From an uncultured Lachnotalea sp. (GTDB lineage Bacteria; Bacillota; Clostridia; Lachnospirales; Lachnospiraceae): a stretch of DNA of 33,273 bases. Below the pieces are notes generated by a model that worked only from the letters and a program-made list of their open reading frames with translations, had not been told where the DNA came from and did not search any database. Below are positions 1-33,273 of the stretch, in pieces (the first letter of the stretch is position 1; every line of letters starts with the position of its first letter). The position numbers were made by a program, and so were the translations under genes. The DNA is taken from positions 1-33,273 of the forward strand of contig CAOKOS010000027.1 of assembly GCA_948470255.1 (NCBI GenBank), given 5' to 3'.

Positions 1-51
1 ACTGTAAATCTGTTAGCAGTGCTTTCGGTGGTTCGAATCCACCTTCCCCCA
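1..51 (+). tRNA. tRNA-Tyr (GTA), 3' part
   Basis: The window opens inside a tRNA. The anticodon GTA is at positions 4-6, followed by a long variable arm typical of class II tRNAs (Tyr, Leu, Ser), then the T arm with GGTTCGAATCC and an acceptor strand ending TTCCCCC plus discriminator A at 51. Long variable arm plus GTA means tyrosine. The 5' part lies before the window. CCA is not encoded; the next bases are CTC, so CCA must be added by the nucleotidyltransferase. It is the first of three closely spaced tRNA genes. Confidence 0.9.
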
Positions 52-77
52 CTCATACAACTTTATATTGATAATGT

Positions 78-152
<75 letters not shown>

Positions 153-170
153 TAGACACTTTTGTGTCAC

Positions 171-243
<73 letters not shown>

Positions 244-272
244 TTTTTTATGCATAGAAATACAGAACTTGA

Positions 273-316
273 TTAAAAAAAGGATCCTGCTTGCAGCCTA
301 CAGGATCCTTTTTTAA
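273..316 (+). terminator. terminator-like hairpin after the tRNA operon
   Basis: An inverted repeat of about 14-16 bp (A-rich run, then GGATCCTG, paired with CAGGATCC and a T run) with an 11-base loop that contains a smaller CTGC/GCAG hairpin. The T run after the stem fits a rho-independent terminator for the tRNA operon. It also occupies the position of the first hairpin of the 126-bp repeat that follows, so terminator and repeat module are the same element here. Confidence 0.7.
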
Positions 317-442
317 CTTTATAGGAAACTGCATCCTATAAAGTTAAAAAGCTCCGAGAGGATCGCACTGCGGCGGAGAGGAATTATATCGCTGAAGCGA
401 CCCGCCGCAGGCGGAGAATCCTACTTGCAGGATTCTTTGTTC
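273..442 (+). repeat. 126-bp structured repeat, copy A
   Basis: Single copy of a repeat also found at 26614-26764 and in tandem at 32879-33273. Shared blocks in order: a hairpin ending in T's; a TTTATAGGA / TCCTATAAA hairpin with a 7-base loop (12 bp in this copy); the GCTCCG motif; GGATCGCACTGCGGCGG; TATATCGCTGAAGCGA; CCGCCGCAGGCGGAG; then a second AGAATCCT / AGGATTCT hairpin. The block starting at 318 has a degenerate echo at 444 (TGATATAGGA), giving the 126-base period seen in the other loci. It fills most of the 244-455 gap; no coding sequence was seen there. Confidence 0.8.
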
Positions 443-455
443 TTGATATAGGATT

Positions 456-755
456 TTAAATTTCCAGAATTTTTGATACTACGCCCATGGGATTGGCAGG
501 AACACGAAGCTTTGGAATAACACTTTCGGCTCCGTCGCCGTATACCATGCCGTAGCTTAGCATAGGACGAAATTCTTCCATATTTTTCCATGGATTAAGG
601 CCGGAGTTTCGCAGAGAGAGATAGGAGTCCAGCTGACTGTCAAATTTGTAAATAATCCACCAGACAATATCTCCATCAAGATCCTGATTTTTTTCAAAAT
701 ACAGTTTTAATCCCATCCCTTCCGTTTTTGGAAAGCTTCCAGCTGCAAAGAACAA
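456..755 (-). CDS. hypothetical protein, possibly the remnant of a longer gene
   Basis: A 99-residue reading frame that I do not recognise. It has an even, soluble-protein composition, with WWIIYKFD and GDGAESVIPKLRVP segments, so it reads like real protein rather than noise. The only usable start is TTG at 755, preceded by a poor ribosome site. The frame stays open upstream to a stop at 804-806, inside the end of the ZIP gene, and the upstream residues also look protein-like. That pattern fits either a small gene coupled to the ZIP gene 37 bases upstream, or the C-terminal remnant of a gene cut by a rearrangement. Repeat copy A lies directly beyond its 3' end. Confidence 0.4.
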   Translation of the reverse strand: MFFAAGSFPKTEGMGLKLYFEKNQDLDGDIVWWIIYKFDSQLDSYLSLRNSGLNPWKNMEEFRPMLSYGMVYGDGAESVIPKLRVPANPMGVVSKILEI

Positions 756-792
756 ATTTATCCCAATGTTCCTGAATACGGCGTCAGACGGT

Positions 793-1596
793 CTATCCCA
801 GCATTACGTCCAACAGCATCATTATGGCGAAGCCAAGAACAATTCCCATAGTTGCGGTATAAGGCTGTGCTTTTTGATTTCTCTGACATTCCGGGATCAG
901 TTCATGGACAGCGACTAAGATCATGGCGCCAGCAGCAAAGGAAAGGGCAAAAGGCAGTATGGCTTCCACGTAGACTACAAGCAGAGCGCCGATGACGCCG
1001 GCGACAGGCTCCACCAGACCGGAAGCCTGCCCTAGGAAAAAGCTCTTTTTTCTGGAACAGCCTTCCCGTCTTAGAGGGATGGAAACGGCAGCGCCCTCAG
1101 GAAAGTTTTGAAGACCGATTCCGACAGCAATGACAACAGCGCCCATAAGGCTTTCTACGGTATGGCTGCCTTTTTGCAGGGCGCCGAAGGCGACGCCCAC
1201 CGCCAGTCCTTCCGGTATATTGTGAAGGGTAATGGAAAGAATTAACATAATAATTCTGTTTAGACGTTCATTGGGTTTCCCTTGTGTACTGTTGGTTTTG
1301 TTCCTGTAAAAGGAAACAATTTTGTCTGAAATCCACATAAAGAGCGCGCCAGAAAGAAAGCCAATGGTGGCCACCAGATAAGCAGGCGGGCCGGAAGCAG
1401 CTTCTGCCCGTTCAATGGCCGGCTGGAGCAGAGACCAGAAGCTGGCGGCAATCATAACGCCGGAAGCAAAGCCTAACATCAGATTTAGCGCTTTTGGATT
1501 CGGGGACTTGAAAAAGACGACAGTTGCAGCGCCGAGAGCTGTTACGAACCATGTTCCCAGTGTTGCAATTAATGCCATAAGGACAATATTATTCAT
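793..1596 (-). CDS. ZIP family divalent metal transporter
   Basis: A 267-residue integral membrane protein of the ZIP (ZupT/GufA-like) family, which moves zinc and related divalent metals into the cytoplasm. Two metal-site signatures are clear: HNIPEGLAVG in the fourth membrane helix and QNFPEGAAVS in the fifth; an EPVAG stretch and a HELIPE motif near the C-terminus also fit. About eight hydrophobic segments are visible. The loop after helix 3 (FYRNKTNSTQGKPNERLNR) lacks the His-rich stretch seen in many ZIPs. An ATG seven codons upstream (1617) is open, but AGGAGGTG lies just before the ATG at 1596, which decides the start. Metal specificity cannot be read from sequence. No metal regulator is adjacent. 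Confidence 0.9.
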   Translation of the reverse strand: MNNIVLMALIATLGTWFVTALGAATVVFFKSPNPKALNLMLGFASGVMIAASFWSLLQPAIERAEAASGPPAYLVATIGFLSGALFMWISDKIVSFYRNKTNSTQGKPNERLNRIIMLILSITLHNIPEGLAVGVAFGALQKGSHTVESLMGAVVIAVGIGLQNFPEGAAVSIPLRREGCSRKKSFFLGQASGLVEPVAGVIGALLVVYVEAILPFALSFAAGAMILVAVHELIPECQRNQKAQPYTATMGIVLGFAIMMLLDVMLG

Positions 1597-1690
1597 CTTG
1601 CACCTCCTATTAGTCAATATATTTAGGAGGGCATGTATAGGTGAAAAGTTAAAATAATTGAAGCAAATGCCAGTTCAAGGATGAAATCTA

Positions 1691-1719
1691 TTGAACGTCC
1701 CGTGTAATTCTGTTATACT
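1691..1719 (+). promoter_or_regulatory. sigma-A promoter for the Mrp-type ATPase gene
   Basis: TTGAAC at 1691-1696 and TATACT at 1714-1719 with a 17-base spacer, plus a TG one base before the -10 box. Transcription would start near 1726, about 57 bases upstream of the ATPase start codon. Confidence 0.7.
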
Positions 1720-1782
1720 GGTCGGGAAATATAAAAAATACAATGGGAAAACAATTAAATTTAAAGAAAAGAGGGAAATATC

Positions 1783-2619
1783 ATGGCAGAAGAAAGAAAA
1801 TGCTCCAGTACTTCCTGCAAAAAGGATTCCTGTGAAGGCTGCGATAAGGCAAAGGTGGACTTTTCGGTGGCTCCCCATGCCATGAGCCATGTGAAAAAGG
1901 TAATCGGTATTGTCAGCGGAAAAGGAGGCGTAGGTAAATCTCTGGTGACTTCTCTTTTGGCGGTAACCATGAGTAAAAAGGGCTATCAGTGCGGCATTTT
2001 AGATGCCGATATTACAGGGCCGTCCATTCCCAAAGCTTTTGGCGTGAAAGATAAGGTGATGGCTTCTGGAGATGGGATGCTTCCGGTATACAGCCAAGGG
2101 GGAATTCCCATTATGTCCATTAATCTGATTTTGCCAAGCGACACGGATCCGGTGGTATGGAGAGGCCCGGTGATTGCAAATACGGTGAAACAATTCTGGT
2201 CCGACGTGATTTGGGGCGATCTGGACTATCTTTTTGTGGATATGCCTCCGGGAACAGGAGATGTGCCCCTGACCGTGTTCCAGTCCCTTCCTGTGGACGG
2301 AATCGTGGTGGTGACTTCCCCCCAGGAGCTGGTATCTATGATTGTGGCGAAAGCAGTGAAGATGGCGGAACTTATGAAAATACCGGTGTTGGGCCTGGTG
2401 GAGAATATGTCTTATTTCAGATGTCCCGATAATGGAAAAGATTATCAGATTTTTGGAGAAAGCCATATTAATGAAATTGCGGAAGTCCATGGTCTTCCGG
2501 TTTTGGCGCAGATTCCCATTGATCCGGCGATTGCCGCTGCCTGTGACGGCGGGCGTATTGAAGAATTTGAGGGAAGCTGCATGGATGTGGCTGTGAAAAA
2601 GCTGGAGGAAAATGTATAA
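1783..2619 (+). CDS. mrp: Mrp/NBP35 family ATP-binding protein (iron-sulfur carrier)
   Basis: A 278-residue cytosolic P-loop ATPase of the Mrp/ApbC/Nbp35 group, thought to carry and deliver iron-sulfur clusters. The deviant Walker A motif SGKGGVGKS is near residue 45, followed by a DADITGPS switch and a VDMPPGTGD motif typical of Mrp. The N-terminus has four cysteines within residues 7-20 (CSSTSCKKDSCEGC), like the cluster-binding tail of Nbp35-type members. At the C-terminal site, where family members usually have CPxC, the sequence is CPDNGK with only one cysteine. The start is supported by GAGGGA upstream. The phosphoesterase gene overlaps its stop by one base. Confidence 0.9.
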   Translation: MAEERKCSSTSCKKDSCEGCDKAKVDFSVAPHAMSHVKKVIGIVSGKGGVGKSLVTSLLAVTMSKKGYQCGILDADITGPSIPKAFGVKDKVMASGDGMLPVYSQGGIPIMSINLILPSDTDPVVWRGPVIANTVKQFWSDVIWGDLDYLFVDMPPGTGDVPLTVFQSLPVDGIVVVTSPQELVSMIVAKAVKMAELMKIPVLGLVENMSYFRCPDNGKDYQIFGESHINEIAEVHGLPVLAQIPIDPAIAAACDGGRIEEFEGSCMDVAVKKLEENV

Positions 2620-3173
2620 TGAAGCTGATGATCGCTTCGGACATCCATGGCTCTGCTTATTATTGTAAAAAGATGCTGGAATGTTATCAGGAAGAAAAGG
2701 CGGGGAGGCTTTTGCTTTTAGGCGACCTTTTGTATCATGGCCCCAGAAATGATCTGCCCAGGGATTATGCGCCAAAAGAAGTTATTACCATGTTGAATGA
2801 GGTACGGGAGGAGCTTCTTTGCGTACGGGGAAACTGTGACGCGCAGGTGGATCAGATGGTGCTTAAGTTTCCCATTTTGTCAGATTCGATGATTCTGTAT
2901 TTGGATGGGCACACGATGTTTGCTACCCATGGGCATGTTTATAACAGGGATAACCTGCCTTTTTTGAAAAAGGGTGATATACTCCTCCATGGACATACTC
3001 ATGTGCAGGCCATGGAAAAGTACGGTGAATATATTTATCTGAACCCTGGTTCTGTTTCCATTCCTAAAAATGGGAATGAAAACAGTTATATGATTTATGA
3101 AGATGGGATCTTTACTATCAAAAATCTGGACGGGAAAGATAAAAACAGTTTTATACTGAAGGAGAGGAATTAA
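2619..3173 (+). CDS. YfcE-type metallophosphodiesterase
   Basis: A 184-residue calcineurin-like phosphoesterase of the YfcE/MJ0936 family, which binds two metal ions and hydrolyses phosphodiesters; the natural substrate is uncertain. All five metal-ligand blocks are present in order: SDIHG (residue 7 on), GDLLYHGPR, GNCD, THGH and HGHTH. The C-terminal NPGSVSIPK is also typical. The A of its ATG is the last base of the ATPase stop codon, so the two genes are translationally coupled. It is close to full length for the family. Confidence 0.9.
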   Translation: MKLMIASDIHGSAYYCKKMLECYQEEKAGRLLLLGDLLYHGPRNDLPRDYAPKEVITMLNEVREELLCVRGNCDAQVDQMVLKFPILSDSMILYLDGHTMFATHGHVYNRDNLPFLKKGDILLHGHTHVQAMEKYGEYIYLNPGSVSIPKNGNENSYMIYEDGIFTIKNLDGKDKNSFILKERN

Positions 3174-3177
3174 GAAA

Positions 3178-3588
3178 ATGAATACAAGAGTAATGGAAAC
3201 GAAAGAGCGTCACGATAAAGGCTTTAATTGCTGCCAGGCAGTTGCATGTACTTATTGTGATTTGTTTGGGATGGATGAAGCTACGGCCTTTAAAGCGTGT
3301 GAAGCTTTTGGCGCAGGAATGGGAGGTATGCAGGGTACTTGTGGGGCTGTCTCGGGAGCCGTGTTTTTGGCAGGGCTTAAAAACAGCTGCGGGGATTTGG
3401 AAAAACCTGTAAGTAAGGGACAGACTTATAAGCTTTCCAAAACGATTGCAGAGCGGTTTCAGCAGAAAAACGGAAGCCTGGTGTGTGGGGAGCTGAAAGG
3501 CGTGGAAACAAAAAAACCCCTTCGTTCCTGTGAGGGATGTATTCTCGATGCAGCGGAGCTGGTGGAAGAAATTCTTTTGAATAAGTGA
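3178..3588 (+). CDS. C_GCAxxG_C_C family redox-type protein
   Basis: A 136-residue small cytosolic protein matching the C_GCAxxG_C_C family, whose conserved cysteines suggest a redox or metal-binding role; the exact function is unknown. Visible blocks are FNCCQAVACTYC (residues 15-26), GAGMGGMQGTCGAVSGA in the middle, a VCGELKG segment and SCEGCILDAAELVEE near the end. It starts four bases after the phosphoesterase stop, with AGGAGAGG upstream, so it belongs to the same operon. A weak A+T-rich hairpin (AAAGAAAT/ATTTCTTT) follows the stop. Confidence 0.85.
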   Translation: MNTRVMETKERHDKGFNCCQAVACTYCDLFGMDEATAFKACEAFGAGMGGMQGTCGAVSGAVFLAGLKNSCGDLEKPVSKGQTYKLSKTIAERFQQKNGSLVCGELKGVETKKPLRSCEGCILDAAELVEEILLNK

Positions 3589-3635
3589 TAAAAGAAATTA
3601 TATTATTTCTTTTGTACAGGATATAGGGACTATAA

Positions 3636-5072
3636 ATGTCAAAATTATATGAACGGCTTACGGCATATGGAAACTCAAACGTTTACCCGCTCCATATGCC
3701 GGGCCATAAAAGAAAAGGTGAAAAATTTTCTTTTGGGAATCCCTTTGCCATTGACATTACGGAAATAGATGGTTTTGATAACCTTCACCATCCCACGGGA
3801 ATCCTTAAAGAAGCTATGGAAGCAGCGGCGGCTATTTATGGAGCGGAAAAAAGTTATTTTCTCGTAAATGGAAGCAGCTGCGGGATCCTGGCGGCTATAT
3901 CTGCCTGTGTTTCTTTCGGGGGAAAGCTGCTGGTGGCAAGGAATTGTCATAAATCAGTTTATCACGGGATTATTTTGCGAAGGATTACTCCTGTCTATTT
4001 GTGCCCGGATATGGTTTCAGGCTGGGGAATGAGCAGCGGGATATCGCCGGAAATGGTAGAAGCGGCTCTTTTAAAAAACCCGGATGTGGAAGCAGTTTTA
4101 ATTACTTCCCCCACATATGAAGGGGTTATTTCAGATGTCAAGGGGATTTGCGAAATTTCCCACAAATATGGGGTTCCTGTGATCGTGGATGCTGCCCATG
4201 GGGCACATTTTTCATTTTGGGATATCTGTGAATCAGCTGTCTTTTGCGGAGCCGATCTTGTGGTTGAAAGTCTTCATAAAACACTTCCTTCTCTGACTCA
4301 AACGGCAGTTCTCCATAAAAATTCTATATGGGTCGATGAAATGCGCCTGGAATGGTATCTGCAGGTGTATCAGACATCCAGCCCTTCTTATGTACTGATG
4401 GCTTCCATGGATTCCTGTATTGATTATGCGGTTAGCAAACAGGGAAAAGAAGATATGGGATCCTATGTGCGGGAGCTTCAAAATTTTAGGAAAGAGGCGG
4501 GAGCGCTTTCCCATATTGGACTTTTATCTGGAAGTGAAGCCGGAGGGTTTTCTTATGATATTTCTAAATTGGTAATCCAGGCGGTAGGCTGGGGCGGAAA
4601 AGAGCTTTATGAGAAACTGCGCCAGGATTATCAGATACAGCCGGAAATGTATACGGAAAATTATGTGGTATTAATGACATCAATGGCGGATAATTCTGTA
4701 GTTTTCCACCATCTTTTTGATGTTTTTGTGGATATCAACAACAAATGCAGTGGAAATTGTGGAAAACTAAAAGAAAAAAATGACGATTTTCAGCCTTTCC
4801 CGGAACCGCAGGTGGTTCTGATACCTGCGTCGGCCATAGAGAAGAAGAAAACCCCTTTTCCCCTGGAGCAATGTGAAGGGAGGATTTCCGGTGAGTTTGC
4901 CTATTTGTATCCTCCAGGAATTCCGATTTTAGTGTCGGGGGAGCGGGTAACTGTCCAAGTAATTGAGACGCTGAAAAGGTATGAAAAAAAAGGTTTTGAA
5001 GTTTTGGGGCCGAAAAATTTTAAAGCTGGCGAGCTGCTGACCATTGAGGAAGAGGTGGAGGATTTTGGGTAA
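3636..5072 (+). CDS. Orn/Lys/Arg decarboxylase family PLP enzyme
   Basis: A 478-residue pyridoxal-phosphate enzyme of the class I/II aminotransferase fold in the Orn/Lys/Arg decarboxylase group (compare YaaO/SpeA of Bacillus). It begins with the characteristic YPLHMPGHKRK; the cofactor-binding lysine is K215 in ESLHKTLPSLTQ, and DAAHGAH upstream holds the cofactor Asp. The C-terminal domain carries the usual YPPGIPI motif. It lacks the N-terminal wing domain of the large inducible decarboxylases. The likely product is a polyamine precursor (cadaverine or agmatine), but substrate cannot be told from sequence. As in Bacillus it stands just upstream of a nucleotide-kinase gene and holB. Confidence 0.88.
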   Translation: MSKLYERLTAYGNSNVYPLHMPGHKRKGEKFSFGNPFAIDITEIDGFDNLHHPTGILKEAMEAAAAIYGAEKSYFLVNGSSCGILAAISACVSFGGKLLVARNCHKSVYHGIILRRITPVYLCPDMVSGWGMSSGISPEMVEAALLKNPDVEAVLITSPTYEGVISDVKGICEISHKYGVPVIVDAAHGAHFSFWDICESAVFCGADLVVESLHKTLPSLTQTAVLHKNSIWVDEMRLEWYLQVYQTSSPSYVLMASMDSCIDYAVSKQGKEDMGSYVRELQNFRKEAGALSHIGLLSGSEAGGFSYDISKLVIQAVGWGGKELYEKLRQDYQIQPEMYTENYVVLMTSMADNSVVFHHLFDVFVDINNKCSGNCGKLKEKNDDFQPFPEPQVVLIPASAIEKKKTPFPLEQCEGRISGEFAYLYPPGIPILVSGERVTVQVIETLKRYEKKGFEVLGPKNFKAGELLTIEEEVEDFG

Positions 5073-5679
5073 AATTTTTTATCTTATGGGAAAGAGCGCA
5101 TGTGGAAAGGACAGTATTTTCCGGATGCTGGCGGCGGATATGGAATTAAACCTGAAAACGGTCACTATGTATACCACAAGGCCGAAAAGAAGCGGGGAAG
5201 AAGAAGGGCGGGAGTATTTTTTCCGGGATGAAGCTTTTCTTTTGCGAAAAAAGCAGGAAGGGTTTGTAATGGAGTGCCGCACTTATGAGACAATATTCGG
5301 CCCCTGGAGTTATTTTACCATGGATGATGGACAGATTGATTTGAGCAAGTTCAGTTATTTGATGATTGGGACGTTGGAATCTTATGAGAATACGAAGCTG
5401 TATTTTGAAAACCACGGTAGGAAGGTATTGGTTCCTGTTTATATAGAAGTAGAAGACGGAGAACGGCTTTTGCGGGCGGTGAAACGGGAGATGTGTGAGG
5501 AAGAGCCTCATTACGCGGAGGTATGCCGGAGGTTTTTGGCAGATAGTGAAGATTTTTGCCAGAAAAATCTGGACAGGCTGGGAATAGACCGGGTTTTTTG
5601 GAATAAGGAGCTTTCTGTCTGCAAAGAGGAGATAAAAACAGTTGTTCTTGAAAAGCTGAAGGAAAGTGTGTTATACTGA
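5065..5679 (+). CDS. guanylate kinase-like protein
   Basis: About 204 residues, related to guanylate kinase. A Walker A loop GKSACGKDS lies near residue 9, followed by TTRPKRSGEEEGREYFF, which matches the GMP-binding signature TTRxxRxGExxGxxYxF. The rest is divergent, so substrate is uncertain; it is not the main cellular Gmk by similarity alone. I chose TTG at 5065 because it gives MGKIFYLMGKS, the expected N-terminus, and overlaps the decarboxylase stop by 8 bases, after GGTGGAGG. An upstream TTG (5044) and an ATG at 5086 are alternatives. In Bacillus this slot, between yaaO and holB, holds tmk. Confidence 0.8.
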   Translation: MGKIFYLMGKSACGKDSIFRMLAADMELNLKTVTMYTTRPKRSGEEEGREYFFRDEAFLLRKKQEGFVMECRTYETIFGPWSYFTMDDGQIDLSKFSYLMIGTLESYENTKLYFENHGRKVLVPVYIEVEDGERLLRAVKREMCEEEPHYAEVCRRFLADSEDFCQKNLDRLGIDRVFWNKELSVCKEEIKTVVLEKLKESVLY

Positions 5680-5703
5680 ACAAAGGAAAAGGAGGCGTGA
5701 CAA

Positions 5704-6699
5704 ATGCTGGGATTTGAAGATATTTTGGGACATGAACAAATAAAAGAATATTTCAAAAACGCATTGGAGCGCCATCAGGTGTCCCATGCGTATATACTGA
5801 CGGGAGAAGCGGGGATGGGCAGAAAGACATTGGCAAATGCGTTTGCCATGGCGCTTCAGTGTGAAAACGGCCAGTCCAAAGCGTGCGGGGCATGTCATTC
5901 CTGCCGTCAGTTTGTGAGCAGCAACCATCCCGATGTGATTTATGTCCGCCATGAAAAACCAGCCAGCATCGGAGTGAAGGAAGTGCGGGAACAGATTGTG
6001 GGGGATGTGGATATTAAGCCTTATAGCAGCCCCTACAAAATTTATATTGTGGATCAGGCGGAGCTTTTGACGCCGGAGGCTCAGAATGCTCTTTTGAAGA
6101 CCATTGAGGAGCCGCCGGAATATGTGGTTCTTTTTTTGCTGGCGACAAATTCGGAAGCGTTTTTGCCGACGGTTTTGTCCCGCTGTACAGTGATCAAGCT
6201 GAAGCCTTTGTATGATAAAGTGATTAAGACGTATTTAAAGGAGCATGAAAAAGTATCCGACCATCAGGCGGATATCTGCACGGCATTTGCCAGGGGAAAC
6301 CTGGGGAAGGCCATTGCGCTTGCTTCGTCGGAGGAATTTGCATTGCTGCAGGAGGTTGTCCTGAAGCTGTTGGAGCATGTGCAGGATATGAGTGTCGCTC
6401 AGATGTTTGGTATTCTGAAGGAAATAAAAGATGCGAACCTGAATATCTGGGAATGTCTGGATTTTATGCAGCTGTGGTACAGGGATGTGCTGATGTTTAA
6501 GGCTACGCGGGATACGTCCATGTTTATTTTCAAGGATGAATATAAATATATTAAGGAAGCGGCAGACCACAGTTCCTTTGACGGGATTGAGAAAATTTTG
6601 AAAGCCATTGATAAGGCAGGCGTACGTCTCAGGGCCAATGTGAATTTTGAGGTGGCAATGGAGCTTATGCTGCTGGTGATGAAGGAGAATTTTGTATGA
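5704..6699 (+). CDS. holB: DNA polymerase III subunit delta'
   Basis: A 331-residue clamp-loader subunit of the replicative DNA polymerase. The N-terminal AAA+ fold has ILGHEQIKEYF, a degenerate P-loop GEAGMGRKT (residues 34-42, with Arg where the Walker lysine is expected), a four-cysteine zinc module (C upstream, then CGACHSC), an IVDQAELLTPEAQNALLKTIEEPP block in the Walker B region, and the conserved SRC motif in TVLSRCTVIKL. The C-terminal collar domain follows. A degenerate P-loop is normal for delta', which does not need to hydrolyse ATP. AAAGGAGGCG precedes the start. It overlaps ricT by four bases (ATGA), as in related genomes. Confidence 0.92.
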   Translation: MLGFEDILGHEQIKEYFKNALERHQVSHAYILTGEAGMGRKTLANAFAMALQCENGQSKACGACHSCRQFVSSNHPDVIYVRHEKPASIGVKEVREQIVGDVDIKPYSSPYKIYIVDQAELLTPEAQNALLKTIEEPPEYVVLFLLATNSEAFLPTVLSRCTVIKLKPLYDKVIKTYLKEHEKVSDHQADICTAFARGNLGKAIALASSEEFALLQEVVLKLLEHVQDMSVAQMFGILKEIKDANLNIWECLDFMQLWYRDVLMFKATRDTSMFIFKDEYKYIKEAADHSSFDGIEKILKAIDKAGVRLRANVNFEVAMELMLLVMKENFV

Positions 6700-7616
6700 C
6701 GAATGTGGTAGGCGTGCGGTTTCGCACGGCAGATAAAATATATTTTTTTGCACCGGGGGATCTGGATATTCAAAAAGGCCAGAATGTCATTGTAGAGACA
6801 GCCAGAGGTGTGGAATATGGTTATGTGGTTATGGGGGTAAAGGAGGTTGACGATAGCAAGATTGTACAGCCTTTGAAGCCGGTACTGCGGATTGCCACAA
6901 GGGAAGACGACGAAGTAGAAGAACGGAATAAAAAGAAAGAACGGGAAGCATTTAAAATCTGCCAGAAAAAAATTGAAAAGCACAATCTGGAGATGAAATT
7001 GATTGATGCGGAATATACTTTTGATAATAATAAAGTATTGTTTTATTTTACCGCCGATGGAAGGATTGATTTCCGCGAGCTGGTGAAAGATTTGGCTTCC
7101 GTGTTTAAAACCAGGATTGAACTGCGCCAGATCGGTGTCCGGGACGAGACGAAAATCCTGGGCGGCGTAGGTATTTGCGGCAGGGCCTTATGCTGCCATT
7201 CTTATTTGTCTGAATTTATTCCCGTGTCCATTAAAATGGCGAAGGAACAGAATTTATCGCTGAATCCCACGAAGATTTCAGGCACATGCGGCAGGTTGAT
7301 GTGTTGTTTAAAAAATGAAGAGGAAACCTACCGTTATTTGAACAGTAAGCTTCCAAATGTGGGGGATCGTGTGACTACGGACGATGGCCTTCGCGGTGAG
7401 GTGGCCAGTGTCAACGTACTTCGCCAGCGGGTGAAGGTAATTGTATTTTTGGAGAATGATGAGAAAGATATCCGGGAATATCAAGTAGAACAGCTCCGTT
7501 TCCGTCCCCGCAAAAAAAAGGAAAAGGAAAAATTGGATAAAAAAGAAGAGCAGGAACTTAAAAAACTGGAAGCTCTCGAAAGAAAAGAAGGGAAATCAAA
7601 ACTGAGTGACGATTAA
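6696..7616 (+). CDS. ricT: PSP1-domain protein RicT (YaaT)
   Basis: A 306-residue protein of the PSP1/YaaT family. In Bacillus, RicT forms the iron-sulfur Ric complex with RicA and RicF and directs RNase Y-dependent mRNA processing. The paired cysteine motifs that hold clusters are clear: GICGRALCCHSYL and GTCGRLMCCLKNEE. The N-terminal part (VVGVRFRTADKIYFF) starts the PSP1 fold; the C-terminus is a charged Lys/Glu-rich helix of about 40 residues. Its ATG overlaps the holB stop. The yabA gene found after yaaT in Bacillus is missing here. Confidence 0.93.
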   Translation: MTNVVGVRFRTADKIYFFAPGDLDIQKGQNVIVETARGVEYGYVVMGVKEVDDSKIVQPLKPVLRIATREDDEVEERNKKKEREAFKICQKKIEKHNLEMKLIDAEYTFDNNKVLFYFTADGRIDFRELVKDLASVFKTRIELRQIGVRDETKILGGVGICGRALCCHSYLSEFIPVSIKMAKEQNLSLNPTKISGTCGRLMCCLKNEEETYRYLNSKLPNVGDRVTTDDGLRGEVASVNVLRQRVKVIVFLENDEKDIREYQVEQLRFRPRKKKEKEKLDKKEEQELKKLEALERKEGKSKLSDD

Positions 7617-8343
7617 ACTTTTAGAACACGAGCGTATTGATGAACTGCAGCGGAACGGCTACCGCATTATCCAGAACACGCAAAAATTTTGTTTTGGTAT
7701 GGATGCAGTGTTTTTGTCAGGTTTTGCTTCTGCAAAAAAGGGAGAACGGGTGTTGGATTTGGGGACCGGTACAGGGATTATTCCCATTTTGATGGAAGCA
7801 AAGACGGATGGAGATTATTTCTGCGGCCTGGAAATCCAGGCAGATGTGGCAGAGATGGCTGCCAGAAGTGTAGCCCTCAACGGGCTGGAAGAAAAAATCG
7901 CGATTGTGACAGGAGATATGAAGGAGGCCTCGAAGATTTTCGGAAAGGCTTCTTTTGATGTGGTCACTTGTAATCCTCCTTACATGAGTCAGAATCATGG
8001 CCTGAAAAACCCGGAGGAGCCAAAAGCCATTGCCAGACATGAAATCCTTTGCACTTTTGAGGACGTGGCTAGGGAGGCGGCGGCAGTTTTGAAGCCTGGC
8101 GGGCGGTTTTATCTGGTGCATCGGCCCAGCCGGCTTTTGGAGCTGTTTCGGACAATGCAGGCTTACCATCTGGAACCCAAAAGAATGAAGTTTGTGCACC
8201 CATACATCACATCAGAGGCCAATATGGCGCTTTTGGAGGCATTTCGGGGAGGCCGTTCCCAGATGCGGGTGGAGGCTCCCCTTGTGGTGTATGAGCGCCC
8301 GGGAGTTTATACAAGAGAAATTTATGATATTTACGGCTATTGA
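7606..8343 (+). CDS. tRNA1(Val) adenine-N6-methyltransferase family protein
   Basis: A 245-residue SAM-dependent methyltransferase of the YabB/YfiC (TrmN6) family, expected to methylate adenine 37 of a valine tRNA. The SAM-binding motif DLGTGTGIIPI is near residue 50, and the N6-adenine methyltransferase catalytic motif NPPY is at CNPPYMSQN. The N-terminal RIIQNTQKFCFGMDAVFLS is typical of the family. It starts with GTG at 7606, overlapping the ricT end by 11 bases. The order ricT, yabB, rsmI matches that of Bacillus. Confidence 0.88.
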   Translation: MTIKLLEHERIDELQRNGYRIIQNTQKFCFGMDAVFLSGFASAKKGERVLDLGTGTGIIPILMEAKTDGDYFCGLEIQADVAEMAARSVALNGLEEKIAIVTGDMKEASKIFGKASFDVVTCNPPYMSQNHGLKNPEEPKAIARHEILCTFEDVAREAAAVLKPGGRFYLVHRPSRLLELFRTMQAYHLEPKRMKFVHPYITSEANMALLEAFRGGRSQMRVEAPLVVYERPGVYTREIYDIYGY

Positions 8344-8395
8344 GGGATTTATGGAGAAGCGTTAAGGCCTGGGCCGGAAGGGAGGCAGAGAAACC

Positions 8396-9232
8396 ATGGC
8401 GGGACAGCTTTATATTTGCGCCACACCCATAGGAAATTTGGAGGATATTACGCTGAGGGTTTTGAGAACCCTGAAGGAAGTGGATTTGATTGCAGCAGAA
8501 GATACAAGAAATACCATTAAGCTTTTAAACCATTTTGGGATTAAGACGCCGATGACCAGTTACCATGAGCACAACAAGGTGGATAAAGCACGGTATCTGG
8601 TGGAACAGATGGAGGCGGGAGTGGCTGTGGCGCTGGTGACGGATGCAGGGACGCCGGCTATTTCCGACCCGGGAGAAGAACTGGTGCGCCGATGTTATGA
8701 GGCCGGGATTCCCCTGACTTCTCTTCCGGGGCCGGCAGCTTGTATAACGGCGCTGACTGTTTCCGGGCTTTCCACCAGGAGATTTTGCTTTGAAGCGTTT
8801 CTTCCGCCAGATAAAAAGGAGCGGAGGGAAATTTTGAAGGAATTGGAAAAGGAGACGCGGACGATGATTCTTTATGAAGCGCCCCATCGCCTTTCACGGA
8901 CCCTTAAGGAGCTTTATGAAGCATTGGGGGACAGGGAAGTTTCCATATGTAAAGAGTTGACAAAGACCTTTGAGCAGGTATTTCAGGCAACCCTTAAAGC
9001 GGCGGTGTCCCGTTTTGAAACGGAAGAGGCAAGGGGGGAGCAGGTGATTGTCATAGCGGGAAAGAGGCGGGAAGAGCTTAAGGCAGAAAAGGAGGAAAGC
9101 TGGATGCGGCTTTCCCTGCATGAACATATGGATTATTATCTGGCCCAGGGAGTAGAACGGAAAGAGGCCATGCGGATGGTGGCAAAAGACAGAGGGATTC
9201 CCAAACGGGAGGTATACCAGGGATTGTTGTAA
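8396..9232 (+). CDS. rsmI: 16S rRNA (cytidine1402-2'-O)-methyltransferase
   Basis: A 278-residue tetrapyrrole-methylase-fold enzyme that methylates the ribose of C1402 in 16S rRNA. Diagnostic blocks are YICATPIGNLEDITLR at the N-terminus, AAEDTRNT, TSYHEHN, LVTDAGTPAISDPG and LYEAPHR, all as in RsmI. Full length for the family. The 52-base gap before it carries a GGAGGCAGAG ribosome site. It closes the replication and RNA-modification block; 208 bases without a gene follow before the ferredoxin. Confidence 0.94.
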   Translation: MAGQLYICATPIGNLEDITLRVLRTLKEVDLIAAEDTRNTIKLLNHFGIKTPMTSYHEHNKVDKARYLVEQMEAGVAVALVTDAGTPAISDPGEELVRRCYEAGIPLTSLPGPAACITALTVSGLSTRRFCFEAFLPPDKKERREILKELEKETRTMILYEAPHRLSRTLKELYEALGDREVSICKELTKTFEQVFQATLKAAVSRFETEEARGEQVIVIAGKRREELKAEKEESWMRLSLHEHMDYYLAQGVERKEAMRMVAKDRGIPKREVYQGLL

Positions 9233-9355
9233 GAGGGTATTTCCCGAATTTCCATATTTTTTATTTTAGGGAGTATCGCTTTGGTTTTGGTTCCGAAGAA
9301 TAGGTTTTCTGCCTGCATAAATACAAAATGTGGAAATACAAGAAAGGTATTTCTA

Positions 9356-9385
9356 TTGTCAAAGATAGTCGTTATATGTTATACT
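9356..9385 (+). promoter_or_regulatory. sigma-A promoter for the ferredoxin gene
   Basis: TTGTCA at 9356-9361 and TATACT at 9380-9385 with an 18-base spacer. Transcription would begin about 50 bases before the ferredoxin start codon, so that gene is likely transcribed separately from the rsmI block. Confidence 0.6.
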
Positions 9386-9440
9386 TTATGAAATAAAACA
9401 AGACTATGTATAAGGGAAAATACGGTTAGGAGGAACAAAA

Positions 9441-9827
9441 ATGAAGAAGTTGACAATGAAAAAGGGCAGTGAATGTATGGCCTGCCTTGGCTGTGTATCG
9501 GCTTGCTCCGAAGCTTTTTATAAGGAGTTTGACCCGGACAAATCCTGTATTCGGATTGTGGAAAAGAACGGTGTAGTAAAACCGGCCATGTGCGTACAGT
9601 GCGGCAAGTGTGCCAGAACCTGTGAACATGGGGCCATCAAGCAGAATGCGAAGGGTACATACGTCATTGACAAGAAGCTTTGTGTAGGCTGCGGTAAATG
9701 TGTGGAGGCATGTCCTTTCGGCGTCATGGTAATGCCCGCCGGAGCAAAGAATCCCACCAAGTGCATTGCCTGCGGTATTTGTGCAAAGGCATGTCCCATG
9801 GATATTCTGGAAGTTGTGGAGAGTTGA
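9441..9827 (+). CDS. 4Fe-4S ferredoxin-type protein with four cluster motifs
   Basis: A 128-residue cytosolic electron carrier with four CxxCxxCxxxC motifs: CMACLGCVSAC (residues 12-22), CVQCGKCARTC, CVGCGKCVEAC and CIACGICAKAC, plus a lone Cys near residue 36. Only the last two motifs are followed by the usual Pro. This resembles the electron-transfer subunits of the HycB/HydN/DmsB type, yet no oxidoreductase partner lies beside it. AGGAGG precedes the ATG. It has its own promoter and is followed by a hairpin, so it looks like a single-gene unit. Partner and pathway are unknown. Confidence 0.88.
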   Translation: MKKLTMKKGSECMACLGCVSACSEAFYKEFDPDKSCIRIVEKNGVVKPAMCVQCGKCARTCEHGAIKQNAKGTYVIDKKLCVGCGKCVEACPFGVMVMPAGAKNPTKCIACGICAKACPMDILEVVES

Positions 9828-9836
9828 GAACCGTAA

Positions 9837-9865
9837 AGAGCCATCACCCGAAAGGTGATGGCTCT
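9837..9865. terminator. hairpin between convergent genes
   Basis: A perfect 12-bp inverted repeat, AGAGCCATCACC with GGTGATGGCTCT, around a CGAAA loop. It sits just after the ferredoxin stop and faces the convergent AroE-like gene. The T run is weak on both strands (TTG on plus, TTTA on minus), so termination is likely but not certain. Confidence 0.6.
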
Positions 9866-9930
9866 TGTGGCATAAAGACTGTGATACCAAATGGTGCAAA
9901 GGCTTATGCCGCCGTAGACGGTATCCTATT

Positions 9931-10785
9931 TTATAATCCAAATTCCTGTTTTAATGTTTCAGTCATCACGTCTACAGGAGCCTCTACGCCGGTCCAGAGG
10001 GTAAAGTTGAGGGCCCCCTGGTTCACTAACATCCCCAGGCCATTGATGGTATGCGCTCCCCGCCTGGCAGCCTCCTGAAGAAAAAGGGTATTGGGATCAT
10101 TAAACACCACATCACTGACTACCATTTTGCCGGTGACAGTATCATAGTCTACGTCCGGCTTACTGTTCACGTCAGGGTAGAGGCCGATACAGGTGGCGTT
10201 GATGAGGATATCTGTTCCCGGAGTAACTTTATAAGTGGAATCCCAGGGGACATATTCGGCAAGAGCGGGGGTTTTTTCTTTGATGAGGCTGACCAGGTCT
10301 TCACCCCGTTCCCGGTTCCGGTTGACAATGACCACCTTTTTTGCCCCGGCAAGGGCACATTCTACGCCGATGGCTTTGGCGGCGCCGCCGGCCCCCAGGA
10401 TGCTCACCTGTTTTCCTTCTACGGAGACGCCTTCATTTTTCAGGGAAATCAGGAACCCTTTACCGTCGGTATTCTCACCCCAAAGCCTGCCGTCCTTATT
10501 GACCACCATGTTGACGGCCCCGATGATGCTGGCGGCTTCCGACAGCTCGTCCAAATATTTTAATACATTGACTTTGTGGGGGATAGTCAGGTTGATTCCT
10601 TTCATTTGGAAGGCTTTCACGCCGTTCATGGCGGCTTCCAGGTCTTCTTTTTCCACTTTGACCGTAAGATAACGGAAATTCAGGTTTTTGGCGGCAAAGG
10701 CTGCTTCTTCCATGACGCCGGTGGGATTTTCGTCGATGGGATTTCCAAAAGCGCCTACCAGTTGTGCACGGTAATTTTTGCTCAT
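9931..10785 (-). CDS. shikimate dehydrogenase family protein (AroE-like)
   Basis: A 284-residue NADP-binding dehydrogenase of the AroE family. The catalytic lysine (K71 in GINLTIPHK) and aspartate (D107 in GENTDGKGF) are present, as are the dinucleotide loop LGAGGAAKA and the C-terminal GLGMLVNQGALNF. What is missing is the N-terminal SxSPxMHN substrate clamp: here the region reads NPIDENPTGVMEEAAF (residues 15-30), without the two serines that hold the shikimate carboxylate. It may therefore act on another cyclic hydroxy acid. AGGAGG precedes the ATG. No other aromatic-pathway genes are near. The fold is certain, the substrate is not. Confidence 0.8.
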   Translation of the reverse strand: MSKNYRAQLVGAFGNPIDENPTGVMEEAAFAAKNLNFRYLTVKVEKEDLEAAMNGVKAFQMKGINLTIPHKVNVLKYLDELSEAASIIGAVNMVVNKDGRLWGENTDGKGFLISLKNEGVSVEGKQVSILGAGGAAKAIGVECALAGAKKVVIVNRNRERGEDLVSLIKEKTPALAEYVPWDSTYKVTPGTDILINATCIGLYPDVNSKPDVDYDTVTGKMVVSDVVFNDPNTLFLQEAARRGAHTINGLGMLVNQGALNFTLWTGVEAPVDVMTETLKQEFGL

Positions 10786-10814
10786 GATTCATACCTCCTG
10801 GGCTTTATATTGTT

Positions 10815-11207
10815 TTAGAGTATCCAATTTGTTTCCAGTTCCGATTTTAATTGGGAGAACATTTGATAATAAGTCTGTTTTACCGAAGCGACGATATCCA
10901 GGGCAACGGCCTGGTTGTAAGCATGGGCGACATTGTTTCTGGCAGAAAGGGCGCCTAACCATAAAGTCTCGTCAGAAAACATCCCTGCCTGGTATGCCGC
11001 TTTTAAAACTTGTCTGGGGGAGCCGGTTTTTACTTCCGCGACGCCGTTCCATTCCAGTATTTCTTTCATGGCTTTCCACGCCTGCTCAAAACAAATTTCA
11101 TAAAGGGCCGTAAGACCAGTCAGGACAACATTGTCATATGGCTCGCTGTAGTCAAAGACAGCATGGAGGTTTTTTAATGCTGTACAAAAGTTGTCATATT
11201 TTTTCAT
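10815..11207 (-). CDS. HEPN-domain toxin-like protein (HI0074/HepT group)
   Basis: A 130-residue all-helical HEPN protein, annotated in many genomes as nucleotidyltransferase substrate-binding protein (HI0074 family). The RNase motif RX4HXY is intact: R90, H95 and Y97 in SARNNVAHAYN. In characterised HepT/MntA pairs this protein is an RNA-cutting toxin silenced by addition of AMP to the motif tyrosine. It overlaps the nucleotidyltransferase gene by 14 bases, with AAGGAAGGGA before its ATG, the usual antitoxin-first order. Whether this copy is toxic is not known. Confidence 0.85.
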   Translation of the reverse strand: MKKYDNFCTALKNLHAVFDYSEPYDNVVLTGLTALYEICFEQAWKAMKEILEWNGVAEVKTGSPRQVLKAAYQAGMFSDETLWLGALSARNNVAHAYNQAVALDIVASVKQTYYQMFSQLKSELETNWIL

Positions 11208-11490
11208 AGATTATAATCCCTTCCTTTTCAATGGATTCTCTCAGTTCTTTTTGTACAGATTTGTCCAGATTGACGATATCGAAAGATAATAATGTTGTGG
11301 TTTCTTCTTCTGCTTCCAGGGAAAAACGCACGATATCACCGCCTGTGGCGGCAAGGTCAATATCGCTGGTTTTCCGGTAGTCGCCCCTGGCCCTGGAGCC
11401 AAAGAGGATGAGTTTGTCGAGATTGTATTTTTGGGCCAGGACATGAAGCTCTTCCAACACTGTTTCCCGGATTCCCGTCTGAAGATCCAT
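11194..11490 (-). CDS. MNT-type nucleotidyltransferase, antitoxin-like
   Basis: A 98-residue minimal nucleotidyltransferase. The active-site signature GSX10DXD is exact: G31-S32, then ten residues, then D43-I44-D45, in FGSRARGDYRKTSDIDLA. In MntA-type antitoxins this site transfers AMP to the partner HEPN toxin. AGGAGGCGCAT precedes the ATG. The gene is first in a two-gene unit with the HEPN gene, which it overlaps. A promoter with an internal palindrome lies directly upstream. Confidence 0.87.
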   Translation of the reverse strand: MDLQTGIRETVLEELHVLAQKYNLDKLILFGSRARGDYRKTSDIDLAATGGDIVRFSLEAEEETTTLLSFDIVNLDKSVQKELRESIEKEGIIIYEKI

Positions 11491-11519
11491 ATGCGCCTCC
11501 TGTAATGAATACTGGTTTT

Positions 11520-11547
11520 AGTATACCACAAATTTCCTGTGGGACAA
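11520..11547 (-). promoter_or_regulatory. promoter of the HEPN/MNT pair with internal palindrome
   Basis: On the minus strand, TTGTCC (11547-11542) and TATACT (11525-11520) with a 16-base spacer. The spacer is almost filled by CCACA-N7-TGTGG (11526-11542), a palindrome placed where a repressor would block polymerase. Autoregulation by the pair is a guess. Confidence 0.5.
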
Positions 11548-11576
11548 ACAAAAGGTTCCACAAAAACAGCAGTTCA

Positions 11577-11585
11577 TGTTATAAT
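11577..11585 (+). promoter_or_regulatory. extended -10 promoter for the HAD phosphatase gene
   Basis: TG at 11577-11578, one base, then TATAAT at 11580-11585: an extended -10 element. The -35 region is poor (TTCCAC near 11556). It is divergent from the HEPN/MNT promoter. Confidence 0.5.
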
Positions 11586-11647
11586 AAATGGGCTGAAGGA
11601 GACAAGCTGTTTTAAAATAGTCCAGTTAAAGGGCAGGGGGTTTAAAA

Positions 11648-12451
11648 ATGGGTTCATACCGCGCTGTTTTTTGTGACATTGACGGAACGCTTCTCACAAG
11701 CGGCCACCGGTTTACACCGGCCACCGCAGAAAAGGTCAGGGAGATTTCCCGCAGGGGGATTCCCTTTGTGCTGACATCCAGCCGTATGCCGGCTGCCATC
11801 TATCCCATACAGGAGGCCATTGGTTTTCGCGGCCCCATAATCAGTTATGGGGGAGCCTTTGTGGAGGATGAGGATAGGAAGGTTCTTGAAAGCATCGGGT
11901 TTTCCAGGGCTCTGGCCCTGGAGCTTTGGAGGGAATTTCCACCGGAAACGGAGGAGTGCTGCTTTTGTGCTTATTCCGGGGATATCTGGACTGCTTCGGA
12001 TGCGGGTCATCCTCTGATCCGCAGGGAAGAAGAGATCACATCGGTGTATGCGGCCAGCGGATCCGTGGAGGAGTTGATTCCTGAGGAAGCGCCTGTCCAT
12101 AAACTCTGGGGGGTCGGCCCGCCAAAGTTTATGGATGAAATGGTTGCCCGGCTGCAAAAAAAATTCCCCCAGTGTATGATCTGTAAATCTGCGCCGCATT
12201 TGATGGAAATCATGGATGGGCGGGCGTCAAAGTCCCATGCGGTCCGCCTGCTGTGTGAAGCGTGGGGGATATCTCCGGCAGAAACAGTTTCTTTTGGGGA
12301 TAATTATAATGATATGGATATGCTGAAGGCCACGGGCTGGAGTGTTGCCATGGGAAATGCGCCGGATGAGGTAAAGGCCGCAGCGTCGGAAGTCACTGTG
12401 GATAATGACAGTGAAGGTCTTTTGCTGGCTTTGAACCGCCTGTTTCCATGA
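11648..12451 (+). CDS. Cof-type HAD-IIB phosphatase
   Basis: A 267-residue haloacid dehalogenase superfamily phosphatase of the Cof/IIB subfamily; such enzymes dephosphorylate sugar phosphates, FMN or other small phosphoesters. Motif I is DIDGTLL (D10 nucleophile, D12), motif II LTSSRMP, motif III lysine in ASKSHAV, and motif IV GDNYNDMDML. The central region is the C2 cap that sets substrate choice; it does not reveal the substrate. AGGGGG lies before the ATG. The IclR gene follows with little or no gap. Confidence 0.9.
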   Translation: MGSYRAVFCDIDGTLLTSGHRFTPATAEKVREISRRGIPFVLTSSRMPAAIYPIQEAIGFRGPIISYGGAFVEDEDRKVLESIGFSRALALELWREFPPETEECCFCAYSGDIWTASDAGHPLIRREEEITSVYAASGSVEELIPEEAPVHKLWGVGPPKFMDEMVARLQKKFPQCMICKSAPHLMEIMDGRASKSHAVRLLCEAWGISPAETVSFGDNYNDMDMLKATGWSVAMGNAPDEVKAAASEVTVDNDSEGLLLALNRLFP

Positions 12452-12480
12452 GAGGTTTTATCCGGCGGGAGGAAGAAAGA

Positions 12481-13248
12481 TTGAAAGATGAGATGGTGAT
12501 TGTCCCTGCGGTTATGCGGACCCTGAATATAATAGAAGCGCTTTTTTCAAGTTCTGGACCGAAATCTTTAAATGAGCTTTCAAAGGAGCTGGAGATACCT
12601 ACAGCTTCTTTATTCCGAATTATGAAAAACCTGGCGGGGAGAGAATATGTGACAGTCCTGGAAGGGCCTCCTGTCCGCTACACCATTGGCCGCAAGCCTT
12701 TTCAGCTGGTGACTGCCTACAGGAGCCGGACAGACAGGAAGCAGGCCATCAAGCCGGTGATGCAGGAATTGACAGCCAGGACCAATCAGACGGCCCAGTA
12801 TGCAGTTTTTCAGAACGGGCAGTTTATGTATACGGAGCAGGCGCTGTCTGCTGCGGAATTAAATGTCCTGGCTCAGCTCTATATGCCTTTAGAGATCAAT
12901 ACCAGCGCCGGGGCGAAAGTAATCCTTGCCAATCAAAGCATGGAAGCCAAGGAACAGTATTTATCCGGTATCCGGCTCCATAAGCGGACTGGCCGCACCA
13001 TTGATAATATGGAAGATTTAAAGAGGGAGCTGGAGCTTACGAAAAAGCGGGGCTATGGCATGGATGACGAAGAGTTTACGGCCGGTATCGGCTGTATGGC
13101 TGTCCCTGTGTTTGATGGAGAGGGGCAATGCACGGCGGCCATCGGTGTCACGGGATATATTGAGGAATACCGGAATCCTGAGAATTTCGAGCATATTAAA
13201 AAATGCCTGTTTGAAGCAGCCAGGGAGCTCCGGGAAAAACTGTATTGA
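12481..13248 (+). CDS. IclR family transcriptional regulator
   Basis: About 255 residues. The N-terminal winged helix (AVMRTLNIIEALFSS, then LNELSKELEIPTASLFRIMKNL) is a standard IclR DNA-binding domain; the C-terminal part, with INTSAGAKVILAN and GIGCMAVPVFDGEGQ, is the IclR effector-binding domain. I placed the start at TTG 12481 because GGGAGG lies 8 bases upstream and the N-terminus then has the usual length. An ATG at 12448 overlaps the phosphatase stop (ATGA) but has no ribosome site; ATG 12493 is also possible. The neighbouring HAD gene suggests control of a small-molecule pathway, but the effector is unknown. Confidence 0.88.
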   Translation: MKDEMVIVPAVMRTLNIIEALFSSSGPKSLNELSKELEIPTASLFRIMKNLAGREYVTVLEGPPVRYTIGRKPFQLVTAYRSRTDRKQAIKPVMQELTARTNQTAQYAVFQNGQFMYTEQALSAAELNVLAQLYMPLEINTSAGAKVILANQSMEAKEQYLSGIRLHKRTGRTIDNMEDLKRELELTKKRGYGMDDEEFTAGIGCMAVPVFDGEGQCTAAIGVTGYIEEYRNPENFEHIKKCLFEAARELREKLY

Positions 13249-13304
13249 AAATGGACTCAGCTCCAGAATGCTTTGAAAGCTTTCTGGAGCTGAGTCCATT
13301 TTCA
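13246..13304. terminator. bidirectional terminator covering both stop codons
   Basis: A perfect 23-bp inverted repeat, 13246-13268 against 13282-13304, with a 13-base centre that itself holds a GCTTT/AAAGC hairpin. Both arms end in AAAA/TTTT, suiting termination in both directions. The outermost three bases of each arm are the TGA stop codons of the convergent IclR and serpin genes. Confidence 0.85.
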
Positions 13305-14747
13305 GCCTGCAGGATTTTCACAGATACCGATGAAGACCAGTCCGCCGCCGGTTCCGGTGATTCCGTAAAGGAAAGGGCGGGTTAACCGCATATCGGCCCG
13401 GCCGGCCGGCTGCGCTGCGCCAGCATATTCGATGAGTGTGAAAGCGGACGCGTCCACGCCTTCTTCGTTGACGGCGATATGTGTGCCCTGGGTGATGCCG
13501 GAGAAAAAAACAGTGTCATCGGTAATTCCCGAAAAATCCGCGGTTTCTTCAAAAGCGGAGGTGATTCCCAGGGCTTTTAATGTGTCTCCCAGTTGAAGAT
13601 TTGAGGAAAAGTCAAACTTTGGAATTTGCCACACCACTTCGCCGCAGTAATCTTTGCCGCCTTCAAAAGTTTCCCGCATTTTTTCCGGCGTATCGACGAG
13701 GCTTCTGGGGGAAATCCCCTCATCTGGAAGGATAAAAACCATGGTACCGTTTTTTAAAGACAGGCTGGAGCGGGTATAGCCTTCGCCCACAGAGAAACCG
13801 TGGGAATCATAAGTCCGGTTCATAAAATCGCAGGTGACAGGGGAAGCGCCGGAAGGATAAAAGCTGTCGGGCTTTGTCTTAGCTTCATCAAACTGGTCAA
13901 GCCATTGATCATGGAAGCTGACCGTATTGACGAGGTTCAGGGCTGCTTCCCCGCCGGAAGGAAGGCGGGGGGAGAGGCTGCCGTCTGTCTGTTCTTCGAT
14001 CCAGGCGGACATGGCCTGCGCCGCTTCTTCCGTTCCAAGCTCCATGGAAAATATGGAAGAATAGAAATTTTCAGCGGCATTTTCCACAAAACTTTGTTTC
14101 CAGCCGACGGAAACATCCAGCCACAGGGAGTTGGAAATCCTTTGGGTGGAAATTTCATTTTCCGTGTAAGAGCGGCGATAATAATTGCCGCACTGTTCTT
14201 TGAGGGTTTCCGTATCCTGTACTCCCAGCAGGGAAAGAAGCTGATCTTTTGTTTCGCCTTCTGCACCTGTGGCGGCCATGGCCAGGGCATAATACAGGGA
14301 AACGGGGGAATAGTTGATATTTTCATTTCCACCGGCAAAAAGCGCGGAAGCCGTTTCATAAGAAAAGTTTGAGAGGCTGTCGGTGAAACTTTCCTCCACG
14401 GGGTTTTCCTCCCAGGTTTTCATGGTTGTATCCCGGTCGTCAAACTGCCGGGCCGGAGGCATGGACACCTCCATAAGGGGCCGGGCAGCTTCCAGCCGGG
14501 GATTTTCAACCGGAGATTTGGAAAGCCTTGCTCTGGAAAGCGAAAGGATTCCGGCGGCGGCCAGCAGCAGGCAGGCGGCAAAAGCCGGGGCATATCGGAG
14601 GATTTTCCCGGGGCTTTTCTCTGAACCGGGCAGAGGCCCGCCCTTCTTTTCCGCCTCCTCTATCATCTCGTCCGGCACATCAGTAATGGCATCCATGAGC
14701 TTTTTTTCTTTTTTCATTTGGTCTTTCATGGCCGGATTCTTTTTCAC
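13302..14747 (-). CDS. membrane-anchored serpin with anti-sigma-like N-terminus
   Basis: A 481-residue protein in three parts. Residues 1-50 are charged and predicted cytoplasmic, with KLMDAITDVPDEMIEEAE resembling the N-termini of membrane proteins encoded beside ECF sigma factors in Lachnospiraceae. Residues about 53-70 form one membrane helix. Residues about 115-481 are a full serpin (serine protease inhibitor) expected outside the cell: NINYSPVSLYYALAMAATGA, NTVSFHDQW, the hinge NEEGVDASAFT (427-437) and the closing RPFLYGI. The reactive loop centre is small residues, near A444. It starts with GTG, overlapping the sigma factor stop by four bases, after GGGAGGGG. The serpin fold is clear; the anti-sigma role is inference. 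Confidence 0.88.
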   Translation of the reverse strand: MKKNPAMKDQMKKEKKLMDAITDVPDEMIEEAEKKGGPLPGSEKSPGKILRYAPAFAACLLLAAAGILSLSRARLSKSPVENPRLEAARPLMEVSMPPARQFDDRDTTMKTWEENPVEESFTDSLSNFSYETASALFAGGNENINYSPVSLYYALAMAATGAEGETKDQLLSLLGVQDTETLKEQCGNYYRRSYTENEISTQRISNSLWLDVSVGWKQSFVENAAENFYSSIFSMELGTEEAAQAMSAWIEEQTDGSLSPRLPSGGEAALNLVNTVSFHDQWLDQFDEAKTKPDSFYPSGASPVTCDFMNRTYDSHGFSVGEGYTRSSLSLKNGTMVFILPDEGISPRSLVDTPEKMRETFEGGKDYCGEVVWQIPKFDFSSNLQLGDTLKALGITSAFEETADFSGITDDTVFFSGITQGTHIAVNEEGVDASAFTLIEYAGAAQPAGRADMRLTRPFLYGITGTGGGLVFIGICENPAG

Positions 14748-15301
14748 AGATAAATCCCCTCCCTTTCCAATGTATTTTTTAAGGACTTTCGCAGGCGGAA
14801 CATACGGCCTGCCAGTTTGTTTGGTTCCGTTTTAAAAATTTTTGCCAGGGTTTTTAAGTTGTCGCCGAACCAGTAACGGCGGAGAAATAAAAGCCGTTCT
14901 TCCTCTGAAAGGCTGTTAAGCCACCGGACGATGGTTTCAGTCAGGAATTTCCCGTCAATTTCGTCTTCCACAGTCTGGCCGGCGGGAATACAGTCAGATA
15001 ATTCTGAAAGAAGGACGGCTGCCTGTCCTCCCCGTTTTTTCGCGTGGGATTCGTAAAAACGGTTCAAAGAAAGATTGCGGGTAATCCGCCCCAGCCAGGC
15101 AAAGAGCTTGACAGGATGTTCCGGTGGAATGGTATTCCAGGCTTTTACATAAGTGTCGTTGACACATTCTTCGCTGTCTTCGCGGCTGGACAAAATATTA
15201 AAAGAAATCTGGCGCAGTGTTTTTCCGTATTTCAAATCACTGTTTTGGATGGCGGCTTCATCTCTGTCCCAGAAAAGCGCAATGATCTGACGGTCATTCA
15301 T
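14744..15301 (-). CDS. ECF-type sigma-70 family sigma factor
   Basis: A 185-residue sigma factor with only regions 2 and 4, as in the extracytoplasmic function group. Region 2 carries SREDSEECVNDTYVKAWN and WLGRITRNLSLNRFY; region 4 carries LSEEERLLFLRRYWFGDNLKTLAKIF and the recognition helix TEPNKLAGRMFRLRKSL. It would direct RNA polymerase to a small regulon, probably including its own operon. GAGGGGG precedes the ATG. The serpin gene overlaps its stop by four bases, so the two proteins are made together, as sigma/anti-sigma pairs are. No clear promoter was identified upstream. Confidence 0.9.
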   Translation of the reverse strand: MNDRQIIALFWDRDEAAIQNSDLKYGKTLRQISFNILSSREDSEECVNDTYVKAWNTIPPEHPVKLFAWLGRITRNLSLNRFYESHAKKRGGQAAVLLSELSDCIPAGQTVEDEIDGKFLTETIVRWLNSLSEEERLLFLRRYWFGDNLKTLAKIFKTEPNKLAGRMFRLRKSLKNTLEREGIYL

Positions 15302-15418
15302 ATATCATACCCCCTCTTACCTATATAGACAGGAATAAAAAGAAAATATTCGCGCAAAGTACATTTTTTGTCGTATAAATTGTAAAATAGCGAAAGAAAA
15401 TTTGCAATTAAAATCTGC

Positions 15419-15447
15419 TTGACAAGAAAAGAAGAAGCACATATACT
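15419..15447 (+). promoter_or_regulatory. strong sigma-A promoter of the fatty acid operon
   Basis: Consensus TTGACA at 15419-15424 and TATACT at 15442-15447 with the ideal 17-base spacer. Transcription should start near 15454. An imperfect inverted repeat, AATTGTAAA/TTTGCAATT (15378-15409), lies just upstream. This is the only obvious strong promoter before the run of genes to 25881. Confidence 0.85.
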
Positions 15448-15459
15448 ATAGAAAAATAA

Positions 15460-15472
15460 TTTGATATTCAAA
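15460..15472 (+). promoter_or_regulatory. FabT-like operator
   Basis: The palindrome TTTGA-TAT-TCAAA begins about six bases downstream of the predicted transcription start. It closely resembles the site recognised by FabT, the MarR-family repressor of fatty acid genes in lactic acid bacteria (from memory, TTTGA-N3-TCAAA). Its place between promoter and fabH fits repression. No MarR gene is in the window. Confidence 0.6.
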
Positions 15473-15493
15473 CAATAAGGAATTAAAAATATT

Positions 15494-16462
15494 ATGGGGA
15501 TAAGAATCATAGGAACCGGAAGTTATGTGCCGGATCAAATACTTACAAATCAGGCTCTGGAACAGATGGTGGAAACAAGCGATGCATGGATCCGGGAGAG
15601 GACAGGGATCGGGAGCCGCCGGATTACAAAGGCAGGTACCACGGATATGGCTGTGAAAGCAGCAAAATGTGCCGTGGAACAAGCTGGGGTTTTGCCGGAG
15701 GAGCTGGGCTTGATCATAGTCGGTACGTCTACGGGGGACTGTCTCTTTCCTGGCACAGCCTGTGAAGTGCAGGCGGCCATAGGCGCAAAAGAGGCAGCGT
15801 GCTTTGACTTGAGCGCAGCTTGTTCAGGGTTTTTATTTTCTCTGAATACGGCGTGTACGTACCTGAAATCAGGGGAATATAAAACGGCTTTGGTGGTCGG
15901 GGCAGATACGCTTTCAAAAACTGTGGATTGGAAGGACAGGGGCACCTGCATCCTGTTTGGGGACGGGGCCGGGGCGGCAGTGATCCGGTGGGAGGATTCT
16001 TCAGGCGGTATAGGGCCATTTATTATGAAGGCGGACGGCAGCAGGGGAGAATGTCTACGGTGCAGCGCCATGCCTTTGAGGAACCCGTTTTTGGATAAAG
16101 AGGAAGATGTTTTTGGGTATATGACCATGAATGGGCAGGAGGTCTTCCGGTTTGCCGTAAAGACAGTGCCGGAAGTGTTGGAGGCTGTTTTGGAAAAAGC
16201 CGGAGTCTTGGCGGGAGATATTCAGTATTTTATCCTCCACCAGGCCAATGAGCGGATTATTTCGTCGGTGGCAAAACGGATTAGGCAGCCTGTTTCCAAG
16301 TTCCCTATGAATCTGGAACATTATGGAAATACTTCCGGCGCCAGCATCCCAATCCTTCTGGATGAACTGAACCGGCAGGGGAAGTTTAACCGGGGAGATA
16401 AAATCCTGCTGGCAGGATTTGGCGCGGGACTCACCTGGGGGGCCACGTTTCTGCAGTGGTAG
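15494..16462 (+). CDS. fabH: beta-ketoacyl-ACP synthase III
   Basis: A 322-residue enzyme that starts fatty acid synthesis by condensing an acyl-CoA with malonyl-ACP. The catalytic triad is intact: C110 in SAACSGF, H249 in ILHQANERI and N279 in YGNTSGAS. The N-terminus GIRIIGTGSYVPD and DAWIRERTGI are typical. It is the first gene of the operon, behind the promoter and palindrome at 15419-15472. A 90-base spacer to acpP follows. Confidence 0.95.
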   Translation: MGIRIIGTGSYVPDQILTNQALEQMVETSDAWIRERTGIGSRRITKAGTTDMAVKAAKCAVEQAGVLPEELGLIIVGTSTGDCLFPGTACEVQAAIGAKEAACFDLSAACSGFLFSLNTACTYLKSGEYKTALVVGADTLSKTVDWKDRGTCILFGDGAGAAVIRWEDSSGGIGPFIMKADGSRGECLRCSAMPLRNPFLDKEEDVFGYMTMNGQEVFRFAVKTVPEVLEAVLEKAGVLAGDIQYFILHQANERIISSVAKRIRQPVSKFPMNLEHYGNTSGASIPILLDELNRQGKFNRGDKILLAGFGAGLTWGATFLQW

Positions 16463-16552
16463 GGGCCTGGGAAAAAGGATAGGCAGCAAGTATAAAGAAG
16501 CCCAAAAGGGCTGCTATACATATAAATTTAAAAATTAAAGGAGATCAGACAT
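16463..16552 (+). promoter_or_regulatory. fabH-acpP spacer with hairpin
   Basis: This spacer is the longest gap inside the fab operon. It contains GCAGC...GCTGC enclosing AGCCC-AAAA-GGGCT, a stable nested hairpin at about 16480-16512, then an A+T-rich stretch and AAAGGAG before acpP. There is no T run directly after the stem, so it is more likely a processing or stability element that separates acpP expression from fabH than a terminator. Confidence 0.4.
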
Positions 16553-16786
16553 ATGCTTGAGAAAATGAAAGAGATTATTGGGGAACAGCTGAATGTGGAG
16601 GCGGAAGCTATTACGGAGGCAACTTCTTTTAAGGAGGATTTGGGGGCGGATTCCCTGGATTTATTTGAGCTGGTGATGGCGCTTGAGGAAGAGTTTGACG
16701 TGGAGATTCCTTCGGAAGATTTGGAAAGCCTGACTACCGTGGGAGCGGTGATGGAGTATCTTAGCGGAAAGGGAGCGGAAGCATGA
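16553..16786 (+). CDS. acpP: acyl carrier protein
   Basis: A 77-residue acidic carrier protein that holds growing acyl chains on a phosphopantetheine arm. The attachment serine lies in [18 protein letters not shown], the standard motif. Length and acidic character are typical. AAAGGAG precedes the ATG, and its stop overlaps the fabK ATG. Confidence 0.96.
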
Positions 16787-17757
16787 AAACAAGGATCACA
16801 GAATGTCTTGGCATCAAGTATCCCATTATCCAGGGAGGCATGGCCTGGGTGGCGGAGCATAACCTGGCGGCTGCCGTATCAAAAGCCGGGGGCCTCGGGT
16901 TAATTGGGGCAGCCAATGCTCCGGCGGAATGGGTGCGAGAGGAAATCCGAAAGGTAAAAGAAATGACAGAAAAGCCTTTTGGAGTCAATGTCATGCTTTT
17001 AAGCCCTTATGCCGAAGAGGTGGCGAAAGTCATTGCCGAAGAAGGAGTGAAGGTGGTGACAACGGGAGCAGGAAATCCGGAGAAATACCTGCCCATGTGG
17101 AAAGAAGCCGGAATCAAAGTGATTCCTGTGGTGGCTTCGGTGGCCCTTGCAAAGCGTATGGAACGGAGCGGGGCGGATGCCGTGGTGGCGGAAGGCTGTG
17201 AATCGGGCGGGCACATTGGAGAGCTGACCACTATGACCCTTGTCCCCCAGGTGGCAGATGCGGTGGAAATTCCCGTTATCGGCGCAGGGGGCATTGGAGA
17301 CGGAAGGGGAATGGCAGCCATGTTTATGCTGGGGGCGGAAGCCGTGCAGATTGGAACACGGTTTGTGGTGGCCCATGAGTCCATTGTCCATGAAAATTAT
17401 AAGAAAAAGATTCTTTCGGCAAAAGACATTGACAGTGTTGTGACAGGGAGGGCCACAGGCCATCCGGTGCGGACAGTACGGAATAAAGTCACACGGGAAT
17501 ATCTGAAGCTGGAGAAGGAAGGGGCTTCTTTTGAGGAGCTGGAAAATCTCACCATAGGCGGCTTGAGAAAGGCAGTGGTGGACGGAGATGTGGACAGAGG
17601 AAGTGTAATGGCAGGGCAGATTGCAGGACTCATCCATAAAGAACAATCCTGCAGGGAGATCATAGAGGAACTGATGGCGGAGACAACGGCTCTTTTTGCC
17701 GGAATGGGAAACTCTTATGGAGATCCCCAATCCGGGAAAAAGTCCTTTGAGGGATAA
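16783..17757 (+). CDS. fabK: enoyl-ACP reductase II (FMN-dependent)
   Basis: A 324-residue flavoprotein of the nitronate monooxygenase/FabK fold that reduces the enoyl-ACP double bond, closing each elongation cycle. Visible features are [30 protein letters not shown] at the N-terminal FMN site, the catalytic-region [12 protein letters not shown], the phosphate loop [11 protein letters not shown] and a C-terminal LIHKEQSC segment. The match to FabK, and its place after acpP, make the call firm. No FabI-type reductase is in the operon, so intrinsic triclosan tolerance would be expected of this step. Confidence 0.94.
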
Positions 17758-17762
17758 ATCAC

Positions 17763-18710
17763 ATGGGTAAAACGGCTTACATCTTTCCCGGCCAGGGGGC
17801 GCAAAAGCCAGGAATGGGAAAAGATTTTTATGAAAACAGCGAGGTATCAAGAAGGGTTTTTGACCAGGCATCCGGGCTTTTGGGAATTGACATGAAGGCT
17901 CTTTGTTTTGAAGAAAATGAAAAATTGAACATGACGGAATATACCCAGGCGGCCATGGTGACCACCAGCCTTGCCATGATGGCGGAGATTGAAAGGCGGT
18001 GGGAGTCGGGAGAGAAAAGGATGCGGAGGCCGGATGTGACGGCAGGCTTAAGCCTGGGGGAATATTGCGCCATGGCGGCGGCAGGAGCCATGGAGGTCTT
18101 TGATGCGGTTACGCTGGTGCGGAAACGGGGGATTTTCATGGAGGAAGCTGTCCCGGCGGGAGAAGGGGCCATGGCGGCTGTCCTTGCTATGAAAGGGGAA
18201 GATGTGGAGGCTGTGATTTCTTCCATACCGGATGTGTGGATTGCCAATTATAATTGTCCCGGCCAGATTGTGATCTCAGGCCGGACGGAGGCTGTGGAAG
18301 AGGCATGTAAGGAGCTTCTGGCAGCAGGGGCAAGGAGGGCGGTGCGGCTTTTGGTGAGCGGGCCATTCCATTCTCCTCTGCTTTTAAAAGCGGGGGAACG
18401 GCTTTCAGAGCAGCTTGAGCCTGTGCGGTTTAAGACGCCGGAGATTCCATATGTGGCCAATGTAAATGGAGAATATGTATACGGCACGGAAGGGATCAAG
18501 GGATTGTTGAAAAAGCAGGTGTATTCCCCTGTCAGATGGCAGCAGAGCGTGGAAGCCATGGCTGCCGGTGGAGTAGACACTTTTGTGGAGGTGGGTCCGG
18601 GAAGGACACTGACTTCTTTTGTAAAAAAAATCGTAAAAGGCGCGGTCCTCATCAATGTGGAAACGTGGGAGGATCTTAAAAAGCTGGAAGAAGGAGATCG
18701 TCATGAGTGA
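17763..18710 (+). CDS. fabD: malonyl-CoA:ACP transacylase
   Basis: A 315-residue acyltransferase that loads malonate from CoA to the carrier protein. S97 in GLSLGEYCA is the nucleophile and H203 in SGPFHSPLL its partner; [13 protein letters not shown] at the N-terminus forms the oxyanion site. Five bases separate it from fabK, and its end overlaps fabG by eight bases. Confidence 0.95.
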
Positions 18711-19440
18711 ACGGGTGGCAGTGGTGACAGGCGCGTCCAGGGGAATCGGCAGGGCCATTGCCCTTAAGCTGGCTGAAGACGGAAATACGGTGATTGTCAA
18801 TTACAACGGCTCCAGGGAAAAGGCTGAGGCGGTGGTTTCAGAGATTCAGGCGGCGGGAGGCCGGGCGGAGGCTGTAGGCTGTGATGTGTCGGATTTTAAC
18901 GGGGCAGAAGAGTTTTTAAAGACAGTGATAAAAAAATACGGCAGGATAGATATCCTTGTCAACAATGCGGGGATTACCAGGGACGGGCTTTTGATGAAAA
19001 TGCCGGAGGAAGAGTTTGACGAAGTTTTAAGGATTAACCTCAAAGGAGTATTCAACTGTATCCGCCACGTATCCAGGCAGATGCTGAAGCAGCGGGGCGG
19101 ACGGATCATAAATATATCTTCCATATCAGGTGTCATGGGAAATGCGGGCCAGGCAAATTATTGTGCTTCCAAGGCTGGGGTTATCGGCCTTACGAAATCG
19201 GCAGCCAGGGAGCTTGCTTCCAGGGGGATTACAGTAAACGCCATCGCTCCCGGTTTTATTGATACGGAAATGACTCAGGCGCTTTCTGGCCAGGTGAAGG
19301 AACATGCATCAGCACAGATTCCCTTTGGTCATTTTGGAAAAGCCGAAGATGTGGCGGCGGCGGCGGCATTTTTTGCGTCGGAACAGGCGGGATATATAAC
19401 TGGCCAAGTGCTTTGTGTGGATGGCGGGATGGCAATGTAA
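18703..19440 (+). CDS. fabG: 3-oxoacyl-ACP reductase
   Basis: A 245-residue short-chain dehydrogenase that reduces 3-ketoacyl-ACP with [17 protein letters not shown] binds the cofactor, [11 protein letters not shown] is conserved, and the catalytic pair is Y153 and K157 in NYCASKAG. The frame is open to 18655, but GAAGGAG before the ATG at 18703 and the [12 protein letters not shown]-terminus decide the start. Confidence 0.95.
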
Positions 19441-19478
19441 GAAATGGGAATGTGAGGAAGGGAAACAGGAGGACGGCG

Positions 19479-20717
19479 ATGAATCGGCGAGTGGTCGTAA
19501 CTGGACTGGGGGCCGTTACCCCCATTGGAAATACGGTGGATGAATTTTGGAATGGAATACGAAACGGTCAGGTGGGCATCGGGGAAATCACCCGGTTTGA
19601 TACGTCTGACTTTAAGATAAAACTGGCGGCAGAGGTGAAAGGGTTTTCTGCCAAGGAACGGATGGATGTGAAGGCGGCCAGGAGGATGGAGCTGTTCAGC
19701 CAGTATGCGGTGGCGGCTGCAAAAGAGGCCCTGGAAGATTCCGGGCTTGAGATGGAAAAAGAAGATGCGTTTCGCGTAGGCGTCAGTATTGGTTCCGGCA
19801 TCGGGAGCCTTCAGGCCATGGAGAGAGAGCATGGGAAAATGATGGAGAAAGGGCCGGGCCGGGTGAATCCGCTGTTTGTGCCGTTGATGATTTCCAATAT
19901 GGCAGCCGGGAATGTGGGAATCCAGCTTGGGTTTAAAGGAAAAAATATCAATGTGGTGACAGCCTGTGCCACAGGGACCCATTCTATCGGGGAAGCATAC
20001 AGGACTATCCAGTATGGGGATGCCGACGTGATGGCAGCCGGCGGCACGGAGGCCAGTATTACCCCCATTGGGGTGGCCGGTTTTTCCGCGCTGACTGCTC
20101 TCAGCGAATCGACAGACCCCAGGCGCGCTTCCATTCCCTTTGATAAAGAGAGGAACGGCTTTGTCATGGGGGAGGGGGCCGGCGTGGTGATTTTGGAAGA
20201 GCTGGAACATGCCAAAGCCAGAAACGCCCGTATTTACGCGGAGGTGGCCGGTTATGGGGCCACCTGTGACGCTTACCACATTACTTCCCCTGCGGAAGAC
20301 GGAAGCGGGGCGGCAAGAGCCATGGGCGAAGCCATGAGAGACGGTGGAATCCGCCCGGAAGAGGTGACATATATCAACGCCCATGGAACAGGAACCCATC
20401 ACAATGATCTATTCGAGACGAGGGCCATTAAGCTTGCTTTTGGAGCGGCGGCGGACCATGTAAAGATTAATTCCACAAAATCAATGATCGGCCATCTCCT
20501 GGGCGCGGCAGGAGGCGTGGAGTTTATCACCTGTGTAAAGTCCATCCAGGAAGGGTATATCCATCCGACGGTGGGGCTTCTAGTTCCGGATGAGGAGTGT
20601 GATCTGGACTATACGGCGGGAACGGGGGTTTCTATGGAGGTTTGCTGCGCCATGAGTAATTCTCTGGGATTTGGCGGCCACAATAGTTCGATTCTGGTGA
20701 AACGGTATGAAGGCTGA
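19479..20717 (+). CDS. fabF: beta-ketoacyl-ACP synthase II
   Basis: A 412-residue condensing enzyme for chain elongation. The Cys-His-His triad is C163 in TACATGTHS, H302 in NAHGTGTHHND and H339 in GHLLGAAGG. The segment NAHGTGTHHND differs slightly from the common NAHGTSTPxND. The frame is open to 19413, but AGGAGG lies directly before the ATG at 19479, and MNRRVVVTGLGAVTPIG is the family N-terminus. Confidence 0.95.
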   Translation: MNRRVVVTGLGAVTPIGNTVDEFWNGIRNGQVGIGEITRFDTSDFKIKLAAEVKGFSAKERMDVKAARRMELFSQYAVAAAKEALEDSGLEMEKEDAFRVGVSIGSGIGSLQAMEREHGKMMEKGPGRVNPLFVPLMISNMAAGNVGIQLGFKGKNINVVTACATGTHSIGEAYRTIQYGDADVMAAGGTEASITPIGVAGFSALTALSESTDPRRASIPFDKERNGFVMGEGAGVVILEELEHAKARNARIYAEVAGYGATCDAYHITSPAEDGSGAARAMGEAMRDGGIRPEEVTYINAHGTGTHHNDLFETRAIKLAFGAAADHVKINSTKSMIGHLLGAAGGVEFITCVKSIQEGYIHPTVGLLVPDEECDLDYTAGTGVSMEVCCAMSNSLGFGGHNSSILVKRYEG

Positions 20718-20728
20718 GGAGAAAGCGC

Positions 20729-21238
20729 ATGGAATTTGAAAAAATTATAAAACTGGTGGAAGCAGTATCCGCTTCGGGTCTGACGGCATTTGAAATGGAA
20801 GAAAATGGGATGAGGATTTTGATGCAGTCGGCGCCTGTGCCGGCAAAGGCGGCAGTGACCTCGCCGGCAGGTGATTTATTGATGGCAGAACCAAAGACAG
20901 TATCAGCGGAAAGGGCTGTAATGTCTGTGGAAAAAGCGGACAGAGGGCCGGGGGCTTTGGAGGCACAGCCCGGGGTTTCCGATGTTTTTTCGGAAGAACA
21001 GATCGTAAAGGCCCCTTTGGTAGGCACTTTTTATGCGGCGCCTTCCGAGGAAGCGGAACCTTTCGTGAAAATCGGAGATAGGGTGAAAAAAGGGCAGGCG
21101 CTTGGCATTATAGAGGCCATGAAGCTGATGAATGAGATTGAAAGTGAATATGACGGTATAGTGGAGGCTGTGCTGATTTCCAATGAGCAGGTGGTGGAAT
21201 ACGGCCAGCCCTTATTCAGAATCCGTCGGAAAGGGTGA
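20729..21238 (+). CDS. accB: biotin carboxyl carrier protein of acetyl-CoA carboxylase
   Basis: A 169-residue carrier protein. The biotin site is K132 in IIEAMKLMNE, within a C-terminal lipoyl-type domain that also holds the APLVGTFYAAPSEEAEPFVK thumb typical of bacterial BCCP. A flexible Ala/Val/Pro-rich linker (about residues 35-90) joins it to the short N-terminal part. GAGGAG lies upstream. The biotin ligase gene is not in the window. Confidence 0.94.
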   Translation: MEFEKIIKLVEAVSASGLTAFEMEENGMRILMQSAPVPAKAAVTSPAGDLLMAEPKTVSAERAVMSVEKADRGPGALEAQPGVSDVFSEEQIVKAPLVGTFYAAPSEEAEPFVKIGDRVKKGQALGIIEAMKLMNEIESEYDGIVEAVLISNEQVVEYGQPLFRIRRKG

Positions 21239-21243
21239 AAACC

Positions 21244-21666
21244 ATGTTGGGAATAAAAGAAATTGAGGAGATCATTCCCCACCGCCATCCGTTTCTGCTG
21301 GTGGACTGTATCGAGGAGCTGGAGCCGGGTATCCGGGCAGTGGGATATAAGTGTGTCACCTTCCATGAGGACTTTTTCCGGGGGCATTTTCCGCAGGAAC
21401 CAGTCATGCCGGGGGTCCTGATCATAGAAGCGCTGGCCCAGGTGGGGGCGGTTGCCGTTTTAAGCCTGGAGGAGAATAAGGGGAAGACAGCATACTTTGG
21501 AGCTATCAATAACGCACGGTTCCGAAAGAAAGTATGCCCCGGCCATAAGCTCCGCCTGGAATGTGAGATCATTAAGGGAAAAGGGCCGGTAGGTATAGGA
21601 AAGGCAGTTGCGTCTGTGGGGGATGAAATCGCCGTGACGGCGGAACTGACATTTGTGACAGGCTGA
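21244..21666 (+). CDS. fabZ: 3-hydroxyacyl-ACP dehydratase
   Basis: About 140 residues, hot-dog fold. The catalytic His lies in IPHRHPFLLVD and the Glu in FRGHFPQEPVMPGVLIIEALAQ. It removes water from 3-hydroxyacyl-ACP. The ATG at 21244 gives the usual MLGIKEIEEIIPHR start; a GTG at 21235 overlaps the accB stop and is an alternative. There is no FabA- or FabM-like gene in the operon, so the origin of any unsaturated chains is not explained here. Confidence 0.94.
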   Translation: MLGIKEIEEIIPHRHPFLLVDCIEELEPGIRAVGYKCVTFHEDFFRGHFPQEPVMPGVLIIEALAQVGAVAVLSLEENKGKTAYFGAINNARFRKKVCPGHKLRLECEIIKGKGPVGIGKAVASVGDEIAVTAELTFVTG

Positions 21667-21679
21667 TGGGAGGCGCGGG

Positions 21680-23008
21680 ATGTTTAATAAGCTTTTAATC
21701 GCCAACCGTGGAGAAATCGCAGTACGGATTATCCGCGCCTGCCGGGAAATGGGAATCCCGACGGTGGCTGTTTACTCGGAAGCCGACAGTGAATCCCTCC
21801 ATACGCTGTTGGCAGATGAGGCCATCTGTATCGGCCCCGCAAAATCCCAGGACAGTTATCTGAATATGGAGAGGATTTTATCAGCGGCCGTGGCCATGGG
21901 GGCGGACGCCATTCACCCCGGTTTTGGATTTCTTTCGGAGAATTCCCGGTTTGCGGAGCTTTGTGGCATCTGCGGTATTAAATTTGTGGGGCCGGACAGT
22001 GGTGTTATTGCTAGCATGGGTAATAAAGCAGAAGCAAGAAAGACCATGATAAAAGCGGGGATTCCCGTAGTCCCGGGCGGAATGGAACCGGTACGCACTC
22101 TTTCGGAAGCCAGGGAAGCGGCAGAAGAAACAGGATATCCGGTGATGATAAAGGCAGCCCTGGGCGGCGGCGGGAAAGGCATGAGGGTTGCCAGGGATGA
22201 GGAAGAGCTGGAAGCAGGGTTTTTGAATGCCCAGAGAGAGGCGCTGAAAGGGTTTTCTGACGATACCATGTATGTCGAGCGGTATGTGGAGAATCCCAGG
22301 CACATTGAGTTTCAGATTCTGGCCGATGAGTTTGGAAACGTCATCCACCTGGGAGAACGGGATTGTTCTGTCCAGCGGAATCATCAGAAGCTGATTGAGG
22401 AAGCGCCGTCGGCAGCCATTTCGGACGCGCTGAGAAAGGAAATGGGGGAGACAGCGGTACGGGCAGCCAGAGCCGCCGGATACAAAAATGCCGGGACCAT
22501 AGAGTTTCTCCTGGATAAGGATGACCGCTATTATTTTATTGAAATGAATACGCGGATTCAGGTGGAACATCCCATCACAGAAGCAGTGACAGGGATTGAC
22601 CTGATTAAAGCCCAGATTCAGATTGCAGCGGGGAAGCGGCTTTCCCTTACCCAGGATGAGGTGGAGATTTCAGGCCATGCCATCGAGTGCAGAATTAATG
22701 CGAAAATGGCCGGAAAAGTGACAAACCTCCTGGCGCCCGGCGGTAAGGGGATTCGTGTGGATTCGGCCATGTATAACGGCTGCCAGGTGCCGCCCTGGTA
22801 TGATGCCATGCTTTTAAAGCTGGTGGTACATGGAGAGGACAGGGAAGAAGCAGTTAAAAAAATGCAGTGTGCCCTGGGAGAGCTTGTGATCGAAGGCGTA
22901 GAGACAAACCTGGATGACCAGTATGAGATTTTTACTCACCCTGTTTACCAGTCAGGCCCTGTAGATACAGGCTTTATGGAGAAATATTTTAGTTTCGTGA
23001 GAAAGTGA
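21680..23008 (+). CDS. accC: biotin carboxylase subunit of acetyl-CoA carboxylase
   Basis: A 442-residue ATP-grasp enzyme that carboxylates the biotin on AccB. FNKLLIANRGEIAVRIIRA opens the biotin carboxylase N-domain, ALGGGGKGMR is the glycine-rich ATP loop, RDCSVQRNHQKLIEEAPS and EMNTRIQVEHPITE form the active site. Length is normal for bacterial AccC. GGGAGGCGCGGG precedes the ATG. Confidence 0.95.
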   Translation: MFNKLLIANRGEIAVRIIRACREMGIPTVAVYSEADSESLHTLLADEAICIGPAKSQDSYLNMERILSAAVAMGADAIHPGFGFLSENSRFAELCGICGIKFVGPDSGVIASMGNKAEARKTMIKAGIPVVPGGMEPVRTLSEAREAAEETGYPVMIKAALGGGGKGMRVARDEEELEAGFLNAQREALKGFSDDTMYVERYVENPRHIEFQILADEFGNVIHLGERDCSVQRNHQKLIEEAPSAAISDALRKEMGETAVRAARAAGYKNAGTIEFLLDKDDRYYFIEMNTRIQVEHPITEAVTGIDLIKAQIQIAAGKRLSLTQDEVEISGHAIECRINAKMAGKVTNLLAPGGKGIRVDSAMYNGCQVPPWYDAMLLKLVVHGEDREEAVKKMQCALGELVIEGVETNLDDQYEIFTHPVYQSGPVDTGFMEKYFSFVRK

Positions 23009-23030
23009 TTCACTTCTATAGAAAGGTTTC

Positions 23031-24758
23031 ATGGAAATTATGGGAAGACTATTCAAAAAAACCCCTTCCAATTCTTATATTAAAACAGAAACAAGGGGGG
23101 CGAAAAAACCTCTGCGGCCGGAGGTTCCCCAGGGAATGTGGCGCAAATGTAATAAATGCAGCGCTCCGATTTTTTCGGAGGACGTGAAAGCCGGTTATTA
23201 TATTTGTCCCAAATGCGGAGGGTATTTCCGCATCCATGCCCGGAGAAGGATTGAGATGCTGGCAGATGAGGGGAGCTTTGAGGAATGGGATACGGGGCTT
23301 TCCACTTCCAATCCCCTTGGGCTTTCGGGATACCCCAAAAAGCTGGCGGAGCTGAAAGAGAAAACAGGGCTGGATGAGGCCGTGGTCACAGGAAAGATAT
23401 CCATGGGCGGGTATGCGACGGTCATTGGAGTCATGGACGGGCGGTTTATTATGGGAAGCATGGGACATAATGTGGGAGAAAAAATCACCAGGGCGGTGGA
23501 ACGGGCCACAGACCTTAAGCTCCCTGTTATTTTATTTTGTTGTTCCGGCGGGGCCAGGATGCAGGAAGGGATTGTTTCCCTGATGCAGATGGCGAAGACG
23601 GCGGCAGCCATAAAACGCCATGGCAGCGCAGGGCTGCTTTTCATATCTGTGCTGACAGACCCTACCACTGGAGGCGTGACAGCCAGCTTTGCCATGCTTG
23701 GGGATATTATTTTGGCGGAGCCGGGAGCGTTAATTGGTTTCGCAGGCCCCAGGGTCATTGAGCAGACCATCGGACAGAAACTTCCAGAAGGGTTCCAGAG
23801 GGCGGAGTTTCTGGTGGAACATGGATTTGTGGATGCTATTTTACGGAGAGAGGAATCAAAAAGTGTCCTGACAAAGCTTCTCGCACTGCATGAGCTGAAG
23901 AAAAAGGAATCTGACAGAGTAGAAGGCGCTGTGAAGTGGGCAGGAGACGGAAAAGAGGAAATTCCAGGAGTAGAAGGAATTTCTGCCTGGGAAAGGGTGA
24001 AACTTTCCAGAAAACAGGGGAGGCTGACGGGGTTAGACTATATCAATGGAATTTTTGAAGAATTCACAGAGTTCCATGGAGACAGGGCGTACGGTGACGA
24101 CAGAGCCATTGTGGGAGGGATTGCATATTTCAAAGGACGTCCGGTGACAGTGATTGCCCAGCAAAAGGGGCGGAATACCAGGGAAAATATTGAACGGAAT
24201 TTTTCCATGCCGTCGCCGGAAGGGTACAGAAAGGCCCTCCGCCTTATGAAGCAGGCGGAAAAGTTTGGCCGCCCGGTATTCTGTTTTGTGGATACTCCCG
24301 GGGCCTTTTGCGGGATGGAGGCGGAAGAACGGGGACAGGGGGAAGCCATTGCAAAAAACCTGTTTGAGCTTTCTGCGCTGAAAGTTCCTATACTTTCCGT
24401 TGTAATAGGAGAAGGAGGCAGCGGAGGCGCCCTGGCCCTGGCTGTGGCAGATGAAGTCTGGATGATGGAAAATGCTATTTATTCCGTACTTTCGCCGGAG
24501 GGTTTCGCTTCTATTCTCTGGAAGGACAGCAAAAGAGCCCAGGAGGCGTCGGAAGTTATGCAGATTACAGCGGAAGACTTGAAGCGGCTGGGAATCATCG
24601 AGAGGATAATCCCGGAACAGGAACCGGCGGGAAAGAAAAATGCAAAAGAACTGTATGGAATTATGGCGGAGGGATTTGAAGAGTTTTTGGGGCGGTTTGG
24701 GAATTTAAGCGGGGAAGAATTAACCGCCCGCAGATATGGACGGTTCCGGAGGATGTAG
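23031..24758 (+). CDS. accDA: fused acetyl-CoA carboxylase carboxyltransferase, beta-alpha
   Basis: A 575-residue single chain joining both carboxyltransferase subunits. Residues about 1-285 are AccD: a zinc ribbon (CNKC ... CPKC, near residues 40-65), then [16 protein letters not shown] and [11 protein letters not shown] linker of about 35 charged residues follows. Residues about 320-575 are Acc[46 protein letters not shown] and [19 protein letters not shown]. No frameshift was found at the junction, so the fusion is real. AAAGG lies upstream of the ATG; the ATG at 23040 is a possible alternative. Confidence 0.93.
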
Positions 24759-24825
24759 AAAAGCAGACGCCATTGCCGCTCCGGGGTGTACAAGTGGGAA
24801 CGGCTGTGGACGAGAAAGGATGGAG

Positions 24826-25881
24826 ATGGAGAGAAAGCCATTAATCATTGGAGAGTTAAAAGCGGAGCGTCCCCTGCTCCAGGGCGGAATGGGAGTGGGA
24901 ATCAGTTTGTCCGGCCTGGCGGGAGCTGTGGCAAAGGAAGGCGGAATCGGTATGATCTCCACAGCCCAGATTGGTTTCAGAGAACCGGAGTTTGAACAGT
25001 CGCCCATCGAAACGAATTTACGCTGTATCGGGAAGGAACTTGCGAAAGCCAGAGAAATTGCACCAAAAGGAATCATCGGGTGCAATATTATGGTGGCCAC
25101 CAGGCGATATGAGGATTATGTGAGGGCGGCGGTCCGCGCCGGGGCGGATTTGATCGCGTCGGGGGCGGGGCTTCCGGCGCGGCTTCCTGAGTTTACAAAG
25201 GGGTTTCGGACAAAGCTGGCCCCAATCGTATCTTCTTTAAAGGCCGCGGCGGTGATCTGTAAGCTTTGGGATCGCCATTACCAGACGGCGCCGGATTTGA
25301 TCATCGTCGAGGGGCCGGAGGCTGGCGGACATCTGGGGTTTGACGAGGAGACGCTTTCCAATCTGGAAAGCCTGGATTACGGAGAGGAAATCCGCAAGAT
25401 CATGGGACATGTGCGCCGATATGAAGAGCGGTATGGAAAAAGGATTCCTGTGGTGGCGGCAGGCGGGATATACGACAGGGCGGATGCGGATTATTATATG
25501 GAAGAATTGGGGGTGGACGGCGTCCAGGCGGCCACCAGATTTGTGACGACAGAGGAATGTGATGCGCCGATGGCTTTTAAACAGGCTTACCTGGATGCAA
25601 AGAAGGAGGATATCGTAATTACAAAAAGCCCGGTGGGAATGCCGGGGCGGGCCATAAAGAACCGTTTCCTCCGGGAAGTGGGGGAAAGGAAAAAGCCGGC
25701 CGGAAAGTGCCTTCAGTGCCTGGAAAAATGTAATCCTAAAGAGATACCCTACTGTATCACAGAGGCGCTTCTGAATGCAGCCAGGGGAAAAGTCCAGGAT
25801 GCTTTGTTGTTTTGCGGGGCAAAGGCTTATCTGTCAAACAGGATAGAAACAGTCCATGAGGTTGTGGCACAGCTGGTATGA
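24826..25881 (+). CDS. FabK-like NAD(P)H-dependent flavin oxidoreductase
   Basis: A 351-residue protein of the nitronate monooxygenase/FabK FMN fold, paralogous to fabK of the same operon. It has RPLLQGGMGVGISLSGLAGAVA at the N-terminus, VEGPEAGGHLGF at the site matching FabK's CESGGH, and VAAGGIYDRAD for phosphate binding. Unlike FabK it carries a C-terminal cysteine cluster at C295, C298, C302 and C310 (CLQCLEKC, then PYC), suggesting a metal or iron-sulfur site. The upstream frame is open to 24736, but GAAAGG spacing favours ATG 24826 (ATG 24820 possible). A terminator follows, so it is the last gene of the fab operon. Substrate unknown. Confidence 0.85.
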   Translation: MERKPLIIGELKAERPLLQGGMGVGISLSGLAGAVAKEGGIGMISTAQIGFREPEFEQSPIETNLRCIGKELAKAREIAPKGIIGCNIMVATRRYEDYVRAAVRAGADLIASGAGLPARLPEFTKGFRTKLAPIVSSLKAAAVICKLWDRHYQTAPDLIIVEGPEAGGHLGFDEETLSNLESLDYGEEIRKIMGHVRRYEERYGKRIPVVAAGGIYDRADADYYMEELGVDGVQAATRFVTTEECDAPMAFKQAYLDAKKEDIVITKSPVGMPGRAIKNRFLREVGERKKPAGKCLQCLEKCNPKEIPYCITEALLNAARGKVQDALLFCGAKAYLSNRIETVHEVVAQLV

Positions 25882-25898
25882 CAGAAATTAAGAAAAAG

Positions 25899-25923
25899 GG
25901 CGGAATGGTTTCCGCCTTTTTTT
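25899..25923 (+). terminator. rho-independent terminator of the fab operon
   Basis: GGCGGAA and TTCCGCC with a four-base loop, followed by seven T's. An A run precedes the stem. This is a textbook terminator 18 bases after the last gene of the operon. Confidence 0.92.
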
Positions 25924-25961
25924 CATAGGTTGAAACAAAAGCCTTGAATCGAGGAATGGAA

Positions 25962-26600
25962 ATGTTGAATTATCTGTGGGGCGGCATGATCCTCATTGGT
26001 GTGGTATGGGGAATCCTTTCTGGAAAACCGGCGGAACTGACAGACGGGATTTTGACAGGGGCAAAGGATGCGGTTTCCCTTTGCATTACCATGGCCGGGG
26101 TGATGGCCTTCTGGTGCGGGATTATGGAGGTGGCGAAAGAAGCGGGTATTATTAAGGGGCTGACCAGGTTTCTTCATCCTCTGGTGAGGTTTCTGTTTCC
26201 CAGGCTGCCGGAAGGGCATAAGGCGGAAGACGAGATTTCAACAAATATTGCGGCCAATGTGCTGGGGCTTGGCTGGGCGGCCACACCGGCAGGGCTTAAA
26301 GCCATGGAAAGCCTGGAAGAACTGGAGGAAGAGCGCAGGAAAAGCGGGAAACAGCCAGGGAGGAAAAGAGAGGGGCAGATACCGTCCCCCCGCGGGGTGG
26401 CCAGCAATGAAATGTGTACGTTTTTGATTTTGAATATCTCGTCCCTACAGCTGATTCCCGTGAATATGATCGCTTACAGGAGCCAGTATGGAAGTGTAAA
26501 TCCAACGGCTATTGTGGGGCCGGCCATTGTGGCGACTGCGGTGAGTACGGCGGTGGCAATTATATTTTGTAAGGTCATGGACAGGAACCGGGGAGTGTGA
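25962..26600 (+). CDS. spmA: spore maturation protein A-like nucleoside-recognition membrane protein
   Basis: A 212-residue membrane protein of the SpmA family (nucleoside recognition/gate domain). In Bacillus, SpmA and SpmB together are needed for full dehydration of the spore core. Diagnostic stretches are AKDAVSLCITMAGVMAFWCGIMEVA, NIAANVLGLGWAATPAGLKAM and ASNEMCTFLILNISSLQLIP. Four or five membrane helices are visible. The ATG at 25962, after GAGGAATGG, is preferred to a TTG at 25944. spmB normally follows directly; here a terminator-like hairpin and repeat copy B follow instead. Confidence 0.88.
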   Translation: MLNYLWGGMILIGVVWGILSGKPAELTDGILTGAKDAVSLCITMAGVMAFWCGIMEVAKEAGIIKGLTRFLHPLVRFLFPRLPEGHKAEDEISTNIAANVLGLGWAATPAGLKAMESLEELEEERRKSGKQPGRKREGQIPSPRGVASNEMCTFLILNISSLQLIPVNMIAYRSQYGSVNPTAIVGPAIVATAVSTAVAIIFCKVMDRNRGV

Positions 26601-26613
26601 GTACTCTCCGGTT
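26586..26613 (+). terminator. hairpin at the spmA stop codon
   Basis: An 11-bp stem with one G-T pair, ACCGGGGAGT against ACTCTCCGGT plus a flanking A-T pair, and a six-base loop containing most of the spmA TGA stop. It is followed by TTTGTT, a moderate T tract. Repeat copy B begins immediately after. Confidence 0.6.
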
Positions 26614-26764
26614 TGTTCCTTTATAGGGAACTGCGTCCTATAAAGTAAAACCGCTCCGCTAGGATCGCACTGCGGCGGAGAGGAATTATATCGCTTACGC
26701 GACCCGACGCAGGCGGAGAATCCTGCGTGGCAGGATTCTTTGTTCTTTATAGGAAACTGCGTCC
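26614..26764 (+). repeat. 126-bp structured repeat, copy B
   Basis: One full unit and the first about 20 bases of a second. TTTATAGG occurs at 26620 and again at 26746, exactly 126 bases apart, the same period as in copy C. The order of blocks matches copies A and C: TTTATAGG/CCTATAAA hairpin, CGCTCCGC, GGATCGCACTGCGGCGG, ATATCGC-N4-GCGA, GCAGGCGGAG, then AGAATCCTGC/GCAGGATTCT. The second unit breaks off after GCGTCC. It occupies part of the 26601-26964 gap; the remainder holds a -10 box at 26829 and a leader with no feature I recognise. Confidence 0.82.
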
Positions 26765-26828
26765 GTTGTTCTAATTATTGAGTGGTTTTAAATAAGGATT
26801 CATTATATACAAAAATATATGGACAGGG

Positions 26829-26834
26829 TATAAT
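26829..26834 (+). promoter_or_regulatory. -10 box upstream of the hybrid kinase genes
   Basis: TATAAT in an A+T-rich region after repeat B. No good -35 box is found 16-18 bases upstream, so an activator may be needed. The resulting leader would be about 125 bases. Within it, GGGAT...ATCCC could form a small stem, but I recognise no riboswitch. Confidence 0.4.
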
Positions 26835-26964
26835 ACAGGTAGTAGAAGGAACAAAACGGGATGGAGTTGGAAATCCCACCAGTCAGGGATGGAATTTTTC
26901 TATTTTCATGGACAGATGGAAGAGCCGAAAAAATAAATAAAAAGACCGGAGTGAGGGTGAGGTT

Positions 26965-29900
26965 GTGGATATTAAAGAATATGAGAAAATTTTACAGGCG
27001 GTGCCAGCCACCGGGGTGTTTATTATCCGGGAAGATAATCATGAAATCTTGTATTATAACGAGCGGGTGCGGGAGGCTTCACCCCATGTACATAAAGGGA
27101 TGGCCTGCCATGAGCTGGGGGATCATTCCTGTGCCAACTGCCCGCTTTTAACCATCGGGGATAGGAAGACAAACCAGAGCATAAGCTATAACAATGCGTT
27201 TGGTGAAATTGTAGATATCACAGCAGTGAGAATTATGTGGGAAGACAGGATTCCAGCGTTTATCATTACAGTGACGCCCCATGTGCAAGCCATTAATTAT
27301 GCATACTATAAGATATTGAGAGTTAATCTGACCCAGGACAGCTATGAAGTGGTGAAGATGAGGCCGGAAGACAGGGGGATTGGTTATGGAAAAGATACTT
27401 TTTCCGGCTGGCTGGGGCAGTTTATCTACAGCGGTGACATCCATCCTGACGATATGAACAGTTTCATATCATTTACCCGCCTGGATCATTTGAAAAAGGC
27501 CCTGAAAGAGGGACAGAAAGTGTTGACCTGTTGTTACCGGAGGCGCTTGGGGGATGATTATTCCTGGAACCTTTTGGAAGTGGTGCCGGACTTTTCCACA
27601 GGGGATCAGTTTGTTTTCCTGTATGTAAAAGATGTAAATGACATTTTGCAGGAAGGCCTGAAGCTGGATGATACAAACCTCCGAATCCAGGAAGTGATCC
27701 GCACACTTGGGGAACAGAATTTTGGTATTTATGGGGTTGACCTGGATACAGGAGAGGCCAACCTGGTGCGGGAAAATGGCCATACCCATACAGGCTGGAA
27801 ATCCTGGACTGTCCAATGGAGCGAAATCCTGGATTCCCGCCTTGTGAGACAGATTCATCCGGCGGACAGGGAGAAGTTTTGTGAAAACTTTTCTTTAGAG
27901 GGGCTGCAGCGGATAAAAGAAACAGGTGTACATAAAACGGATATGCTGTGCAAATGGCGGGGAGAAGAAGACCATGAGTACCGTTATATGGCCGTGATCT
28001 CCTATTTTGGCCAGCAGTACAGTACAAAAAATTATACCATTGTAGCTTTGCAGAATGTGGACAAGCGCGTACGCCAGGAGCAGACGCTTTCTCTTCGCGA
28101 CATGCAGCTGGCAGCAATCCTTAAATCCAGATACAGCGTTATGACTACAGTTTATCTGGAGAATGGCCAGTGCGAGCGGGTCTGGATTAAGGGAGAGAGT
28201 AAAATGCAGGGGGTTCAGACTGGAAATTACCACCAGTATTTTCATCAGGCTCTGGAAAGTATCGTTTATCCGGAAGATGCAGAGAAATTTCAGGAGGTTA
28301 TGAGTCCGGAACATTTATATCAGAAGGCGGCTAACACGCGGGATTATTCTGAAGAAATTTGTCAGTACCGTATAGCCGGAGACTCTCTGCAGTGGCTGGA
28401 GCAGCATGTGATCTATTCAAGGCAAGGAAACAGGATGTCTGTAAATATCCTGGGGCGGGACATTACCAGCGAAAAGCTGGAAGAGGAGACAAGGCTTAAA
28501 GAAGAACAGGAACAAGAGAATATTATCCATACACTGGGCAGTATGTTTTTCGCCACTTATTATGCAGATCTGGAGCAGGACACATTCCGCAGCGTGACGC
28601 AGCTTCAGGAAGTGGAGAAGGTATTGGAAGGGAAAATGGATTATGCGGCGGGCCTGAGAGCTTATGCGGAAAACTTTATCCACCCGGATGACCGTGAAGA
28701 ATATTTGAATGTTTTGGGAATTGAGAATCTGCGGCAGACATTAAGCAGAAAGAATCCCTATGTGACGCTGGCATATCGGAAAATGCCGGAAACTTCCAAT
28801 GTAAGTCCGGAAGAATACGGATGGATTCGCGGCACTGCCGTGATGTCCCAGGCTGACGGGGAAGGCAGAGCCAAGTCGATTGTCTATGCGGCGCAGGATG
28901 TGACAGAAAGTAAGCGCAAGGAGATGAGGGAGCAGCAGGCGCTTCAGGCGGCATGTGAGGCGGCGGATCAAGCCAATGCCTTCCGAAGGGAATTTCTTGC
29001 CAATATGAGTCATAATATCCGTACTCCCATGAACGGCGTACTTGGTATGCTTAAGATTGCGGCAGACCATATGGATGACCATGAAAGGCTAAAAGACTGC
29101 TTGGAAAAAGCGTTTGCTTCCAGTCATCAGCTTCTTTCTATGCTCAATGAAATCCTTGATATCAGCCTGATTAAAGCCGGAAGCTTTGCACTGAAAGCGG
29201 AAGCGTTCTGCCTGTCTGAGCTGATGGCGGAGGTGGCCTCTGCTGTCAGTGGCGAAATCCAGGAAAAGGGGCTGGAGATGAAAATTCATCCCATGCAGGT
29301 GGTTCATGAAAACATCTTGGGTGACAGGCAGCGGCTTTTGCAGATGTTTTTGAATATTTTAAGTAATTCTGTAAAATATACGCCACCTGGTGGGAATCTG
29401 GAAATTTCAGTTATTGAATATGAATCCGGGGAACATGGATGCAGTTCTTATGATTTTGTCTTTCGCGACAGTGGTATCGGTATGGAAGAAGCCTACCTTC
29501 CCCATATTTTTGAACCATTCAGCCATGCGGAAGACCCTTATATTGCCAGGGCGGACGGCGTCGGGCTGGGGATGTCCATTGCCCAGAATATAGCGCGCAT
29601 GATGGGCGGGACCATTTGTGTGGAAAGTGAGCCAGGAAAGGGTTCTAAATTTACGGTGACAATCATTCTAAGGTGGCAGAACCTGGATGAGGAGCCGGGG
29701 GCTCTGCCTGACTTGAGCCAGGACGATTTTTCAGATGTTTCCTTTGGCGGTTTCAAGATTCTTCTGGTGGAGGATAATGAATTGAACCGGGAGATTGCCA
29801 TGGAACTGATTGGAGAGACTGGAGCAATGGTGGAGTGTGCCGGAGACGGGCGGAAAGGTTTACAACGTTTTGCTGAAATGCCTGAGGGATATTATGACCT

Positions 29901-30132
29901 GGTGCTTATGGATATTCAGATGCCTGTCATGAATGGCTTTGAGGCGACACGCGCCATCCGCAAGCTTCCACGCGGGGATGCAGCCACAATCCCCATTATT
30001 GCACTGTCTTCCAATGTTTCTCCAGAGGACATTGCCACGGGGCGGGAATCGGGGATGAACGGGTATATAGCGAAACCGCTGGATATCCCGCAGCTGATGG
30101 AGCGTATGAATTTCTGGTTGAAAAACCGATAA
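26965..30132 (+). CDS. soluble multi-PAS hybrid sensor histidine kinase
   Basis: A 1055-residue protein without membrane helices. It has about five PAS-like sensor domains (near residues 5-100, 110-225, 245-365, 375-505, 520-645), the later ones marked by repeated IHPDD-type motifs. A histidine kinase core follows: phospho-acceptor H683 in ANMSHNIRTPMNG, N box LNILSNSVKYT, G1 DSGIGM and G2 GVGLGMS. A receiver domain ends the protein (KILLVEDNELNRE, phospho-acceptor D983 in LMDIQMPVMNG). The first PAS has cysteines in CHELGDHSCANCPLL (residues 47-61). It starts with GTG after GAGGG. No output domain is present, so phosphate must pass to another protein or act within the pair. Confidence 0.9.
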   Translation: MDIKEYEKILQAVPATGVFIIREDNHEILYYNERVREASPHVHKGMACHELGDHSCANCPLLTIGDRKTNQSISYNNAFGEIVDITAVRIMWEDRIPAFIITVTPHVQAINYAYYKILRVNLTQDSYEVVKMRPEDRGIGYGKDTFSGWLGQFIYSGDIHPDDMNSFISFTRLDHLKKALKEGQKVLTCCYRRRLGDDYSWNLLEVVPDFSTGDQFVFLYVKDVNDILQEGLKLDDTNLRIQEVIRTLGEQNFGIYGVDLDTGEANLVRENGHTHTGWKSWTVQWSEILDSRLVRQIHPADREKFCENFSLEGLQRIKETGVHKTDMLCKWRGEEDHEYRYMAVISYFGQQYSTKNYTIVALQNVDKRVRQEQTLSLRDMQLAAILKSRYSVMTTVYLENGQCERVWIKGESKMQGVQTGNYHQYFHQALESIVYPEDAEKFQEVMSPEHLYQKAANTRDYSEEICQYRIAGDSLQWLEQHVIYSRQGNRMSVNILGRDITSEKLEEETRLKEEQEQENIIHTLGSMFFATYYADLEQDTFRSVTQLQEVEKVLEGKMDYAAGLRAYAENFIHPDDREEYLNVLGIENLRQTLSRKNPYVTLAYRKMPETSNVSPEEYGWIRGTAVMSQADGEGRAKSIVYAAQDVTESKRKEMREQQALQAACEAADQANAFRREFLANMSHNIRTPMNGVLGMLKIAADHMDDHERLKDCLEKAFASSHQLLSMLNEILDISLIKAGSFALKAEAFCLSELMAEVASAVSGEIQEKGLEMKIHPMQVVHENILGDRQRLLQMFLNILSNSVKYTPPGGNLEISVIEYESGEHGCSSYDFVFRDSGIGMEEAYLPHIFEPFSHAEDPYIARADGVGLGMSIAQNIARMMGGTICVESEPGKGSKFTVTIILRWQNLDEEPGALPDLSQDDFSDVSFGGFKILLVEDNELNREIAMELIGETGAMVECAGDGRKGLQRFAEMPEGYYDLVLMDIQMPVMNGFEATRAIRKLPRGDAATIPIIALSSNVSPEDIATGRESGMNGYIAKPLDIPQLMERMNFWLKNR

Positions 30133-30156
30133 AGTTATGGCATGGAGGCTTTTGAC

Positions 30157-32343
30157 ATGGATTCTTTATTTCATGAAAAAAGAAATGCTGCGCACAGAGG
30201 AGGGGCTCTTGTGCTGGCCTTTGCACTGATTGTTGTTATTCTTTTGGCGCTGGTTATTTCTACCGGATGGTTTATGGAGTCTGCCCAGAAGACGACAGAA
30301 ATCTCTGTCCATAATGTAAGTGAATTTTATTTGCAGGAGCTTTCTTCCCAGACAGGGCGCCAGTTGAGAAACAGCCTGGATTACCAGCTGCGGAATCTCA
30401 AAGCGGCCATTGATATTGCCGGAGAGAAGGAGTTGGAAAACGCGGCTTCTTTTCAGCAGTATCTTTCAACAATGGAAGTGATCTATGGGTTTGACTTTTA
30501 TGTGATGGTGGATGAAAGCGGGACTGTATACACGCGGGATGGTGCATATCCGGCCAGCCTGACGTCAGATTTTGTGGAAAAAATAAATTTTCAGGTGCCG
30601 GAAATTTTTGTGGATCAGGCACAGGAAGAGCAGAACATGGTAATCATTGCCGCGCCGGCCCGGGGTCTGGAACTTGACGGGAAATCTCTGGCCGGCGGCG
30701 TGGTTGGCGTTGGTGCCGATACCATATCCGGCGGACTTTTCCTGAAGGATGATGAAAATCAGATTTTTTCCAATGTAATTCTCAAAGACGGTTCTTATAT
30801 AGTAAAAACTCCCCACAGCCATTTGAAAAGCAGCAGTGATGTTTTTTCTGCTTTGGAGGAACAGGCGGTTTTCCACAAAGGAAATTTTACCGAGCAGATG
30901 CAAAAGGACATTGAATCAGGAAAAAGTGGGATTATTACATATTATCTTGAGGGGATTTTGCACTATACTTATTATGCCCCGGCGGCAGGGACAGACTGGT
31001 ATCTTACCACAACGATTCATTATGATACAGTCAGTACGAATATTGAAGCTGTCAGCTCTGCAATTACCAGAAACAGCATGATTCAGCTTCTTTTGGTGTT
31101 GTTTGTGGTGCTGGTGGTATTTGTGGTATATTTCTGGCAGCGCAGGAGAAATGAGATTTTGTATCTTGAAAAAATCCAGGCAGAGGAGAGCAACAAGGCG
31201 AAAAGCCAGTTTCTTTCCAATATGTCCCATGATATCCGTACGCCGATGAATGCAATTATTGGTTTCACAGATTTGGCGCTCCAGTGTGAATCTGGTGCAG
31301 ATGCAGAACGAATCCGTGGTTACCTGACCAAAATCCGTACGGCCAGTACACATTTGCTGGGGCTTATCAATGACGTATTGGATATGAGCCGCATTGAAAG
31401 CGGAAAAATGCACTTGGATATGTCTCTGTGCCGCCTCTCTGATATTTTGTCTCAGATCGACGACATTGTCCGGGGACAGGCAAGGGAGAGACAGCAGGCA
31501 TTTTGGATTGAGACGGTGAATCTTGTGCATGACTGTGTATATTGTGACAAGCTGCGCTTGAACCAGATTCTTTTAAACCTTCTGGGAAACTCCATCAAGT
31601 TTACATTACAGGGGGGAGAGATCTCCCTGACGGTGTTTGAGAAGCCTGGTTCCCACAGTGGATACGGCGCTTATGAGTTTAGGGTAAAAGACAATGGAAT
31701 CGGCATGACGGCGGAATTTGCAAAAAAGGTTTTTGAACCATTTGAACGGGAAAGGACCTCTACGGTCAGCGGTATTCAGGGAACAGGCCTCGGTATGGCG
31801 ATTACAAAAAGTATCATTGACTTGATGGATGGTTCCATCTATGTGGAGACAGAGCCGGATAAGGGAACAGAATTTGTCTTGAATGTGGAATTTAAGCTTC
31901 AGGGAGAGGAGGACATTGAGGCAGCCCCGAAGGCTCAAAAAGAATGTCAAGCAGTGGATTTTAGAGGAAAGAAAATTCTTCTGGTGGAGGATAATGAACT
32001 GAACCGGGAAATAGCCGTGGAGCTTTTAAAAGAATACGGTTTCGAGATCGAAGAGGCGGAGGATGGAACTGAAGCGGTGGAAAAGATTCAAAAGGCCCGG
32101 CCCGGAGAATATGACTTGATTTTGATGGATGTCCAGATGCCAGTTATGGATGGATATACAGCCACCAGGAAAATCCGGGATTTAGAGGGGGCGGCCTGTG
32201 CAGATATCCCTATCATTGCAATGACGGCGAATGCTTTTGAAGAAGACAAAAAAAAGGCGTTGGAGAGCGGAATGAATGAACACATTGCCAAGCCGGTTGA
32301 CATCGAGGCTCTAAAAGCAGTATTATCCGATGTTCTGAGATAA
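30157..32343 (+). CDS. membrane hybrid sensor histidine kinase with receiver domain
   Basis: About 728 residues. A membrane helix at residues about 17-37, an extracytoplasmic sensor of about 270 residues (YGFDFYVMVDESGTVYTRDG and GTDWYLTTTI suggest a Cache-type ligand-binding fold), a second helix at about 308-330, then the kinase core: H358 in SNMSHDIRTPMNA, N box LNLLGNSIKFT, G1 DNGIGM, G2 GTGLGMA. A C-terminal receiver has D658 in LMDVQMPVMDG. Start ATG 30157 follows GGAGG; an ATG at 30142 lies upstream without a site. It begins 24 bases after the soluble kinase, so both are one operon. There is no DNA-binding output domain. Confidence 0.92.
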   Translation: MDSLFHEKRNAAHRGGALVLAFALIVVILLALVISTGWFMESAQKTTEISVHNVSEFYLQELSSQTGRQLRNSLDYQLRNLKAAIDIAGEKELENAASFQQYLSTMEVIYGFDFYVMVDESGTVYTRDGAYPASLTSDFVEKINFQVPEIFVDQAQEEQNMVIIAAPARGLELDGKSLAGGVVGVGADTISGGLFLKDDENQIFSNVILKDGSYIVKTPHSHLKSSSDVFSALEEQAVFHKGNFTEQMQKDIESGKSGIITYYLEGILHYTYYAPAAGTDWYLTTTIHYDTVSTNIEAVSSAITRNSMIQLLLVLFVVLVVFVVYFWQRRRNEILYLEKIQAEESNKAKSQFLSNMSHDIRTPMNAIIGFTDLALQCESGADAERIRGYLTKIRTASTHLLGLINDVLDMSRIESGKMHLDMSLCRLSDILSQIDDIVRGQARERQQAFWIETVNLVHDCVYCDKLRLNQILLNLLGNSIKFTLQGGEISLTVFEKPGSHSGYGAYEFRVKDNGIGMTAEFAKKVFEPFERERTSTVSGIQGTGLGMAITKSIIDLMDGSIYVETEPDKGTEFVLNVEFKLQGEEDIEAAPKAQKECQAVDFRGKKILLVEDNELNREIAVELLKEYGFEIEEAEDGTEAVEKIQKARPGEYDLILMDVQMPVMDGYTATRKIRDLEGAACADIPIIAMTANAFEEDKKKALESGMNEHIAKPVDIEALKAVLSDVLR

Positions 32344-32356
32344 CCGGTGCGGGGGC

Positions 32357-32385
32357 TTGTGGCTGCAGAAGTTTTATGCTAAAAT
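32357..32385 (+). promoter_or_regulatory. possible promoter of the CsoR-type gene
   Basis: TTGTGG at 32357-32362 and TAAAAT at 32380-32385 with a 17-base spacer. Downstream, CGGGC and GCCCG flank an A+G-rich loop near 32403-32424, a possible operator or leader hairpin. The -35 is weak. Confidence 0.4.
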
Positions 32386-32449
32386 GTGATGACACCAACA
32401 GCCGGGCATAGGGTAAAAGCCCGCGGCCCAAAGGACAGGAGGAATTTTT

Positions 32450-32815
32450 GTGGAGGAAAGGCACACTCACATCCATATAGGGGAAAATGGAGAATTGATA
32501 GAGCACAGTCACGGCGGAGAGGGACACAGCCATGGAGGATACATTCATGGTCATGTGCATACGAATACAAAAGCTGTATTGAACCGGCTCAGCCGGGCCA
32601 TTGGACATCTGGAATCCATCCGGCGGATGGTGGAAGAGGGAAGGGACTGCAGCGAAGTACTGATTCAGCTGTCAGCTGTAAAATCAGCCATCAACAATAC
32701 AGGGAAAGTCATCCTGCAGGATCACATTGAGCACTGTATTGTGGATGCGGTGGAGTCCGGCGACCATGGAGCGCTGGAGGAGCTTTCCAAAGCCATTGAC
32801 CGTTTCATAAAATGA
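32450..32815 (+). CDS. CsoR/RcnR family metal-sensing repressor with His-rich N-terminus
   Basis: A 121-residue all-helical regulator of the CsoR/RcnR (DUF156) family, which leaves DNA when it binds metal. The Cu(I)-type ligand set Cys-His-Cys is present: C67 in GRDCSEV, and H92 and C96 in DHIEHC. Ahead of it residues 1-40 are a His-rich tail with ten histidines in HTH, HSHGG and HGHVH patterns, likely an extra metal-binding arm. The start is GTG after AGGAGG. No metal exporter or copper chaperone gene is next to it, so the regulated target is unknown. Repeat copy C begins 64 bases downstream. Confidence 0.9.
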   Translation: MEERHTHIHIGENGELIEHSHGGEGHSHGGYIHGHVHTNTKAVLNRLSRAIGHLESIRRMVEEGRDCSEVLIQLSAVKSAINNTGKVILQDHIEHCIVDAVESGDHGALEELSKAIDRFIK

Positions 32816-32878
32816 GAGAAGGCCAGGAACCCCCAATTTTATTTATGGCAAACAGCCTGTGTAATCTGTCTCAGAAAA

Positions 32879-33273
32879 AGAATCCTGCAAGCAGGATTCT
32901 TTTTCACTTTATAGGAAACTACGTCCTATAAAGTAAAAACGCTCCGCGAGGATCGCACTGCGGCGAAGAGGGATTATATCGCTGAAGCGATCCGCCGCAG
33001 GCGGAGAATCCTGCAAGCAGGATTCTTTTTCACTTTATAGGAAACTACGTCCTATAAAGTAAAAACGCTCCGCGAGGATCGCACTGCGGCGAAGAGGGAT
33101 TATATCGCTGAAGCGATCCGCCGCAGGCGGAGAATCCTGCAAGCAGGATTCTTTTTCACTTTATAGGAAACTACGTCCTATAAAGTAAAAACGCTCCGCG
33201 AGGATCGCACTGCGGCGAAGAGGGATTATATCGCTGAAGCGATCCGCCGCAGGCGGAGAATCCTGCAAGCAGG
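32879..33273 (+). repeat. 126-bp structured repeat, three identical tandem units (copy C)
   Basis: Three perfect 126-base units at 32879-33004, 33005-33130 and 33131-33256, followed by 17 bases of a fourth as the window ends. Each unit has AGAATCCTGC-AA-GCAGGATTCT with a T run, then ACTTTATAGGA/TCCTATAAAGT around a 7-base loop, CTCCGC paired with GCGGAG, and CTGCGGCG paired with CGCCGCAG enclosing ATCGC-TGAA-GCGAT. Stop codons fall in all six frames of the unit, so it is non-coding. The array follows the CsoR-type gene on the same strand. The 32816-33273 stretch holds nothing else. Confidence 0.95.

Follow-up and report, generated by a model that had tools for sequence, protein, structure and literature searches.

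An ECF sigma factor gene in an uncultured Lachnotalea sp. is followed directly by a gene for a membrane-anchored serpin, and this serpin protein is likely the anti-sigma factor of its neighbor. The whole reading, in which the protein is the cognate membrane-bound anti-sigma factor and its serpin loop is the sensor, was considered probable; our confidence in it is held below that in the anti-sigma role mainly because the loop as sensor is only plausible. The pair lies in a window of 33,273 nucleotides (the whole stretch of DNA that was analyzed), where the following features define its layout:

14744..15301, minus strand: ECF sigma factor gene (185 aa, ATG start; Sigma70_r2 over the cut-off)
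13302..14747, minus strand: membrane-anchored serpin gene, the proposed anti-sigma factor (481 aa, GTG start)
14744..14747, minus strand: GTGA overlap of the sigma stop and the serpin start (read from the sequence)
15324..15350, minus strand: ECF-type promoter-like element AATATT-N10-TCCTGTCTATA, upstream of the sigma gene
13247..13303, no strand assigned: perfect inverted repeat, arms 13247-13268 and 13282-13303 (read from the sequence)

The four-base overlap of the two genes, described in an earlier sequence-only reading of this DNA, was confirmed at these bases, and the same spacing (-4) was found in 17 of 27 serpin genes that lie directly behind an ECF gene. The sigma ORF matched Sigma70_r2 in Pfam (1.9e-7, 31.2 bits against a cut-off of 24), and its best Sigma70_r4 match was under the cut-off (0.033, 14.1 bits against 24.1). 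Its matches to ECF models were whole-length, with none over the model's own cut-off among the 25 matches listed. The flanks of the pair are unrelated to it, with an IclR-type regulator on one side and fabH and fatty acid genes on the other. The 22-base inverted repeat lies where the IclR-type gene and the serpin gene converge, overlaps both of their stop codons and is probably a two-way terminator. Elsewhere in the source genome are two further paralogous ECF/membrane-partner pairs in tandem, with non-serpin outer domains (L141, G000:C14:24000-33000); one of these two partners has no Pfam match at all.

The promoter-like element occurs in its exact form once per genome in 6 of the 11 genus genomes, and it always sits close upstream of the ECF gene. 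For the broader set of 107 ECF upstream regions, matches of at least 10/12 to TGTCTATATAGG were found in 18, against 1 expected from shuffles. The element argues for autoregulation without proving it, because it was derived from these same genes. The strict pattern gave no regulon beyond the operon in the 11 genus genomes; the loci of the five sites with one mismatch contained no ECF gene.

Within the serpin protein, the following parts were assigned:

14649..14717, minus strand: N-terminal module, residues 11-33 (MKKEKKLMDAITDVPDEMIEEAE), the proposed sigma-binding segment (profile match; purifying selection; helices in a low-confidence part of the model)
14526..14591, minus strand: membrane helix, residues 53-74 (hydropathy peak from residue 53; AlphaFold helix 53-74)
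13311..14375, minus strand: serpin domain, residues 125-479 (Pfam and fold match)
13380..13472, minus strand: hinge and reactive-centre loop, residues 426-456 (NEEGVDASAFTLIEYAGAAQPAGRADMRLT) (hinge/loop comparison; selection)

The architecture first described for this protein (charged residues at the N-terminus, then a single membrane helix, then an entire serpin domain) held up, with the charged part at residues 1-52 and a stalk between the helix and the serpin domain. Both hydropathy and the AlphaFold model predicted a single membrane segment. The model, built with 25 sequences (mean pLDDT 77.7), has helices at residues 5-22 and 26-34, the membrane helix and a serpin fold, with residues 1-52 at low confidence. 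A cytoplasmic N-terminus, one membrane helix and an outer domain make up an anti-sigma-type topology, by prediction. A Pfam scan of the protein returned only Serpin and a weak DUF3426 match (E up to 1). The Serpin match (PF00079, 3.4e-59) covers positions 3-370 of the 370 in the model, i.e. a complete domain, and the fold matches were solved serpins in native, latent and cleaved states. Lipoprotein anchoring was considered for the source protein and rejected: the lipobox pattern had no match in it, and Cys 60 was not read as a lipobox because most of the hydrophobic stretch comes after it. This Cys, which follows two Ala in the first part of the membrane helix (residues 55-62), is common to most partners of the same ECF family (consensus AAC).

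The main evidence for the anti-sigma role comes from the N-terminal module, of which the sequence-only reading had quoted the stretch KLMDAITDVPDEMIEEAE (residues 16-33). Related ECF genes are frequent in the family, with a match in 119 of 299 genomes at E up to 1e-12, and the source genome has 3. The genes directly behind 117 such ECF genes comprised 28 partners with a serpin and 89 without. The non-serpin partners have a common N-terminus, LxxAIxxIDDxxIxEA, followed by basic residues and one membrane helix; when 76 of them were compared with Pfam, only 12 families were matched, each in at most 2 members. A profile was built from 65 non-serpin partner N-termini only and then applied to the serpins. 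ORFs in which fewer than 250 serpin residues were aligned were excluded, removal of 7 duplicates brought the ORFs from 116 to 109, and 4 genes had too short an upstream sequence, which left 105 evaluable serpin genes. The profile matched 23/27 serpins directly behind an ECF gene vs 2/78 others (Fisher p=5e-17); for both matches among the others (L084, L102), the operon has an ECF gene at a greater distance upstream. A lipobox was found in 0/27 ECF-adjacent serpins vs 50/78 others, a pattern that overlooks some evident lipoproteins among the 78. As 15 of the 40 fetched regions had been picked for ECF and serpin matches on the same contig, the share 27/105 says nothing about prevalence; this choice has no obvious effect on how module and neighbor are linked.

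Two further sets gave the same kind of comparison. For the named set, 84,980 named genomes were searched with nothing but serpin core patterns, which yielded 62 loci. Leaving aside 8 loci that repeat earlier genomes and genes with fewer than 700 bases upstream, the profile matched 9/13 ECF-adjacent serpins vs 4/38 others (p = 1.2e-4), the four being L219, L222, L223 and L238, which have no ECF gene nearby. A class-wide draw of 29 loci gave 3/6 ECF-adjacent serpins vs 0/23 others; because some loci are common to both sets, the two counts are not to be summed. The sequence-only reading had likened the N-terminus to membrane proteins that sit beside ECF genes, which agrees with the non-serpin-partner profile matching most ECF-adjacent serpins of the first set, and had proposed that the serpin may be the anti-sigma factor, a proposal now supported by a module that is shared with non-serpin ECF partners and tracks the ECF gene. 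ECF-adjacent serpins that did not carry the module numbered 4/27 (L018, L077, L081 and the signal-peptide serpin in L102), 4/13 and 3/6 in the three sets. Some of these have another cytoplasmic N-terminus, and secreted-looking serpins stand directly behind an ECF gene in L102 (at 3561) and L250. When solved structures were searched with the profile, the 16 matches at E up to 10 included no sigma or anti-sigma protein, and the N-terminal consensus matched no Pfam family in the helix. In four non-serpin partners (L065, L184, L181, L197), the outer part has a similar AxA-EYxxAxxFF stretch at its start, immediately behind the membrane helix, which may be a site of the signal-peptidase type like those of RsiV or RsiP.

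The pairing was then compared across relatives. A serpin match was found in 7 of the 11 genus genomes. All six intact copies have the ECF gene directly upstream with the four-base overlap; in the seventh (G005), the serpin gene is broken and the stretch read has no ECF match. A complete sigma/serpin pair was also found in another class, in Cohnella sp. AR92 (L218). In Tissierella praeacuta DSM 18095 (L248), the serpin gene looks broken, and only a C-terminal piece of an ECF gene was matched. For six orthologues (47-52% identical; L219, L222, L223, L224, L226, L238), tblastn at E 1e-3 found no ECF gene within the 3.6-6.4 kb retrieved. The sequence-only reading had named the absence of the sigma gene, or an N-terminus that is not conserved, as outcomes that speak against it. 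Without a nearby sigma gene, the module was lost or eroded in 5/6 (its helix is gone in L223, L224 and L226 and eroded in L219 and L222) and nearly intact in one (L238, where the helix is mostly kept), while all six retain the membrane segment and the serpin. Loss of the sigma gene and loss of the module appear to go together with one clear exception (L238), a comparison that covers the nearby stretch only, a sigma gene elsewhere being possible. The dN/dS against G006 was 0.02 for residues 11-33, 0.27 for the linker behind them, 0.09 for the serpin body and 0.15 for the loop; against G007 it was 0.06, 1.10, 0.15 and 0.08, respectively, with the stretches being small and dS near saturation in the G007 pair. 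In these closest comparisons, the module with its helix shows strong purifying selection, the strongest of the four stretches.

Serpins are frequent among gut bacteria, where some of them inhibit proteases of the host. The hinge of the source serpin is EEGVDASAFT, with the loop continuing as LIEYAGAAQPAGRADM, and loop residues 439-448 are flexible in the AlphaFold model. Across 7 close relatives, ASAFT is invariant and YAGAA nearly so. We take the small residues of this hinge to allow loop insertion, which would be compatible with an inhibitor. A hinge of the EGVxAAAYT type is also found in lipoprotein serpins of the same family. The usual spacing presumably puts the cut near Ala-Ala, an elastase-like site, and the loop sequence suggests that the attacking serine protease is perhaps of the elastase or subtilisin type.

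The connection of serpins to ECF genes seems to have arisen or lapsed many times. On a tree of 105 serpin domains (quick method), the ECF-linked form requires no fewer than 15 changes, and well-supported branches force 7 of these; with shuffled labels, the mean was 25 changes, and 0/500 came out as low as 15. This points to serpins having switched repeatedly between ECF-linked and other forms. ECF genes of other groups also stand ahead of serpins whose cytoplasmic N-termini differ from this one (L018 and L249; L081; L246 and L257), and L285, L286 and L293 may add further N-terminal types. An N-terminus of the L257 (Tissierella) type was also seen in L269, with no ECF gene nearby. At 10 further loci, the membrane partner and the serpin are separate genes that come in this order behind the ECF gene, and 8 of these 10 serpins have a lipobox, so the inhibitor and the brake are neighbors in some species and one protein in others. 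More broadly, we would give an even chance to the view that Clostridia and at least one Cohnella have repeatedly placed a suicide protease inhibitor outside ECF anti-sigma factors, with at least four inner N-terminal types and several sigma groups, and that the shape change on loop cutting is the signal, which would make these proteins a general class of protease-attack sensors that unite receptor, inhibitor and brake in a single molecule and are spent on firing. Among the serpins surveyed, those of L073, L083 and L090 have neither a signal peptide nor a membrane segment and are apparently cytoplasmic, and one contig has five consecutive serpin genes on one strand (G099:C51:927-7664).

For the source pair, we infer a course of events that comprises sigma binding, protease inhibition, protease sensing, stepwise proteolysis and autoregulation. 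The cytoplasmic module (about residues 11-33) would hold the sigma factor at the membrane, with one helix spanning the membrane and the outer serpin domain serving as a sensor that is also the bait. A serine protease that attacks the reactive loop would be trapped by the serpin, whose change of shape would then lay open the stalk or the membrane segment, first to a site-1 protease and next to a site-2 protease. Degradation of the N-terminal piece would free the sigma factor, which would transcribe at least its own operon and so yield more inhibitor. Both the reactive loop and the precedent of RsiV are consistent with the putative protease-sensing step. One site-2-type M50 protease is present in the source genome, which says little because all 14 control genomes (14/14) have M50 as well.

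Some of this evidence can be read in other ways. If the N-terminus were the anti-sigma module and the serpin a mere effector, the protein would be a surface-tethered inhibitor under its own sigma factor, answering another trigger, e.g. damage to the membrane or the wall that is perceived by the stalk or by the membrane segment. That serpins can be plain operon outputs follows from the 8/10 loci where a separate, third-gene lipoprotein serpin lies behind the ECF and membrane-partner genes, and the trigger need not sit in the outer domain, because Pfam has no name for the outer domains of most of the 76 non-serpin partners. However, the serpin is here fused to the brake itself, in a form that was repeatedly gained or lost; because lipoprotein anchors were available, such repeated fusion exceeds the needs of tethering. 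The reactive loop is also conserved, and we regard a mere effector as unlikely.

A serpin domain that is a non-inhibitory sensor of a ligand or condition, like the hormone-binding serpins, and that signals without a protease, seems improbable. Two positions count in its favor, an aromatic residue at P9 of the source serpin and a Val at P14, where we take Thr or Ser to be common in eukaryotic inhibitors. Against these stand the small residues (V, A, A, T) at the positions that would face inward once the loop is inserted, the hinge type shared with the lipoprotein serpins, a model that matches latent and cleaved serpins as well as native ones, and the inhibition of human elastase and proteinase 3 by related gut serpins (PMC5127057). 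Finally, the sigma and serpin genes could be neighbors by chance or operon convenience, with the N-terminus being an ordinary membrane anchor. The persistence of an anchored serpin in the six orthologues that have no nearby sigma gene fits such an account, but the module is also found in ECF partners that are not serpins, its occurrence follows that of the ECF gene, and most copies without that gene nearby have lost it or have it in eroded form. Given the genus-wide pairing and the enrichment in both the first and the named set, a chance neighborhood was rejected as very improbable. We keep to the probable reading of an anti-sigma factor whose serpin loop is the sensor.

Our literature search, with subscription papers mostly outside its reach, found no serpin linked to an ECF sigma or anti-sigma factor and no signalling role for any bacterial serpin. 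If the proposed reading is true, bacteria would use the very inhibitor to sense proteolytic attack, much as lysozyme is sensed by RsiV, and the serpin, changing irreversibly, would amount to a counting, self-consuming receptor. The short N-terminal module is also a handle for finding other sigma/anti-sigma pairs in Clostridia, most of them with unnamed outer domains.

Several known systems resemble the pair in part. Class I and II anti-sigma domains (RsiW, CnrY; PMC8103513) place a short cytoplasmic sigma-binding segment before one membrane helix, as proposed here; the source protein gave no sequence match to them, and its residues 1-52 have no Cys and no His and thus no zinc site of the class I type. 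The siropins of Eubacterium siraeum, bacterial lipoprotein or secreted serpins from a gut bacterium, have the same serpin fold and hinge type; that paper (PMC5127057) describes no cytoplasmic module, and the words sigma factor, signal peptide and transmembrane are absent from it. A serpin phylogeny (PMC8233489) notes membrane-anchored prokaryotic serpins, with the word sigma absent from it. The SigI-RsgI systems of cellulolytic Clostridia (PMC12484212, PMC3413522) are similarly modular, with one inner part and exchangeable outer sensor domains, some of them enzyme-like. In contrast to the source pair, SigI belongs to another sigma group and RsgI outer domains bind carbohydrates; the Pfam scan found no RsgI domain in the source serpin protein, whose sigma factor matches ECF models, and an RsgI_M match was found in 2/76 related non-serpin partners. 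The same scan gave no match to DUF4179 or RsiV families, and judged by these domain assignments, the protein is a member of neither the RsiV nor the RsgI family. A direct precedent is SigV-RsiV of Bacillus subtilis and Clostridioides difficile (PMC5014341), where RsiV is receptor, anti-sigma factor and lysozyme inhibitor in one protein and is cleaved by signal peptidase and RasP as the two proteases. Both systems pair an ECF sigma factor with a membrane protein, an anti-sigma factor in the case of RsiV and likely one here, and the outer domain of RsiV binds and inhibits the enzyme that is sensed, as proposed for the serpin. Two-step proteolysis frees SigV, and its operon feeds back on itself; we infer both for the serpin pair. 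The outer domain of RsiV binds lysozyme and does not belong to the serpins, and a serpin would be spent irreversibly.
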